A stretch of DNA of 64,000 nucleotides, taken from positions 1 to 64,000 of the IMG/VR virus record IMGVR_UViG_3300022833_000005; one strand, written 5' to 3'. This DNA comes from a virus. The notes beneath the pieces are model-generated. The model was given only the letters and a program-made list of their open reading frames with translations, made no database searches and was not told where the DNA came from. Made by a program: the position numbers and the translations under genes. Below, one piece after another: positions 1 through 64,000 of the stretch; position 1 is the stretch's first letter, and the number at the start of each line of letters is the position of its first letter.

Positions 1-1
1 T

Positions 2-364
2 TTATCTTGATATTTCTATTATACTTTCAGGGTATTCTTTACAAGCATTCAAATATTTCTCTACAAATGGAACAAAATGTTCATACATTCCCCACCCGTT
101 AGAGCTATTGAATTTCTCAAAATGTTCAGGTCTAGCTTTTAAATCAGCTAATCCTATTTCAAGTAGTTCAATAATATCACTTGCTTTCTCCTTGGCTATT
201 TCTTCAGGTCTCCATAATGCTTTATAAATACCTGCTTCTGCTGCCATACTACCTAAATTATGGGTAATGTTAGCATCATAAACTTCTTCATCATCTCTAA
301 TGTGAGTTTTACCTTCATCATAACTAATCCATCTTGGTCTTGTTAAATATACATCTAAACTCAT
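2..364 (-). CDS. Conserved phage protein of unknown function (120 aa)
   Basis: The protein starts MSLDVYLTRP, continues with NITHNLGSMA and EAGIYKALWRPEEI and later has NGWGMYEHFV. I recognise this as a pattern seen in small proteins of many unrelated phages, but I know of no function. There is no signal peptide or membrane segment. The ATG overlaps the stop of the upstream metallophosphoesterase frame by ATGA, so the two are translationally coupled. It is the last leftward gene visible; the operon may continue beyond the left edge. Confidence 0.75.
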   Translation of the reverse strand: MSLDVYLTRPRWISYDEGKTHIRDDEEVYDANITHNLGSMAAEAGIYKALWRPEEIAKEKASDIIELLEIGLADLKARPEHFEKFNSSNGWGMYEHFVPFVEKYLNACKEYPESIIEISR

Positions 365-1082
365 ATCTCTAAAATGTTTCCGTTACTACTTAATCTACCA
401 AACTTACCATCAGTTACTACAGAACCATTACTAAAAATAGTATCTTGTCTTGATAACTTTACAGTACCAGCATTGATTATATCATCATTATTATGAATAT
501 GTCCAAAGCATACCAGTTTTAAGTTAGGTAGGTTTAGTACTCTTTTCTTTAAAGCATTACATCCACAAAATTCTAATTCATGGTTTCTACTATAAGATAA
601 ATCCAAGATTCCTTTTGGTGGACCGTGCACCACTACAATATCAGTATCATCAGGGATAGTTTGCCACACTTTATCTAATTTAAATCTTTGTTTCATAAAA
701 GACCAATTGCCAAAAGAAGGTGTATGAGGACTTCCCCATATTTTCAATCCATTTATCTCCACACTTTCATTCTCTAAGTATATAATATTATATGCCTCAA
801 AGTCATCTTTAGTTACTAATTTAGACTCAATACTTGAATCATGATTACCAGCTACAAATATCTTATGCTCAATAGGTAGTGTTTTAAACCAATGTATGAA
901 GTCTCTTACTTCAGGTTCATTAGTATAAGGAGCTCTAGGGTTAGAACAGTCACCACTAAAGATGACCATATCTATTCCTTCAGGTATTTCTAATAATTTG
1001 TGATATGTGTGAGTTACGTATCCGAGAAATGCCAAACACGAAGCTTAGCTTTTCCCGGAGTAGTTGTTTTTATATTTTTCAT
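361..1082 (-). pseudogene. Calcineurin-like metallophosphoesterase, frameshifted in its first metal-binding motif
   Basis: The long frame (stop at 361) carries three calcineurin-type phosphoesterase motifs: SGDCSN, GNHD and GHIH, plus VHGPP. It has no ATG near its 5' end and could only start at a TTG at 1035, which would omit the first motif. In another frame an ATG at 1082 gives MKNIKTTTPGKAKLRVW, then HFSDT, then TAA at 1014-1016. Removing the five bases GTAAC (plus-strand 1013-1017) joins SDT to HTYHKLL and restores the canonical SDTH motif. The gene therefore looks like a once-intact protein of about 240 residues inactivated by a small insertion. Its start overlaps the 3' end of the homing-endonuclease gene. 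A translated, N-truncated product remains possible but would lack metal ligands. Confidence 0.7.
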
Positions 1083-1770
1083 ATTCTTTTACTATTTGTT
1101 TATTAAATGACTCTGTATATCCTGGATAGTTTGTCTTAGGCATGTATTTATAGTTTTTGAACTCTTTTTTAAAGTTATTTTCTATATCATACGCTTCTCT
1201 TCCTGGTATTTTTATATTGTTAATAATTTTATATTTATAATTAAATTTATGTAATTGACTAAATCTTCTACTTATTTCAAACTTTGTTAACCCTACTTTA
1301 AAAAAAGACTCATTATCATTATAAATATTTATTAAATAAAAATTAACGACACTATTTAAATATAGATTAAATACTCTGTCCTTGCTAAATCCACATTTTT
1401 TTGATTTTGAAATATTTGATTTATTTATATCAATACAGGTTATTTTAGAAACATCATGACCTTGAAGAAGGTCATACAATACAGCATGATATGTAAACCC
1501 TTTGTGTTTTATTATAGATTTACCCTTTATTCCGCCATACTTTATAAGAGTATATTTTTCTTTTAAATTATTTAATTTAATTTGCATATATTCTACTTTA
1601 TTTACAGCAGACTCTATTCCAATTTTAAAATTTAATGCTCTATATATATTATTTTTACTATGTAAAATATTATTTTCATCATAAAAATATAATATAGAAT
1701 AATTATTAATAAAATTTACAACTCTATATTTAGGATGTTTTTTATAAAACTCTATAATTTTTTCATTCAT
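1045..1770 (-). CDS. GIY-YIG-like free-standing homing endonuclease (putative)
   Basis: The C-terminal half (from about residue 140) has FYLINIYN, then FFKVGLTKFEISRRF, a Glu in AYDIENNFKKEF, and a closing YPGYTESF. This arrangement resembles the degenerate GIY-YIG/T5orf172-type endonucleases common as free-standing mobile genes in phages. The N-terminal 130 residues are Lys/Ile/Asn-rich and I do not recognise them. The gene is more AT-rich than its neighbours, and its 3' end overlaps the start of the broken metallophosphoesterase by 38 nt, as expected for a mobile endonuclease beside its target. Family placement is inferred from motif spacing only. Confidence 0.55.
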   Translation of the reverse strand: MNEKIIEFYKKHPKYRVVNFINNYSILYFYDENNILHSKNNIYRALNFKIGIESAVNKVEYMQIKLNNLKEKYTLIKYGGIKGKSIIKHKGFTYHAVLYDLLQGHDVSKITCIDINKSNISKSKKCGFSKDRVFNLYLNSVVNFYLINIYNDNESFFKVGLTKFEISRRFSQLHKFNYKYKIINNIKIPGREAYDIENNFKKEFKNYKYMPKTNYPGYTESFNKQIVKEYEKYKNNYSGKS

Positions 1771-1857
1771 AGGTCAAATATACTAATATTTAATTAATAG
1801 TATCCCCAATGTGCCATATTTTCATAAGTTTATTTATTTTATTTTTAATACGTATAA

Positions 1858-1881
1858 AGCAGATAATTCTTTATATCTGCT
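1858..1881 (-). terminator. 8-bp perfect hairpin, weak terminator candidate
   Basis: AGCAGATA (1858-1865) and TATCTGCT (1874-1881) form a perfect 8-bp stem with an 8-nt loop. On the minus strand it follows the 31-aa gene and is followed by TTTATACG, a poor T-tract. It sits in the 153-bp gap 1771-1923, which otherwise holds no gene I can support. It could also mark the upstream edge of the inserted endonuclease unit. Confidence 0.35.
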
Positions 1882-1923
1882 CAGAGAGTTTTAATCTCAT
1901 TATGTTACTATGAAAGGTAATTT

Positions 1924-2019
1924 TTATTTGTTATTTTTTACAGAAATAATATACCCTATATAGATTATTCCACCTATTATTAATGCTGATGTTATTATTC
2001 CACCTATTATTATTTTCAT
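1924..2019 (-). CDS. 31-aa single-pass membrane peptide
   Basis: The frame begins MKIIIGGIITSALIIGG and ends SVKNNK. It is almost entirely one hydrophobic helix with a short positive tail, so it would sit in the inner membrane. It has the operon's characteristic leader (AAACAAATAGAAATTATG) directly before its ATG, which supports real translation despite the small size. Function unknown. A role in lysis or superinfection exclusion would be a guess. Confidence 0.5.
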   Translation of the reverse strand: MKIIIGGIITSALIIGGIIYIGYIISVKNNK

Positions 2020-2024
2020 AATTT

Positions 2025-2273
2025 CTATTTGTTTAATGTTATTTTCACTTGTAGTTTATTCAATTTATCAAGTATCTTATTAATTTGATATGTTGAAGCA
2101 TTACTATCTTCAACTAAATACTCTATTTCTTCTATTAATTTTTGCATTCTATCTTTATTAATACCTACTAGTGTATATGAATTTAAATCTCCTTCGTGAT
2201 ATCCATCTGTATATCCATCCCTATATCCCTTTTTCTGTTCTTCACTAATTACTTCATTGTTTTTTGTTTTCAT
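2025..2273 (-). CDS. Small hypothetical protein with GY repeats (82 aa)
   Basis: The N-terminal part contains a short repeat, GYRDGYTDGYHEGD, followed by a charged, probably helical segment (RMQKLIEEIEYLVED; NKILDKLNKLQV) that could form a coiled coil. I recognise no family. The ATG carries the shared leader with one mismatch (plus-strand 2271-2289). It lies six bases upstream of the 31-aa peptide gene, so the two are probably co-transcribed. Confidence 0.55.
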   Translation of the reverse strand: MKTKNNEVISEEQKKGYRDGYTDGYHEGDLNSYTLVGINKDRMQKLIEEIEYLVEDSNASTYQINKILDKLNKLQVKITLNK

Positions 2274-2415
2274 AATTTATATTTGTTTAATGTTAATATT
2301 TGTCTTCCTACGTCAGTCATTTGCCAACGCTTTTTTTACTTTAGCCAACAATGTATAAAATTTATGTACTATATGCTTTTAAGTATAAAATCAACTAATT
2401 GCATCGTTTTATATG

Positions 2416-2468
2416 TTACAACGTATAATCTATTATCAGTACACAAACCTTATACAAATACGTTGTAA
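2416..2468. repeat. 11-bp perfect inverted repeat in a gene gap
   Basis: TTACAACGTAT (2416-2426) is repeated inverted as ATACGTTGTAA (2458-2468) with a 31-base spacer. The surrounding gap, 2290-2469, has no convincing gene on either strand. The sequence style (GCCAACGC, TACAACGTATAA) reminds me of dispersed repeats in Bacteroidetes chromosomes, so a host-derived fragment is possible, but this is only an impression. Confidence 0.5.
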
Positions 2469-2469
2469 G

Positions 2470-2681
2470 TTATGGTGTTTTATCTATCCAACCATTACCC
2501 TCACAGCATCTACATAGTCCTCTAAAACTATCAGTATATTTTTCGCCACAACTAACAACACCGTTTAAAGAAGATTGCTTGTCCGCGTATTCTTGCATAA
2601 TTCTGCCCTCTACTTCATATTTAAACTTTTTGCTAATTCCATTCTTTTTTGCCTGTAAAAACTTTCTGCTTCTTTACTCAT
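2470..2681 (-). pseudogene. Small zinc-finger-like protein with a one-base frameshift
   Basis: An ATG at 2681 gives MSKEAESF and then runs to an early stop (23 aa in all). If the T5 run after it (A5 at plus-strand 2657-2661) had six bases, translation would pass into an open frame reading LQAKKNGISKKFKYEVEG and ending LCRCCEGNGWIDKTP at a TAA at 2470-2472. The joined product of about 70 residues, with a CxCC motif, looks like a natural small phage protein. The break could be a real mutation, a sequencing error in a homopolymer, or two overlapping tiny genes; the downstream part alone could start at an internal ATG and give 42 residues. Confidence 0.5.
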
Positions 2682-2699
2682 TTTTTTTATTTTAATTAA

Positions 2700-2837
2700 T
2701 TATACTGAAAACATTAATTTTTTAATATTTTCTATTATAATTTCATTCCCACTTAGGCACTCTGATAAAATTTCATTCGGAGTTCTATTTGTTAAAGTTG
2801 CGTAAGTTTCGACTGCTAATTTCATTGTAGTTTTCAT
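2700..2837 (-). CDS. 45-aa hypothetical protein
   Basis: The frame reads MKTTMKLAVETYATLTN and ends KKLMFSV. No family or membrane segment is recognised. The start is supported by the first 14 bases of the operon leader (AATAGAAATTATG). The stop is 19 bases upstream of the next ATG at 2681, consistent with tight packing of small leftward genes. Confidence 0.5.
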   Translation of the reverse strand: MKTTMKLAVETYATLTNRTPNEILSECLSGNEIIIENIKKLMFSV

Positions 2838-2842
2838 AATTT

Positions 2843-3127
2843 CTATTTTCTTTTAGGTGGTGTTGTAGTGTTATCTACATTAGGTTGTTGTACGCCTATA
2901 TTAATTGTTTGTTTTAAATCCTTCTTTTTAGGTTTAATTAATCTTAATCTTTTAGGGTATGCTGTAACTATATACTTCCCACTCATTACACATCTCAATT
3001 CTATCAAGAATATGAAACCATCAAAGATTATATCTGTAACGACTACCCCCACTTTATTATAATTTATAGGCTCTATGTAGTTAAACCTTTTTCCAATCCT
3101 AATCTTAAAATTTGTTATTTTATTCAT
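2843..3127 (-). CDS. Hypothetical basic protein (94 aa)
   Basis: The protein is Ile/Lys-rich, probably mainly beta structure in the first 60 residues (KVGVVVTDIIFDGFIFLIEL), and ends in a basic, Thr/Pro-rich tail (NTTTPPKRK). I do not recognise a family. The full operon leader precedes the ATG at plus-strand 3125-3143. It is followed after 5 bp by the 45-aa gene. Confidence 0.6.
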   Translation of the reverse strand: MNKITNFKIRIGKRFNYIEPINYNKVGVVVTDIIFDGFIFLIELRCVMSGKYIVTAYPKRLRLIKPKKKDLKQTINIGVQQPNVDNTTTPPKRK

Positions 3128-3148
3128 AATTTCTATTTGTTTATACTA

Positions 3149-3358
3149 TTAAATAAATGGCACACCATTATCCAAATTTTCATTTAGTTCGTCTATCCAT
3201 TTTTGTATTTGCTTTTGATTTTCAGCAGGTCTGCCAAATTTCAAATCTTTCAAGCAATCTACCAAATGGTAGCGTACAGGCATTTTTAATGGTAATCCTA
3301 TACTTGCAGACCTTTCTTTGTCTGTCATTGGTTTTGTTAAAATTTTTATATCTTTCAT
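3149..3358 (-). CDS. Hypothetical protein (69 aa)
   Basis: A short soluble protein beginning MKDIKILTKPMTDKERS and containing QKQIQKWIDELNENLDNG, likely a helix. No family is recognised. A full copy of the shared leader lies at plus-strand 3356-3374, which fixes the start. Confidence 0.6.
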   Translation of the reverse strand: MKDIKILTKPMTDKERSASIGLPLKMPVRYHLVDCLKDLKFGRPAENQKQIQKWIDELNENLDNGVPFI

Positions 3359-3413
3359 AATTTCTATTTGTTTAATTTAATATATATATTACAAATTATG
3401 CTGTTTATGTAAA

Positions 3414-3530
3414 TTATATGTCACTTATCTCTTCTTCTTCTTCGTTAAATTCTGCATGTTCTTTACATTCAGAACAAATATCTGAACCATACCAACTATC
3501 TGCACCGCAGCAATCTGAAATTCCATTCAT
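3414..3530 (-). CDS. 38-aa zinc-ribbon-like peptide
   Basis: The frame MNGISDCCGADSWYG continues with DICSECKEHAEF and ends in an acidic tail (NEEEEEISDI). The CCGA...CSEC pairing is the usual shape of one-zinc phage peptides. The first 13 bases of the operon leader precede the ATG. The peptide may bind protein or RNA; its function is unknown. Confidence 0.6.
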   Translation of the reverse strand: MNGISDCCGADSWYGSDICSECKEHAEFNEEEEEISDI

Positions 3531-3544
3531 AATTTCTATTATAT

Positions 3545-3742
3545 TTATAAATTTTTTAACTCTGTTATAACTTTTTTAAAATAAGGAATTTCAATTTCTG
3601 CGTTTAATTCGTAACCTTTTTCAGCTGTAATAATTAATTCTTTTACACATATTAAAGCGCATTTTTTAGCAGCATTTACTCCAATTTCTGATCCTCTGTA
3701 AAATTTTTCTATTAATTCCCTTGCTTTTTCTTTTGGTTTCAT
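3545..3742 (-). CDS. Conserved small phage protein (65 aa)
   Basis: The pattern KPKEKARELIEKF, AAKKCALICVKELI and a closing YFKKVITELKNL is familiar from many phages of Bacteroidetes, where it has no assigned function. The protein is probably all helical. Its ATG overlaps the upstream stop (ATGA), so it is coupled to the 78-aa gene. Confidence 0.7.
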   Translation of the reverse strand: MKPKEKARELIEKFYRGSEIGVNAAKKCALICVKELIITAEKGYELNAEIEIPYFKKVITELKNL

Positions 3743-3975
3743 ACCTCTTCTATTTTATTAATCACATCATCTTTTATAGATGAAAGTTGTGTAAACGATA
3801 ACTCTTCAAATATATCTTGTGAATCACACATTACATATTCTATATTAAACTCTGATGGTGCTCCTGGATAACCTGAACCATCACCATGATAAGATTCTTC
3901 AGCTTCAGCTTCTATATATTCTCCTCCTACAACTAATATAAGAGTGTTCCATTTTATTTCAATTTCTTGTGTCAT
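3739..3975 (-). CDS. Small acidic hypothetical protein (78 aa)
   Basis: The protein is acidic and has a mid-region GDGSGYPGAPSEFNIEYV that I have the impression of seeing in other phage proteins, without a function. It overlaps the end of the lipoprotein candidate upstream by 17 nt and is coupled by ATGA to the 65-aa gene downstream. Confidence 0.65.
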   Translation of the reverse strand: MTQEIEIKWNTLILVVGGEYIEAEAEESYHGDGSGYPGAPSEFNIEYVMCDSQDIFEELSFTQLSSIKDDVINKIEEV

Positions 3976-4357
3976 GTTTGTTTAAAGATATAATTACGTT
4001 ATTCCACTTACCACCTTTCATACTAGTATTAACAAGAAAATCAATTCTATGTTTAAACCTTCTGTTCATTCTGTCATATACAGTCCAGATACCATTCATT
4101 TCACCTGCATTCTCAACACAAACTTTAGCACCAAATATAAATCCTAAAGGTTCTAAGTCTCTTGACACTGCTATCCATCTATGTCCAGCAGGATTATCTT
4201 TATTGATTCTCTTGTTTGATGCTGTTATAAATGGTGTACTGTCTGTTTGAGCAGGAACTGCGTGATAGATTGTTGCTACCACGTTACATTCTTCACTATC
4301 CTCACAAGAAACTGGAAGTAAGGATAATAAAGAATACATTATTATGTTTAGATTCAT
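3959..4357 (-). CDS. Secreted 3D/RlpA-like double-psi barrel protein, lipoprotein candidate
   Basis: The first 18 residues (MNLNIIMYSLLSLLPVSC) form a short hydrophobic signal ending in a lipobox-like LPVSC, so the product is probably exported and lipid-anchored. The body has ATIYHAVPAQTDSTPFIT, then RWIAVSRDL, VCVENAGEMNGIWTVYDRM and a closing Asp in HRIDFLV, the arrangement of 3D/RlpA-type double-psi beta barrels linked to peptidoglycan cleavage or binding. It could weaken the cell wall at lysis or alter the infected cell's envelope. It is ATGA-coupled to the DUF6165-like gene upstream. I am fairly sure of the fold and unsure of the role. Confidence 0.6.
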   Translation of the reverse strand: MNLNIIMYSLLSLLPVSCEDSEECNVVATIYHAVPAQTDSTPFITASNKRINKDNPAGHRWIAVSRDLEPLGFIFGAKVCVENAGEMNGIWTVYDRMNRRFKHRIDFLVNTSMKGGKWNNVIISLNKHDTRN

Positions 4358-4746
4358 ATCTCAGGGATGTTTGTAGTGTAGAACTTTTCTTCTACTAATT
4401 TAGAATTTGTCATCAAGTTGATCTCTTTCTTAACTTGAGCTCTTGTATCATTAACTTTATAAACTCTTCGGGCTAATTGAATAAACTCATCTTTAAATAA
4501 GTATTCATCTTCTAACACTCTAAGTTTATCCTCTATCTCCCACAATTCTGTATTGATTCGTAAGAGTTTAGCATGATGATGAGAACCATTATCATATTCA
4601 TCTACTATATCTACTACAATAGGAACTAACATTTCCCATTCTTTAGCAACATTTGCTAATGCAATTGGATTAGTAATCTTTTCTTTCTTAATTTGAAGAA
4701 TTGTGAACTTGTCTACAATCTCTCCATTAGATACTTCTAGTTTCAT
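4354..4746 (-). CDS. DUF6165-like protein (130 aa)
   Basis: The motifs EVSNGEIVDKFTILQIK near the start, LWEIEDKLR in the middle, FIQLARRVYKVNDTRAQVK and a late LVEEKFY match my memory of the DUF6165 family, found in phages and some bacteria near glycan genes. The protein is mainly helical. No catalytic function is known. It ends in an ATGA overlap with the lipoprotein candidate. Confidence 0.65.
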   Translation of the reverse strand: MKLEVSNGEIVDKFTILQIKKEKITNPIALANVAKEWEMLVPIVVDIVDEYDNGSHHHAKLLRINTELWEIEDKLRVLEDEYLFKDEFIQLARRVYKVNDTRAQVKKEINLMTNSKLVEEKFYTTNIPEI

Positions 4747-4749
4747 AAT

Positions 4750-4956
4750 CTATTCTTGATTAGTTGGATAAAATATTTTTTGTTCTTCTGGAGTCATACC
4801 TGTTATTAGAAACTCTCTCTCTATAATAGATAAGTGAGGCATTACATTTTGTATTAGTTTCTTTTGAATACTCCATTGAAACATCTGTGCTGCAGTAACA
4901 GGTAATTCCATTTTATTATGTTTACCTGTTATTATACTTTGTCTAGTAATTATCAT
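4750..4956 (-). CDS. Conserved small phage protein (68 aa)
   Basis: The pattern ITRQSIITGKHNKMELPVT followed by LIQNVMPHLSIIEREFLITG is a recurrent small phage protein whose function I do not know. The protein probably folds as a short beta hairpin plus helices. It is coupled by ATGA to the 92-aa gene upstream. Confidence 0.7.
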   Translation of the reverse strand: MIITRQSIITGKHNKMELPVTAAQMFQWSIQKKLIQNVMPHLSIIEREFLITGMTPEEQKIFYPTNQE

Positions 4957-5231
4957 GTGCTTAGTTTTATATTTAGTTTATCTTGTTGTAATAAAATATG
5001 TCTATACTTAACATCAATTTCTTTTTGATGCATTTCAACTTTATCTCTTTGTATCTGTTGATGATGTATCATTAAAACACCTTCTTTAGATGCTTTAATT
5101 GTTGTCAAAGCTAATCTATTTATTGTAGATGCTTTAACTATTGATATTTTATCATCTTTAACTAGTTTAATAAGTTCAGTTAAATCTTCAGCTAATACAT
5201 TATTTATCTCCATGTTCTTTTGTACGTCCAT
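4953..5231 (-). CDS. Hypothetical helical protein (92 aa)
   Basis: The sequence has LTELIKLVKDDKISIVKAST and NRLALTTIKASKEG, then a long charged helix with Gln/His residues (HHQQIQRDKVEMHQKEI) likely to form a coiled coil. It resembles small phage proteins thought to bind nucleic acid, but no motif proves this. The gene overlaps the end of the HNH-like gene upstream by 32 nt in a different frame. Confidence 0.55.
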   Translation of the reverse strand: MDVQKNMEINNVLAEDLTELIKLVKDDKISIVKASTINRLALTTIKASKEGVLMIHHQQIQRDKVEMHQKEIDVKYRHILLQQDKLNIKLST

Positions 5232-5700
5232 CTTTTATCTTTTTTAGTTCTCTGTATAATATCATTTGTTGTCTTTTACTTGCTTCTAAATGTTCATTTA
5301 AATATATTAAAGGCATATTAAGCAATTGCCCTATATAACATCTGTGTAAACTATCTCTATTTTTTCTATATGATTTATCATTATGTATTTTATTTATTTC
5401 AGGATTTAATTTTTTCCATCTTTTAACAAAAAATACATTACTTTTCCTTACACAATTATTACATTTATGAATTCTTTTTTTATTTAAATCTATTTTATTA
5501 GTAGATTTTTTATTACATATAGGACAAATTGTATATCCAAAATATTTTATTAATAATAAATGAGAACTAATATCTATTCTTTTTCCTTTAAGTGTTGTTT
5601 GTCTACAAGTCAACAATTTATTTAATTTATTATTAATAACAACACCATCTTCTCTAATAGAATACCGCTTATTAGTATCTTTAATAAATAGCTGTTTCAC
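5200..5700 (-). CDS. HNH-like homing endonuclease (putative), GTG start
   Basis: The N-terminus (RYSIREDGVVINNKLNKLL) matches the NUMOD-like strand seen at the start of phage HNH endonucleases. A CPICNKK...HKCNNC zinc site follows. The C-terminus (CYIGQLLNMP, then HLEASKRQQMILYRELK) is the helical DNA-contact module that ends many phage HNH proteins. A clean HNH triad is not obvious, so activity is uncertain. Translation starts at GTG, fixed by the leader AATCAAATAGAATT, a close relative of the operon leader. It is the second mobile-endonuclease-like gene in this operon. Confidence 0.5.
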   Translation of the reverse strand: MKQLFIKDTNKRYSIREDGVVINNKLNKLLTCRQTTLKGKRIDISSHLLLIKYFGYTICPICNKKSTNKIDLNKKRIHKCNNCVRKSNVFFVKRWKKLNPEINKIHNDKSYRKNRDSLHRCYIGQLLNMPLIYLNEHLEASKRQQMILYRELKKIKDGRTKEHGDK

Positions 5701-5704
5701 AATT

Positions 5705-6247
5705 CTATTTGATTCGTGTTGCTGCTATATAGTTTATCCTTGATTCTCTTTCTTTCCCTTCTCTATCTGTTATGTTAATTGAACTAGGTTCAGGAAGATT
5801 ACCATTGTAAAAACCATACAAAGTTGTTGATGTAGCTTTATAAGTATGAATTTTCACTACTAATGTATCATTCATCTTAGTTATATCAGTGTTTCCTCTT
5901 ATTACAATGATTCTACCATCATTAATAGATTTAAGTGTTATTCTGTTCGGACTACAACTAGCAAACATTACTAGTATTATAGCAAATTTCAATACGTTCT
6001 TCATATCTTTTAATTTTAATTTGAATTCAGATTCTTCTTTGTGTTGATAATACTGTTGTTCCAGTTCATATTCATACATATCATCCTCCATAGCTTGATA
6101 ATAATCTAATATCTCTTCTTCTGTTGGCAATGGTGAATATGTATTGTCATAGTCATTATATTCATAATGAAGGCTCATAATGCTATTACTAATTCTCTCA
6201 CATGTATAAGGAAATAGTTTAATAAGTAAATTGATAAATGTTTTCAT
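5705..6247 (-). CDS. Hypothetical protein, possibly two genes in one frame (second part a lipoprotein)
   Basis: One open frame of 180 residues. Residues 1-81 are acidic and Tyr-rich and not recognised. From Met82 (start at 6004) the sequence reads MKNVLKFAIILVMFASCS, a standard lipoprotein signal with an FASC lipobox, followed by about 80 residues of beta-rich sequence ending INYIAATRIK. The internal Met has an A-rich leader. The simplest reading is a separate 99-aa lipoprotein (5705-6004) fused in frame to, or overlapping, an upstream small gene. Confidence 0.55.
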   Translation of the reverse strand: MKTFINLLIKLFPYTCERISNSIMSLHYEYNDYDNTYSPLPTEEEILDYYQAMEDDMYEYELEQQYYQHKEESEFKLKLKDMKNVLKFAIILVMFASCSPNRITLKSINDGRIIVIRGNTDITKMNDTLVVKIHTYKATSTTLYGFYNGNLPEPSSINITDREGKERESRINYIAATRIK

Positions 6248-6266
6248 GTTATTAGTAATTTAAAGA

Positions 6267-6593
6267 TTAGTATTCAGTGCATTTTTCAGAGTTACCTGCA
6301 TCCACTATGTTTTTACAATAATAAATATTACCTCCATGTAGTGTAAGTCTATTCTCTTTCAAATAACTAGAATTCTTGTTATTCGTATAAAGATCTGCAA
6401 ACTCATTGTCTCCATAAAACTCATTAGCCCAATCAAACGCTGCAATGGCATTGGTAAAGTTTTCGTATCTTGTATTGTGATACACCTGAGTTATCACTTT
6501 GTAATCAAATCCATCATCAAATGCTTTGATCTTAGCTTCTATGATAGATAAATCATGAAGTGCTTCTCTTTTTAATTCTAATAATTCTTTCAT
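6267..6593 (-). CDS. Hypothetical protein (108 aa)
   Basis: The protein begins with a charged helix (MKELLELKREALHDL) and contains ITQVYHNTRYENFTNAIAAF followed by an acidic, aromatic segment. No family is recognised. The ATG overlaps the stop of the 30-aa frame upstream (ATGA). Confidence 0.6.
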   Translation of the reverse strand: MKELLELKREALHDLSIIEAKIKAFDDGFDYKVITQVYHNTRYENFTNAIAAFDWANEFYGDNEFADLYTNNKNSSYLKENRLTLHGGNIYYCKNIVDAGNSEKCTEY

Positions 6594-6682
6594 TTCTTTC
6601 TATATTTATTGATTAGATATAAAATAAAATGTATATCAACTCCATTACCACATGGTTGGTCACGATGAACCTCTGTTGACAT
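6590..6682 (-). CDS. 30-aa peptide, coupled to the next gene
   Basis: The frame MSTEVHRDQPCGNGV continues with DIHFILYLINKYRKK and ends in TGA, which overlaps the ATG at 6593 as ATGA, the same coupling used at four other junctions of this operon. The peptide has a hydrophobic, positively ended tail. Coding status rests on the coupling and spacing only. Confidence 0.4.
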   Translation of the reverse strand: MSTEVHRDQPCGNGVDIHFILYLINKYRKK

Positions 6683-6695
6683 ACATATTTATCTC

Positions 6696-6842
6696 CTAAT
6701 ATCCTATTTCCTCTAATTCAATTAAATCTGCTTTCACTGTATATGTTCCTTTAGATATAGAACACATGAATGCTATTCCTAATGCAAAAGCTATTTTTCT
6801 AAACCCATAGAATTCTGTTGGTGTAAGTTTAATTTTCTTCAT
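6696..6842 (-). CDS. 48-aa peptide with one hydrophobic helix
   Basis: The frame MKKIKLTPTEFYGFRK is followed by IAFALGIAFMCSIS and an acidic tail ending EEIGY. It would make a small membrane-anchored or exported peptide with a positive N-terminus. It is spaced 13 bp from the 30-aa gene and ends in TAG. Confidence 0.5.
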   Translation of the reverse strand: MKKIKLTPTEFYGFRKIAFALGIAFMCSISKGTYTVKADLIELEEIGY

Positions 6843-6888
6843 GATATATGTATTTATTAATATTGATTATGTATTTATTACTAAAGAT

Positions 6889-7073
6889 TAGTATGAATTG
6901 AACTTTTAATAAAATACTTAACACCTGATTTGTCAGGTTGTATCTATTTCCCTATATCTCGTTTTAACGGTTATGAGCATACACAACCTTATCTATAGTT
7001 GATTGTGTATTCTAAGTGTCCTCTCGTAGGAGTCCAAGATATAGTTCTGTTAATAAGTTCTCAATTCATACTA
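6889..7073. ncRNA. Candidate structured RNA, nested stems in a gene gap
   Basis: The gap 6843-7166 has no convincing gene but has nested pairing. The outer stem is TAGTATGAATTGA (6889-6901) with TCAATTCATACTA (7061-7073), 13 perfect pairs, extended by ACTT/AAGT after a 2-nt bulge. Inside are hairpin ACCTGA/TCAGGT (6923-6928, 6933-6938), a stem TATATCT/AGATATA (6953-6959, 7037-7043) and, within that, ATACACAA/TTGTGTAT (6979-6986, 7003-7010) and a small TCCT/AGGA hairpin (7019-7031). The pairings are mutually compatible. The flanking genes are on the minus strand, so a leftward transcript is more likely. It could be a non-coding RNA, a leader element or a DNA cruciform site. Confidence 0.45.
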
Positions 7074-7166
7074 TCTAAATAAGTTCAACACATGTTTATA
7101 GAGGAGTTGAAAACTATATAAACCTCTTAATGATTAATACTAACTCAAGGCGATTATCCTCTCTTG

Positions 7167-7325
7167 TTAGTGTAATACTTTCAGACATGTTATTTTAATA
7201 TTTCTACTTTTACTATGTCTTTTGTAAAAGCGTTGAATCCCTCCAATACGAGATTCAGTTTGTGCCCAATATGGTCCATCAATTTGATCTATTCTAATAA
7301 GGTATTTCTTTTTATGAAAGTACAT
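7167..7325 (-). CDS. 52-aa basic hypothetical protein
   Basis: The frame starts MYFHKKKYLIRIDQIDGPYW, continues with SRIGGIQRFYKRHSKSRN and ends KITCLKVLH. It is strongly basic, with a plausible beta strand at the start, so nucleic-acid contact is possible. It is the first gene after a promoter-like sequence at 7385-7412 and would head the leftward operon. No family is recognised. Confidence 0.5.
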   Translation of the reverse strand: MYFHKKKYLIRIDQIDGPYWAQTESRIGGIQRFYKRHSKSRNIKITCLKVLH

Positions 7326-7384
7326 GATATTATGTTTTAGTTATATGTCTTATTAATGTAATTCTTAAACTCCCCATATATCTC

Positions 7385-7412
7385 CAAAGATAATAATACA
7401 CGTATGCACAAA
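7385..7412 (-). promoter_or_regulatory. Bacteroidetes-type promoter candidate for the leftward operon
   Basis: On the minus strand TTTG (plus 7409-7412) is followed after 16 bases by TATCTTTG (plus 7385-7392), which fits the Bacteroidetes -7 consensus TAnnTTTG exactly. The spacing is a little short of the usual 19-20. The ATG at 7325 lies about 55 bases downstream. Position at the head of the operon supports it. Confidence 0.35.
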
Positions 7413-7483
7413 GTTAAAGAATATGGGAGAGAGAAATAGTTATTGCTATATATATTTATTAAAGAAGAGCAATTCTTCCTATA

Positions 7484-7532
7484 GTTATAAGAAGGTGAAA
7501 CACCCTTTAGTGGAATACTTCCATCTTATAAC
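7484..7532. ncRNA. Compact three-way-junction structure
   Basis: GTTATAAGA (7484-7492) pairs with TCTTATAAC (7524-7532). Between them sit two perfect hairpins, GGTG-AAA-CACC and TGGAA-TAC-TTCCA, so 49 bases fold almost completely into a three-way junction. The surrounding stretch 7413-7644 has no supported gene on either strand; it also holds a 20-base-spaced direct repeat of ACTGTTCT (7537, 7557) and repeated TTATAAGC. Strand and function are unknown. I do not see the conserved core of a known self-cleaving ribozyme. Confidence 0.4.
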
Positions 7533-7644
7533 ACACACTGTTCTTACAAAAAAACAACTGTTCTCCTTACTATATACACCTGCAAAAGGTTATAAGCACA
7601 GCGTTTATAAGCCCAACCCTATTTTATCAATCCCACCCTATATA

Positions 7645-7667
7645 TAAAAGGGGAGTGTTAACTCCCC
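7645..7667 (-). terminator. Rho-independent terminator after the 129-aa gene
   Basis: On the minus strand GGGGAG-TTAACA-CTCCCC (plus 7650-7667) is followed by TTTTATATATA. The GC-rich stem, short loop and T-tract are standard. It begins eight bases after the stop of the gene at 7675-8064 and separates that gene from the structured region to its left. Confidence 0.85.
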
Positions 7668-7674
7668 AATCATA

Positions 7675-8064
7675 TTAAAATGCTACTAATTCAGCAGGGT
7701 CAAAAGTAGGTGCTTGATAAGCTACTGCTTTATCGTTAACAGCGAACTCAATTAGTCCACCACCACTTGGCATTGTAACAATGTTAATCATCTCTCCATC
7801 AGGAGTGATGTTTTCACAGATGTTAAACCCTTGTATCATACTAAGGCTAATCTCCTTAGAGCGTAAGCCTTGTGATACCTTCGATGAACAAACTACTTGT
7901 GCGGATGTTCCGTCAAGTTTCTTAAGGATAAGAACAACACGCTTGTCAGTGTTGCTAAAGTTTGTTGGTATTAATGCAATCTTTCCCCCTGTTCCTGTAA
8001 CCTCAGCTACTGTTCCTAATTCAGTTCTCTCTGTCTGTTCGTAAGTAATAAATTCTACTGCCAT
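7675..8064 (-). CDS. Conserved single-gene unit, probably highly expressed (129 aa)
   Basis: The sequence has FITYEQTERTELGTVAEVTG, then a beta-rich core (KRVVLILKKLDGTSAQVVC), SSKVSQGLRSKEISLSMI and an acidic C-terminus. I recognise no domain. Codon choice is unlike the other leftward genes: it uses more C and G in third positions, as do the capsid genes, suggesting high expression. It stands alone between a structured leader (8094-8157) and a strong terminator (7645-7667), so it forms its own transcription unit. A nucleic-acid-binding or host-takeover protein would fit this pattern, but that is a guess. Confidence 0.75.
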   Translation of the reverse strand: MAVEFITYEQTERTELGTVAEVTGTGGKIALIPTNFSNTDKRVVLILKKLDGTSAQVVCSSKVSQGLRSKEISLSMIQGFNICENITPDGEMINIVTMPSGGGLIEFAVNDKAVAYQAPTFDPAELVAF

Positions 8065-8093
8065 CTTTTTATGTTTTTAGATGTTGATTGCAA

Positions 8094-8157
8094 GGTGATG
8101 GGAGTATCCCCCACTCTGCAATTTATGCGTGGGGTCTTGAATGGGAGGGGACTCACC
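8094..8157 (-). promoter_or_regulatory. Structured 5' leader of the 129-aa gene
   Basis: On the minus-strand transcript GGTGA (plus 8153-8157) pairs with TCACC (8094-8098), AGT with ACT, and CCCC (8147-8150) with a G5 run (8108-8112). This makes a long interrupted stem about 30 bases upstream of the ATG. The GC content is far above the local average, so the folding is probably selected. It may protect the mRNA or regulate translation. Confidence 0.4.
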
Positions 8158-8363
8158 AAGTACGCATATGATGATGAAAATATTTTTGAAAAAAAAGTTT
8201 TTAAAAATTGTGATAAATATTAAAAAATTTAATTTACCTTTGGCGGGTGGGTGGGTTAATTAATAATAGATTATACACATGCAGTGACTAGTAAATCATT
8301 AATGTTATTACATAATATAGCATTGGATAATGAAAGGTGATTAGGTTATGTTGTTTTTTGTTG

Positions 8364-8371
8364 TATATTTG
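8364..8371 (+). promoter_or_regulatory. -7 element for the rightward late block
   Basis: TATATTTG fits the Bacteroidetes -7 consensus and lies 22 bases before the ATG at 8394. The -33 region is T/G-rich without a clear TTTG at ideal spacing. It is the best-placed start for transcription of the HTH/IHF/terminase genes. Confidence 0.4.
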
Positions 8372-8393
8372 CTAAGTATAATATAACTAAATC

Positions 8394-8852
8394 ATGGAAA
8401 ATAGAAAAATAGTTGTTCAAACTCTACAGAAGGTATTAGATGATGAGTATGCAATTGCTGAGAAATATTATTCTATCCTATCAGTAATCAATAATCTTGG
8501 TCTTACTAAAAGAGAAGTTGAATTAGTAGCTTACACTGCAGTGAATGGAACAATATCTTATGCTAACAGAAGAGCTGAGTTTTGTGAGAAGTACAAAACA
8601 ACATCAGCTACAATTAGTAACTTGATATGTAGTCTTAAGAAAATTGGATTGTTTATAAAAAAATCAGGTAAGATAAAGGTGAATCCTATAATTGTCTTAG
8701 ATTTCAAAAAAAATTTAAACTTAGTTATAAAGATAGTGCACAATGATGAAAGTGAAGAAATTGACATTGAAGGATCAGTTATTGAGGAAAATGTCAACAA
8801 AACTAGTGATATCAGAGAAGGTATTGAGTCAAGTGATAACACATCAGTTTGA
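8394..8852 (+). CDS. HTH DNA-binding protein, crAss-like conserved regulator
   Basis: Residues about 40-90 (LTKREVELVAYTAVNG, then EFCEKYKTTSATISNLICSL and KKIGLFIKK) form a typical winged-helix/HTH region; TSATISNLICSLKKIG is the recognition-helix segment. The C-terminal 50 residues are acidic and probably disordered. A protein of this type heads the late block in crAss-like genomes I recall, just before the IHF-like gene. It overlaps the next gene by about 110 nt in another frame. It probably regulates late transcription or takes part in packaging; no direct evidence separates these. Confidence 0.7.
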   Translation: MENRKIVVQTLQKVLDDEYAIAEKYYSILSVINNLGLTKREVELVAYTAVNGTISYANRRAEFCEKYKTTSATISNLICSLKKIGLFIKKSGKIKVNPIIVLDFKKNLNLVIKIVHNDESEEIDIEGSVIEENVNKTSDIREGIESSDNTSV

Positions 8853-9096
8853 TAGTGCACACGAAGCATTAAAGACTAACAATAGTGTAGAGATCTCTGG
8901 ATTTGGTAAATTCTTGTTTAACCAGAAGAAAGCAAAAACTAAGATACGAAAGCTAACTGACATACAGATAAGCTACAATGCAATGTTAGAGAAAGATGAA
9001 ATCACTAGTAATAAAGCAGATTTTATAAAAAGTAAAATTAGTGCAAATAGCTTAACATTAAATTCACTAAAACCAAAAATAGATGAAGATAAGTGA
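8743..9096 (+). CDS. IHF/HU-family DNA-bending protein
   Basis: SEKVLSQVITHQFDSAHEAL, then NNSVEISGFGKFLF and NQKKAKTKIRKL reproduce the helix-turn-helix and beta-arm start of HU/IHF proteins (the V.ISGFG.F signature). The C-terminal tail is longer than in host HU. IHF-like subunits next to terminase are a conserved crAss-like feature. The ATG at 8743 (or 8746) is kept because LTLKDQLLRKMSTK looks like native sequence. An ATG at 8791 would give a product starting at MSTK with less overlap with the HTH gene. The protein likely bends phage DNA for packaging or transcription. Confidence 0.8.
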   Translation: MMKVKKLTLKDQLLRKMSTKLVISEKVLSQVITHQFDSAHEALKTNNSVEISGFGKFLFNQKKAKTKIRKLTDIQISYNAMLEKDEITSNKADFIKSKISANSLTLNSLKPKIDEDK

Positions 9097-9379
9097 AGTG
9101 TATGAAGGGTGGAGAAATAACCTATTTCCTCCTGAGAAGTTAAAAGATAAGATTATAGAAGTTAGTAACGAAAGACTAGCTATATGTAAATCATGTAAGA
9201 ATCACTCAATGTATCATAGTACAGTTAGAAAAGATGATCATTGTATTGCTTGCGGATGTACACTATCAGCAAAAACAAAATGTTTATCATGTTCCTGCCC
9301 TATTAACAGTTGGTCAAAAGTGCTATCTGAAGAGCAAGAAAACAAATATAAAGAATATGAAAACCCCAAGACTAAGTAA
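9083..9379 (+). CDS. Multi-cysteine zinc-ribbon protein conserved near the IHF gene
   Basis: After MKISEVYEGWRNNLFPPE the protein has CKSCKNHSMYHSTVRKDDHC, then CGC, CLSC and CP, eight or more Cys plus His residues suited to two zinc sites. The KCLSCSCPINSW ending resembles crAss-like proteins I recall at the same place. Start and stop overlap both neighbours by short stretches, so it is in the late operon. Function unknown; an RNA, DNA or protein contact role is likely for a zinc ribbon. Confidence 0.75.
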   Translation: MKISEVYEGWRNNLFPPEKLKDKIIEVSNERLAICKSCKNHSMYHSTVRKDDHCIACGCTLSAKTKCLSCSCPINSWSKVLSEEQENKYKEYENPKTK

Positions 9380-9641
9380 AGTGTCAATTTCATCTTTAAT
9401 GGAAATACTTAAAGCTTTATATGAAGAAGGTGCGGATTACATAGATATTGAAGGAGATTATTGTTATAAGAAAAAGAACGATGTTATAAAAATTACAGTG
9501 AAGCCTGAATATTATATAGATGAAGAAGAGGAAGAGGAAGAAGAATTCGATGAATATTTAATAACTGAAGAAGATTTTCAAACAAGTAACAAAGAAACCA
9601 ATAAACTTTTGTCTGATGAAGACATAAATGATCTAATTTAA
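9357..9641 (+). CDS. Small acidic protein (94 aa)
   Basis: The start at 9357 (MKTPRLSKVSISSL) is chosen over an upstream ATG at 9234 because the earlier stretch is a shadow of the zinc-ribbon gene. The body has MEILKALYEEGADYIDIEGD, a run of eight Glu and an acidic C-terminus. It overlaps the previous gene by 23 nt. No family is recognised; the acid run suggests a DNA-mimic or scaffold-like role, which is only a possibility. Confidence 0.65.
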   Translation: MKTPRLSKVSISSLMEILKALYEEGADYIDIEGDYCYKKKNDVIKITVKPEYYIDEEEEEEEEFDEYLITEEDFQTSNKETNKLLSDEDINDLI

Positions 9642-9642
9642 A

Positions 9643-9927
9643 ATGGGTAATAATTACTATTGTAAGATACAAAAACTCTTAGGAGATTTAAAAAAATCTT
9701 ATCCTCAATATAATATGGGTAAGCATTTAGCTACTTGCTTAGATGAAATTGATATAAGACACCTTTGGGGAATCGATGATAAGTTATTATATGCTAAACT
9801 TAAAGATTATAAAGTGCAATTAGAGTTAGATGTACCACATGATGAATCTGAAATAGATGATATATTAAAAGATGGTATGAAACTAACTAACATATTTGAT
9901 AATGATATTGAAGGATTCGGATACTAA
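9643..9927 (+). CDS. Hypothetical protein before terminase (94 aa)
   Basis: The protein reads MGNNYYCKIQKLLGDLKKSY, then HLATCLDEIDIRHLWGIDDK and an acidic C-terminal third. It appears helical and soluble. It begins one base after the previous stop. I do not recognise a domain. Confidence 0.65.
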   Translation: MGNNYYCKIQKLLGDLKKSYPQYNMGKHLATCLDEIDIRHLWGIDDKLLYAKLKDYKVQLELDVPHDESEIDDILKDGMKLTNIFDNDIEGFGY

Positions 9928-9980
9928 TGAATTAACATTTATCTACTGGGAAGATAGTTGGAACACTGAAAAACTACAAA

Positions 9981-10316
9981 ATGGCAACACTAAAAAAAAC
10001 TACATACGTCACTGCTGAACTTGATTGGGCAGAAGAGCAATTAACTCACTGGAGAGCATATATTGATGCAAATGCTCTTCCTAATTTAACAGATAGGATA
10101 GAATATAAACAAACTGCTAATGGTGGATCAATACCAATGGTGGTTGCTAGTATTGAAGCTCAAGGTAAATTTGTTCAAGAAACAATGAAAAATTATTTAG
10201 CTCTTTTAGAACAAGTAGATAAACTACGTGAAAAAGAAGAGAAAAAGACAGTGGAAACTAGAGGTGGTGCTAAGTTAGGTAGCATGGCAGAAGATTTTAT
10301 TAAGGGAAGAAACTAA
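9981..10316 (+). CDS. Helical protein immediately before large terminase (small-terminase candidate)
   Basis: This 111-aa protein is helix-rich: LDWAEEQLTHWRAYIDAN, a central region SIPMVVASIEAQGKFVQETM, a charged coil EQVDKLREKEEKKTVE and a closing GSMAEDFIKGRN. Its stop overlaps the terminase ATG by one base (TAATG). Position and size would suit a small terminase subunit, but there is no HTH I can point to, so this is inference from context only. Confidence 0.6.
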   Translation: MATLKKTTYVTAELDWAEEQLTHWRAYIDANALPNLTDRIEYKQTANGGSIPMVVASIEAQGKFVQETMKNYLALLEQVDKLREKEEKKTVETRGGAKLGSMAEDFIKGRN

Positions 10317-12337
10317 TGAAATTACATAATGTAGACTATAGCGATTGGCTCATCAATCAAAAAAGAATTCCAGATGAAGATTCAGAACAATATAAAGAGT
10401 TCTATAATTTTCACAAAGAACTCTGTATGGATGGGTGCATGATGAATGGAGTTTACATAAACCCTTTTCTATATTGGCACTTAAATGTGTGGAATACAGA
10501 AGTAGATACAATTGATGAATACGGTAGAATCAACCAGAAGTATGCAAACCCTTTATTAAGAGATAATGAATGGCTTGTAACTAATGAGATTGATAGAGCA
10601 CAGAAAGAAAAAAAAGGATTAGTAATTCTTGGAATCAGACGTTTTGCTAAATCCGTAATAGAAGCAAGTTATATTGCTCAAGGTGCTACATTTGATGAGA
10701 ATTCACAAAATGTTATTGCAGGATTAAATGCTCCCGATATTAAACTTATTACAGATAAGATTGATAAAGGGTTAAACTTTGTTCCTAAAGCTTGGAAATG
10801 GCAAAGAGTTGAAGATAACTGGGCAAAGCAAGTTACGTTAGGAGTTAAAACTAAAAGTGGAGAAAGAATTCCTTTTAGTCAAATACTTATTAGAAACTTA
10901 GATGGAGGTGCTAATGAAGAAGTAATTGCAGGAACTAAACCTCGTAGATTAATTATTGATGAGATTGGTAAAGGAAGTTTTTTAAGAGGGTTACAAGCAG
11001 CTATTCCAGGATTCACTACACCATTTGGTTGGGGTTGTAGTCCTATACTAACAGGAACAGGGGGAGATATGAAAATGTTTCATGATGCTAAATCTTTAAT
11101 GTTTGATGTAGAAAACTTTAATTTTCTAACATACAATAATGCAAAAGATAATCAACGTATTCATGGTTTATTTATTTCTAATAAATATAGAATGGAAGCT
11201 AAAGAAGAATCATCTCTTGGTGCTTTTTTAGATCAACCTAAATGTTCTGATTTACATAATGTTTCAATGATGGTTTCTAATCAGGAATTAGCTGATAAGG
11301 TAACTACTGATAATTTAGAAAGATTAAAAAAAGCTGGTGATAGACTAGCATATCTAAAAGAAAAAATGTATTACCCTCAAGAGGTAGATGATATATTTTT
11401 AAATGAAGATACAAATATCTTTGATATAGAAGGAGCAAAACGTCAAAAAAATAGATTACTTGAAAGAGAAAGAACAGGTACACCTGTTATATTATATGAT
11501 GATGGTGATGGTGTAAAGCATGAGTTCACAGACAAAATGCCAATAAGTAATTTCCCTCTTAAAAATTCAGATCTAAAAGATGCTCCTATAGTTATTTATG
11601 AATTCCCTGTAGAAAACCCACCATATGGTTTATATGTTGCAGGAGTTGACCCTTATAGACAAGGTAAATCAGCATATAGTTCTTCATTAGGATCTATATA
11701 CATATATAAAAGAATGCATGCTATATCTGGTGAAAAATATCAAGATATGTTTGTTGCAAGCTATTGTGCTCGTCCTGATAAGAAAGAAACTTGGGATGAA
11801 CAAACTCGTTATTTAATTAAATACTATAACGCTAGAACATTATGTGAAAATGATGAGATATCGTTTATAGATTATATGATTAGTAAAGGGGATGATAGGT
11901 ATTTAGAAAAACAACCTAACTGGTTAAAAGAAATAGTACCAAATACTACAGTGAGGCGTGACTATGGAATACATAGATCTTCAGAAAAGATTAGAACTTT
12001 TTTACATGGATGTTTAAAAAAATATTCAGAAGAAATTATTATTAGTGAAACTAATGAAGATGGTGAAGAAGTCAAACAAACTAAAGGTATGGTAAAAATA
12101 CTAGACCCTTTATTATTAGAAGAAATGATACAATACAATGAAACAGGTAACTTTGACCGTATCATTGCAGCAGAGTTAGCAATTGCGTTAGCTATGAAAC
12201 TGGATCCAATAATGGGTAGAGTTGGAGACAAGCAAGATGTTAGATTAACAGCTATGCAAAACAAAAATAAAAAAAATACACTATTCACACAATCCCGTGG
12301 AATGTTTGATAGAAAAAAAAATAAACTTTTTTCATAA
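10316..12337 (+). CDS. terL: Terminase large subunit
   Basis: The ATPase domain has a deviant Walker A GIRRFAKS (residues 106-113) and Walker B LIIDEIGKG (Asp215-Glu216). The C-terminal RNase H-like nuclease region has GVDPYRQGKSAYSSS (Asp445) and CENDEISFIDYM (Glu511, Asp513). The length (673 aa) and the unusual RRFAKS loop match crAss-like terminases. The protein docks on the portal, pumps DNA into the prohead and cuts it. It overlaps the portal gene by one base (TAATG), so the two are made together. Confidence 0.93.
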   Translation: MKLHNVDYSDWLINQKRIPDEDSEQYKEFYNFHKELCMDGCMMNGVYINPFLYWHLNVWNTEVDTIDEYGRINQKYANPLLRDNEWLVTNEIDRAQKEKKGLVILGIRRFAKSVIEASYIAQGATFDENSQNVIAGLNAPDIKLITDKIDKGLNFVPKAWKWQRVEDNWAKQVTLGVKTKSGERIPFSQILIRNLDGGANEEVIAGTKPRRLIIDEIGKGSFLRGLQAAIPGFTTPFGWGCSPILTGTGGDMKMFHDAKSLMFDVENFNFLTYNNAKDNQRIHGLFISNKYRMEAKEESSLGAFLDQPKCSDLHNVSMMVSNQELADKVTTDNLERLKKAGDRLAYLKEKMYYPQEVDDIFLNEDTNIFDIEGAKRQKNRLLERERTGTPVILYDDGDGVKHEFTDKMPISNFPLKNSDLKDAPIVIYEFPVENPPYGLYVAGVDPYRQGKSAYSSSLGSIYIYKRMHAISGEKYQDMFVASYCARPDKKETWDEQTRYLIKYYNARTLCENDEISFIDYMISKGDDRYLEKQPNWLKEIVPNTTVRRDYGIHRSSEKIRTFLHGCLKKYSEEIIISETNEDGEEVKQTKGMVKILDPLLLEEMIQYNETGNFDRIIAAELAIALAMKLDPIMGRVGDKQDVRLTAMQNKNKKNTLFTQSRGMFDRKKNKLFS

Positions 12338-14922
12338 TGGCAATTATTAGATACACAAAAGAAGACAACGTTGAAAACGCTTACCTAAATATATTTCCTG
12401 ATCAGTTTAAAACTATTAAACAAAAGGAAGATGATGGTTGGATTAAGAATACAATGGATTACTTTGCAAATAAAGCATATGCTGAGTATATAAAAAACAG
12501 GGATACGTTTGTAAAAAACTATGACTTGATGAAAGGTATATTAAGGAGAGAAGACTTCTTAATAGATGAACCAGATGTTAAGAGTTTTACAGACATGCTT
12601 ACATCAGATTTATCATTACCTTCTTATGTTAAGATGTATTCTATTATAACAACTCCTGTAAATGAATTAGTTGGTGAGATATCTAAAAGACCTGATGCAT
12701 TTAGAGTTAAAGCATTTGATGATGATAGTCAAGCTCAAGAATTACAATTTAAAACAGATACATTACAAGCTTATGTAATTAGTCAAGTGAAGCAACAAAT
12801 AATGACAAAAGCTGCTATGTCTGGAGAAGAAATTTCTATAGAAGACTTAGATCAACTTACAATGGATAAAGTAAAAGATGAACTTGATTCATATACATCT
12901 GTTGCTGAAAAGTGGGCCAATCATGTATTAACCTGTCAAAAAGCGGACTTCAATTTAAAAGAAAAAAGTGAGGATGCTTTTAGAGATTTACTTATAACTG
13001 CTAGAGAATTCTATCATATATATGAAGACAACTCTAAATTAGGATTTAATGTTGAAGTGGCTAACCCAAAAAATACTTGGTTCCTTACAACACCAGATAG
13101 AAAATATATTTCTGATCCATCAGGAAGAGCTCAGGGAGCCTATGCTGCTGGTACTGTGGAGGTTATGGAACTATCTCAAATTATAGAAGTTTTTCCAGAT
13201 CTTACAAAAGAAGAGATTGATCATTTAAGAACATCAACTCAAGATTTTGGATTACTTAATGTTCGTGAGTCAAACTTAGGAAATCCTAATGCTGCAGAAG
13301 GTATTGATTCAATTAACTATGATACTTATGATCCTTTAGTTTTACAGGAGCGTATGATTATAGAAGGTGAAATGAAAGAAAATAATGATGGACTTAAAGA
13401 CTTTTTAGGACTTAATAATAATGTTTCGTCATTTGGATATAAATATGTTGTTGTAAGAAGTTACTGGATATCTAAGAAAAAAATAGGTAAGTTAATATAC
13501 ATAGATGAATTAGGTAATGAACAATCTACATTAGTAGATGAAAAATATAAATCAGGAGATATGCCTTCACAGCAATCTCTTGAATGGGGATGGATTAATC
13601 AATGGTATCAAGGAACTAAAATTGGACCAGATATCTATCATGTTAAACCTTATAAGCTTTTAAACTATTGTCCAATTATAGGTACTACTTATGAAGTAAA
13701 AAATACAGAAGCTAAATCTCTTGTAGATTTAATGAAACCTTTTCAAGTTATATATAATGTTTGTATGAACCAATTATATAAACTTCTTGAGAAAGAAGTA
13801 GGTAAAGTACAATTAATGTCTTTAAGACATGTACCTATTCCTAAAGATGGGGATGCATCAGACGCTTTAGATATATGGGAAATGGAAGCTCGTGAAAGAG
13901 GTGTAGTATTTATTGATGATAGTCCTGAAAATTTAAAAGGACCTAGTTCATTTAATCAATTTACATCTTTAGATCTTACAAGAACTCAAGAGATACAATC
14001 ACGTTATACATTAGCTCAACAAATGAAAGCTGAATGTTGGGAATTGATTGGTATGTCAAAACAACGTATGGGGTCTGTAACTGCATCAGAAACAGCTACA
14101 GCAACAAATACTGCCATGCAACAAAGTTATACTCAGACAGAGCCTCTTTTTGTTGCTCATGAGTATGTGATGGGTCAGTTATACCAATCTATAATTGATG
14201 CAGCTTTATATATAGAAAGTTCAAAACCACTATCTACACTATCTTACATAACAAGTGAAGGCGAATCTGCATTTGTACAAGTGAATGGATCAGATTTAAA
14301 ATTCCGTGATTTAAAAGTATTCTTAACTAATAGACCAGAAGACACACAAATGTTTAATGAACTTAGAGGATTATCTCAAGCTCTTATTCAAAATGGTGGC
14401 TCACTTTATGATATAATAGAATTGTATAGTACTAAGTCAATGAGAGAGATGAAGAAAACTTTCAAAGATTTAAGAGACCAACAACTTAAACAACAAGAAC
14501 AACAAGTACAACTTCAACAGCAACAACAAGAGCAAGCTGGTAAAATAGCACAAGCTCAAATGCAAGAAACTGCAAGAATAACTGCTGAAGGATTAGCTAA
14601 TGAAAATTATCAAAATGAATTAGATCGTGTTAATAAAATAGAGATTGCAATGATAAACGCAGCATCTAAAGAAGGTACATCAGATGTTGATTTAGATGGA
14701 TCAGGTTCACCAGATATATTAGAATTAGAAAACATAGCTATGCAGCAATCAAAAGCTCAAAAAGATTACAATAGTAAAATGTCTGATATAAACTCTAAAA
14801 ATAGTATAGCTCAACAAAAGCTACAAGTTGAAAGAGAAAAAATAAAATTAGCTAGAGATAATCAAGCAAATGACTTAGCTGTTGCAAAAGAGAATGCAAA
14901 AGGTAGAAATAATAAAAACTAA
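12337..14922 (+). CDS. Portal protein
   Basis: This 861-aa protein directly follows terminase. It contains ITTPVNELVGEISKRPDAF near residue 110, a conserved middle (NQWYQGTKIGPDIYHVKPY), and GMSKQRMGSVTASETATATN, the type of stretch seen before the crown helices of large portals. The last 150 residues are Gln-rich coiled coil (QQQEQAGKIAQAQMQETARI). It would form the twelve-subunit ring at one capsid vertex. The size and the Gln-rich tail agree with crAss-like portals. Confidence 0.88.
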   Translation: MAIIRYTKEDNVENAYLNIFPDQFKTIKQKEDDGWIKNTMDYFANKAYAEYIKNRDTFVKNYDLMKGILRREDFLIDEPDVKSFTDMLTSDLSLPSYVKMYSIITTPVNELVGEISKRPDAFRVKAFDDDSQAQELQFKTDTLQAYVISQVKQQIMTKAAMSGEEISIEDLDQLTMDKVKDELDSYTSVAEKWANHVLTCQKADFNLKEKSEDAFRDLLITAREFYHIYEDNSKLGFNVEVANPKNTWFLTTPDRKYISDPSGRAQGAYAAGTVEVMELSQIIEVFPDLTKEEIDHLRTSTQDFGLLNVRESNLGNPNAAEGIDSINYDTYDPLVLQERMIIEGEMKENNDGLKDFLGLNNNVSSFGYKYVVVRSYWISKKKIGKLIYIDELGNEQSTLVDEKYKSGDMPSQQSLEWGWINQWYQGTKIGPDIYHVKPYKLLNYCPIIGTTYEVKNTEAKSLVDLMKPFQVIYNVCMNQLYKLLEKEVGKVQLMSLRHVPIPKDGDASDALDIWEMEARERGVVFIDDSPENLKGPSSFNQFTSLDLTRTQEIQSRYTLAQQMKAECWELIGMSKQRMGSVTASETATATNTAMQQSYTQTEPLFVAHEYVMGQLYQSIIDAALYIESSKPLSTLSYITSEGESAFVQVNGSDLKFRDLKVFLTNRPEDTQMFNELRGLSQALIQNGGSLYDIIELYSTKSMREMKKTFKDLRDQQLKQQEQQVQLQQQQQEQAGKIAQAQMQETARITAEGLANENYQNELDRVNKIEIAMINAASKEGTSDVDLDGSGSPDILELENIAMQQSKAQKDYNSKMSDINSKNSIAQQKLQVEREKIKLARDNQANDLAVAKENAKGRNNKN

Positions 14923-15065
14923 TTAATTAAATTAGGAGGGAATTATATATTAATGCTATATTATCAAAAATAGTTGGTAAAACTAACAAATAAAGCTTTG
15001 ATATTAAATAGTGTTGGTTTATTTTTACATTGTAAAACCAATTACGCAATTAAATATAACTACAT

Positions 15066-16325
15066 ATGTCTGATAATTTAGATACAAATAATACTTTCGG
15101 TATAACAGGAACTATGGATATGGGAGCAGGAAATCAAACTTTATTGAATGATTTAATGAGTCCAGAAACTGCATCAGGTGATCCTGATACTATAACACCT
15201 CTTATTAGTGAAGTGGATAAAGCAAAACCAAACAATAGTGATGACCCACTAAGAGGGAAAGATATTACACGTCCTGCAAGTGTTGATGGTAAAACTGATG
15301 AAGAAAAACAAACTGGAGAATCACTAATCGCTGATTTTTTAAGTGATATAGATGAAGAGGAGGAAGAAGAAGAAAGTGTAACTACACCTAAAAAGAAAGT
15401 TGAAAATTTTGAAGAAGAAGAGGAAGGAGAATCTACAGAAAATGTTTCTCAATTCACTGCATTAGCAAATGATCTTTTCAATTTAGGAGTTTTTAATAAA
15501 GAAGATGATGAGGAAGTATCTATAAATACTGCTGAAGAATTCTTAGAAAGATTTACAGCTGAAAAGAAAAAAGGAGCAAATGAATTAGTACAAGATTTCA
15601 TTGGTCAATTTGGAGAAGATTATCAAAATGCTTTTGAATCTATATTTGTAAAAGGAGCAGATCCAAAAGAATACTTTAATGCTTATAATAAAATTGTAAG
15701 TTTTTCTGAAATGAATTTATCTAAAGAGAGTAATCAAATATCAGTAATGAAACAAGCATTATCTGATCAAGGATTTGAACCAGAAGACATAGGTACTGAA
15801 ATTGAAAGATTACAAAGTTACGGAGATTTAGAATCTGTTGCTATAAGACATCATAAAGTATTAGTTAAAAATGAAGCTAAAAAGCTTCAAGGCATAGAGA
15901 AAGAAGCTGAACAAGTTCAACAACAAAAAGCTGCAATCAAAAGCGATTATGTTAATAATGTTCAAACAATTCTATCTGATAAAGTAAAAAATAAAGAGTT
16001 TGATGGTATACCAATTAACTCTAAATTAGCAAACGAACTACAAGACTTCCTATTAGTGGATAAATGGAAAACTCCTGCAGGTGAGAACCTTACGGATTTT
16101 GATCGTGCTATTTTAGATTTGAAAAGACCTGAAAATCATGAACAAAAAGTTAAAATAGGACTTTTACTTAAAATATTAGAAAAAGATCCAACATTATCTA
16201 CAATACAAAGATCAGGTGTTACGAAAAAATCGAATCAACTGTTTGGGGAAGTAGCAAGACAAGTAACTAAAAGTAAAACAATTACTTCACAAAATAAATC
16301 TAAACCCAAGTCATGGTTTTTATAA
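15066..16325 (+). CDS. Acidic protein between portal and capsid (scaffold candidate)
   Basis: The N-terminal 150 residues are disordered and highly acidic, with runs of Glu (DIDEEEEEEE, NFEEEEEGE). From about residue 190 the protein is helical and charged (SYGDLESVAIRHHKVLVKN; VQQQKAAIK). It ends NKSKPKSWFL. An acidic N-terminus, helical body and location just before the major capsid gene are typical of scaffolding proteins, but no sequence signature proves it. A 143-bp gap with partial inverted repeats precedes it. Confidence 0.65.
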   Translation: MSDNLDTNNTFGITGTMDMGAGNQTLLNDLMSPETASGDPDTITPLISEVDKAKPNNSDDPLRGKDITRPASVDGKTDEEKQTGESLIADFLSDIDEEEEEEESVTTPKKKVENFEEEEEGESTENVSQFTALANDLFNLGVFNKEDDEEVSINTAEEFLERFTAEKKKGANELVQDFIGQFGEDYQNAFESIFVKGADPKEYFNAYNKIVSFSEMNLSKESNQISVMKQALSDQGFEPEDIGTEIERLQSYGDLESVAIRHHKVLVKNEAKKLQGIEKEAEQVQQQKAAIKSDYVNNVQTILSDKVKNKEFDGIPINSKLANELQDFLLVDKWKTPAGENLTDFDRAILDLKRPENHEQKVKIGLLLKILEKDPTLSTIQRSGVTKKSNQLFGEVARQVTKSKTITSQNKSKPKSWFL

Positions 16326-16356
16326 TAGTAAATTAATAACAAAAAACAAATAATAA

Positions 16357-17922
16357 ATGGCAATTCAAACTATCCCAGGATTAACTGGTTTTACTTATGC
16401 ACGAGTAGCGTCTATGGACAAACGTGCTGTAGGAAAGCTAACTGATTCAAATCACCTAGAGTCTTTTCACTCTACTGAGCCTGCTGACTATGATAAAAAA
16501 ATCATAAGTCTTTATACTCAATCATCATTGTACAGCAATGATTTCATGGACATGATCAATAAAAGCACACCTTATTACATTGATAATAATAGTGATGCTT
16601 GGAAATGGAAAATCGCAGTTCCTTACAAATTTCCAAAAATTATTGATATAACCTCATCTACACAAGCAATCATTGATGGTAGTGGTAAAGTAGGTATTGA
16701 CGGTCAAGAATTTCAACTTATCTTAGATACGAATGAATTTTCTAAAAATGCAATTATATCTGTAGGAACTCGTCAGTATGGACCACGTTTCTACGTAATC
16801 AAAGATCCACAACCGTGGAATGCTGGTTTCTTATATTCATTTACATTAGTAAGTGATAATCCAGTTATCGATTTTGTAAATACTATCTTCTTAGCACAAG
16901 GTGTTGAGTTAGAATTAGTAGATGCTGCTATTGGAGAATTTGATCAAGACTTATTAGGTCTTCCTCGTTTAGGTGAGGAAATCACTATGTTTGAATCATT
17001 AGGTTCTGCATATGGTTATGAGCACAAAATTACTGAATGGGCTGATGATAAAATGATGAGAGATGCTTCAGGTAAAGCATTAGATATTTTAGTATATGCT
17101 CCACAAGTACGTAACCAATTACCATTAACTCGTAATGATATTAAATGGGAACCGTTTGTAGAATTCTGGATGCGTAAGTCTATGTTAGAATTAAAAGTTA
17201 AACGTATGATCTGGGCTAAACCAGGTACGGTTAAGAGTGGTGGTTCTAAACAAGAAGTAAAAAGAACATCTGCTGGTGTATACCACAGAATGAGAAATAA
17301 CGGAAACTTAGTACAATACAACCGTGGAGAATTTTCAGCTAACTTGATTCGTTCAGTATTTGGAGATTTATTCTACAGAAGAGTGGATGTTAAAGATAGA
17401 AAAGTTAAAATGTATACTAATGAGGCTGGTTTCGATGTATTCCAACAAGCTCTTAAGAATGATGCATTAAACTCAGGACTTACATTCATGGCAGATTCTG
17501 GAAACAGATATATGCAAGGTGAAGGACAGTCAATCACTTACAACTTTGCATTTGATGCGATGGTTACTCGTGAAACTGGACGTGTAGAACTTGTTCACTT
17601 AAAAGAGTTGGATTTACCACAAACTAACTTAGAGTTTGGACAAAACAAAAAGTCTACTCCTGTATTTATGGTATTTGATGTATCACCACAATCTGATGGA
17701 TCTATGATCAACAACATTAGAGAAGTACGTATGAAGGGAGCACCTTCTATGACTTGGGGTTATATTGATGGAACTCGTCATCACTTAGGATTTGCTAAAT
17801 CTCAAGGTATGAGCTCTGCTAACAAATTCCCAGGATATGAATTATGGATGAAAGATCGTTGCGATGTTTTCATTGAAGATTTATCTAGAACTGTATTGAT
17901 CGAAGAGATCCCACAATTCTAA
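16357..17922 (+). CDS. Major capsid protein
   Basis: The 521-aa product begins MAIQTIPGLTGFTYARVASM and has NDFMDMINKSTPYYIDNN, PLTRNDIKWEPFVEFWMRK and a C-terminal GYELWMKDRCDVFIEDLSR. These are patterns I associate with crAss-like HK97-fold capsid proteins. Codon use is distinctly more C/G-ending than in neighbours (CGT for Arg, CCA for Pro), as expected for the most abundant virion protein. An A-rich leader (ACAAATAATAAATGG) precedes the ATG and a GC-rich stem-loop follows the stop. Confidence 0.92.
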   Translation: MAIQTIPGLTGFTYARVASMDKRAVGKLTDSNHLESFHSTEPADYDKKIISLYTQSSLYSNDFMDMINKSTPYYIDNNSDAWKWKIAVPYKFPKIIDITSSTQAIIDGSGKVGIDGQEFQLILDTNEFSKNAIISVGTRQYGPRFYVIKDPQPWNAGFLYSFTLVSDNPVIDFVNTIFLAQGVELELVDAAIGEFDQDLLGLPRLGEEITMFESLGSAYGYEHKITEWADDKMMRDASGKALDILVYAPQVRNQLPLTRNDIKWEPFVEFWMRKSMLELKVKRMIWAKPGTVKSGGSKQEVKRTSAGVYHRMRNNGNLVQYNRGEFSANLIRSVFGDLFYRRVDVKDRKVKMYTNEAGFDVFQQALKNDALNSGLTFMADSGNRYMQGEGQSITYNFAFDAMVTRETGRVELVHLKELDLPQTNLEFGQNKKSTPVFMVFDVSPQSDGSMINNIREVRMKGAPSMTWGYIDGTRHHLGFAKSQGMSSANKFPGYELWMKDRCDVFIEDLSRTVLIEEIPQF

Positions 17923-17934
17923 TAACAATAATCC

Positions 17935-17988
17935 GAGAAGAATCCCCTCTAACCACACTATCCCTCCCTCAGAGGGGGTGCCCTTCTC
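17935..17988 (+). promoter_or_regulatory. GC-rich stem-loop after the capsid gene
   Basis: GAGAAG (17935-17940) pairs with CTTCTC (17983-17988), and inside this CCCCTCT (17944-17950) pairs with AGAGGGG (17971-17977). The stem is far more GC-rich than the region and lies 13 bases after the capsid stop. There is no T-tract, so it looks more like an mRNA-stabilising or processing element, or a weak attenuator, than a terminator. Confidence 0.6.
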
Positions 17989-18034
17989 AAAGTGTCCAGT
18001 TAAACATTTGCTTTAATTGTGCACTATAAAAAAA

Positions 18035-18079
18035 TAGAATGCTGGATTAAGTTTCTACCTATTCAATTAGAGCATTCTA
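18035..18079 (+). promoter_or_regulatory. Second stem-loop between capsid and next gene
   Basis: TAGAATGCT (18035-18043) pairs perfectly with AGCATTCTA (18071-18079) over a 27-base loop. It lies between the post-capsid stem-loop and the ATG at 18114. Together the two fill the 191-bp gap, which has no gene. Confidence 0.5.
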
Positions 18080-18113
18080 CTATAAATAAACCAAATATTA
18101 ATTAAACTACATT

Positions 18114-19082
18114 ATGGGTAAATTAGGAAAAGTCTCCACTATAAAGAGACAATATAATAGTTCTCAGTTACAAACAATGGATAGTAACTTAGCACAACAA
18201 GGTATGACCAGGATTCCTGGAACAGGAGTTTTTAAATATCCTTATAAGGAACTAGACGGTCAGTATAGAACTGGAATGGATCCTAATGCTGGTTATATAA
18301 AACGTATACAAGATCCAACTGAAAAAGAGTTAGAAATTGAACGTGTTACAAATCTTAAAGCTAAATTAGAAGCTGCTTTGGGAGATATTGATTTAAGTTC
18401 TAGATCTTCCTTTTGGAATTATGGACTATCAACAGGTCAAAATGATTCATTGCATGTACAACCAGTTAAGTTGTTAGATGGAGATAATTTTTATGATCTT
18501 AACAATCCACTGCAAGAGATTGCATTTGCTTGGTTAAGAGTACATCCAACAATAGCATCTTCTTACCAAGCGTGGGAGAGAGGGGAATTTCCTGCAGAGA
18601 CACAATTTTATGTTGTTAATGATGATATCGAAAGTGCAATCATTTATAAGAAGAAGCAGTTAATCAACAAAGCTATTATTAAGTTTGATGGTATGACTCC
18701 TGAGAAGAAAAAGAAAGTTGCAAGACTTTTAGGACTTCCTATATCAGATGATACAAAAGAAGAAGTTGTTTATAATCAAGTTGATAATTTGTTAAAACAA
18801 TCAGAAGTACAATCTGGTAACTTTAAAGGACTTAATCCTGTTGAAGTGTTTAGCAGATTTGCTGACATGAAAGAAAATTTACTACATATTAAAGATTTAG
18901 TTAAGCAAGCTATTCAACATTCAATTTATAGAGTTAAGCCAAGTGGTAAAGTTTATGAAGGTGAATATGAGATAGCAAAAGAAGAAGAAGAATTAATTAA
19001 ATTTCTAGCTGATGAAGATAATCAAGATGAGTTATTAGTATTAGAAGGAAAATTAAAAACTAAAAAAATAGCTTCTGTATAA
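18114..19082 (+). CDS. Head or neck structural protein, crAss-like conserved
   Basis: The 322-aa protein starts MGKLGKVSTIKRQYNSSQLQ and has NDSLHVQPVKLLDGDNFYDL, PLQEIAFAWLRVHPTIASSY and a helical domain MTPEKKKKVARLLGLPI. I recall relatives just after the capsid gene in Bacteroidetes phages, annotated only as structural. It probably belongs to the capsid interior, vertex or neck. There is no enzymatic motif. Confidence 0.7.
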   Translation: MGKLGKVSTIKRQYNSSQLQTMDSNLAQQGMTRIPGTGVFKYPYKELDGQYRTGMDPNAGYIKRIQDPTEKELEIERVTNLKAKLEAALGDIDLSSRSSFWNYGLSTGQNDSLHVQPVKLLDGDNFYDLNNPLQEIAFAWLRVHPTIASSYQAWERGEFPAETQFYVVNDDIESAIIYKKKQLINKAIIKFDGMTPEKKKKVARLLGLPISDDTKEEVVYNQVDNLLKQSEVQSGNFKGLNPVEVFSRFADMKENLLHIKDLVKQAIQHSIYRVKPSGKVYEGEYEIAKEEEELIKFLADEDNQDELLVLEGKLKTKKIASV

Positions 19083-19109
19083 GGAGCTATTTTAAAACAT
19101 ATTTAATAT

Positions 19110-19841
19110 ATGATACCAGTAGATAGTTTATTGTACAAGATAGATCAAAAACTAAATAAACTATCAACTAACGAGCATCAGCAAATTCAATTAGAAGACA
19201 AAATCTTAGCTTTGAATGAAGCTCAGATTAAGTTGATAAAACAAAAAGTTGATGGTTTTAGTATAGTTAATAGATTAGGAATGGATGCCTTTAAAAAAAG
19301 GTACGAAGATTTACAAAATCTAGTAATAGATTATAATAATCAACCACTTCCATTAACTCTTGCTAATTCAGAAATAAATCAATGGAATGCTGATATAACA
19401 AAACTGTTACCAAAATACATGTTTTATGTAGATAGTTATGTTATAGCAGATAAAGGTAAGTGTAAAGGTCGTAAGATCTGGATAAATAAAGACTTAGCAA
19501 AACATGGTGACTTAGCATTGTTATTAAATAACGATCACTACAAACCTAGTTTTGAATATCAAGAAACTATAGTTACACTTAGCTCTAATACCATTAGTAT
19601 TTTTACAGATGGTACATTTACCCCAACAACTCTAAACTTAATGTATATGAGATATCCCGTATATATTAACAAGGAAGGTTATATAATGTTAGATGGAACA
19701 GCTTCTGTTAATAAGAACTGTGAACTTGAAGAATATCTAGAAGACGAACTTATAGATTTAACTGTTCAAAACCTAGCAATGTATACAGAGAATAGTGCTG
19801 CTGTACAAAGTGCACAATTTAGAATACAAACAAACGAATAA
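19110..19841 (+). CDS. Neck/connector-type structural protein
   Basis: The 243-aa protein opens with a coiled-coil stretch (LLYKIDQKLNKLSTNEHQQI; QIKLIKQKV), continues with a beta-rich middle (IWINKDLAKHGDLALLLNND) and ends LEDELIDLTVQNLAMYTENS, a helical ending seen in head-completion and ring proteins. The location after the capsid and before an abundant virion protein fits a portal-proximal ring component. The assignment is by pattern and position. Confidence 0.65.
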   Translation: MIPVDSLLYKIDQKLNKLSTNEHQQIQLEDKILALNEAQIKLIKQKVDGFSIVNRLGMDAFKKRYEDLQNLVIDYNNQPLPLTLANSEINQWNADITKLLPKYMFYVDSYVIADKGKCKGRKIWINKDLAKHGDLALLLNNDHYKPSFEYQETIVTLSSNTISIFTDGTFTPTTLNLMYMRYPVYINKEGYIMLDGTASVNKNCELEEYLEDELIDLTVQNLAMYTENSAAVQSAQFRIQTNE

Positions 19842-19869
19842 TTTTTAACCTTTAAATATATAAACAAAA

Positions 19870-21000
19870 ATGGCTGATTTTTCATTAACCACGTTATTCG
19901 TGGTTCCAGTAGGGCAGACTGCTCTCCCTAGCACTGGTTCGACACAAGATCTTACCGCAGGTCAAGTAGGATTTTTTAAAAGCGATTATGCTGTAGCAAC
20001 TTCTGCTAACATTGCTGCTTCACCTTACTTCTACGTTGCACAAGGTAGGACAAATACTTACTTACAAGGATCTAAAAGATCTGACAAAATTGCAGGGTGT
20101 CCTTCGGGAGCTGGCTGTAAGTCAAACGTAACTGAATGGTACAAAGTATCAGGATGTTCAACTGCATCTAATCAAATTACTGACGTATCTGACTTCACTG
20201 TACAGTGTGGTGATGTTTTAACTTTAACGTTAAGAGCTCACTCTTCTTACATTGATACTCTTTATTTCAATGGATTTACCAGATCAGTAACTATACAAGC
20301 TCCATGTTGTGAATGTGGTGGTGATGTATGTACTGATGTAGACGCTAATGCACTAATTAATCAATTAATTGTTAAATTAGAACAACAAGCTCCTGGAAAT
20401 AATCCAGACAATGTTTCATTTAACTCTTTCTTTACATTTGAGAATGTAGGTGGTACTAAATTACGTATCCATGGAAAACCATTAACTAAATATGGACAAG
20501 CATGTGATGTTGCTGCTTTCCCTTTTGAGTATGATAGAATGCACTTCAGTACTTTCATCTACGATGGACCTGCTACAACTGCTGACTTTATTGTTGCTGA
20601 TGCATGTAACCTAGTAGCTGCACCTGTTGTTATTCAAATAGCATCTTATGCTTCTGGAGGATCTGAAGAATTTGCACAATTAGAGAAAAACTTCTATAGC
20701 TACCAAGCTGGATATTTAAAATCTCTATATAGAATGGGTGGATACAATGAGAACTTTGAGTCTTGGGTAACTGCTGGAACAACTTATGATAGTTATTACA
20801 TTAAATTTAATACCTATGATAAATCTGCTTATACTTGGGGTGACTTCATTCATGAAGATGCAACTGTAATTCTTGCTGTGCCAAATGCTGATACAAGTGG
20901 TATCGCTGTATTAGTACAAGCTGTATTAGTAGCTGGATTAGGAGCTGTTGTTGATAACAATGCTTGTATTACAACTACAACTACAACTACTGCTCCATAA
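19870..21000 (+). CDS. Abundant virion structural protein with Thr-rich tail (auxiliary capsid candidate)
   Basis: The 376-aa protein is beta-rich, with paired cysteines (GCPSGAGCKSN; PCCECGGDVC) and no motif of an enzyme. Codon use matches the capsid gene, so it is probably made in large amounts. The last residues are CITTTTTTTAP, a short form of the Thr linkers that join fibre domains elsewhere in this genome, here ending in nothing. A decoration or auxiliary capsid role fits its expression and place; this is inference. A strong terminator follows. Confidence 0.65.
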   Translation: MADFSLTTLFVVPVGQTALPSTGSTQDLTAGQVGFFKSDYAVATSANIAASPYFYVAQGRTNTYLQGSKRSDKIAGCPSGAGCKSNVTEWYKVSGCSTASNQITDVSDFTVQCGDVLTLTLRAHSSYIDTLYFNGFTRSVTIQAPCCECGGDVCTDVDANALINQLIVKLEQQAPGNNPDNVSFNSFFTFENVGGTKLRIHGKPLTKYGQACDVAAFPFEYDRMHFSTFIYDGPATTADFIVADACNLVAAPVVIQIASYASGGSEEFAQLEKNFYSYQAGYLKSLYRMGGYNENFESWVTAGTTYDSYYIKFNTYDKSAYTWGDFIHEDATVILAVPNADTSGIAVLVQAVLVAGLGAVVDNNACITTTTTTTAP

Positions 21001-21043
21001 TTATAGCATGTTGTAGGTAGACAATAATAATAAACATAAACCT

Positions 21044-21091
21044 ATGCCAGAGGAGAGGATTAAATCTCACATCCTCTGGCATTTTTTTTTT
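21044..21091 (+). terminator. Strong rho-independent terminator
   Basis: ATGCCAGAGGA (21044-21054) pairs perfectly with TCCTCTGGCAT (21072-21082), followed by a run of Ts to 21091. It closes the head/neck transcription unit and isolates the fibre cassette that begins at 21103. Confidence 0.9.
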
Positions 21092-21102
21092 AAAATAATA
21101 TC

Positions 21103-21669
21103 ATGGCAGTCACTTTACAATTAGATATATTACTCCCTCCTACTTATAGTGTATTGTTGCTTTCTGTTACGGATGCTTCTATCTACCCAAATAGTCCTCC
21201 AATAGTATCAGCACCAACAATCGAAATAACAGTACCAAATTTTGGTACTAAGATTTTACCTTTTGTACCATTACAAACAAATGTATTTGGATCTGACACA
21301 TTAGGAATAACTGAAGTTGGATGTAAACAAGATTTACCCGATGGTATATATCATATAAAATATTCTATTGCACCAGCATATCTAAATTATGTAGAAAAGA
21401 CTATATTACGTGTTGACAGACTTCAAGAAAAGTTTGACAATGCGTTCTTAAATTTAGATTTAATGGAATGTGATAGTGCATTAAAAACACAAGCTAGTGT
21501 AAATTTAAATACTATAAGTTTTTTAATAGCAGGAGCAATTGCTTCAGCAAATAACTGTGCAGAAGAGGATGCGTTAAAATTATATCAACAGGCAAGTACA
21601 ATGATTGATCAATTCTTAAAGTCAAATTGTGGTTGTTCAGGAAATAACTATGTGTTAAACTTTAGATAA
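21103..21669 (+). CDS. Structural protein with C-terminal CxC pair (188 aa)
   Basis: The protein begins with a beta sandwich-like half (LDILLPPTYSVLLLSVTD; DLPDGIYHIKYSIAP) and ends in a helical half closed by NCAEEDALKLYQQ and CGCSGNN. This two-part arrangement recurs next to small Cys-rich genes in phages of environmental Bacteroidetes, as far as I recall. The role is likely in the tail or fibre base. The next gene starts two bases after the stop. Confidence 0.65.
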   Translation: MAVTLQLDILLPPTYSVLLLSVTDASIYPNSPPIVSAPTIEITVPNFGTKILPFVPLQTNVFGSDTLGITEVGCKQDLPDGIYHIKYSIAPAYLNYVEKTILRVDRLQEKFDNAFLNLDLMECDSALKTQASVNLNTISFLIAGAIASANNCAEEDALKLYQQASTMIDQFLKSNCGCSGNNYVLNFR

Positions 21670-21670
21670 T

Positions 21671-21772
21671 ATGGCTCAATGTGCAAACTGTGGTACTAAT
21701 GTGGGATGTGGATGTCAACTACAAGGTGGTTTATGTGCTCATTGTAACAGTAATTCTAATAAAGTTAAATAA
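21671..21772 (+). CDS. 33-aa zinc-ribbon peptide
   Basis: The frame MAQCANCGTNVGCGCQ, then GGLCAHCNSNSNKVK, has seven Cys in CxxC and CxC pairs with one His, enough for a zinc site. It begins two bases after the previous stop and ends three bases before the next ATG, leaving no room for anything else, which supports it as a real gene. It resembles small Cys-peptides found beside fibre genes in related phages. It may bind RNA or be a minor virion part; unknown. Confidence 0.65.
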   Translation: MAQCANCGTNVGCGCQLQGGLCAHCNSNSNKVK

Positions 21773-21774
21773 CT

Positions 21775-22128
21775 ATGCTATCACCAAGATTAACAAATTG
21801 TCAAGGTTGTTCTGAAATACCTGGCTTACTTAAAAAAATAGATTGCAAGTTAGCAGAACTTGGTAGCAACATGTACAATAATATTGTATTTATGTTAGGT
21901 TATGATATTCCTGCTACTAAAATAATGCAACTTATATCATACAAACGTATCTTAATATTTAAGTATTGTAATCTTGATTATGCAGGTAATTGTTCTATTG
22001 GTAAAATTAAAGGTAAGGTTATTAGATTAACTGCTGGATGTGTAAGTAAGTGTAATCAAATTAAAGTATACACTCCTGAAATACCTAATCCTGAAGTTAC
22101 AACAACAACAACTACTACTAGTTTATAA
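21775..22128 (+). CDS. Small virion-associated protein with terminal Thr linker (117 aa)
   Basis: NCQGCSEIPGLLKKIDCKLA, then NMYNNIVFMLGYDIPATKIM and SYKRILIFKYCN form a pattern I recall from Bacteroidetes phage fibre clusters. It ends VTTTTTTTSL, again a Thr linker with no domain after it. It may be an adaptor whose C-terminal domain has been lost or is supplied by recombination. Confidence 0.65.
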   Translation: MLSPRLTNCQGCSEIPGLLKKIDCKLAELGSNMYNNIVFMLGYDIPATKIMQLISYKRILIFKYCNLDYAGNCSIGKIKGKVIRLTAGCVSKCNQIKVYTPEIPNPEVTTTTTTTSL

Positions 22129-22154
22129 ACGTTATAATATAAAAAATAAATAAC

Positions 22155-23282
22155 ATGTCAAATAATTGCTCAAATTGCTATAATGGATGCACTGAAATAA
22201 TTTCAGACAAATGTGTTAAATATACAGGAGTAGATGCTCCTGTGTTAGGAATTAAAAATGGGGATTCTCTATCTTATGTAGAGCAATCACTTATTACTTT
22301 TTTAAGTTCTACATTAGATGGAACAGGAATAATTCCTGTAGTTCTATCAACAGACATTTGTCCAGCTCTTCAATCTAATTTACCAGAGTGTGAGCCGTTA
22401 AGTTTAAATAACTACCTTACTGGGTTAGTTAAAACTTTATGTACCTTACAAGCAACTGTAGATGAACTTGAAGTTGATGTAGTAATAGTTGAACCATACA
22501 CATTAAATTGTATAACTGCATCATCGAATTCAGATACTAAGATAGTTTTACAAGCAACTATAAATAAGTTATGTGCTGTAAATACACAACTTAATGATTT
22601 TATACTTTTTGTGGATAACATGTATGTTAAAGTATCAGATATAAATACATACATTGCAAATTATATTAATTCAAATCCAGCTCAACAATTAATGAGTAAT
22701 AGAATGGTTCCTTTTTCAGCACAGCCTTATTTTGGAACATTAAATAACTTTGATGCAAGTGGGTCAGGTATTGGTCTTTGGGCTAATATATTTTTATGTA
22801 ATGGTTCAAATGGAACACCTGACTTAAGAGGAAGAACAGTTGTAGGAACTACTAGTGGAATGGGTGGAGGATCATTAAGCATAGCAGTAGATCCTTCTTT
22901 TGCAGGAAACCCTACATACAACTTAAATTCTGTAGTTGGAACAAACTCAGTAATTTTATCACCTGGTCAAATTCCTGCACATACGCATAGTAACACTGCA
23001 ATAACAAACTTATCTCCTTCAGAGCATTCTCATTTAATGGCTGGTGCTAGTTCAAATGCAGTTACTCTAACTAATCAAGTTCCAATAATACAATCATTTA
23101 GTACAGGTGGAAATTTTGGATATGGTTTATATGGTACTACAAACGCAGCTACTCTTGGAAAAACTAGCAATGTTACAATAACAGCTACAACGTTAGTTAC
23201 AAATCAACTTACAGGTGGTGGATTAAGTCATCCCAATTTTCAACCTGCAATTGGATCATACTACATAATTTACATACCTTAA
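22155..23282 (+). CDS. Tail-collar-like fibre protein
   Basis: The N-terminal 60 residues (SDKCVKYTGVDAPVLG, then NGDSLSYVEQSL) match the adaptor domain shared by genes at 23294, 62678 and 63101. The middle is helical (LCTLQATVDELEVDVVIVEP). The C-terminal part is a phage tail-collar/MdpB-like fold: FLCNGSNGTPDLRGRTVVG, the histidines of IPAHTHSN and SEHSHLMA, and HPNFQPAIGSYYIIYIP. Such domains trimerise at fibre tips and often bind metal through the His pairs. The protein probably takes part in host-surface contact. Confidence 0.8.
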   Translation: MSNNCSNCYNGCTEIISDKCVKYTGVDAPVLGIKNGDSLSYVEQSLITFLSSTLDGTGIIPVVLSTDICPALQSNLPECEPLSLNNYLTGLVKTLCTLQATVDELEVDVVIVEPYTLNCITASSNSDTKIVLQATINKLCAVNTQLNDFILFVDNMYVKVSDINTYIANYINSNPAQQLMSNRMVPFSAQPYFGTLNNFDASGSGIGLWANIFLCNGSNGTPDLRGRTVVGTTSGMGGGSLSIAVDPSFAGNPTYNLNSVVGTNSVILSPGQIPAHTHSNTAITNLSPSEHSHLMAGASSNAVTLTNQVPIIQSFSTGGNFGYGLYGTTNAATLGKTSNVTITATTLVTNQLTGGGLSHPNFQPAIGSYYIIYIP

Positions 23283-23293
23283 ACTTTAATAAA

Positions 23294-23584
23294 ATGACAT
23301 ATTTACCTCAAAATTCGTGCGGTTGTAATAGCACTACATCATCTCCTTGTGGAGCAACAGAAGGTTGTCTCTCAAGTACTATTATTTATAATGGACCAAT
23401 TTTACCTGCTTCCGGAGTAAAACCATGTGATTCATTAAATGTAACATTGTCAAAAATAGATGAAGTTTTAAGTTTGTTATTATCACAGCAAAGAATAAAC
23501 ACCAATGCTATTAATGCAATCACTTTACAAATTATTGATATAAATTCTCAAATAACAATTATTAATAATACATGTTGTCCATAA
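23294..23584 (+). CDS. Short fibre adaptor protein (96 aa)
   Basis: It consists of a Cys-rich leader (NSCGCNSTTSSPCGATEGC), the shared adaptor motif (STIIYNGPILPASG, KPCDSLNVTLSKIDEVLSLL) and a short helical coil ending in CCP. It looks like the stub of a fibre: adaptor plus coiled coil without a distal domain. It lies 3 bp before the next gene. Confidence 0.6.
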   Translation: MTYLPQNSCGCNSTTSSPCGATEGCLSSTIIYNGPILPASGVKPCDSLNVTLSKIDEVLSLLLSQQRINTNAINAITLQIIDINSQITIINNTCCP

Positions 23585-23587
23585 ATC

Positions 23588-24355
23588 ATGACAGTAATAC
23601 TAACATTATCTTCTGCAGGAACTGACGTTTCATTATTTGATTTATACTCAGATATTGATAGTTATAGTATTGCCTTTGAAACTGGAGTTTCTAAAGCAGC
23701 TTTAATTGCTGGTTATACAACTTCAGCATGCCCAGACTATGCAACTATTGTAAGAGTTCAAGCTACAGGACAATGTGTTAATTACATGGATATAATATTA
23801 TCACAAACAACAACTACTACTACATCTAGTACAAGTACTACTACTAGTACAAGTACAAGTACAAGTACAAGTACTACTACTAGTACTACTACTAGTACAA
23901 GTAGTACTACTACTACAACAACAACAGCTACACCAACAACTACAACCACAACAACAACTCAAGCACCAACAACTACAACCACAACAACAGCTGCACTACT
24001 ATGTCAATTAAATGGACCTAGTGCTGTTTTTTATTCACCACCAACAACAACTACCACTACCACTACCACTATACCCCTTGATAATAGTATTAGATCGTCT
24101 AGTGCTATAGCAAGTGGATATTGTAATTCAACACTTGATACTTTTTGTTTTGTAGAACAACAAAATGTAAATGTAATAACTATAGGTGATAGAATTTGGA
24201 ATGATGCATTTTATCAAAATTATATGGTGGGAACAAGCACTGCTCAAAATTTAATAAAATATCATATTGAACTAAGTAATTTAAGTGGGTTTGGTGTAGG
24301 AGTAAATTCTACTGGATATGTAATAAACCAAACATCAATATGTTATGTACCTTAA
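23588..24355 (+). CDS. Fibre protein with long Thr/Ser linker
   Basis: Residues 1-75 form a small beta domain (LTLSSAGTDVSLFDLYSDID ... CVNYMDIIL) shared with three other genes. A linker of about 55 Thr/Ser residues follows, then a short segment, a second Thr linker and a C-terminal domain of about 90 residues (SGYCNSTLDTFCFVEQ; GFGVGVNSTGYVINQTS). The build is that of a flexible stalk carrying a tip domain. The repeat DNA of the linker is likely to vary in length. Confidence 0.7.
   Translation: MTVILTLSSAGTDVSLFDLYSDIDSYSIAFETGVSKAALIAGYTTSACPDYATIVRVQATGQCVNYMDIILSQTTTTTTSSTSTTTSTSTSTSTSTTTSTTTSTSSTTTTTTTATPTTTTTTTTQAPTTTTTTTAALLCQLNGPSAVFYSPPTTTTTTTTTIPLDNSIRSSSAIASGYCNSTLDTFCFVEQQNVNVITIGDRIWNDAFYQNYMVGTSTAQNLIKYHIELSNLSGFGVGVNSTGYVINQTSICYVP
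23808..23992 (+). repeat. Low-complexity Thr/Ser codon repeat
   Basis: The linker is built from ACT, ACA and AGT codons, including ACAAGT hexamers in tandem near 23839-23868 and ACTACTACTAGT blocks. Similar tracts occur at 24038-24072, 33082-33145, 33580-33602, 33800-33855 and at gene ends 20970 and 22098. Such DNA promotes slippage and recombination between fibre genes. Confidence 0.8.
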
Positions 24356-24375
24356 TTAATTATAATAAATAAAAT

Positions 24376-24606
24376 ATGGCAGCACCACAAATAATAGTAA
24401 AGTTAACATCTGCAGGAGTTGATTCAGGTCCCTGTGATTTATATTCAAACACTGATGGATATGTAACTCCTATAGCAACAGGTATAGCTATAGCAACATT
24501 AACGGGGGCATTTGGATATTATGTAAATGCACCTATAGGAATTACAACTATAAGAATACAGAATAGTGGGAATTGTTCAAATTATGTAGATACAATAATA
24601 ACATAA
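24376..24606 (+). CDS. Single-domain fibre-associated protein (76 aa)
   Basis: The whole protein is one copy of the small beta domain: IIVKLTSAGVDSGPCDLYSN ... NSGNCSNYVDTIIT. It aligns by eye with the start of the 23588 gene, the 24609 gene and the first 75 residues of the 34608 gene. No linker or distal domain is attached. Confidence 0.65.
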   Translation: MAAPQIIVKLTSAGVDSGPCDLYSNTDGYVTPIATGIAIATLTGAFGYYVNAPIGITTIRIQNSGNCSNYVDTIIT

Positions 24607-24608
24607 CT

Positions 24609-24845
24609 ATGACAGGAGGAATACAAATAAATACATTAGGACAAAGCACAGGTCCCTTTTTTAATTTATATTCAGATATAAATCAATTCACAGCACCTTT
24701 TGAAATAAATGTAGATAAGGTTGATTTAATCAATGGATATGCAACAGATAAAATACCTAACTCAACTACTATAATAAGGGTTATGTCTATAGGGGAATGC
24801 AACAATTATTTAGATATATATACAGGAGGTTCAGGACAATATTAA
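24609..24845 (+). CDS. Single-domain fibre-associated protein (78 aa)
   Basis: Starting at ATG 24609 (MTGGIQINTLGQSTGPFFNL) the protein is another copy of the small beta domain, ending SIGECNNYLDIYTGGSGQY. An upstream ATG at 24573 lies inside the previous gene and is not used here. It ends the first fibre cassette; a terminator follows. Confidence 0.65.
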   Translation: MTGGIQINTLGQSTGPFFNLYSDINQFTAPFEINVDKVDLINGYATDKIPNSTTIIRVMSIGECNNYLDIYTGGSGQY

Positions 24846-24885
24846 TGAATTTAAAAAGTCTTGTTTTGTTGGTTTTATAAGACTT

Positions 24886-24917
24886 CTCCTAGGGTGTTAA
24901 TAGCTCTAGGAGTTTTT
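24886..24917 (+). terminator. Rho-independent terminator closing the fibre cassette
   Basis: CTCCTAG (24886-24892) pairs with CTAGGAG (24906-24912), followed by TTTTTATTT. An upstream pair, AAGTCTT/AAGACTT, just before it may form a second stem. The remainder of the gap to 25027 is AT-rich and holds a promoter candidate. Confidence 0.8.
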
Positions 24918-24965
24918 ATTTATAATCAAAGTAATTATAAAAAATAACCTTCTTTAGTAAAATTA

Positions 24966-24998
24966 TTTGGATTATCAAAGATAATTTTTATATATTTA
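24966..24998 (+). promoter_or_regulatory. Promoter candidate before the tail block
   Basis: TTTG (24966-24969) is followed after 21 bases by TATATTTA (24991-24998), one mismatch from TAnnTTTG. It lies after a terminator and 29 bases before the ATG at 25028, the right place for restarting transcription. Confidence 0.4.
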
Positions 24999-25027
24999 CC
25001 ATATTTTTTAACTAAATAAAAAACCGA

Positions 25028-26266
25028 ATGTCGTATAACCAAGAATTACTTGATAAATTACAAGGACTTTTAGCATGGAAAAAAAGTAAAACATTTTATG
25101 CTGCTAAGTTAGAAATAACTGAAAATGAAGTATTAGCATTACTCAAAGAATTAAAAAATAAGAATAAAGATGAAGGTGAAGAATTTTTAAAATCTGCAAA
25201 AAACTTTAAATCTTATGACACTTTAACAAAAGTTAATGTAGAAAAAGGAACAGTTGAGAGTACAATAACTTTAGATTTTGAACCTAAGAATGAAGTTGAG
25301 TTAGCAGAATTACATAAAATAGATTTAAATACTTATACTATTACAAACTATTGGTCTAAATTACTTCCAAGTGGAAACTTTACATCATCAGTATTTTCAA
25401 AGAGAAAAACACCCAAGGATTATAGTGCTGAAGACTTTAGCAACTTCCTTAAAAATTACAAATCAAATTACATTCCAATAGATGCTCCAATAAGATCTGA
25501 TAAACAATTAGTAGATATTGAACTATCTCTTTCTGATTATCATTTAGCAAAGAAAGATGTTAATGGAGATAATGATCCAATTAATAGAGCTGTAAGATTT
25601 TTCACTATTGCTCAGAACTTAATTAATAAGACAAGATCTATTTATGATATAAATAGAGTTATATTACCTATATCTAATGATTATTTTCATACAGATAACT
25701 ATCAAAATCAAACTACAAACGGTACACCTCAAGATGTTATAATGGAGTATTCATCAGAATACGAACTTGGTTTTGCTATTTTAATAGACACTATTAAAAT
25801 GTTAAAAGCAAATACTAATCAAGTAGAGGTAATATTAGTACCAGGTAACCATGATAGAACAAAAGGTTTTTATCTAGCACACGCATTAGATATATATTTC
25901 TCTGCAGATAGTGATGTTACTTTTAAAAGAGATGATAGTTTAATAAAAGGAGTGTTACTTGGTGAAACATTTATTGGTTATCATCATGGTAATTGTAAAA
26001 TAGAATCATTGCCTTTATTATTTGCAACTCATCCTTTATATAGTGAGATGTTTGGTAGAGCTAAATATAGAGAAGTTCACACAGGTGATAAACATCACTA
26101 TATGGCTAAAGAAATAAAAGGTGTAAGAATACAACAAATGCCTAGCTTATCTGCAACAGATAGATGGCATAGAGATAACAATTTTGTACATAGTGTACGA
26201 GCAGCATTAGCTTTAGTCTATGATTTTAAAGTGGGCAAAGTGGCTGAATTTGAAGAAAGAATATAA
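25028..26266 (+). CDS. HTH plus metallophosphoesterase protein
   Basis: The first 50 residues (SYNQELLDKLQGLLAWKKSK ... EVLALLKELK) look like a small helical HTH region. From about residue 165 come the calcineurin-type motifs LSDYHLAKKD, ISNDYFHTDN, PGNHDRTKG, GYHHGN and HTGDKHH, all with their metal ligands. Proteins of this build occur in tailed phages of several hosts without a proven substrate; nuclease or phosphodiesterase action on DNA ends is likely. Unlike the leftward homologue at 361-1082, this one is intact. It sits unexpectedly among neck and tail genes. Confidence 0.8.
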   Translation: MSYNQELLDKLQGLLAWKKSKTFYAAKLEITENEVLALLKELKNKNKDEGEEFLKSAKNFKSYDTLTKVNVEKGTVESTITLDFEPKNEVELAELHKIDLNTYTITNYWSKLLPSGNFTSSVFSKRKTPKDYSAEDFSNFLKNYKSNYIPIDAPIRSDKQLVDIELSLSDYHLAKKDVNGDNDPINRAVRFFTIAQNLINKTRSIYDINRVILPISNDYFHTDNYQNQTTNGTPQDVIMEYSSEYELGFAILIDTIKMLKANTNQVEVILVPGNHDRTKGFYLAHALDIYFSADSDVTFKRDDSLIKGVLLGETFIGYHHGNCKIESLPLLFATHPLYSEMFGRAKYREVHTGDKHHYMAKEIKGVRIQQMPSLSATDRWHRDNNFVHSVRAALALVYDFKVGKVAEFEERI

Positions 26267-26268
26267 TT

Positions 26269-26994
26269 ATGGCAACATTAAGAAAATTAGTTTCAGATGT
26301 GCGAGGAATGCACAGAATCCTATCAACAGATGCACTTATTACTGATAGAGTAATTGCTTCTGAAGTAAAGAATAATTCTTTAATGTTAATTAAGAGGGAA
26401 ACTAATTTAAGAAAACTTTGGGCTAGTGATACTTTATTTACAACAATTCCTTGTTTGGAAATGAAAGAAGTACCCATCTCAGAATGTTGTGAATATTCAG
26501 ATCCTTACACAGTAGCAAGAACAAAGTTTAAACTTCCAAGAATATCAGAAGGTAATTATCAATATGTAATACAAGGTGTTTATTCTATAAATGCTATGAG
26601 TGGTAAAGGTAGTAAGTTAAAAGAAATAACTATTAATAGATATTTAAACTTAATAAATTTACGTATAGTTAAAAAAGATAGTTATTTCTGGATATCTAAT
26701 GGATATTTATATGCAACTAATCCTTCACTTAAATCAATTAGATTAACTGCATTCTTTGAAGAAGATGTAAGTAACGATATCATGTTTCCTGAATGTGATT
26801 GTGGGAATAATTTTAACTTAGATGACTATTGTAAAAACCCTTTAGATAAAGAGTTTTCATTACCTGGATATCTAGAACAGCAAGCATTAGCTATGACTTC
26901 ACAAAAACTATTAACAACATACTTTAATATCAAAACTGATATGAGTAATGAGGGAATAGATGGTCAAGCTCTCAATGCTCAACCAACAAACTAA
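26269..26994 (+). CDS. Ring/neck structural protein, crAss-like conserved
   Basis: The protein begins TLRKLVSDVRGMHRILSTDA, has CCEYSDPYTVARTKFKLPRI and INAMSGKGSKLKEITINRYL, and ends with a helical segment (PGYLEQQALAMTSQKLLTTY). I recognise this as the conserved crAss-like protein placed between capsid and large tail genes, thought to form a ring below the portal. It starts two bases after the previous stop. Confidence 0.7.
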   Translation: MATLRKLVSDVRGMHRILSTDALITDRVIASEVKNNSLMLIKRETNLRKLWASDTLFTTIPCLEMKEVPISECCEYSDPYTVARTKFKLPRISEGNYQYVIQGVYSINAMSGKGSKLKEITINRYLNLINLRIVKKDSYFWISNGYLYATNPSLKSIRLTAFFEEDVSNDIMFPECDCGNNFNLDDYCKNPLDKEFSLPGYLEQQALAMTSQKLLTTYFNIKTDMSNEGIDGQALNAQPTN

Positions 26995-27005
26995 ATAAAT
27001 AGTAA

Positions 27006-27485
27006 ATGGCTAGAGTTGCTGTTGATTGGAGAAGTGCTAGTAAAATTAACTACACTGACTTTTGTAAGAAACACCCATTGATAAGTTTAACTTTTAATGA
27101 ATGGAGGAATATTCTATATGAGTTCAATGATGGTTTTAAACATCATATATTAGAAACAGGATTTAGGGAAAAACTTCCTTGTGGTTTTGGAGAGTTTTCT
27201 ATAAATAAGAAAAAAAGAAGAAAAACAAAAGGTGTAGATGGGAAAGAATTTATAAATCTTCCTATTGATTGGCAAAGAACCAAAAAGAAAGGTAAGGTTA
27301 TATATAATTTTAATTATCATACAGAAGGATATTTTTTTGGTTGGATGTGGTTTAAAGATACTGCTAGATTTAGAAACTCTGCTTTATGGTATTTTAAACC
27401 ATCTAGAACAACATCAAGATTACTATCACACTATATAAAAACCGACAACAAGTACCAACACATCTATAATGAATGGAAAAAATAA
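27006..27485 (+). CDS. Basic neck protein, crAss-like conserved
   Basis: The 159-aa protein is strongly basic and aromatic: LTFNEWRNILYEFNDGFKHH, FGEFSINKKKRRKTKGVDG, NYHTEGYFFGWMWFKDTARF and SALWYFKPSRTTSRLLSHYI. This pattern is conserved among crAss-like phages in the same position, in my recollection. A positive patch suits contact with DNA in the neck channel, but that is inference. Confidence 0.7.
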   Translation: MARVAVDWRSASKINYTDFCKKHPLISLTFNEWRNILYEFNDGFKHHILETGFREKLPCGFGEFSINKKKRRKTKGVDGKEFINLPIDWQRTKKKGKVIYNFNYHTEGYFFGWMWFKDTARFRNSALWYFKPSRTTSRLLSHYIKTDNKYQHIYNEWKK

Positions 27486-27488
27486 ATT

Positions 27489-28442
27489 ATGTCGTACTAC
27501 TATAAATACAATTTTATCTCACCAGAACCGATCTATGCAACGGTAAAAGAAGAACTAAAAAGTTACTTTGATACAGGAGCAGTAGATGATTTACTATTTC
27601 CTACTTACTTGGACAAATGTCTTAGAAAGTTAGGTAGGACCACTTATGTTATTTCTGAACAAGTTTTACATGTAGAAGATTTTGAGGCAAGACTTCCTGA
27701 TAATTTTCATGCTGTTAGAGAAGCTTGGATGTGTGCTGAAGTTCAAGGTAACCCTTATCCTTCTGCAACATCATTTTACTCACAAGCAGCTAATGCTACA
27801 ACTATCCAGATATCACCTTTAACAATAGGAGGTACACCTTGTAATAACAAGGATTGCCAACACCCTAATTGTGATGGTACATGCATGCCTGAATTAGTTC
27901 AAGCTGTATATAAAACAAACACATCTATAGATAGATCATATAGACATAGTTATTTACTTAAACCAGGGAATATTTCTGCTAGACAAAACTGTGATGTAAC
28001 TTATAGAAATGACTGGAATCAATTTGCACCACCACTACGAGAATTTACTCCTGGGGCATCATCTTATGATTCATTTGATATTAGAGATAATAAATTTGTA
28101 ACTAATTTTAGAAATGCAGTGGTTCATTTAATGTTTTATTCTGTAGGATATGATGAAAAAGATAATCAATTAGTACCTGATAATTATAGAATTGCAGAAT
28201 TTGTTGAAGCTTTTATTAAATTCAAAGTGTTTGAAAGTTTAACTAATCAAACAAATGATGAAACATTCAATCAACTTCAGCAAAAATTAGCATATTATAA
28301 ACAACTTCATGATGAAGCTTTTATAATGGCAGATATAGAGATTAAGAAGCAAACTCCTTGGGAAAAGCAGAGAAGGATAAAAAAGGATCTTAACAGATTT
28401 AATATGTATCAACTTCCAAATAGTAGAAGACGTAATAATTAA
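27489..28442 (+). CDS. Tail hub/adaptor protein, crAss-like conserved
   Basis: The 317-aa protein has SYYYKYNFISPEPIYATVKE, a helical N-terminal region (YLDKCLRKLGRTTYVIS), a Cys/His insertion (CNNKDCQHPNCDGTCMP) and a long C-terminal helix (TFNQLQQKLAYYKQLHDEAF). Its place just before the large muzzle gene and helical bundle ends are as for tail adaptor or hub proteins of podoviruses. The Cys insertion could bind zinc. Confidence 0.7.
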   Translation: MSYYYKYNFISPEPIYATVKEELKSYFDTGAVDDLLFPTYLDKCLRKLGRTTYVISEQVLHVEDFEARLPDNFHAVREAWMCAEVQGNPYPSATSFYSQAANATTIQISPLTIGGTPCNNKDCQHPNCDGTCMPELVQAVYKTNTSIDRSYRHSYLLKPGNISARQNCDVTYRNDWNQFAPPLREFTPGASSYDSFDIRDNKFVTNFRNAVVHLMFYSVGYDEKDNQLVPDNYRIAEFVEAFIKFKVFESLTNQTNDETFNQLQQKLAYYKQLHDEAFIMADIEIKKQTPWEKQRRIKKDLNRFNMYQLPNSRRRNN

Positions 28443-28447
28443 TAGCT

Positions 28448-31400
28448 ATGGCTAAAGAGGAAAAGATTAAAGAGCAAAGTGATATTCGTTTAGAAATGGC
28501 TACTGCTACAGCAGGGTTAAGTTTAGATACTTCAATTAGCCAGGTTGGACCTGGTAGGTTAACTTATGCTTTAAATGCAGCTATTGAAAATTTTGATTCT
28601 GCTTCTACAAACTATCAAAATGAACCAGGTAATGAATTTTGCTTGGTTTTTCCTGTAGGCTATAAACTTATTGGGGAACATTTTATTCCAGAAAAATCAA
28701 AAAACATATTATTTTTAGCAAACCCTGTAACAGGAGAAAGTGAAATAGGATATATGGAGAATGGTGATTGTCAATATCGCACTCTTATAAATGCTAAATG
28801 CTTAAACTTTAGCATTAAAAATCCTATTCCTAAAGTTGTGCATAGAATTACAAATTGTACAACAGAAATATATTGGACGGATGGAGTTAATTCTAGAAGA
28901 TATTTAGATATTGAAAATATTCCATATAAGTTAACCGGAGGTACTCCTGGTTGTGATCCTGTTTATGGCAATGAGTTAGATTGTAATCAACTTAAAATTC
29001 AACCAAATTTTAGTATTCCTAGATTAAAAATTAGTAAAATAGATAGTGTAGGTAATTTAATTGCGGGCACTTATCAATTTGGAGTACAATATTCAGATGC
29101 TGTAGGTAATGAATTAACTTCTTATTATTCTATAACCAATCCTACACCCATTGCTGATCAGTTTATAACATCAATAAACACTAATTACAATGTTGGAAAA
29201 TCTATTGTTATAAATGTTTTAGATCTCGATTTAACAGGTCAGTTTCAATATTTTAACATAGCTGTAATAAAAACCATTAATAACATTGCATCAGTTGAAT
29301 TAATTGGTACATATAATATTGAAGACGCAACAAAAGAAATAACATACACTGGTGCAGATGAAACTGTTATACGGTTATCTATGTTAGACATATTTGAAAA
29401 GTTTCCATATTATGATATAGCTCAAGATGTTACAGCTGTACAAGATGTTCTTGTATGGGATAATTTGACATCTGTTGATAGAATTAACTATCAATCTATT
29501 GCTAGTGAAATAAATATATCTTGGGAAACTTATAAAATACCAGCAAATGAAAATTATGCAGATGAGTTAAATGCTACAAATCTTCGTGGATACATGCGTG
29601 ATGAGGTGTATGCTTTTGAAATTGTATTTCTTCTTAAGAATGGAAAACAAACTGATGGTTTTCATATTCCAGGTAGAGTAAAAAGATTCACTGAAGATTT
29701 TCCTGATGTTCCTGATACAAATAATGATTTTATTGGAGAAGCTGATTATTACATAAATAATGTAGGATATAAAGCTTGGTGGAAAGTTTATAATACAGGT
29801 ACAGTTACAGGATTTACTCCAGAATATAACTCATCTACACAAAGTTCAAACTATAAAGGATCATATCAATATGGAGAATTTAGTTATTGGGAGTCTACAG
29901 AAGAGTATCCATGTAACACTGATTTGTGGGGTGAACTGTCTGGACAAAAAATAAGACATCATAAATTTCCAGATGTATTAGTTAGTCCTATTATTGAAAA
30001 TGGTAAAATCTTTTACAGTAATGATTTAATTAATATCAGTGAACTTCAGATGCAAAATGATGCTGTTTTTCCAATAGGTGTTAAAATAAACAATGACGAG
30101 ATTGATTCTTTAGTACAAAATTCTGAATTAACAGAAAATCAAAAAGATGATATTATTGGATACAAAATTGTAAGAGGGGATAGAGGTACTAATAAATCTA
30201 TTGTTGCAAAAGGTATACTTAGAAACGTAAATAAATATACAAGAGATGAAGAAGATTTTTATTACGCTAATTATCCATATAATGATTTAGAAACAGATCC
30301 ATTTATATTAGCAAACAATAACGCATGGAGTGATATATCAGAACCTTGGTTATTAACATTACCTGCAAGTGCTAATGAAGAAGATGGTATATATGAATAC
30401 GTAAGTCCTATAAATGGTAAAAGTGCAAAAGGAACTATAAAACCTGGGGAAACAATAGAAATATGTTCTATAAGTAGACCTTCAGGATTAATAGGTAAAG
30501 AGTTTTTAATTGGTCCAGGTAATTATGATGTATGGGAATTAGAAGCTATTGGTTGTGCTGGATGGGGAGCAAGTTGGTTTGATCCTTTTACAACTGATAA
30601 CTCTATTGAAGTATATGACTCACAGTGGTTAGCTGGATCAAGTAATCTTGGCGGTAAAGATCCTGCAATATTTGTAAAAGTTAATGTTAATGCTGTTACA
30701 GATTGTTACAGAAGTTGTGATAGTGGACCATTTCTTTGTCCGACTCCTAAATCTAAAAAGTTAATGGATTCAGTAGATATGCCTATAGGTATAATTTCTA
30801 CTGAATTGAAAGGTAGGAGATCTACATTAGGATGTCAATCTCAAAAACCACAAAAGTCTATAAAAGAACAGCAAGATACAGGACTTATATATAGACAAAT
30901 ATTTAATTCACCAGAAACTTCATTTGGTCAACCTTTCTTAGGAAGTGTTTTAAAATTAGAAAGTGTTTTATTTGGTAAAGGAAATTCACATTTTGTATCT
31001 GTTAAAGATGAAGCTAAATATAAACTATTATCAAAAGAAGCACAATTAGATGCTTTAAATAGTTCTAGAGATGTTGCAGCATTAACTAATGATTTTAATG
31101 CTGGTGTAATGTTTACTATGTATCAATCATATTTAACAATATATGTAAATGGTATTACTAGAAAAAATTATGCAATGTCTTTTAACTCTAGAGCTAATTA
31201 TGATTATTCATACCCTATAGAAAATAATGTAGAGGGTGGAATAAAACAAAGAGAAATAGATGTAACAAGATACTTAATCCCCGGAGTGCAATCTTTAGGT
31301 CTTGGTGAATTATCAATTAATAATTGGAATAGAGAATCATCTGTATTTATAAAAACGTCTGAAAACAGAGAAAGAGAAGATTCAACAACGACATCTATAA

Positions 31401-34357
31401 CACCTTTTCCTTTTCCAAGTAATACACCAAGTTTACTTACTGATTCAGGTTTACCATCTATAGTGGATAAATCTAGAATGACAATTGGTAATTCTGGTTA
31501 TTGCTCCACTCCGGAAAAACAACAAGATGTTTCTGTTGTTTCTTATTACGCTTCATTGAAAAACATTGTTGTTAATCAATGGGGCCAAATTTATTCATAT
31601 CAAACAATTGATACAGGATATCAAGTATCTATTAATAAAACAGGTACTTCAGTTATGTTTGGAGGAGACGTATTTATTTCAAGATTTGCATTTAAAACAA
31701 AACTTCCATTCTTCATTGATAATAGAGTGGGTAGACCTGATGACTCTAACGTATTTTATGATGAACTTGGAAACATAGGTTATCCAAAATACTGGCATTC
31801 TGCAAGATCGATATTAGAAGATTACTTACCTGGTCCGGAAGCTGATAACATTCCAATGAGAAATCTTATTTCATATAAGGCTCATAATTTTGATTGTCCA
31901 AATACTCCATCAGAAGTTGCACCTGGATCAGGATCAGCTAGAACATTCTATGATGGTTTCTTTTATTTATTTGCATATGGAATTCCTAACTTTTATTGTG
32001 AAACTGTATACAACACAGATTTACGTCAAGCAACTAATAATAAAGAAGGAGACTTTTGGCCTCATGTAAGTTCTGGTATTCCAGATGATTGGTTACAAGA
32101 AACAAACGTAACTATTGCTCAAGACAACACGTATAATTATAATGTAACTTATTCTAAACAGAACAAAGAGAATTTATTTACACACTTACCTGCTGATTGG
32201 AAAAAAGATTTATGTTTTACTTATTATCCTTTTAGAGCTATTTATTCTGATGCAGCTACAGATAATTCTGATATTAGCATAAATAACTGGTTGATATACA
32301 GAGCTCTGTCATTTCATAACTTTCCACAAAATTATGGGGCACTTGTGTCATTAGATGGTATTCAAAATAAAGCAATACTTGCTAGATTTGAAAATAAATC
32401 ATTACTATATAATAACTTACTAACTATAGATACAAGTAATCCTCAAGCTGCATACTTAGGCAACTCTAGATTATTTGATTCATCACCTCCAATTGATTTC
32501 GCTGAAACAGATCTTGGATATGTAGGTAGTCAAAATAAATTTTTATTAAAAATACCTCAAGGTCAAGTAACAATTGATTCTAAAAGAGGTCAAATATTTT
32601 TAATACAAGGAACCCAAATTCAAGATTTAGCAACATTTGGTTCCGGAGTGAATAGATTTATGACAGAACATTTACCATTTGAAATATTAAATCATTTTCC
32701 TGAAGTTAAAATAGATAATAATTACAATGGTATTGGATTACATGGAGTATATGATAGTAATTTTGAAAGAATTATTATAACAAAACTTGATTATATTCCA
32801 ATTAAAGCTGGAGTGTTTTATGATAATTCAATTCAGCAATTTTATGTAATGAATGGTGAGATTAAACAAGAAGTATTTTTTGATGAAAAAGAATATTTTT
32901 GTAATAAATCTTGGACAATGTCTTTTAATTTCAATACAAAATCTTGGATATCTTTTCATAGCTACATACCTAATTTCTACATAGGAGAAAACAATTTCTT
33001 TTATTCTGGAATGAATGCATGTTGCACAGATGGTGATTTAATAGTATTAGCCGGTGTGTTAGATCCGGTAGTAATAATACCAACGACTACTACTACTAGT
33101 ACTACAGAACTTTTTCCTCAAACAACCACTACAACTACAACTTTAGATTGTATTATAAGTGGTGGAACTTTTATAGGTACAGATTGTACTATAGTAGCAG
33201 GTACAGGATATATAACAATTCCACCAACTACTACAACTACAATATGCCAAAGACCAAATAACTTAATAGAGTTTGGTTTAGGTGGAGGTTATCAAGTTTC
33301 AGGTTCTGCTGCAGTAATAAGTACAGGTAGTGCAATAGATGCATGTAACGCTAGTGAGTTTGTAGAAAATAATTATAATCCAGAAAATCCTTCAAACAAT
33401 GTATCAGTAATTGAATTTATTGTTTCAGCAACATCATTAAATCTAGGTTCAGTCTTGTACCTTGGACAATTTACAGATTGTACACAGGCTCCAGATGGTT
33501 GGTATTGGATTTCTGACTATTCTATTATTTATGTACAATATGGTATAGTTCAAGAAATTTATGATTGTGATTCTCCAGTAACAACTACTACCACTACTAC
33601 CTTTAATGAAAACTGTATTGAGTTTTATTTAAACAATGAAACACAGATTACTGTAGGTTATTCGTACACCGATTGTAATGGTATATTCATTTCAGATGCT
33701 TTTTTAGTTGGACTTGAAGAAATTTCAATTTGTGCTATTTCTGGAACACTTGATCCAGAAAGCGGTATAACTGTAAGTATAGTTGGTGATTGTAATATAA
33801 CAACAACTACTACCACTACTACTGATACACCAATAACAACTACTACCAGTACTACTTCTGCACAAATAGCTTGTAATAGTTTTGTTCAATCTGGTGGTCC
33901 TGGTATTTCGGATTATTTCGTAACAATGGCCAATCCAAATGGAGGGCTTATAACATTTGATTTTAACGCACAAAGTATTCCAGATAAGTTAGAAATAATA
34001 CACATGTTACCTTCAAATGTTTTTATTAAGAAAGCAACTTCTAGCATGGATGCCAATAATAATTCAAGTAGTTTTGATAATGTTTACGGAACAAGAACAA
34101 GTAATGTAATACCTTCTGGAAACCTAGGAAGTATAAATCAATTTATTGGATCAAGTAAAGGATCGATACCTACTAGGTATAATGAATTCGTGGCAGCAAC
34201 AGGCGTTACAAATTTACCATTTACTTCAGGAAGTCAACAAAGAATATGGTGGGTTTATAGTGCTGCTGATTATGCAAATTCAAATCAAGTAAACATACGA
34301 GTTACAGGAGATAATGGCACACAATGGGATTTTAATAGAGTTTGTGAAATTCCTTAA
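28448..34357 (+). CDS. Large tail protein (muzzle/stabilisation type) with appended fibre-domain cassette
   Basis: Residues 1 to about 1540 form the tail body: QVGPGRLTYALNAAIENFDS near the start, a fibronectin-like part (LIAGTYQFGVQYSDAVGNEL), and late SWTMSFNFNTKSWISFHSYI, the pattern of the large P22-gp10-like stabilisation/muzzle proteins of crAss-like phages. From residue about 1545 (nt 33082) the sequence changes to Thr linkers joining four small Cys-containing modules, ending at TAA 34355-34357. The native C-terminus of the muzzle (RSFKKSP...RHILDN) appears instead in the next gene. The body would line the tail exit; the appended modules would project outward. Confidence 0.8.
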   Translation: MAKEEKIKEQSDIRLEMATATAGLSLDTSISQVGPGRLTYALNAAIENFDSASTNYQNEPGNEFCLVFPVGYKLIGEHFIPEKSKNILFLANPVTGESEIGYMENGDCQYRTLINAKCLNFSIKNPIPKVVHRITNCTTEIYWTDGVNSRRYLDIENIPYKLTGGTPGCDPVYGNELDCNQLKIQPNFSIPRLKISKIDSVGNLIAGTYQFGVQYSDAVGNELTSYYSITNPTPIADQFITSINTNYNVGKSIVINVLDLDLTGQFQYFNIAVIKTINNIASVELIGTYNIEDATKEITYTGADETVIRLSMLDIFEKFPYYDIAQDVTAVQDVLVWDNLTSVDRINYQSIASEINISWETYKIPANENYADELNATNLRGYMRDEVYAFEIVFLLKNGKQTDGFHIPGRVKRFTEDFPDVPDTNNDFIGEADYYINNVGYKAWWKVYNTGTVTGFTPEYNSSTQSSNYKGSYQYGEFSYWESTEEYPCNTDLWGELSGQKIRHHKFPDVLVSPIIENGKIFYSNDLINISELQMQNDAVFPIGVKINNDEIDSLVQNSELTENQKDDIIGYKIVRGDRGTNKSIVAKGILRNVNKYTRDEEDFYYANYPYNDLETDPFILANNNAWSDISEPWLLTLPASANEEDGIYEYVSPINGKSAKGTIKPGETIEICSISRPSGLIGKEFLIGPGNYDVWELEAIGCAGWGASWFDPFTTDNSIEVYDSQWLAGSSNLGGKDPAIFVKVNVNAVTDCYRSCDSGPFLCPTPKSKKLMDSVDMPIGIISTELKGRRSTLGCQSQKPQKSIKEQQDTGLIYRQIFNSPETSFGQPFLGSVLKLESVLFGKGNSHFVSVKDEAKYKLLSKEAQLDALNSSRDVAALTNDFNAGVMFTMYQSYLTIYVNGITRKNYAMSFNSRANYDYSYPIENNVEGGIKQREIDVTRYLIPGVQSLGLGELSINNWNRESSVFIKTSENREREDSTTTSITPFPFPSNTPSLLTDSGLPSIVDKSRMTIGNSGYCSTPEKQQDVSVVSYYASLKNIVVNQWGQIYSYQTIDTGYQVSINKTGTSVMFGGDVFISRFAFKTKLPFFIDNRVGRPDDSNVFYDELGNIGYPKYWHSARSILEDYLPGPEADNIPMRNLISYKAHNFDCPNTPSEVAPGSGSARTFYDGFFYLFAYGIPNFYCETVYNTDLRQATNNKEGDFWPHVSSGIPDDWLQETNVTIAQDNTYNYNVTYSKQNKENLFTHLPADWKKDLCFTYYPFRAIYSDAATDNSDISINNWLIYRALSFHNFPQNYGALVSLDGIQNKAILARFENKSLLYNNLLTIDTSNPQAAYLGNSRLFDSSPPIDFAETDLGYVGSQNKFLLKIPQGQVTIDSKRGQIFLIQGTQIQDLATFGSGVNRFMTEHLPFEILNHFPEVKIDNNYNGIGLHGVYDSNFERIIITKLDYIPIKAGVFYDNSIQQFYVMNGEIKQEVFFDEKEYFCNKSWTMSFNFNTKSWISFHSYIPNFYIGENNFFYSGMNACCTDGDLIVLAGVLDPVVIIPTTTTTSTTELFPQTTTTTTTLDCIISGGTFIGTDCTIVAGTGYITIPPTTTTTICQRPNNLIEFGLGGGYQVSGSAAVISTGSAIDACNASEFVENNYNPENPSNNVSVIEFIVSATSLNLGSVLYLGQFTDCTQAPDGWYWISDYSIIYVQYGIVQEIYDCDSPVTTTTTTTFNENCIEFYLNNETQITVGYSYTDCNGIFISDAFLVGLEEISICAISGTLDPESGITVSIVGDCNITTTTTTTTDTPITTTTSTTSAQIACNSFVQSGGPGISDYFVTMANPNGGLITFDFNAQSIPDKLEIIHMLPSNVFIKKATSSMDANNNSSSFDNVYGTRTSNVIPSGNLGSINQFIGSSKGSIPTRYNEFVAATGVTNLPFTSGSQQRIWWVYSAADYANSNQVNIRVTGDNGTQWDFNRVCEIP

Positions 34358-34570
34358 ACAACTACTACCATTACTTTATCAAATTGTTTAGACTATTTGG
34401 TTCAAGGATTGTCAGGCACTATTACAATTAGGTACACAGCATGTAATGGTTTTGTTGATGAAACAACATTTAATGCAGCAACTGGACTATCAATTTGTAC
34501 ACAACCAGATTCGATAGATATAATAGAAGGGCAAGGAACTATAAACCTTCAGGGAAATTGTCTTAGTTAA
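34358..34570 (+). pseudogene. Stranded fibre module, in frame after the muzzle stop codon
   Basis: Immediately after TAA the same frame stays open for 70 codons: TTTTITLSN, then CLDYLVQGLSGTITIRYTAC, NGF and finally GTINLQGNCLS before a stop at 34568. It begins with a Thr linker and resembles the third module of the upstream protein (CIEFYLNNETQITVGYSYTD; CNG; IVGDCN). There is no start codon. It is either a remnant cut off when the fourth module came in with its own stop, or an extension made by stop-codon read-through. Confidence 0.6.
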
Positions 34571-34607
34571 TTATTAAGTTCAGAATTTATATAAATAAAA
34601 TAAAGAG

Positions 34608-35474
34608 ATGTCAAAAACTATATCAATAAAATTAACAAAAACTGGACCTAATGTAGGACCTTTTAATATTCTTGACTTAGCTGGAAATATTTTAGCTTCA
34701 TCTATTTTACTGTCATCACTAATAGATGGCATTGCAATTGTTGTAGATGATGATGTTGAGTATATAGTTTTGGAATCATTAGAAGGTTGTACGTTTAAAA
34801 AAACTATTCAACTAGAAAATATAAATCAACAAGATTGGATAAATGAAAAATATGTTGAAGATAACACAGGTTGTATTTGGACACATTTAAAAAACACCAC
34901 TTTATATAATTATTATTATGGTAAAATAGAACCTTACATAATTGAATATCCTTTTTCATATAACTTCCAAGATGAAATATTACAAAATATAAAAGATTAT
35001 AGTGAAGTATTTAAATATTTACCATCAACAGTTGGAGTGTTTGATAATAATAGAAAAGTTCAAACAAACAAAAATTGGTTTAATAAAGCTATTTTATATA
35101 ACGGACAACAATGTTCCGGAGTGTTAGAGTTAGTTCCAAAACCTGAAAATAATTTATTTGAATATTTAAAATATCCTTTATTTAATTCAGATAGTAAAAC
35201 TATTACATTTACAAAAAGTGATAGTTTCTATCAATATAATACTTTTTGGTCAGTAGAGGTAGATTCTGAAATTCCAATGTTCACAACATCTTGTGAATCA
35301 TTATCTATAGATAAAGTGATTAATCAGTCTAATATGGATTATGGACAAAGATCATTTAAGAAATCTCCTCTTAGAGCTAGAGAATTAAAGGTGAGGCATA
35401 TATTAGATAACTCATCTACAACACATATAGTAAGTCAGTTTATTATTACACCTGCACAAATAAGTTATAAATAA
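34608..35474 (+). CDS. Detached C-terminal part of the muzzle protein with a fibre domain at its N-terminus
   Basis: Residues 1-75 (ISIKLTKTGPNVGPFNILDL) are a copy of the small beta domain found at 23588, 24376 and 24609. From about residue 78 the protein is muzzle-like: CIWTHLKNTTLYNYYYGKIE, FIKALILYNG-type sequence (NKAILYNGQQCSGVLELVP), KSDSFYQYNTFWSVEVDSE and RSFKKSPLRARELKVRHILD. In relatives I recall, this follows the FHSYIPN region in one chain. The two products would need to assemble in the tail. It overlaps the next gene by one base. Confidence 0.7.
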   Translation: MSKTISIKLTKTGPNVGPFNILDLAGNILASSILLSSLIDGIAIVVDDDVEYIVLESLEGCTFKKTIQLENINQQDWINEKYVEDNTGCIWTHLKNTTLYNYYYGKIEPYIIEYPFSYNFQDEILQNIKDYSEVFKYLPSTVGVFDNNRKVQTNKNWFNKAILYNGQQCSGVLELVPKPENNLFEYLKYPLFNSDSKTITFTKSDSFYQYNTFWSVEVDSEIPMFTTSCESLSIDKVINQSNMDYGQRSFKKSPLRARELKVRHILDNSSTTHIVSQFIITPAQISYK

Positions 35475-37222
35475 TGAAAGGTTGGTTAGATACATTTGAT
35501 AAAGCACAAACAGGAGCAAGTCTTCCTGGTGCTACTGGTATGATGTATTCTCGTTCATCTACATTAGATTACACTAAAAAAGCACAAGATGGTGATAAGT
35601 TTAAAAAAGACTTGTATGAAAAAACTAGAGTTAAAATAGATAATACAGCAGTTAAAAAACCTTTTATTTTACCAATTTTATCAAAAGAACAAATAGCTGA
35701 AAAAGCTGAAAAAAAAGCAGAAGAGATAAGAAGAAATCAACCAGTGTTTTCTTCAGATGATAGATCTCCTGAAGAAAGAAAAGCTGCTATAGAGAGAGCT
35801 GACCAAGTAAAAAATGCAAATTTATCAATAGGTGAAAAACTTTTACCTTACCTTGCAAATCCTTTTCGTGCAATTGGGGATGTTGTTGAACCTATGATAA
35901 ATTATGTAAGGCAAGGTAATATAGGTGGTAGTTCAGGATGGCAACATGCAACAAATCCTTTTCCTACCACTCAAGAAATAGCCCAAGAAGTAGAACTAAA
36001 TAGAACAGATCCTAATTTAAATTGGGGAGATAAGTTATTAAATAAAACTAAAATAGGATTAGGAGAAGTTCCTGCAGCAGCAATTAACTTAGTTACAGGA
36101 GCAGCTTTTGCACCTACAGGTTCTGGAGTTAAGGGAATGTTGAATTATGCATTAAACCCAATTGCTGGAACAAATTCAACAATATCTCCAATTATAAATA
36201 AACTTAAAAAAGATTTAAAAGCATCAGGAAGAAAGTTTGTTGCAAAAAATATACCAAGAAAAGTAAACACTCTTGTAGAAGGAACAGATATGACACTTAT
36301 AACTAATTCTAAAATAGGTGAATTATTTGACAAAACTGGTATACCAAAAGCATTAGGTTGGGAAAGGGGTTTTAATTATGGACCTAACTCAGAAGGTAGA
36401 AAATTTGTTGCATCTGCAAGTAATCCAGGTAAAGATGTTGTAGACTTATCTAGTTACACTGATGAAGTTGGTAAGTATTTTTCTTTTGAGAATGCATTTG
36501 TAAAAAACCCAATGACTGCAGGAAGAACCATGAAAGCAATGGAAAATGTTATTCCAAAGTATGGTATAATAAAACAAAACCCAGCATCAGGTTCGTTAAG
36601 CCAAGACTCTTTTAATATGATGGTTCAACGTTTAAAAAACCCTAGTAAATATAAAGATGTAACAAATTACGGTGATGATTATATATTTTTAAATAGGTTG
36701 GCTAATTCTAAAAGAATGATAAACCCAATAACAGGTAAGCCACATATTACTAATAGAACACTAAAAGATCAAAATTTATTTGATGGGGTTGAATTAAATG
36801 CTTTAGAAAAAAAATATAGTGATGTTTTCAACAAGCTTAGTGATAAAGGTATAGTCAATGGTGAATATAAAGGTCTAACTAATAGAGCTATTAAAATACC
36901 AGGTTTAGCAGATGATGTTTATCAGATTGGAATACCAAATATATCATTGAAAAAATTATATAAAGATGGTGGTTGGTTGTCTAAATATGAAAATGGTGGA
37001 GTGATAGAAGATGACAGAGGCCAATGGGCTCATCCAGGAGAAGTAACAAAAATAAACTCCAATAACATAACAATGAAAGGAGTAAACTATCCCGTCCTTG
37101 GGGTTTCAAATACAGGTGATGAACAATTGATGATGCCTGGAGAAAATTACAAGTTTGATGGGAAAAGTGTTACAGAGTATCCAATAATAAAAAATGGTGG
37201 ATGGTTATCTAAATATAATTAA
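35474..37222 (+). CDS. Virion cargo protein with C-terminal GGWLSKY module
   Basis: The 582-aa protein begins MKGWLDTFDKAQTGASLPGA and has KKAQDGD near residue 37. Residues about 100-300 have hydrophobic stretches (LGEVPAAAINLVTGAAFAP). From residue 498 a conserved ending reads DGGWLSKYENGGVIEDDRGQ, then KINSNNITMKGVNYPVLGVS, MMPGENYKFDG and a second GGWLSKY at the very end. I recognise this ending from crAss-like phages. It is probably packaged with the DNA; function unknown. Confidence 0.7.
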   Translation: MKGWLDTFDKAQTGASLPGATGMMYSRSSTLDYTKKAQDGDKFKKDLYEKTRVKIDNTAVKKPFILPILSKEQIAEKAEKKAEEIRRNQPVFSSDDRSPEERKAAIERADQVKNANLSIGEKLLPYLANPFRAIGDVVEPMINYVRQGNIGGSSGWQHATNPFPTTQEIAQEVELNRTDPNLNWGDKLLNKTKIGLGEVPAAAINLVTGAAFAPTGSGVKGMLNYALNPIAGTNSTISPIINKLKKDLKASGRKFVAKNIPRKVNTLVEGTDMTLITNSKIGELFDKTGIPKALGWERGFNYGPNSEGRKFVASASNPGKDVVDLSSYTDEVGKYFSFENAFVKNPMTAGRTMKAMENVIPKYGIIKQNPASGSLSQDSFNMMVQRLKNPSKYKDVTNYGDDYIFLNRLANSKRMINPITGKPHITNRTLKDQNLFDGVELNALEKKYSDVFNKLSDKGIVNGEYKGLTNRAIKIPGLADDVYQIGIPNISLKKLYKDGGWLSKYENGGVIEDDRGQWAHPGEVTKINSNNITMKGVNYPVLGVSNTGDEQLMMPGENYKFDGKSVTEYPIIKNGGWLSKYN

Positions 37223-37266
37223 ATTAAAAAAAATCCACTAACTTTACAAAATATAATACAATCAAT

Positions 37267-40200
37267 ATGAAAGCTGAAATCTTAAAAATAGCAAACGTTA
37301 AAACTGAAAAAGAGTTTTATAAAAAGTTTCCAAATGAAAAAACCTTTATGGCAAAACATGGGAAAGCTGTAAAGAAACTAATGGTTAAAAAAGCACAAGT
37401 TGGTTCTATGATTAAAAACATAGACACACCAACAGGTAATGTTTCACCTACTCGTATAGATAATGATTATTTAAATGATCATGTTGCTTCACTTACAGGA
37501 GGTAAATCACAAGAACAGCTTAGACAAGAAGAAATGTACAACGCTCAATTGTCTAAACTTCAAGAACAATCAGGTGGAGGTGGTGGAGGTGGTTTATCAG
37601 GACTTATATCAATGGGTCAAAAAGCATATGCAGCATATAATGCTCAAAATGCTAAAGGTGCTGAAGGTGCTATTGATGTAGAAGGTGTTGATATTGGTGG
37701 TGCTGATGTTGGTAGTGGTCGTAATGGTGAAACACTTAGTAAGTTTTTTATGGGTGCACCTTTACCTAATGCTCAAACAGGTAAAACATTTGGTCAAAAG
37801 GCAAAAGATGTATATAATTCAAAAGCTGTTCAAGACTATGGAATTCCTATTATTGATGATATAGTATCAATTAATGATACACTCAAGGCTCAGAAAGAAG
37901 CAAAAGCTGTAGCTAAACAATCTAGAATGGTTTCTGATGTAGCACTGCAAGCTTCTAAAACTCAACCAGAAAGAATAGAACGTGATTATGTTCGTCCAGA
38001 AGATATAGAAATGACAGGGGAAGAATTCTTTCCTATATATGGGGTTGGTACAAATGTACTTGCTAAAAATGGTGGTATGTTTAGTGATCAAACTTATGCT
38101 TCTTTAAATAATGTTAATCAAGAAAAAATATTTAATCAAGGTGGTTATTTAAAGAAAGCTCAAGATGGAGCTAGTTTTAGTGACATGTCATATGGTGGTG
38201 GAGCAATGGGAGGGTTTGGTATGCAAGCAGGTCAAGTAGTTGGATTTAATAATGATGCTGGTTCGCAAATAGGTGGAAAAATAGGTGGAACTATAGGTAG
38301 TATATTTGGACCTGTTGGTGGAGCTATTGGTGGTTTTATTGGAGGTGGTATTGGAGATATGTTAGATAGAGATGATAGAAGAATTGAAATAGATAATGAT
38401 AAAGCTGAAAGAAATAATAAAGAATTAAGTTATAGTGCAGTGGCTCCTTCAGTTCAGGCTGGGTATGCTTCTCATGTACGTAATGGTGGAAATGTTGTAT
38501 CAGACTTATTTAAAGATGGTGGTAACTTACCATCTAACCCATCTGCATTAGATACAATGGCTATGGGAGGAGATATCAAAACTTTATGGGGTGGTAGTGT
38601 TGATACTGTTTCTTATAACCCTTATGCTGGTGGAGAGAGTATTGAATTTAAAGGAAACTCTCATGACAATTATGATCCTAAAACAAGACAAACTGGAATA
38701 GGTGTTGCTTATGGGGAACAATCAGTTGCTAATAATGAAGCGGTTGTAGAGGTAGAGAATGAACCTGCACAAAAATTAAGAGATGGTGGTGGTGATGAGA
38801 ACTTAGTTATATATGGTGATTTAAAAATTCCAGATGAATATGTAGATGAAATTGGTGATAACAGAGCAAAAGGTATGAAGTTTAAAAATTACGTAAGTAA
38901 ATTAAATAAAGATGAATCTAAAATTAATAATAAGATGGGTAATGCTGCAGATGTGGGGTTAGAATCTGACCAAACTATTTGGGGTCAATTAGAAAGAGCT
39001 ACATCAAATGTTATTATTGATGGAGGTGATGAGAAGTTAAAAAATATTGCTACAAAGAAAAATATACTAGCTGATTTACAAAGTGCTTTAAATGATACAT
39101 TTGATGACTTTCAAATTAAAGGTAATGAATTTATTAATAGAAGTAAAATAGTAACAGATCCTGAAAGAGTTGCAAATGCTAAATCTGGTAAGACTGTTCC
39201 CAAGGCACAAGATGGTAATGAGTCAGAAAATGAATTTGTATTAAATACTCTACCTAAAGATAAAAAGAATTATAAAAATGCAGCAGAGGCTAAAAAAGAT
39301 GGGTTTGAATTTAATAAAAAAACTAATAATTGGGAACGTGGTAATGAAACAGCTGCTATAGAAGAAAAAAAATCATCATCTTCAGCATTGGATAATGTTC
39401 GTAAAGGACAAAAATCTGGAGAAAAGTTTTCTGGTAATGTAACTGAAGAGCAATTTGAAACTCTTAAAACAGAAAACCCTTGGTTTGATTGGAGTAATTT
39501 TGATCTATCTAAAAAAGTTAAATATAATGGTAAAATGGTATCTGCTGATACATTAAGGTATCAAAAAGAATTTAATAAAATATCAGAAGATTCTGGATCT
39601 GATGTTAGAATTAAGGCAGATGGATATTTTGGAGAACAAACAGCTAGTGCAAGATTTAGCGAAAGGATTGAAGGTGCACCTGCTAGTAATGTTATTGAAA
39701 CAGCTACAGTAGATGAACCTACTACCACTGCAGAAGAAACAACATTAACTCCTAAGATTCCAAATATTCCTAATTTTATGAATAGAACACAAGGTGAAGG
39801 TCTTGACGGGAATCAATTACTTGCAGAACAATATGCAATGGCTACTAACCAAGTTCAACCTGTGTATGCTCAATCGTATACACCGAACTTAAATGTACCA
39901 TATGACATATCGTTACAAGATCAAATGAATGAAATCATTGCTCAAAGTAGAGCATTAAGTAGAAGTACAGCTTTTGAAGGAAATCCTGCTGCTGCTGCTC
40001 TAATGGCTGCTCCTATGTATGAAGCTATAAATAAAGTTAAAGCTGATGAGTTTAGAGCTAACCAAGCAATGAAAAGTCAGAATGTAATTGCAAACAATGC
40101 AGAACTTAATAGAGCTCAGTTAACAAACTTAGAAATATTTGATAAACAACAAGATAAGCAAGCTGAAGCTACTTCTAAAACTAGAACCCAAAATATAGAT

Positions 40201-40629
40201 ATCCTTAGTTCTATTTCTGACAAGTATTCACAAAGAAGATTAGAAAATAGATTAGAGCAAACATATCAAAATCTATATCCAACATTTGGGTTTGATAGAA
40301 ACTTTCAAACAAGAGTACAACAACAAGCTACCTTTAATACAGGTCAAGGTTCTAAGGGGGGTCAACCATCATTATCAACACCAGGTTTTAATGGGAATGC
40401 TAATAATTTTAGCCAAGGTTTTAATGAAATTAATTCATGGATTGATTATTTTAGAAATTCATCTAAGCAAGATCAAGAAAGAATAAAAAAAGAAGAAGAG
40501 GCTAAAAAATTAAAGGAACAAGAACTTACACCTATAACTCCAGAAAGTAAAAATGGTAGAGTTGTAAAAAACAACACTAAAAAAAATAATAAAAATAGTA
40601 ACATTCTAAGAGCACTACGAGATTTATAA
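37267..40629 (+). CDS. Ejection/cargo protein with glycine zipper and peptidoglycan-binding-like region
   Basis: The 1120-aa protein has a basic start (KFYKKFPN-like, KKAQVGSMIK), a Gly run, and at about residues 335-367 a glycine-zipper (GGKIGGTIGSIFGPVGGAIG, GFIGGGIGDML) able to enter membranes. A conserved block follows (SYNPYAGGESIEFKGNSHDN; TIWGQLERATSNVIIDGGDE). At about 762-797 lies a peptidoglycan-binding-like repeat (LRYQKEFNKISED ... ADGYFGEQTASARF). The C-terminus is Gln/Asn-rich with a coiled part. The combination fits a protein that crosses the wall and membrane during DNA entry. Three KAQxG motifs are present. Confidence 0.7.
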   Translation: MKAEILKIANVKTEKEFYKKFPNEKTFMAKHGKAVKKLMVKKAQVGSMIKNIDTPTGNVSPTRIDNDYLNDHVASLTGGKSQEQLRQEEMYNAQLSKLQEQSGGGGGGGLSGLISMGQKAYAAYNAQNAKGAEGAIDVEGVDIGGADVGSGRNGETLSKFFMGAPLPNAQTGKTFGQKAKDVYNSKAVQDYGIPIIDDIVSINDTLKAQKEAKAVAKQSRMVSDVALQASKTQPERIERDYVRPEDIEMTGEEFFPIYGVGTNVLAKNGGMFSDQTYASLNNVNQEKIFNQGGYLKKAQDGASFSDMSYGGGAMGGFGMQAGQVVGFNNDAGSQIGGKIGGTIGSIFGPVGGAIGGFIGGGIGDMLDRDDRRIEIDNDKAERNNKELSYSAVAPSVQAGYASHVRNGGNVVSDLFKDGGNLPSNPSALDTMAMGGDIKTLWGGSVDTVSYNPYAGGESIEFKGNSHDNYDPKTRQTGIGVAYGEQSVANNEAVVEVENEPAQKLRDGGGDENLVIYGDLKIPDEYVDEIGDNRAKGMKFKNYVSKLNKDESKINNKMGNAADVGLESDQTIWGQLERATSNVIIDGGDEKLKNIATKKNILADLQSALNDTFDDFQIKGNEFINRSKIVTDPERVANAKSGKTVPKAQDGNESENEFVLNTLPKDKKNYKNAAEAKKDGFEFNKKTNNWERGNETAAIEEKKSSSSALDNVRKGQKSGEKFSGNVTEEQFETLKTENPWFDWSNFDLSKKVKYNGKMVSADTLRYQKEFNKISEDSGSDVRIKADGYFGEQTASARFSERIEGAPASNVIETATVDEPTTTAEETTLTPKIPNIPNFMNRTQGEGLDGNQLLAEQYAMATNQVQPVYAQSYTPNLNVPYDISLQDQMNEIIAQSRALSRSTAFEGNPAAAALMAAPMYEAINKVKADEFRANQAMKSQNVIANNAELNRAQLTNLEIFDKQQDKQAEATSKTRTQNIDILSSISDKYSQRRLENRLEQTYQNLYPTFGFDRNFQTRVQQQATFNTGQGSKGGQPSLSTPGFNGNANNFSQGFNEINSWIDYFRNSSKQDQERIKKEEEAKKLKEQELTPITPESKNGRVVKNNTKKNNKNSNILRALRDL

Positions 40630-40709
40630 CTAATTCAATTATAAAGAATTAACAACACTTGTTATAACAGTTAGGATAATAGAATAAATCATATTACATT
40701 TGTTAAATT

Positions 40710-43364
40710 ATGGCATCATACAAAGACCCAGCAAACCTTAAGTTTAATCCTTATGTACAACAACGCCCAGTTGAGGCGATGATGAAAGTCGGTGTGTACA
40801 AACAAGAGAAATATAACGAAGGTGTACAGAAAATACAAACTAGCATTGATAACATTGCTGGATTAGATGTTGTTAGAGATGTTGATAAAGCATATCTTCA
40901 ATCAAAACTTAATCAATTAGGAAGTAACCTCAGCAATGTAGCTGGTGGAGATTTCTCCAATTTCCAATTAGTTAATTCTGTAAATGGAATGACTAATCAA
41001 ATAGCTAAAGATCCAAAGATATTAAATGCTGTAGGATCATCTGCTAGATATAGAAAAGCTTTAGAAAGTAAAGATAAAATAACAGGTGAAGGAAAAGGTT
41101 CTGCGTCTAATGATTTCTTATTTAAGAAAGGTGTAGATACATGGCTTATTGGGGATGCTAATGCTACATATAACGATACCTACAAACCTTATACTAATTA
41201 TAAGAAAAATGCACAAGATGTAGTAAAAAATCTTGTAAAAGATACTACACAACAAGATGTTGCTTTTGACTTTAATGCAAATGGAAATATTATAGGTATA
41301 CGTGATGCTATAACACGTACAAAAATTGAAGGTATTACACCAGGAAAAATACAACAAGCTTTATTAGCAGGTCTTAGTCCTAATGATTGGCAACAGTTAC
41401 AAATTGATGGTCAATACCAATATTCAAATGTAGAAGATTCTGCTTTTGTAAATAACATTAACAGTTCTTACACAAATACATTTACTAAATATTCTGAGGA
41501 AAGAAATAGATTATCTGCATTAGTGAATACAACAGGTGATCCAATTGAACAACAAAAATTACGTGATCAAGTTGAACAGTTAGATGATGTTATAAAAAAA
41601 ACCAGAAGTGAATATAATAATATATCTAAAGGTTTTAGTAATGGTGATGTTGAATCTGCAAAATCTCAATTATATACAAATGATTGGATGACTAATTTTT
41701 CTAATTCTTTTTCTAGTTCAAGTGTAACTCAAACTTATGAAAATAATCCTTTTGCTAAAATGCAAATGGATAGAGATAAGATGCGTCAAACTAGGGATAT
41801 AGCTGAGGCAAAGATGAATCAATTAGAAAGATTTAATAATAATAAAATTGAAATAGAAAAAGAAAAAGCAAGACAGTTAAAATTAAATGGGGGTTATGGT
41901 GAAATAGGTTTACCTACAAGTAAGGATGCTACAGATATTGATGTAATTGCTACATCTGAAATTCAAAGAGATAATACTAAACTTCAAGTAGATAATGAAA
42001 CAGGAAAAATTGCATCTAAATATCAACTTGATGAGGTTGCTTTACTAGAAGTAAAAACTTTGTATTCACAAGGTGCTGCCATAAGATGGGATTTAAAAGA
42101 AGATGTAAGTAAATTAATAGAATTAGAAAGACAACTTGATCTTCAAAATAAAACAATAGATAGTGCTAAAGGTGAAGCTAATACTTTATATCCAAATAAT
42201 GTAAATTCAACAAAAGCTATAGGAAACTTAGCTGGAAAAGTATTCACATTTCAAGAAGGGGGAGATACTTATGAATATGATTATCCTGTTGCCTCTGAAT
42301 TATTTAGAAAGTTTGATAGAGAATACTCATCTCTTACAGGATTTAGTTCAACACCTGCTGGTATGCCTTCTGGTAGTGGTAGTATACCAAAGCATAAATT
42401 TCATGATGACATTGCTAAACAAGAACTTAGTGCTGGTGATTTTAAATTATATAATATTTGGAGAACCCAGGGAGAAAGTGAAGGAGATAGTGGTGAAACT
42501 CTTTATAAAAATATAAATAGTGTTCGTAATAGTGTAAAAAGATTTACTGACGAAAGAGATGCAAAAGTAAATAAATATGTAGCTGATTATTTAAAAGATT
42601 CTCAAGTGATTAATCAACAAAGAGCATATTCAATACCTACAGGAAAGGAAGAAGAACGAGCTGCATTTAGACCAGTGCTTACTAGCATTGCATCAATTGT
42701 TGAAGATGTAGGATTACCTAATGATAAAAATTCTGCTGATGGTATTAGATCAGCAGCAGCTGATTTACTAAGTGCTTCTGTATATACAGACGATAATGGT
42801 AATTATAGTATCGAGGTGTTAAAAAAAGATAAGACTAGTATAAGTATAAATATTCCTCAAGATGTTTATGATCAAGCATTTCAGGGTAGATTTGATCAAA
42901 ACCCTGGAGTTAAAGCTTTTAATCAAACTTACTTAAGACAAATGTTATCTAATCAAAATGATTTATTTCAAAATCAAGAAGGTACCTTTGAAAAGAAACC
43001 AAAAAACTTCTATACTACTTCTACCAATAATGAATATAATACCACTCCAGAAAATTCACATTTAGAAGGTCCAATAGATTTTCCAAATGTTTCTATGTAT
43101 GGAGTATCAGGAAATATTGTAAGTAATAATAAACCAACAGGAGAACAATCATCTTTTATATTACAATTAAATGTTTTTGATCCAATTCTAAAAAAGCATG
43201 TATTAGTTAATCATCTATTTGCACCAATGGATAAAAGTAGATTAATTCCAACTATGCAAATGTTAAGTGATACAGCAATCTTTCAGTTACTTAATAATAC
43301 TGATAAACCTATGCCTTTAGAATATAAAAAACAATTAGAAGACGCTTCAAAACAATTGCAATAA
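40710..43364 (+). CDS. Virion cargo protein, crAss-like conserved
   Basis: The 884-aa protein opens FNPYVQQRPVEAMMKVGVYK, then EGVQKIQTSIDNIAGLDVVR and LNQLGSNLSNVAGGDFSNFQ, a signature I know from large internal proteins of Bacteroidetes phages. The middle has long charged coiled coils (LERFNNNKIEIEKEKARQLK; EDVSKLIELERQLDLQN). There is no membrane segment or enzyme motif. It probably joins the cargo packed near the portal. An 80-bp gap precedes it, with TACATTTG at 40695-40702 as a possible -7 element; the next gene starts after one base. Confidence 0.7.
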   Translation: MASYKDPANLKFNPYVQQRPVEAMMKVGVYKQEKYNEGVQKIQTSIDNIAGLDVVRDVDKAYLQSKLNQLGSNLSNVAGGDFSNFQLVNSVNGMTNQIAKDPKILNAVGSSARYRKALESKDKITGEGKGSASNDFLFKKGVDTWLIGDANATYNDTYKPYTNYKKNAQDVVKNLVKDTTQQDVAFDFNANGNIIGIRDAITRTKIEGITPGKIQQALLAGLSPNDWQQLQIDGQYQYSNVEDSAFVNNINSSYTNTFTKYSEERNRLSALVNTTGDPIEQQKLRDQVEQLDDVIKKTRSEYNNISKGFSNGDVESAKSQLYTNDWMTNFSNSFSSSSVTQTYENNPFAKMQMDRDKMRQTRDIAEAKMNQLERFNNNKIEIEKEKARQLKLNGGYGEIGLPTSKDATDIDVIATSEIQRDNTKLQVDNETGKIASKYQLDEVALLEVKTLYSQGAAIRWDLKEDVSKLIELERQLDLQNKTIDSAKGEANTLYPNNVNSTKAIGNLAGKVFTFQEGGDTYEYDYPVASELFRKFDREYSSLTGFSSTPAGMPSGSGSIPKHKFHDDIAKQELSAGDFKLYNIWRTQGESEGDSGETLYKNINSVRNSVKRFTDERDAKVNKYVADYLKDSQVINQQRAYSIPTGKEEERAAFRPVLTSIASIVEDVGLPNDKNSADGIRSAAADLLSASVYTDDNGNYSIEVLKKDKTSISINIPQDVYDQAFQGRFDQNPGVKAFNQTYLRQMLSNQNDLFQNQEGTFEKKPKNFYTTSTNNEYNTTPENSHLEGPIDFPNVSMYGVSGNIVSNNKPTGEQSSFILQLNVFDPILKKHVLVNHLFAPMDKSRLIPTMQMLSDTAIFQLLNNTDKPMPLEYKKQLEDASKQLQ

Positions 43365-43365
43365 T

Positions 43366-46300
43366 ATGGCAAATAATAATTTATTAGAAAAGGCTCAAAA
43401 AGGAAAAGCAATAGCTAAACCATTAATTCCTGCACCTACACAAGTATCTGCTCCCAACCCTATGGTTGATGAAGCATATATGCAAGAACGATATGGTAAT
43501 CATAGTGGCTCACGTCAAGTGACTGACTTACCTTCTATTAATTATCGAAGTCCTAACACAAGTATTGATATATCAGATGGTGGTGGATCTTCTGCGTTAC
43601 AAGATCTTTTAAAATTTGCATCTGGTAAAGATGAAAGTGGAGGAGGTATAACAAGAACTCTTGATGAATATGCTCAAAATGAGTCTGGTAGATATGATTT
43701 CTTTATGCCAGGAAGTTTTGATAATGAAGATGCTGCTGGACAACAGCAAGGTTTTGGTTCTAAAATGGTAAATGGTATAGGTAAGGGATTATTACTTACA
43801 GGTACAACTTTTTTACAAGGTACTGTAGGACTTGTCAATGGTACATTCCAAGCAATTAATGATGGTAAATTTTCTTCATTTTACGATAATGAATTTAACA
43901 GATCATTAGATGAAGCTAATAAGTGGAGTGAGGATGCTATGCCTAATTATTATACTGCTCAAGAAAGTAATGCTAATTGGTATTCACCTAAGTACTGGGC
44001 AACTGGTAACTTTCTATGGGATGGTGTAGTTAAAAATATGGGATTTGCAGCAGGAGCCTATTTTACTGGAGGTGTTTATACATCTGCATTAAAGGCTTTG
44101 CCTTATGCTTCTAGATTATTCTCTGTAGGAAAAGCAGCAGAAACTTTAGCAGCAACTGAGGCTGGATTAGCTGGTACTAATAATGTGGCAAACGCTTATG
44201 GTAAAATAAGAAAATTATCTGATACGTTTTTAAAAGACTACAAATCACTTAATCTTGGTGGTAGAGTTTTAGTTGCTGGTTTATCTACAACAGGTGAAGC
44301 TGGTATAGAAGCTTTACATAGTAGTAATGAATTTAGACAAAAATTAATTGATAAACACATTGAACAATTTGGTGTTACACCAGTGGGAGATGATTTGGAA
44401 GCAATTGATATAGCTACAGAAGGAGCTGGTAATGCTACGTTCTTTACAAATGTTGCATTGTTAACTGCAACCAATTACATTCAATTTCCTAAAATACTAG
44501 GAAGTTCTTATAAAGCAGAAAAAGGAATAATCAATGGACTAGTTAGAGAGATAGATGACATTGCATATAATGCAGGTAAGTTTACAAGTGTAGTTTCTAA
44601 GTATCCAAAACTTTCTAAACTAAATAAGATTAGACCTTATACATTTTCTATATCAGAAGCATTTGAAGAGGTGAGTCAATACTCTGCAACTGTAGGTACA
44701 CAAGATTATTATAATAAAAAATATAACGGTGAGGCAACTAGTTGGATGGAGTCAATTGGTGTTGGTATTACAACAGGTGCGTTTAGTGATGAAGGTGCTA
44801 AGAATGCTCTTATAGGTGGTTTATCAGGAGCTCTAATGTTAGGTAGAGGTAAGTATAAACAAAGTAAAGCAAAAACAGCTAATACAGCTAAGGCTATCGA
44901 ACTTCTTAATAAAACATCACTTTCTGATTTTACAAAAGAAACTATAAACTCTGTAAATAGAGGAACTGTTCTTCAACAAGATAGAGAAGCAGCTCTTAAG
45001 ATTGGCGACATTCTTAATAGTAAAAATATAGAAGCTGATTATATTATTAATTATCTTACTCCTAGAATTAAGTATGGTAGATTTGATTTAGTAAAAGCTG
45101 ACATTACAGAATATCGTAACCTTGCTGCCACTGAAGAAGGGTTTGCACAATTACAATCTGAAGGAAAAGCTCTTGAATCAGATACTAAAGAAGCATATAT
45201 AGCTAGACTTGATAGATTTGAAGAAACTGCAAATAATACTAATTCTTTATGGCAATCACTTAACTTACGTTATAGTGGACAACTAGGTGAAGATGGGAAA
45301 CCTACCTACACAAGTGACGTAATGAATAAGATGTTATATGCAGCTGCTAAAGTTGCAGACTTTGATGTTAGGATACCAGAACTATCTGGCCCATTAGCCT
45401 CAGCAGGAATTGATACTATAGGTATAGTGCAATCCCTAATTGATGGAAATGTTGAAGCTTTTAATGAAGCAATCGTATCTATTAAAGGTATGGACATTCT
45501 TGCTGATGAAAAAGAAATACTTGCTACTCAATTAGAAGATCTTTCTGAAATAGCATTAGAAAGAAAAGATTTTATAAAAGCATATGAGGATATTAAAAAC
45601 AACCCTAAAGAATATGCAGAAGCTCCATTAAGTGGAACTACTGGAGAAGCTGCTACACACTCTTCAGAAACTATTAAAGTTAAGACTAAACAAGGTGAAA
45701 TAGAAGTTGAATTAGGAACTGAATACTTTGTTGGGAAAGGTGTGGATTATTCAAAAGATCCATTAGATACTCCTGTAACTATTTCTCAATTTGTAGTAGA
45801 AGGTGTAAATGAAGATGGCACTCTTAAAATAAAAACTCAAGATGGGAATATAAAAGATGTATCACCAGATGTTCTTGAGAATTTTAAAATAGGAAAAGTT
45901 TCTACATTAGAAAATAATAAAACTGCTAACTTTTTCTACAATAATAGAAATGATATCTTTGAATTTAACTTTGGTAAAAACTTTGGAGGTAGAAGAAGAG
46001 GTAGACTTGAGTATCAAGATGGTAAACTTTACTTTGTATATTTAACTCCTAAAGGAAAGGTTGCAAAAAAAGAACTTAATAACTCTCATTTTATTCCACA
46101 AAAGGATTTTAAAATGCCAAGGGTATCTAAAGTGGGGAATGTAAACAGTCCACAACAACAGGAAGCTAGAGAACAATTTTTATCACCTGCTGAGGTAGCT
46201 GCACAAAAAGCTACACTTGCTAAAAATAGAGATGCTCGTCTTGAGGTTCTTTCACAGCTTGGTCAAGAAGCTACAGAAAGCCTTGAAGAAATAAATAAGA

Positions 46301-49300
46301 ACTTAGAAAAACAAACTAGTGAATTAAATAAAGTTAAAGAAGATTTAGAAAATATAGAGAAAATGAAAGTGGCTGGTCTTAATGGTCCAAAAATTAAATT
46401 AAACTTCTCTAAAGCAACTAAAGTATTTACACAAGCTTTAAATAAACTTACTAAATTACAAAATATTATTGAAGCTGATATAGCTGACCTTAATAATCAA
46501 AAAGAAGAACTAGAACTTAACATAGCTTATTTCCAAGATTTTACAAATGAGATAAGTGATTTACCAGAAGATAGTGATGAATTTTTACAAGAACTTAAAG
46601 ACCAAGTGAGTCTATTAGTTGATAATGGTAAAAATTTAAATAATGCATTGTCTGCAGCAAATAAATTAGCTAAGGGTGTGGATAAGGCTATTAAGGATGT
46701 CACTAAGTTATTTAGAAAAACATTAAAGGGTGCATACATTGTTGACCAAGACTATTCACAATATTTAAGTGAGTTATTAGATTTAGTAGCTGCAGGTGAA
46801 AACTTAGCAGTAAACTGGCCACTTCTAAAAATAGAAATGGCAAACTTTGCTCTTACTAGTGATCTCTCTAAAGATGCTACAGTAAATGATAATTCATTAA
46901 TTAATGCAATTGATTCTGTAAAAAAATTAACTAAAGACTTAGCTGATATGAGAGCTGAGTACAAAGCTAGAAAAATTATTACAGATAGGTTTCAAAAGAT
47001 AATGAATGAGTATAAAGCTCAAGTTAGTCAGGAAGAAAAACTTACTAATAATAATAAATTAGTCAATCAATTATTATCTACTGCTGATAATGGTCCTGTA
47101 ATTGATTCATCTAACTCAGTGGCATTTGAAGCTGAGTCTAAAAAATCAAATGAAATAATACCTAGAGCAACAGTACCTGTAGATGAGGATAAAGCACATC
47201 AAGTTAGAGCTAATTTATTTGGATTAAATCTAAATTCATTTTCTAACAGAGATAGTATACGTGGTATATTTGTTACAGCTAATACACAAGATCAACTATT
47301 ACCTGGTGTAATAGAAAGAATGCTAGATAATAATGCAGAACTTATTGAAAAGTTCAAGGATGGTATGATTATCATGGTAATGATTGATGAAAGTGGGGCT
47401 CTTGTAGGTGTTGATGGAAAACCTATACCTAAAGAATCAATCCTTTTAGATAATGCAATTTATCAAACAATGCCTTCACAAAGTTTAACTAGTGGTGGAA
47501 TGTTTAGAGAATCTACAACTCAAGAAGTTAAAGATAGTGTTATTGAACAATATAAAGCTTGGCAAAAAGAAACATTAAGTCAAACCACATTAGGTATACC
47601 TCAAGAAATAGATGCCTCTTTTGGGTCAACTGAATCTAATCAAAATAATACAACATCTGCACAAGATGCAGGATTAATTACAGAAGATGATTTAGAAATA
47701 CAAGATTTAATTTATATTCCTACAACAAACAAGGCTGCATCTAAAGGTACAGTTGCTTTCAATTCTCCATTTGGAAGTGTGTTTTTAGAACTCCCTAATG
47801 GATATGTAAAACTTAAGAATAGAATACATACAAAGGCTGAAGCTACTGCAATATATGATTCAGTGCTACAACTAGCTAAAAATATGTTAGATGTTTCTAG
47901 TGGAGGTATCAACAGTGATAGCTCTGTAAGAATTTTAAGTTTTTTAAGAGGTGTTGTATATTGGGGAATTCCAAAAGATCAACAAGGTAATAGAAAAGAA
48001 ACTGGAAACAATAGTGTATTTTTTGAAAAAGATAAAGCTACTGGTTCATTAATGTTAGTATTGTCAAAGGATGGTACTACTTTTAAATTTACACCAAGTC
48101 AATTAGAAAAAAATAAAGTATTGATTATTAATAAGTTAGAACAGATGTATAATAATGCAACTGGATCTAAATCAAAAGATATAAATAAGAAGTTTGAACA
48201 AATAATATCTATATCTATAGATGGAGAATTTAAATCTGTAACCTGGTTAAATTATCAATCATACTTATTATCAAATAAAAACCCTGATGGTTCTCAAAGA
48301 GAAGGGTATCAAGTACCATTGTCTACAACAATCAATCCTGAAGAAGAAGGTAAGGTAAATAGAAAAGGTATATACTTTTATACTACTAATACTGCTGATG
48401 ATTTTATTATCCCAGAACCTAAAGCAGTAGTTAAACCTATAGTTCCAAAAGTTCTATTACCTAAAGGGGCACCAACAGTTGCTTCAACTGATACAGAATT
48501 TGAATTTACAGTGGGTGGAGCACCTACTGGAAAATGGAAATTAGATGGAGTTTCAGTGAACACATATGTTTCTCCAGATGGAAAACAAATAATGTTTACA
48601 GCTTCAGCTGATACTAATATGGATAATTACACTGAAACAATTTCAATATTGAAAGGTGGTGATTTAGATGCTGTTATCAAAACAATAACAGATGCAGGAA
48701 AAGACTTTAAACAGATACTAAAACAAACAGTATATAACGCTATTGCATCAGAACTTACTGTTGATGCATCACAGGCAGCATATATAGAAGCTATAACACC
48801 TGCTCCTGAAGTAATTGCTCAAGATTCTGAATTTGAGTTTACAGTTGTTGAACAATCTGCACAAGATCAAATAGATGCACTTGAAGATCAGATTAATAAC
48901 ATGATGTCTGATATTAATTCAGAAGATCTTCGTATTGCTATTGAATCAGAAGCTGATAGAATTAAACCAGAAAATTGGAATAAGGTTGAAGCTTTCTTAA
49001 AGAAAAACTTTCCAAATCTTCCTGTATATAGAGTGAAGAATATTATTCAAGCTACTAATGGAAGACAAGCTTGGGGTATGTTTAAGGATGGAGCTATTTA
49101 TGTATATGAAAATGCAGAAACTGGTACAGCTTATCATGAAGTGTTTGAGGCTGTTTGGAAAATGTTTACAGATGTTAAAGAACAAGGTTCTGTAATTAAT
49201 GAATTTAAATCTAGACAAGGAACCTTTGTAGATAGACCTACAGGGAAAACAATTAAATACTCTGATGCTACTGCTGCTGAAATAAAAGAAGAACTTGCTG

Positions 49301-52300
49301 AAGAATTTAGAGATTATATACAAGATAAAAAGATTCCAGGTAAATCAAAAGGTGGATCATTTATTTCTAGGCTATTTGCAGATCTTAAAAACTTTATTTC
49401 AAAATTTCTTTTGGGTAAAGATGCACAGTCTAAAACTGAAGAGTTATTTTCTAAAATAGGAAATGGCTATTATAAAAAACATATGCCATATGCTACAAAG
49501 CTATCTATGGCTAAAGAAGGAATAATAAGTATTGATGATGCATTTGCTACATCTGAATCTGAATTTAGATTAAAAACTCTAAGTGATAGACAAAGTGCAG
49601 ATGTTAATGATGAAATGACCTTTCTTCTTATAAATAGTTTGATTAAAACAGATAGAAGTTTATTTAATATACCAAGTCTTTCATCAACAGAAGTTTATGA
49701 TAACTTAAAGGTGGGTGTTCTAACAACTATTAGAAAAAAAGAAATAGCAATTAATAAGTTACTTAAAAATGGAACTGATCTTCCTGTAGGTACTTTGTTA
49801 TCTATGGTTGAGCAAAATCAACAATTAGAAAGAGATGTTGTTTCTGACTGGACAAGACTTGTAGAAAGACATAAAGAATATATTAGATCTTTTGAAATTA
49901 CATTTGATGAAGCTGATAATGTTCAATTAGGTGAAGAAAATAAAATTAAAGAAAGTAATAAATTTGATGCAACAAAAATAGATAGTTTTAAAAAATCAAA
50001 TGTTGCTATTAGATTATTATTAGCATCAAATCCAACATATAGTGAAAATGGTAAACCTGTTTTATCATCAATAAACGGTAGGAAGTTAATGCCTGTAAGT
50101 AAAACATTTATAACTTTAATGAACAGACTTCATAAGTCTACTAGTATAGAAGATATGATGTCTAAGTTGGGTAGTATGGCAATGGAAGATCCTGCATATA
50201 AAACTCTTTACAAGCGTATAACTAAAACAGATGCTACACCTGGTGCAGTAGATTTAAGTAAAATAGATACTACATATGGAGCATCTTTACTTTCTGGAAT
50301 GTGGAAAACATTTAAGAAACAAAATCCAGATGTTAAGAATGTATTTATTTTTGATAATGGGGAAGTAGCTGTAGGTGATGCTGCTCTTTCTAGTGCAGCT
50401 AATCAATTAAGATCTGAATATATTAATTCTATTGCTACATTAGCTAAAGCTGGAAAAGGTTTCTTTACATACGATGTTAAACAAAATGCATACTTTGTAA
50501 GTAAGAAAAAGTTAGGAGCTGCTCCTACTAATACATATACAGAAATGGTAAGCTTTCTTGCACAGATGGGTATTCCATTTACTGTAGCAGAAGTTAAAAG
50601 ATTAAAAGGTTCTAATCAAAGAGTATTTTTTAATGCTGTAAATGGTATTAAAAGAAGTCTTGCAATATCTGGTAAGATTACAAGTCTTTCTAAAAAAACA
50701 TTAGATATAAATAAAAGATTATTAGAATTAGGTATTTTAAAAACAGCAATTGCTAACCCAGAATTTAGTAGTACATATTTTAATGTAAGTGGTGAGCGTA
50801 CACAATCATTCATAGGAACTAATGCCGCTTCTGACTTACACAATGCACTATCATCTATACAAAACTTAAGTGAATTAGCAGGAACTCAATATGAATATAT
50901 ATTAACAGATAGTTTCTCAAAAGGTTCTAATATAATAAATAGAATGTTTACTTCATCTGGACAACGTAAACCTGATATTGATTTATTTAATGTTGCATAT
51001 GCTGGTGGTACAATAAATGAGGCTAAAGGTCAACAAAAATCATCTGCTAATCTTACATTTACACAAAGACTTGCTCAAGAATTAAATATGAACTTAAGTG
51101 GTCAATATTTAAACTTGATACCAGGAGATGCTTCTATTGAATGGATGTTAAATATGGGTAACCCTATTCATGCAAATGATTTTAGTAGAGGTTTTACAGA
51201 TGTGCATGATATATTTAAAGGGTATTTTTTATCTGAATTTGAATTATCTAAAGAAGATAGATCGATAGCTAATGTAAAGAATAGAGAAACTAAAGATTTA
51301 CGTTTCTTCAAAGGTATACTGGGAGATAGCTTACATGCTGATGTAATTACAACAGAAGGTACAGCAGAAGAGGTGTATATTATGTTTGAAACTAAAATTA
51401 AAGAAGCTACTGAGCAATTTATAAAAAAAGATGTAGGTAGATATATAAAATATTTACAGGCGTATGGTGTATTATCTAATATCGATGGGACATATACATT
51501 TAAAAATGTAGACCTTGCTGCAGACATGGATGCAAATCAAATGATTAGACAGCTTACAGCTATCAATGTTAATTATATGATTGCTAACATTGAAATGCAT
51601 AAGTTACTATACTCTGACCCGTATCAATATAAAGATGAACTTAAACGTACAAAGAGTTTTAACTCTCCTCGTCAGGCAATTGTAAGTAATTCACCTAAGA
51701 TGAATGTTGCATTTAATAATGTATGGAATGAAGGATTTAAAAAAGGAGACGTTGGTTATACTAATTTTACACAAGATTATTTTCGTACAACTACTCATAA
51801 AGATGTAATAGGTATTGTAGATTTACCTGGTTATGGTTCATATGAAGAAACTGATGGTGGTGGTATAATATCACAGAAATCATATCGTGAGTTTAGAATT
51901 AGAGCTAGTGATTGGAATGAGAATGAAGAGTTGCAATACAGGTATGATGTAGCTTTTGAAAAACGTGATAAAAAAATAAAGTTAAGTAAATCTGAAATTG
52001 AAATTCTTAAAAATAAAAATCCTGCAATTAAAAGTGCTTATACATCACTTAAGCCTATTGTGTCAGGATCTAAACTTGGTAAAGATGGGAACTCTTCTAA
52101 ATTCAATAATGTTGTATTAGATAAGTATGCACTATACCCTCTATCTTATAGAATCTTAAAAGAACTTAATGCTGATTCAAATGCATTAAAGTTATATAAT
52201 AAGATGCAAAATGAAGATGTTGATTATATTGTATTTGACTCTGGTAGAAAAGTAGGTGCTGAAACATCACATGATACATATAATAAAGATGGATCATTTA

Positions 52301-55300
52301 ATGATGGTGAATATATAGATATAGTTAATATACCATTTTCAATAATGAGCTTACAATCTGAAGTTCCATCTAAAGGATCGGCATTAGTTACTAGAGGATC
52401 TCAAGTGACAAAGTTGATTACCATGGATTACATGGATAATGGAGTTCCTTCTGATTTCTTTTCTGGTAAAGAAATTAGTGCTAGATATAAAGCTTGGCAT
52501 AAATTAACTGAGAAAGATAAAAAACAAAGATCTCCTTTATATAAAGAGATAGTTCACAATCAAGAATTATTAGTAGAATTAACCAATGAAGGATTTAGCA
52601 CAATGCTTGTCCGTCTAGGTATTATTGAAAAAGATGGAGAGTATATTGTAGAAGATTTTTCAGAAGCTACTAAAACATTACGTGATGAATTATTTAAAAG
52701 AGAAATTAATGATAACATAAGTGACGCACTAACTGGATTTTTAGATGGTAAGTCTGTATTAGAAGCTACTCCAGCGTATCAACAAATTAAAAATATACTA
52801 TATTCAATTGTAGATAAACAAATTGTTTCTCCAAAAATATCAGGAGGATTAAAAGTACAAATACCTTCTGCACTACTTGAATCAACTCGTACAGAAGAAA
52901 CTACAATTAATGGGAAGAAAGGTTACACATCTGATGTTCTTAAATTTTATGAGGATAAAGATGGAGAAAGGGTAATGGAGATAATGGTTGGACGATGGTT
53001 TAAAAGCCCAAAGTCTGATGCTGAATTATTAGAATATTTTAATAATACAAAAGAAGGTCAAAAAATATTATCTGGATTAGCTTTCCGTATACCAACACAA
53101 AAACAAAATTCTATTGATGCAATTAGAATTAAACAATTTTTACCAGAGGAGTTTGGTGATAATGTTGTTGTTCCTGCTGGAATAGTTGCTAAGGTGGGAT
53201 CAGATTTTGATATTGATAAATTATCTATTTACTTAAAGAATGTCTTTATGAATAAAGGTGATTTAAAACTTGTACCATTCTTTGGGTTTGGTCAACAAGC
53301 TAAAGATAAATTTGCTGCTATATTTGATCAAGGAGGTTTATTTACTAAAGAACAAAAACGTCAATTAGATTCTCTTGGTGCATTGAAAGCTTTTGAAGTG
53401 GAAGGATTGTTTGATACAGAAGAAGGAGAAACTTTTAAAGATTTACTTGGCCAGATGGGTATAGTTGATCAAGAAGACACACTGGTTACTTTTGTAAATG
53501 AGATGTCTGAAATAGGAGTAAAGGATGCAGTGGTAAATAGATTATATAAACAATCTTTAGAGAATGAATTTATTCAATCATCTGAGAATTTAGTAACTCA
53601 TCCATCAAACTTTCAGAGATTAATTACACCTAATTCTGCGGAGCAACTAAAAGCTCTTGGTAAATTTATTGCTGAAAAAACTACAGGTGGTACTTTTGAT
53701 TATACTGATGTGTCAAACATGTTAGATAGAAGGTTCATGGCTAGGCTTAGACATTCATTTGTTATAGGTAAACAAGCAATTGGTATTGCTGCAGTAAATC
53801 AAACTAATCATTCTTTAAATCAAAGATCTGCTGTATATGTAGATAAAGATAGAATGTCTAATGTTTCCATAGAAGATGCTGCATGGTTAACGGTAGGTAA
53901 TGGTGATGTTAATTTTGAAAAATTTAATACAATTAATATAGATGGAAGAAACCTTCCGTCATTATCAGGTGTAACTAATTCAGATGGTCAATTGATATCT
54001 GATATACTTGGTCAATTTATTGATGGTTATGTAGATATATCTAAAGGTCCTTGGATTATGGAACTTGGTGCTAAACCAAATGTTGCTGCCACATTTATGT
54101 TTTTAACAAAAATAGGAGTGCCAATTGATACAGTTTCATATTTCATGAATCAACCTATAATTCGTGAATACTTACAAGCAATTGAGAATAAAGGATATTC
54201 TTATTTGTTTATCCAGGATATAGTTAATGAAACATTAGAAGAGTATGATAATAGAGACACATCTGTTATAGAAAGAATCCCTACTAAAACTCTACTTAGA
54301 GGTAATGTAGGTAAAGAATCTTTTACTGCTAAAGAAAAGAACGAACAACAATTTATGTTATTAGAGTTCTTGAAGTATGCTAAAATGGCTAGTCAGTTAT
54401 TTGAAGTTACACAAGGAACAAACTTTGATACATCAAACTTTAATGATCCTTATTTAATATTTAAAAAAGGTGTACAGTTAGAAAGAGCAAAAAATACAAT
54501 AATATCTTCAGTTGATGAAATTCTTGAAAATTCTTTTATAGGAAACTTAGCTGGTAAATTAAACCAGAGTAGAGATGCAATGGCTAATTTTCTAGTATCA
54601 GATAGAGGTACAGTGAGAGAGATTATACAAAAAGTTTTATTACCATACACAGGTGGAAATATAAATAATAAAAAGTTTGTAGGTATAGCAAGAAAAGTAG
54701 TCAATGATTTATTTGATTATGTTGTACAAACAGACCAGAATTTTAATTTAGCTTTACAAAAAATGTTATTGAGTGACAAAGGTGTTGCTTCTCAATTAGT
54801 TACATTTCTTAATCAAGTTAAGAAAAATCCAAGACATCCTTTATTTCACAATCATGTAATTAATTTACTTGAAGTGAGAGCTCCCATTAGAGGTGGTGAT
54901 TCTCTTCCTACTAATATAACTCTTAAGAATACTGACAATAAAGTGTATGATCAAAATAGTATCATATATGGATTTCGTGAATTAAAAGAAGCATTAGAAG
55001 GTCAAAGTGATTTATATGATAATATAGTTACATTATCTATATTACAATCAGGATTAGGTAATTCACCTATATCTTTTACATCACTTCTTCCTTATGAAGA
55101 CTTTGAAAAAATATACAATAAATCCTTGTCTAAGATTGAGAATATTCCTAACTTGAACGAATTTTACACCATTGGTGTATTTGAGAGAAATAATTGGAGT
55201 AAAAGTGATATAGTCCCTAGTACCAGTCTGTTTTCAAAGTTTGATGATAGGAAACAAAAGTTTGTTTATCCTAGTATAGAATACCTTCCGTCAAATGTAA

Positions 55301-56373
55301 AAGCTGCTATAACTAAGGGTACTGTTCCACAAATTGCAACCCAATCAGTATCGAGTGGTCAAGTTAATGATGATTACAAAGTGATGAGTTGGAGTAAGGA
55401 TATTTCAAAATCAGCAAAAGCTGAAATGCGTAAAGCTGGAGATTATTCTTATATCAATAAAGGTTTGTTTAAAAAAGTATATCAATTAGATGGTACACCT
55501 TTAATTCATTCGTATGAAGATACCAAAGGTTTATTAAGGGAATACTTTGTATATAAAATGATAAATGCTTGGGGAGATAGTTTTAGAGCTCAAGAGTTTT
55601 ATACAGAAGCTAAAGAGTCTGTTATTGATAATGGGTTTATAAAAGTGCCAAATGAAGTTTCAGATGCTACAGTTGTAAGTTTATATTCAAAAGAGAAACA
55701 AAAAAAAGTTACTAAATCTAATAGTATAACAGTTGATCAAGCTAATAGTATAAATAATTTAAAAGATATAGAGCCTGCGTATAATCAATTTTCAAATTTT
55801 GATATACAATATGCAATTAATAGGCTAATACCTAATAGTGAAAATAAAAATGTATTGTTTCATGGAACTGGTTTTGAAAATAAAATAACTTCTTTCAAGA
55901 AAAATAAGATAGGTATCTTTGCAAGTGACTTTACTACTGCTGGAGAATATGCAAATTGGGATTCTACAAATAGAGTTAAGGATAACAATGATTCTTTAAG
56001 TAAACCACAAGTGATACCTGTTATTTTTAATTTACAGAATTCAGTTAAATTAGATAGTAAACCTTATGAAGATATTGCTAATGTGTCTAGTTCAAATAGT
56101 ATAATTTCTACAAACACAATAGATCCAATAAATGGTGGTACGCAATATATAGTTAAAGATCCTTCTCAAATAATAATATTAAATTCTGCAACAACAATAA
56201 GTAAGATAGCAGATATAATTAATAAGAAAAATAAAGTATCTTTACCTGCTTATAAAACTATTTCATTACGAGATAAAAAAACTTACAACGCTGAAGATGT
56301 AAATGCTAAAATGCTAGAAGCAATGGGATACAGCCCAGAGCATGCAGGTGCACTTCTTAAAAAATTATGTTAA
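43366..56373 (+). CDS. Giant virion protein: RNA polymerase with zincin-like and ADP-ribosyltransferase-like regions
   Basis: The 4335-aa protein begins MANNNLLEKAQKGKAIAKPL. Residues about 140-500 have hydrophobic, membrane-like stretches (KNMGFAAGAYFTGGVYTSAL). A coiled-coil region lies near 960-1200. At 1924-1928 HEVFE with a later LAEEF (1979-1980) resembles a zincin. At 3280-3284 DFDID in VGSDFDIDKLSIYLKN, preceded by FRIPTQKQNSID, is the catalytic DxDxD of crAss-like single-chain RNA polymerases. The last 170 residues (FHGTGFENKITSF at 4165, FASDFTTAGEYA, VIPVIFNL) look like an ART-PolyVal domain. It would enter the cell with the DNA and transcribe early genes. Confidence 0.85.
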   Translation: MANNNLLEKAQKGKAIAKPLIPAPTQVSAPNPMVDEAYMQERYGNHSGSRQVTDLPSINYRSPNTSIDISDGGGSSALQDLLKFASGKDESGGGITRTLDEYAQNESGRYDFFMPGSFDNEDAAGQQQGFGSKMVNGIGKGLLLTGTTFLQGTVGLVNGTFQAINDGKFSSFYDNEFNRSLDEANKWSEDAMPNYYTAQESNANWYSPKYWATGNFLWDGVVKNMGFAAGAYFTGGVYTSALKALPYASRLFSVGKAAETLAATEAGLAGTNNVANAYGKIRKLSDTFLKDYKSLNLGGRVLVAGLSTTGEAGIEALHSSNEFRQKLIDKHIEQFGVTPVGDDLEAIDIATEGAGNATFFTNVALLTATNYIQFPKILGSSYKAEKGIINGLVREIDDIAYNAGKFTSVVSKYPKLSKLNKIRPYTFSISEAFEEVSQYSATVGTQDYYNKKYNGEATSWMESIGVGITTGAFSDEGAKNALIGGLSGALMLGRGKYKQSKAKTANTAKAIELLNKTSLSDFTKETINSVNRGTVLQQDREAALKIGDILNSKNIEADYIINYLTPRIKYGRFDLVKADITEYRNLAATEEGFAQLQSEGKALESDTKEAYIARLDRFEETANNTNSLWQSLNLRYSGQLGEDGKPTYTSDVMNKMLYAAAKVADFDVRIPELSGPLASAGIDTIGIVQSLIDGNVEAFNEAIVSIKGMDILADEKEILATQLEDLSEIALERKDFIKAYEDIKNNPKEYAEAPLSGTTGEAATHSSETIKVKTKQGEIEVELGTEYFVGKGVDYSKDPLDTPVTISQFVVEGVNEDGTLKIKTQDGNIKDVSPDVLENFKIGKVSTLENNKTANFFYNNRNDIFEFNFGKNFGGRRRGRLEYQDGKLYFVYLTPKGKVAKKELNNSHFIPQKDFKMPRVSKVGNVNSPQQQEAREQFLSPAEVAAQKATLAKNRDARLEVLSQLGQEATESLEEINKNLEKQTSELNKVKEDLENIEKMKVAGLNGPKIKLNFSKATKVFTQALNKLTKLQNIIEADIADLNNQKEELELNIAYFQDFTNEISDLPEDSDEFLQELKDQVSLLVDNGKNLNNALSAANKLAKGVDKAIKDVTKLFRKTLKGAYIVDQDYSQYLSELLDLVAAGENLAVNWPLLKIEMANFALTSDLSKDATVNDNSLINAIDSVKKLTKDLADMRAEYKARKIITDRFQKIMNEYKAQVSQEEKLTNNNKLVNQLLSTADNGPVIDSSNSVAFEAESKKSNEIIPRATVPVDEDKAHQVRANLFGLNLNSFSNRDSIRGIFVTANTQDQLLPGVIERMLDNNAELIEKFKDGMIIMVMIDESGALVGVDGKPIPKESILLDNAIYQTMPSQSLTSGGMFRESTTQEVKDSVIEQYKAWQKETLSQTTLGIPQEIDASFGSTESNQNNTTSAQDAGLITEDDLEIQDLIYIPTTNKAASKGTVAFNSPFGSVFLELPNGYVKLKNRIHTKAEATAIYDSVLQLAKNMLDVSSGGINSDSSVRILSFLRGVVYWGIPKDQQGNRKETGNNSVFFEKDKATGSLMLVLSKDGTTFKFTPSQLEKNKVLIINKLEQMYNNATGSKSKDINKKFEQIISISIDGEFKSVTWLNYQSYLLSNKNPDGSQREGYQVPLSTTINPEEEGKVNRKGIYFYTTNTADDFIIPEPKAVVKPIVPKVLLPKGAPTVASTDTEFEFTVGGAPTGKWKLDGVSVNTYVSPDGKQIMFTASADTNMDNYTETISILKGGDLDAVIKTITDAGKDFKQILKQTVYNAIASELTVDASQAAYIEAITPAPEVIAQDSEFEFTVVEQSAQDQIDALEDQINNMMSDINSEDLRIAIESEADRIKPENWNKVEAFLKKNFPNLPVYRVKNIIQATNGRQAWGMFKDGAIYVYENAETGTAYHEVFEAVWKMFTDVKEQGSVINEFKSRQGTFVDRPTGKTIKYSDATAAEIKEELAEEFRDYIQDKKIPGKSKGGSFISRLFADLKNFISKFLLGKDAQSKTEELFSKIGNGYYKKHMPYATKLSMAKEGIISIDDAFATSESEFRLKTLSDRQSADVNDEMTFLLINSLIKTDRSLFNIPSLSSTEVYDNLKVGVLTTIRKKEIAINKLLKNGTDLPVGTLLSMVEQNQQLERDVVSDWTRLVERHKEYIRSFEITFDEADNVQLGEENKIKESNKFDATKIDSFKKSNVAIRLLLASNPTYSENGKPVLSSINGRKLMPVSKTFITLMNRLHKSTSIEDMMSKLGSMAMEDPAYKTLYKRITKTDATPGAVDLSKIDTTYGASLLSGMWKTFKKQNPDVKNVFIFDNGEVAVGDAALSSAANQLRSEYINSIATLAKAGKGFFTYDVKQNAYFVSKKKLGAAPTNTYTEMVSFLAQMGIPFTVAEVKRLKGSNQRVFFNAVNGIKRSLAISGKITSLSKKTLDINKRLLELGILKTAIANPEFSSTYFNVSGERTQSFIGTNAASDLHNALSSIQNLSELAGTQYEYILTDSFSKGSNIINRMFTSSGQRKPDIDLFNVAYAGGTINEAKGQQKSSANLTFTQRLAQELNMNLSGQYLNLIPGDASIEWMLNMGNPIHANDFSRGFTDVHDIFKGYFLSEFELSKEDRSIANVKNRETKDLRFFKGILGDSLHADVITTEGTAEEVYIMFETKIKEATEQFIKKDVGRYIKYLQAYGVLSNIDGTYTFKNVDLAADMDANQMIRQLTAINVNYMIANIEMHKLLYSDPYQYKDELKRTKSFNSPRQAIVSNSPKMNVAFNNVWNEGFKKGDVGYTNFTQDYFRTTTHKDVIGIVDLPGYGSYEETDGGGIISQKSYREFRIRASDWNENEELQYRYDVAFEKRDKKIKLSKSEIEILKNKNPAIKSAYTSLKPIVSGSKLGKDGNSSKFNNVVLDKYALYPLSYRILKELNADSNALKLYNKMQNEDVDYIVFDSGRKVGAETSHDTYNKDGSFNDGEYIDIVNIPFSIMSLQSEVPSKGSALVTRGSQVTKLITMDYMDNGVPSDFFSGKEISARYKAWHKLTEKDKKQRSPLYKEIVHNQELLVELTNEGFSTMLVRLGIIEKDGEYIVEDFSEATKTLRDELFKREINDNISDALTGFLDGKSVLEATPAYQQIKNILYSIVDKQIVSPKISGGLKVQIPSALLESTRTEETTINGKKGYTSDVLKFYEDKDGERVMEIMVGRWFKSPKSDAELLEYFNNTKEGQKILSGLAFRIPTQKQNSIDAIRIKQFLPEEFGDNVVVPAGIVAKVGSDFDIDKLSIYLKNVFMNKGDLKLVPFFGFGQQAKDKFAAIFDQGGLFTKEQKRQLDSLGALKAFEVEGLFDTEEGETFKDLLGQMGIVDQEDTLVTFVNEMSEIGVKDAVVNRLYKQSLENEFIQSSENLVTHPSNFQRLITPNSAEQLKALGKFIAEKTTGGTFDYTDVSNMLDRRFMARLRHSFVIGKQAIGIAAVNQTNHSLNQRSAVYVDKDRMSNVSIEDAAWLTVGNGDVNFEKFNTINIDGRNLPSLSGVTNSDGQLISDILGQFIDGYVDISKGPWIMELGAKPNVAATFMFLTKIGVPIDTVSYFMNQPIIREYLQAIENKGYSYLFIQDIVNETLEEYDNRDTSVIERIPTKTLLRGNVGKESFTAKEKNEQQFMLLEFLKYAKMASQLFEVTQGTNFDTSNFNDPYLIFKKGVQLERAKNTIISSVDEILENSFIGNLAGKLNQSRDAMANFLVSDRGTVREIIQKVLLPYTGGNINNKKFVGIARKVVNDLFDYVVQTDQNFNLALQKMLLSDKGVASQLVTFLNQVKKNPRHPLFHNHVINLLEVRAPIRGGDSLPTNITLKNTDNKVYDQNSIIYGFRELKEALEGQSDLYDNIVTLSILQSGLGNSPISFTSLLPYEDFEKIYNKSLSKIENIPNLNEFYTIGVFERNNWSKSDIVPSTSLFSKFDDRKQKFVYPSIEYLPSNVKAAITKGTVPQIATQSVSSGQVNDDYKVMSWSKDISKSAKAEMRKAGDYSYINKGLFKKVYQLDGTPLIHSYEDTKGLLREYFVYKMINAWGDSFRAQEFYTEAKESVIDNGFIKVPNEVSDATVVSLYSKEKQKKVTKSNSITVDQANSINNLKDIEPAYNQFSNFDIQYAINRLIPNSENKNVLFHGTGFENKITSFKKNKIGIFASDFTTAGEYANWDSTNRVKDNNDSLSKPQVIPVIFNLQNSVKLDSKPYEDIANVSSSNSIISTNTIDPINGGTQYIVKDPSQIIILNSATTISKIADIINKKNKVSLPAYKTISLRDKKTYNAEDVNAKMLEAMGYSPEHAGALLKKLC

Positions 56374-56374
56374 T

Positions 56375-59300
56375 ATGGCTACATGTCCAAATAAAAATTT
56401 AGAGTCTTGGAAATTACTTATATCATCAAGAGGTGATGATATGGCTTATTACCTATGGGATAAATACGATGGTGAAGTTCCTAATGCTGAGATGACTCCT
56501 GCTATTGTAAAGTTTAATTTAAAAGCATTAGATATTCTTAATTCTGATAAAGCTATACAAGTTTTTGAAAAAGGTAAGAAGAATGGTTGGGATATTAATA
56601 AGATCTTAACAGAGCTTCAAGTACCTAAAGAGCAAAAGCAGATTATACTATCTAAAAATATATCAACTAGAGAGGAAATCATAACATCTCTATTAGCTGA
56701 AAATAGTTTTACTGTTGAGGTTAATGTAGGAGTAGATGGGAATAAGTTTAAAAGTGATGTGTCACCTGAAAATATAAAAAGTATTAGTTTAGAAGAATAC
56801 AATTCTATAAAAGTAGAAGAGATTGAAAACGGAACTAATAAATTAAAACCTGTTAAAAATGGAATGTACTTTAAAAATAAAAAAGGAGATACTTTTTTTG
56901 AACCAACAGTTGTAGAAAATAGTTCTTTTTACCGAGATTTAACAGTTCCAGGTGGTGCTAATTATACAGAAAATGAAATATCTACACCTGCTATTACACC
57001 TAATATTAAAAGTCATGCACAATTTAGTACAGATAATGGTATAGGGTGGTTTAGAAGTGATGAACAACTTAATGATTTAACAGATGAAACTAAATTTAGA
57101 CCTGTTTATTCTTTAGATAAAATAGTTAGTTATATAGAAATTTCAACAGGATTAGAATATAATAAAAATAGTAAAAAACAAAATACACGTAGAATTTTAG
57201 AAGTACAATCTGATTTATTTCAGAAAGGTAGAGATAAAAAATCTTTAGTAAATAGTATGCCAGAAAAAGGAAACTATAAAATGTTTAAATATGGTGATTT
57301 TAATTATTTTACTGTAGATAATAAATTTTTTAAACAACCTTTAGAAGATAAAAATGATCCCTATGGTGTACCTAAAGAAATTGAAATTAATAAATCTGAA
57401 TATGATTTAGTAGTAAACAAAGAAATTAAAGAAAACAATTTTCTTCAACTACTAAACAAAAAAGGTAATTGGGTAAACTTCTTTATACAATCTATAGTAC
57501 AAGATAGTGTTAAAAAAGGTTATGAGAAAGTATTATTTCCTACAGGTGAAACTGCTGCTAAGGTGGAAGGGCATCAAACTTTAGTTGAAGATATTGCTAA
57601 ATGGGATAAAATTATAAATAAAGATTACAAAACTTGGAAATTAGAAGCTATAGATAATAATTTAGATGAAATTAACGAAAATGTTTGGAAAGGTAATATT
57701 ATATATGCTAAAAATAAAAAAGAAGAATTAAAAACACAAGGTATAGAAAAACTTAAACCTATTGAAGCTTTTTATACCAATACAGTTACTAATATACTTA
57801 ATAAGTTATATGATGTAAATGAAATAACTGATGAGCATGGTAACACTTGGAATGAAGTGACATTAGATCAAAGTTCTGTACAAGGGCAAAATATCTTATT
57901 ACAAAAAGAAAACCAATCTTCAAATAAAACTAAAGCATCTCAAGAAATTTTAAGTAAAGTTAAATTAATTATTAAGAGAATGGGAATAGATATTCAAACA
58001 ATGATTGAATATTCTAAAAATAATCCTAATGTTGATGTAACAAATGTTAATGGTTTAGCTGATTTAATTAATGGTATCATTGCTATATCTGAAGGTAAAG
58101 AAGACATTGCTCTTACAGAAGAGATGGTTCATATTGCTACAGCAATAATAGAGCAGAAAAATCCAAAATTGATTACAGAAATGATATCTAAAGTGGATAG
58201 GTTTAAAGTGTATAAAGAAACCTTTGAACAATATAAAGACATAGCTGCATATCAATTACCTAATGGTAAGCCAAACATTCGTAAAATAAAAAAAGAAGCT
58301 GTAGATAAACTTATAGCTGATCTTATTATTAATGATGGTCAATCTTTTTCAGAACTTACAGAAGAAGAAAACAGATCTATCATAAGAAGAATGTGGGATG
58401 CAATTACAGATTGGTTTAGAGGACAACATAAAGCTAGTAATATAGATTTATTTCAAGAAAGTGCTACTAGAATTATACTAGGTAATTTTGAAGGGAATGT
58501 ATTAGATTTAACTAGTAAAGAAGTTTACTATCAAGCTACAGATGCTCAGAAAAAATTACAACAAAAAATAATAGAGACCAGAGAAAGCTTAAGAAAAATA
58601 GAATCTAAAGAACCTATCAATCCTTTATTAATGGATGAAGAAGGTGCTACTAGTTACTATGAAGTGTTAGTTGATGGTGAATATCAAAGAGTTACTAAGA
58701 GGGTAACTGATAGAGTTAAAGCTTGGTACACACAAAGGTTTGGAAAAAATAAAGATTGGACTGCTCAAGAAAAAAGAGATAATGAAGTTAAACGACAATT
58801 AGGAGTTGATTTTCATAATTATTTTGAGGAGATACATGATAGATTTTTCAATACTGATGGTACAAGAAGAGAAAACTTTGGCCCACGTCCTAATATTCAA
58901 GATGCTACTAAAGATGCAGTGTATACTAAACTAGAAAAGTATTATGTAGATTTAATTTCTCAATTTTCTAGAGATGGAAAAAATCCATTAGTGTTTTCTG
59001 AAGTGATGGTGTATGATCCTAAACTTAAAGAGGCAGGTACAATTGATCTTCTTATCGTAGATCAAGATGGTACATCTCATATATATGATTGGAAGTTTAT
59101 GAGTGTTGCCCAGGGTGCTGAAGATGTTGCTTGGTATAAACAAGGAGCATATAATGTACAACTTGGTAGATACAAAGACATATTAAGATCAGCTTATGGT
59201 GTAAAACAAATAGGAAAGAATAGAGCTGTTCCTATTATAATGGATTTACAAAGAGAAAATCCAAAAGACTTAAAAACTAATTTAAAAATTAAAGGAATTA

Positions 59301-62300
59301 AAATTGGTTCTGTAAACCCTAAAGAGATTCAAGATCTTAAACTTGTTCCAGTATCAGAAGAATCAGAATCTACAGGAATTAAAAAATTAGATGAGTTACT
59401 AGTAAAACTAAATGGTGTATATAAACAAATTACTAAAGATAAACCAATCACTGAAGAAGATAAAACTTTTAAAAGAGAGCGTTTAAATATTCTTAAGAAA
59501 GCTATTCGTACAGCACAGAGTACATTAAATATTGCTCCATTAGTTGATGTAATTAGAGTGATGAGGAAAGAAGGAGAGAATATAATTTCTGAATATAAAA
59601 CTACATATGAAGGAAGACCTGCTACATCAGAAGATTTTAACGATGAGCAACTATCAGATTTTGCAGATAATATAAGAGAGTATGGTGATTTAGCTTCAGT
59701 GTTTCAAGATATAAACATTGACTTAAAGGATTTAATTGAAGAAAAAGAAATTCTTGATTTAATACGTGCTGAGGCAGAAGCAATTAAAATATCCCTATAT
59801 GAAATTAAAGAAATAGCTGGGGAATTTGCAGATAAATTTATTGGTGAGAAAAATCTTGTGACTGGTTTAACTAAACCTGAAAAAGTAGTAAAAGGTTTAA
59901 GTTCTTTATTTAGAGGATTATCAGATTTACCACTAGCATCATTAAAACTTTTATACAAACTTGCTAATCGTGCAATGGGCTTTGCTAATGAAGATGCATT
60001 ACAAGAAGTGAATGACCTTCTCGCAATAAGAGATAAACTAAAAGCTAGAGGTGGAGATTTAAGAAAAACTGTACAGCAAATTTATCAAAAATCTAGTGAA
60101 GGTGGATTAGTAAATAAATTAATATACAGATATAAAAGAGAATTCTTCCAAGAGGTTGATGCAAATGCTGAAGAGGGAAGAAGAAGTAGACAGTGGTTAA
60201 AAGATAATGTTGATTTAAAAGGATATTCAATTGAAGCTTCTAAAATATTAAAAGAAAGACTTTCAAAAATTAATAAAACTTATGATGACGGTGAATTAAA
60301 AGAAAAACTTTTATTAGATGAAATGAGAAAGTGGGATGTTTCTCGAAAAGATTTTAATGGTTTTAATAATTATGTAATCAAAAGACACCCTTTATTAAAA
60401 TGGGAATCTACTGAATATATTAATCTTGCAAAAGATCCAGAGTTATTTGAATTATATAATTATATAACTAAGATAAATAAAAAAGCACAGTCTGTAGGAT
60501 ATATAGAAAATAAAGTGCAATCTACATTTTTACCATTTGTAAGAAAGACTATGGCTGAAAGTTTAGCTTGGGATTTTAGTTTAAGTTCAATAAGTAATTT
60601 TAGTGATAACTTATCAGTAAGAACTTCAGATGTAGGATATGGGAATATTAATGAAGTTACTGGAGAGGTAGAAAATAGTATACCAAAATATTACACTTCA
60701 GATTTTACCAAGGGAGAAGATGGTGTAAATGATTATTCTGATGTAAGTGAAGATATATTTAAGAACATGATAATGTACATTAACCATATGGAGAAGTACA
60801 AATACATGTCTGAAATAGAAGGTCAAATAAAATTAGTTCGTTCAATAGAAACATTCAAAGATCATTTACAAACTTCAAAATTTAGTAAGGTTGTAATGGA
60901 TAGTAATGGTAAACCTATTATTGAAAAAGGAAATGCTGACAATGTAAAAATATTTGATTCATTTTTACAAACTGTTATATATGGTCAAAAATACACTGCT
61001 GATAATACAGATATTGCATTAGGTGATGGTTTACTTACTAGTATTAAAAAAGGTATCAATTCTGTTGCAGGTAAAGAAGTATATAAAATTGGGGATAAAC
61101 CTGGAAGTCTATCTCTAATTAAAACTATTGATGCGATGAATAGGGCCTTTCAATTAAAGACTTTAGGATTTGAATTTATATCAGGTGCTGTAAATATATT
61201 TGGTGGTAACATACAAGTTGCTACTCAGGCAGGAAACTACTTTAAAGCAAGAGAGTTTGCTAAAAATGAAATGATGTTAGTTGGTAATCGATTTAAGAAC
61301 GATGATGAACGAAGTATGTTTATTCAACTTATTGATAAATTCATGCCATTAAAAGATGATCCTACTTATGAGAAGATGAAAGCTGCAGGAATGTCTAAAC
61401 TTACTCAGCAAAACTTTTCTGATATGTTATTTGTATTCTTTAGAGAACCTGAACAACATTTAGAAAAAACAATATTCTACACATTGTTAGATAATATGAT
61501 GGTTGAAGATGGTAAGGTTGTTAGTATTAGGGAGTTTGTAAAGAATAAATATAAAGATAGGTATAGTTCTGCAAGTAATTTTAGAGATTCTAAACAATCT
61601 ATAGATGCAGAAATAGAGTCACTTAAAAAAACAAGATCTATAAATTCTACTAAAAAATTAGTAGATGGTGAATTAGTTATACCAGGATTAGATTTAAGTA
61701 ATAGAGAAGAGTTACAGCGTCTAACTAATTTATCAAGAAGTATTTCTAGAAATGCTACAGGTAACATGACAGATTTTGATACTAGTAGAATGAACATGAG
61801 TGTTTGGACTAGATCTATGATGGTGTTTAAAGGTTGGATTCCTAAACTTTTAGATACTAGATTTGGAGAATTTAGAAAGATAGCTGATGATTTCTCTGTA
61901 GAAATTGGAGAAGATGGAATGACTACTGGAGATAAATATGATGTTGGTAGAGTTAGGTTATTTGGATCCTTTTTAAGTTTAAATATTGCTAAAACAGTTA
62001 AAGAAATAAATGATGTACTTATTGTAAATGATTCTGGTATTCTTAAATTAGATGAAATGTATGCACAATATGCACAATCTTATTTTGAAAGAACAGGTGA
62101 TGAGTTACAAATGACTGCAGAAGATTTCAATGACTTAATAAGAAACAATTTACGTAATCAACTTAAAGAACTTGCAATTCTTATGTCATTATTTGGAGCC
62201 ACCTTAGCTTTAGGGTTTATGGAACCAGAAGATGATGAAGATAAAGCACATAAAAACTTTTATAGATTTGCACAAAGAGTTGTAGATAAATTTACAAGTG

Positions 62301-62599
62301 AATTGATGTTCTTCTATAATCCTATAGAAATGAAAAACATCCTAGATGGGGGAATATTCCCTGCCATAGGATTAATAACAGATGTAGGAAGATTTACAGA
62401 TCATTTCTTTATGGAGACTACAGGATTAGATTGGTCAAACACAGATCTTACAGCAGTTGAAGTGAGAAAAAAAGCTCAACCAATAAAGAATTTAATGAAA
62501 ATGCTTCCTGTAAGTAAATCATTAGTTACATATCTTGCTATATCCAACTCTAAATTTGCTAAAGAGTTTGATGTAACTATTCAGAAACAAAGTAGATAA
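56375..62599 (+). CDS. Second giant virion protein: polyvalent domain, degenerate zincin, PD-(D/E)XK nuclease
   Basis: The start at 56375 (MATCPNKNLESWKLLISSRG) is chosen because it follows the previous stop directly and opens with a motif known from polyvalent proteins; an ATG at 56342 overlaps the previous gene. At about 276 EVQSDLFQKGR begins a large-polyvalent-protein domain (FFIQSIVQDSVKKGYEKVLF). At 582-586 EEMVH recalls a degenerate zincin. At 891-933 AGTIDLLIV, YDWKFM (Asp905, Lys907) and QLGRY form a RecB/Cas4-type nuclease core. The last 1100 residues are helical with one hydrophobic segment near the end (ELAILMSLFGATLALGFMEP). It is probably injected with the polymerase protein. 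Confidence 0.8.
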   Translation: MATCPNKNLESWKLLISSRGDDMAYYLWDKYDGEVPNAEMTPAIVKFNLKALDILNSDKAIQVFEKGKKNGWDINKILTELQVPKEQKQIILSKNISTREEIITSLLAENSFTVEVNVGVDGNKFKSDVSPENIKSISLEEYNSIKVEEIENGTNKLKPVKNGMYFKNKKGDTFFEPTVVENSSFYRDLTVPGGANYTENEISTPAITPNIKSHAQFSTDNGIGWFRSDEQLNDLTDETKFRPVYSLDKIVSYIEISTGLEYNKNSKKQNTRRILEVQSDLFQKGRDKKSLVNSMPEKGNYKMFKYGDFNYFTVDNKFFKQPLEDKNDPYGVPKEIEINKSEYDLVVNKEIKENNFLQLLNKKGNWVNFFIQSIVQDSVKKGYEKVLFPTGETAAKVEGHQTLVEDIAKWDKIINKDYKTWKLEAIDNNLDEINENVWKGNIIYAKNKKEELKTQGIEKLKPIEAFYTNTVTNILNKLYDVNEITDEHGNTWNEVTLDQSSVQGQNILLQKENQSSNKTKASQEILSKVKLIIKRMGIDIQTMIEYSKNNPNVDVTNVNGLADLINGIIAISEGKEDIALTEEMVHIATAIIEQKNPKLITEMISKVDRFKVYKETFEQYKDIAAYQLPNGKPNIRKIKKEAVDKLIADLIINDGQSFSELTEEENRSIIRRMWDAITDWFRGQHKASNIDLFQESATRIILGNFEGNVLDLTSKEVYYQATDAQKKLQQKIIETRESLRKIESKEPINPLLMDEEGATSYYEVLVDGEYQRVTKRVTDRVKAWYTQRFGKNKDWTAQEKRDNEVKRQLGVDFHNYFEEIHDRFFNTDGTRRENFGPRPNIQDATKDAVYTKLEKYYVDLISQFSRDGKNPLVFSEVMVYDPKLKEAGTIDLLIVDQDGTSHIYDWKFMSVAQGAEDVAWYKQGAYNVQLGRYKDILRSAYGVKQIGKNRAVPIIMDLQRENPKDLKTNLKIKGIKIGSVNPKEIQDLKLVPVSEESESTGIKKLDELLVKLNGVYKQITKDKPITEEDKTFKRERLNILKKAIRTAQSTLNIAPLVDVIRVMRKEGENIISEYKTTYEGRPATSEDFNDEQLSDFADNIREYGDLASVFQDINIDLKDLIEEKEILDLIRAEAEAIKISLYEIKEIAGEFADKFIGEKNLVTGLTKPEKVVKGLSSLFRGLSDLPLASLKLLYKLANRAMGFANEDALQEVNDLLAIRDKLKARGGDLRKTVQQIYQKSSEGGLVNKLIYRYKREFFQEVDANAEEGRRSRQWLKDNVDLKGYSIEASKILKERLSKINKTYDDGELKEKLLLDEMRKWDVSRKDFNGFNNYVIKRHPLLKWESTEYINLAKDPELFELYNYITKINKKAQSVGYIENKVQSTFLPFVRKTMAESLAWDFSLSSISNFSDNLSVRTSDVGYGNINEVTGEVENSIPKYYTSDFTKGEDGVNDYSDVSEDIFKNMIMYINHMEKYKYMSEIEGQIKLVRSIETFKDHLQTSKFSKVVMDSNGKPIIEKGNADNVKIFDSFLQTVIYGQKYTADNTDIALGDGLLTSIKKGINSVAGKEVYKIGDKPGSLSLIKTIDAMNRAFQLKTLGFEFISGAVNIFGGNIQVATQAGNYFKAREFAKNEMMLVGNRFKNDDERSMFIQLIDKFMPLKDDPTYEKMKAAGMSKLTQQNFSDMLFVFFREPEQHLEKTIFYTLLDNMMVEDGKVVSIREFVKNKYKDRYSSASNFRDSKQSIDAEIESLKKTRSINSTKKLVDGELVIPGLDLSNREELQRLTNLSRSISRNATGNMTDFDTSRMNMSVWTRSMMVFKGWIPKLLDTRFGEFRKIADDFSVEIGEDGMTTGDKYDVGRVRLFGSFLSLNIAKTVKEINDVLIVNDSGILKLDEMYAQYAQSYFERTGDELQMTAEDFNDLIRNNLRNQLKELAILMSLFGATLALGFMEPEDDEDKAHKNFYRFAQRVVDKFTSELMFFYNPIEMKNILDGGIFPAIGLITDVGRFTDHFFMETTGLDWSNTDLTAVEVRKKAQPIKNLMKMLPVSKSLVTYLAISNSKFAKEFDVTIQKQSR

Positions 62600-62640
62600 T
62601 AGGTTTAATGCTATATTATAATCCTATATTTCTTATAATA

Positions 62641-62672
62641 TTTGTAAAATACATATATAAAACATAAATTTG
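62641..62672 (+). promoter_or_regulatory. Promoter for the second fibre cassette, near-leaderless
   Basis: TTTG (62641-62644), a 20-base spacer and TAAATTTG (62665-62672) fit the Bacteroidetes promoter consensus well. The ATG at 62678 lies only five bases past the -7 element, so transcription would begin at or next to the start codon. The 78-bp gap from 62600 holds nothing else. Confidence 0.5.
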
Positions 62673-62677
62673 TACAC

Positions 62678-63076
62678 ATGAGAACAGCTGAAATTTGCCC
62701 AACTTGTGCCACATTCCAAAATGCTGAATGCATTATTTACAATGGCCCATACCTTTCTAATATTATTGTAAACCCTTTAGATAGTTTACAAACTATATTA
62801 ATTGCAATTAATAATAACTTAATTCCTTTAACAGGAATAACTGCAACACCTCCAGCAGGTGTACCTGCAACTTTTGTAGGTCAGTTATATTTAAGTCCAA
62901 ATAGTCCATTAGTATATTATGCATCCACTTCGGGTACTGCTGATGATTTTGAGGTATTAATAACTGCACCAAAAACAGGAGTTCCTCAATTTTCAAATAA
63001 TGCAGCTGCTGTATTTGCAGGTTTAATTCCTGGACAAATATATAGAACAGCAGACTTTCTTAAAATAGTTTATTAG
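62678..63076 (+). CDS. Fibre adaptor protein (132 aa)
   Basis: The N-terminal 55 residues (CPTCATFQNAECIIYNGPYL, then NPLDSLQTILIAINNNL) match the adaptor domain of genes 22155, 23294 and 63101. The rest (GVPATFVGQLYLSPNSPLVY; PGQIYRTADFLKIVY) is a short beta domain of a type common at fibre ends in environmental phages. It would be a minor tail fibre or adaptor subunit. Confidence 0.65.
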   Translation: MRTAEICPTCATFQNAECIIYNGPYLSNIIVNPLDSLQTILIAINNNLIPLTGITATPPAGVPATFVGQLYLSPNSPLVYYASTSGTADDFEVLITAPKTGVPQFSNNAAAVFAGLIPGQIYRTADFLKIVY

Positions 63077-63100
63077 AGAAATAACAAAATTCAATATTAT

Positions 63101-64000
63101 ATGAACAAATTAGTTTGTGCAGCAAATCCTTGCCCAATTATACTTAGTAGTGCATGTGTCTTTTACGAAGGCCCTAATTTATTATGTGCTAATATTTTAA
63201 CAAATCAAACTGTTGAAGAAGCTCTTAAGAATATTGATGCTCTCTTGTGTGCTGGTAAAGGTTTAGATGGTTCATCTGGTACATCTGGTACATCTGGTAC
63301 AAGTGGCACAACTGGTACCAGTGGAACGTCTGCTACATCAGGAACATCAGGTACAAGTGGTACAAGCGGAACATCAGGTACAAGTGGTACAACAGGTACA
63401 TCAGGTAGTAGTGGAACATCAGCTACAAGTGGAACATCAGGTACGTCAGGTACTAGTGGTACATCAGGTACATCTGGTACAACAGGTACAAGTGGTACAA
63501 CAGGTACAAGCGGTACTTCTGCTACTAGTGGTACAAGTGGAACAACAGGTACATCAGGTACATCTGGTACAACAGGTACGAGTGGTACAACAGGTACAAG
63601 CGGTACTTCTGCTACTAGTGGTACAAGTGCTACATCTGGCACTAGTGGTAGCTCTGGATATGATGGAGATAAATATAAAACAACATCTACTGATTCATTT
63701 TTATTATGCAATCCAGGATGTTTAACAGTTGATCTAGGATTAGCATTCACTCCTGGTCAGTCTATTGTTGTAGCTCATGATATAAATAATTATCAAGAAT
63801 GTACAATAATAACATACAACTCTGCTAATGGAGAATTATGTTTTACAGAACCAATAACTTGTGTAGGAAGTGGTACATATAGTGAATGGTATATAAATTT
63901 AGATGGATCAACCGGTGGTGATGGGTCTTCTGGTACTAGTGGTACTAGTGGAACAACAGGTACTAGTGGTACGTCTGGTACAAGTGGTACTAGTGGTACA
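63101..64000 (+). CDS. Collagen-like tail fibre protein, partial (runs off the right edge)
   Basis: The frame is open for 300 codons to the edge. Residues 1-55 are the shared adaptor domain ([20 protein letters not shown]). From residue about 57 it is a collagen-like run of Gly-Thr-Ser and related triplets. At about 187-270 a globular domain interrupts the run ([53 protein letters not shown]), a known building block of phage fibres, and Gly-Thr-Ser triplets then resume. The product would be a long trimeric fibre for host binding. Confidence 0.8.
63461..63630 (+). repeat. 90-bp tandem duplication within the collagen-like run
   Basis: Bases 63461-63539 recur at 63551-63629 with one mismatch (63490 A, 63580 G). 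The 90-bp offset equals ten Gly-X-Y triplets, so the frame and collagen register are kept. This points to recent expansion of the fibre shaft. Confidence 0.85.

Follow-up and report, generated by a model that had tools for sequence, protein, structure and literature searches.

A homing-type endonuclease cassette is inserted in a metallophosphoesterase gene of a crAss-like phage, within the first metal-binding motif (D-x-H) of the enzyme, and at its 3′ end it carries a re-encoded N-terminus for the gene that it interrupts. The sequence analysed is a stretch of 64,000 nucleotides (positions 1 to 64,000 of IMG/VR record IMGVR_UViG_3300022833_000005, hereafter the window), in which genes for CrAss ring and muzzle proteins, terminase, portal and major head are found. 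Five extra bases that include a stop codon lie between the replacement N-terminus and the body of the enzyme, and a strong hairpin precedes them. From the comparisons described below we consider it likely that the cassette brings its own repair of the gene, namely a homing insertion, a replacement N-terminus and a probable 5-nt hop that keeps the enzyme made. We also lean slightly towards a more specific reading, namely a family of phage homing cassettes in which the hairpin would drive the 5-nt hop over the stop, so that the host gene is kept working while the element's own cutting site is altered.

A homing-type endonuclease cassette splits the phosphoesterase gene

All features of the locus lie on the minus strand. 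Upstream of the endonuclease stands the original beginning of the phosphoesterase gene, ATGAAAATATGGCACATTGGGGATACT (MKIWHIGDT, 1825-1799), which, start codon (ATG 1825) included, had been missed in the first-pass annotation. It matches the uninterrupted start of L002, L007, L037 and other relatives, its last resident codon is the ACT at 1799, and as an orphaned reading frame (1825-1790) it runs into a stop within the insert. Since this resident start stands upstream of the endonuclease, the endonuclease has been inserted inside the phosphoesterase gene. The order in the window is thus ATGAAAATATGGCACATTGGGGATACT, an insert of about 787 nt (1798-1012, the ends being uncertain by a few bases) and CACACATATCAC. 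The intact relative L002 reads ATGAAAATATGGCACATAAGTGATACT followed directly by CACACGTACCACAAATTATTAG, and the cassette is missing likewise from L003, L006 and L007. The insertion point falls between D-T and H of the D-x-H motif, that is, between GDT and HTYH.

The endonuclease gene (1770-1045, 241 aa) is of the T5orf172/GIY-YIG type (PF10544, 23.9 bits against a cut-off of 20) and matches the phrog_681 endonuclease. Its 3′ end overlaps the ATG at 1082-1080, from which the replacement N-terminus MKNIKTTTPGKAKLRVWHFSDT is encoded (1082-1017) up to a TAA at 1016-1014. The RVWHFSDT within this piece is a second N-terminus, re-encoded in the 3′-terminal part of the insert. The N-terminal frame is separated by five extra bases, GTAAC (1017-1013), from that of the body (HTYHKLLEIPEG), which restarts in a different frame at CAC 1011 and runs to 361 (HTYHKLL onwards, 216 aa). 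The body is a calcineurin-like metallophosphoesterase (PF00149, E 4e-12) related to the MPPED2 structures 3rl3-3rl5 (search query L071), and the GD, GNHD and GHIH motifs are conserved in the phosphoesterase alignment. The first-pass annotation had described a break by GTAAC in the SDTH metal motif next to a mobile endonuclease; both the break, read directly in the sequence, and its link to the adjoining endonuclease are borne out.

The junction recurs in four further viral contigs

The SDT-GTAAC-H junction was found in four more viral contigs (L026, L028, L072 and L191), a degree of sharing that is well beyond chance. The pattern LRVWHFSDT led to L026 and L028, which carry a nearly identical 76 nt including GTAAC and have no endonuclease upstream. 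Among 160 further relatives (80 viral and 80 from genomes) the locus is uninterrupted in 159, the sole exception being L072, in which the same GTAAC occurs in a different phosphoesterase lineage, again with no endonuclease. A further pattern scan gave L191, which repeats the whole architecture of the window: an old start (MKILHISDTHS), an endonuclease, a tail beginning ATGAAC and ending CTCCGAGAGAGTAGGATGAAAATCTTACACCTCTCGGATACGTAACCCATAG, and then the body. At the other end of the L191 contig lies an empty allele, CACACAG followed directly by TTTTCATG, whose flanks are shared with the occupied allele. The two ends of this one assembled contig (L199 and L200 of IMGVR_UViG_3300046787_000302) carry the occupied and the empty allele of the same site, which suggests that both alleles are present in one sampled population. 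The window, L026 and L028 have near-identical tails and are taken as a single lineage, which leaves two independent ones.

A sequencing or assembly error as the origin of GTAAC is ruled out by the agreement of five separate contigs. Nor does the recurrence support the repair scar proposed in the first-pass annotation, a local change in a gene that had died, given that the identical five bases, the hairpin and the rewritten N-terminus recur in five contigs and two lineages. Relatives with the same frame and no endonuclease, which that annotation had itself set against the scar, make up three of the five (L026, L028 and L072). L026 has a further frame change right after the junction (around 8435-8465 of the reverse complement), which is either a sequencing error or, under the hop model, the mark of a decayed or dead gene. 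The junction was not found in 399 genomes of the family around a Flavobacterium metagenome-assembled genome, searches for the tail in annotated phages gave chance matches only, and a search for the hairpin-plus-junction pattern in other genes returned 44 matches, 40 of them chance-like.

The L191 endonuclease (around 300 aa) is homologous to that of the window, with 28% identity over its length (E 8e-30), and scores slightly under the Pfam cut-off. T5orf172 is present in the records of the window and L191 only, and in none of those of L026, L028, L071 and L072. The endonuclease site is empty in L002, L003, L006, L007 and L071, as well as on the L191 contig itself. No close relatives of the window endonuclease were found in the viral contigs or the annotated phages searched, and the search with the L191 endonuclease gave one distant match apart from itself. 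The enzyme is of a homing type and may be active in homing, in which the empty site is cut and the cassette spreads by repair. Elsewhere in the window, a 166-aa ORF at 5200-5700 (minus strand) with CPIC/CNNC cysteine pairs matches phrog_32828 (function not annotated) and is possibly another mobile nuclease.

An endonuclease that interrupts a gene at a conserved motif resembles the intron-borne endonucleases, and a self-splicing intron has to be considered for this reason. We regard it as very improbable. There is no Rfam intron match, the approximately 30 nt on each side of the ORF are too little for a ribozyme core, the 5′ boundaries differ (GATACT in the window vs GACACACACAG in L191), and the 3′ tail is found with no upstream exon in L026, L028 and L072.

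The tail behaves as a replacement for the interrupted coding sequence

The counterpart of MKNIKTTTPGKAKLRVWHFSDT in L072 and L191 is MNNSKQ[NK]LRESRMKILHLSDT, and the leader peptide (21-22 residues) is rich in lysine and arginine. In L191 the resident and cassette starts can be compared over nine codons, in which 10 of the 27 bases differ and eight of the nine amino acids are kept. Furthermore, the tail encodes W-H where the enzymes of its lineage have W-H, and L-H where they have L-H. The tail ATG of L072 occupies the position of the native ATG in its sister L071, and that of L026 follows directly on a 165-aa upstream gene, as does the native ATG in L037. These are cases in which the endonuclease is gone and the tail start is at the native position, as expected if the tail is a working start. 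The tail behaves as one unit that takes the place of the coding sequence interrupted by the cassette, and the phosphoesterase gene is therefore probably recoded rather than lost. L037 also has tandem phosphoesterase copies (around 1970-2648 and 3670-4350), each after the end of the same upstream gene.

The bodies are under purifying selection, with dN/dS of 0.09-0.22 in the comparisons of the window, L028 and L072 and about 0.09-0.2 for the window body against most relatives, although this selection may partly predate the insertion. A cassette that simply kills the phosphoesterase, with the stop tolerated since the enzyme is dispensable and the tail left as a co-conversion remnant of another phage's gene, would account for the additional frame change of L026 and for ordinary translation offering no in-frame route to the metal motif. 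We judge it unlikely, as two lineages with endonucleases of only 28% identity have both conserved the hairpin and GTAAC, the re-encoded N-terminus keeps its amino acids, the endonuclease-free alleles retain the tail start codon at the native start, and the bodies of the window, L028 and L072 are still open. A second phosphoesterase at 25028 had been put forward in the first-pass annotation as making the loss tolerable. It is of a different family (phrog_704, DNA repair exonuclease) and lies among virion genes, and so provides no obvious backup.

A stable hairpin is conserved upstream of the junction

Folding of the 45 nt before the ACG codon of the junction gave -21.9 kcal/mol for the window, -21.4 for L028, -21.3 for L026 and -20.7 for both L072 and L191. 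The same place in 76 distinct intact genes has a mean of -2.1 kcal/mol, the most stable among those listed being -6.9 kcal/mol. Only three of 2000 synonymous randomisations of the window tail folded as well, and none of 2000 for L072 or L191. The window hairpin is the most stable among 25,582 sampled 45-nt stretches of the window, and none of the other sites in the window that resemble a stop-hop, 74 in all with this one, has a strong hairpin (-21.9 kcal/mol here, the next being -12.0). Comparably stable hairpins are found at 21041-21085, between one ORF that ends at 21000 and another that starts at 21103, where they are possibly a terminator, and elsewhere only at 23910 (minus strand).

The hairpin (1059-1021) has two parts, of 9 bp and 7 bp in the window. 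The lower stem (8-9 bp across the two lineages) has a 3′ strand that ends one base before ACG, and is followed by an internal loop of 1-2 nt; the upper stem has 7 bp and closes a loop of 4-5 nt, its 3′ strand occupying in both lineages the stretch from 18 to 12 nt ahead of ACG. MAFFT displaces the 5′ strand of the hairpin between the lineages, so changes in pairing were counted on the two folded structures. Five pairs have changed on both sides and several on one side, and no compared pair is broken. Between the window and L028 there are two differences within the stems, both synonymous and with pairing retained.

Alternatively, the hairpin could have a role in DNA recognition, or could couple translation to that of the endonuclease gene. 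The stop codon of the endonuclease is within the upper 5′ strand in the window (1045-1047) and L191 (129-131), and the endonuclease frame is that of the phosphoesterase body in both (body at 1011 and 97, respectively). These features, together with a TTG in the body frame of the window and L028, would suit a scheme in which hairpin and junction work on the DNA or in regulation (recognition, immunity or coupling), with translation beginning at a later start and giving an enzyme without the first motif. L072 and L191, however, have no body-frame ATG, GTG or TTG ahead of the first Met codons, which lie downstream of the motif, and therefore a later-start enzyme would be missing the Asp in any case. 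The hairpin and the SDT coding also persist where the endonuclease is gone, and we give this scheme little credence. The TTG at 1035 of the window was rejected as an alternative start of the enzyme; it is in frame and comes without the metal-binding Asp, and L072 and L191 have no such codon.

A 5-nt hop would restore the metal motif

Ordinary translation from the tail ATG stops at the UAA. In all five cases the two parts of the reading frame are out of frame with one another, and the gap between them has a stop adjoining the proposed take-off codon. The sequence ACG-TAA-C is retained in five out of five, with ACT or ACC as the landing codon. In the window the take-off ACG is at 1019-1017, the skipped bases TAACT are at 1016-1012 and the landing ACT is at 1014-1012. 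Take-off and landing codons match in their first two bases and in the amino acid (Thr), and differ in the third base. A hop of 5 nt from ACG to ACU or ACC yields exactly SDTH, and it is only the hop that restores D-x-H exactly. An alternative genetic code was rejected, as a sense TAA would leave the frame unrestored.

A -1 frameshift near the UAA is permitted by the frame arithmetic, the -1 frame being open across the junction in the window, L028, L072 and L191, and would add two residues (SDT-Val-Thr-His). No slippery heptamer is present, however, and the two residues would go into a D-x-H motif that is conserved across relatives, spoiling its spacing. Furthermore, a 5′ hairpin is the arrangement of gene 60 bypassing and is reported to favour forward shifts (PMC5009743). 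We consider recoding by such a frameshift improbable.

The 5-nt hop could proceed as follows. The endonuclease cassette inserts in the phosphoesterase gene within the D-x-H metal motif, and its 3′ end supplies a rewritten N-terminus, complete with start codon and reaching as far as the insertion point. As the cassette carries this start codon and N-terminal copy, translation can begin there, and as the copy is joined to the body via five extra bases, the N-terminal frame reads ACG-UAA. The strong hairpin would refold behind a ribosome arriving at ACG; with ACG in the P site, general ribosome geometry would put the upper stem near the exit channel. Refolding would probably pull the mRNA, so that the peptidyl-tRNA-Thr leaves ACG and pairs again with ACU or ACC five bases downstream, bypassing the stop and giving a normal enzyme that contains SDTH. 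A gap of 5 nt leaves little room for a gap hairpin. The changed codons and the five bases would probably also stop the endonuclease from cutting its own carrier; protection of the site by the five bases, already proposed in the first-pass annotation, is plausible.

Comparison with known systems

To our knowledge, efficient programmed bypassing in bacteria and phages has so far had essentially one natural case, T4 gene 60, which left nothing to compare it with in asking which of its signals are general. The present locus resembles T4 gene 60/MobA in that a homing endonuclease splits a phage gene, the stop of a non-coding gap directly adjoins the take-off codon, and a 5′ stem-loop stands immediately upstream of take-off. 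In gene 60 the stop directly follows the take-off codon and the 5′ stem-loop, part of which forms outside the mRNA exit channel, has been proposed to pull the mRNA while zipping (PMC5009743); the gap has also been suggested as protection from the endonuclease (PMC5009743, PMC3014915). The gene 60 gap is 50 nt whereas here it is 5 nt, and the identical take-off and landing codons of gene 60 (GGA/GGA) are replaced here by the non-identical ACG and ACY. MobA is an HNH endonuclease, in contrast to the T5orf172/GIY-YIG enzyme here. Unlike that of T4, the present cassette carries a re-encoded N-terminus, making a complete protein possible from its own start, and it is found in two lineages and in a different gene. 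We place it as a variant of the gene 60 type of cassette and as a candidate member of programmed bypassing.

In fungal mitochondrial mobile ORFs (Allomyces and Glomus; atp6, cox2, nad3 and atp9) the insert likewise brings a diverged, largely synonymous copy of the displaced part of the host gene and the resident copy is orphaned (PMC3630166). There the C-terminus is replaced in frame, whereas here it is the N-terminus, out of frame and with a hairpin and a stop. The window case thus appears to combine a T4-type mechanism and a fungal-type architecture in a crAss-like phage. A short gap in a phage gene is suspected elsewhere of being bypassed (PMC5009743). That gap is tied to the UUA codon and to host regulation, with neither an endonuclease cassette nor a hairpin of the present kind mentioned in the review. 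Stop-hops in synthetic E. coli reporters (PMC5009743) also rely on codons flanking a stop that allow re-pairing a few bases downstream; those codons are perfectly matched and span 9 nt, with no natural cassette.

If the hop takes place, the locus would give programmed bypassing a second natural form, one that is recurrent and minimal, and would show how a selfish endonuclease can occupy the codons for an enzyme's active site and yet leave the enzyme functional, by way of the re-encoded N-terminus. The endonuclease-bearing, endonuclease-free and empty alleles would then offer a comparison. The two diverged lineages share a shape (hairpin, take-off, stop and landing) while their sequences differ, so that general signals become comparable, and the very short gap makes the mechanism easy to test.

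Another endonuclease is found beside the same phosphoesterase gene in the cultured Flavobacterium phage elemoA_7-9A (MT497017.1), where an HNH endonuclease gene (3126-3722 of L243) overlaps the 3′ end. The phosphoesterase product of this phage is longer than in its sister phages, and the arrangement may be a C-terminal counterpart of the cassette.
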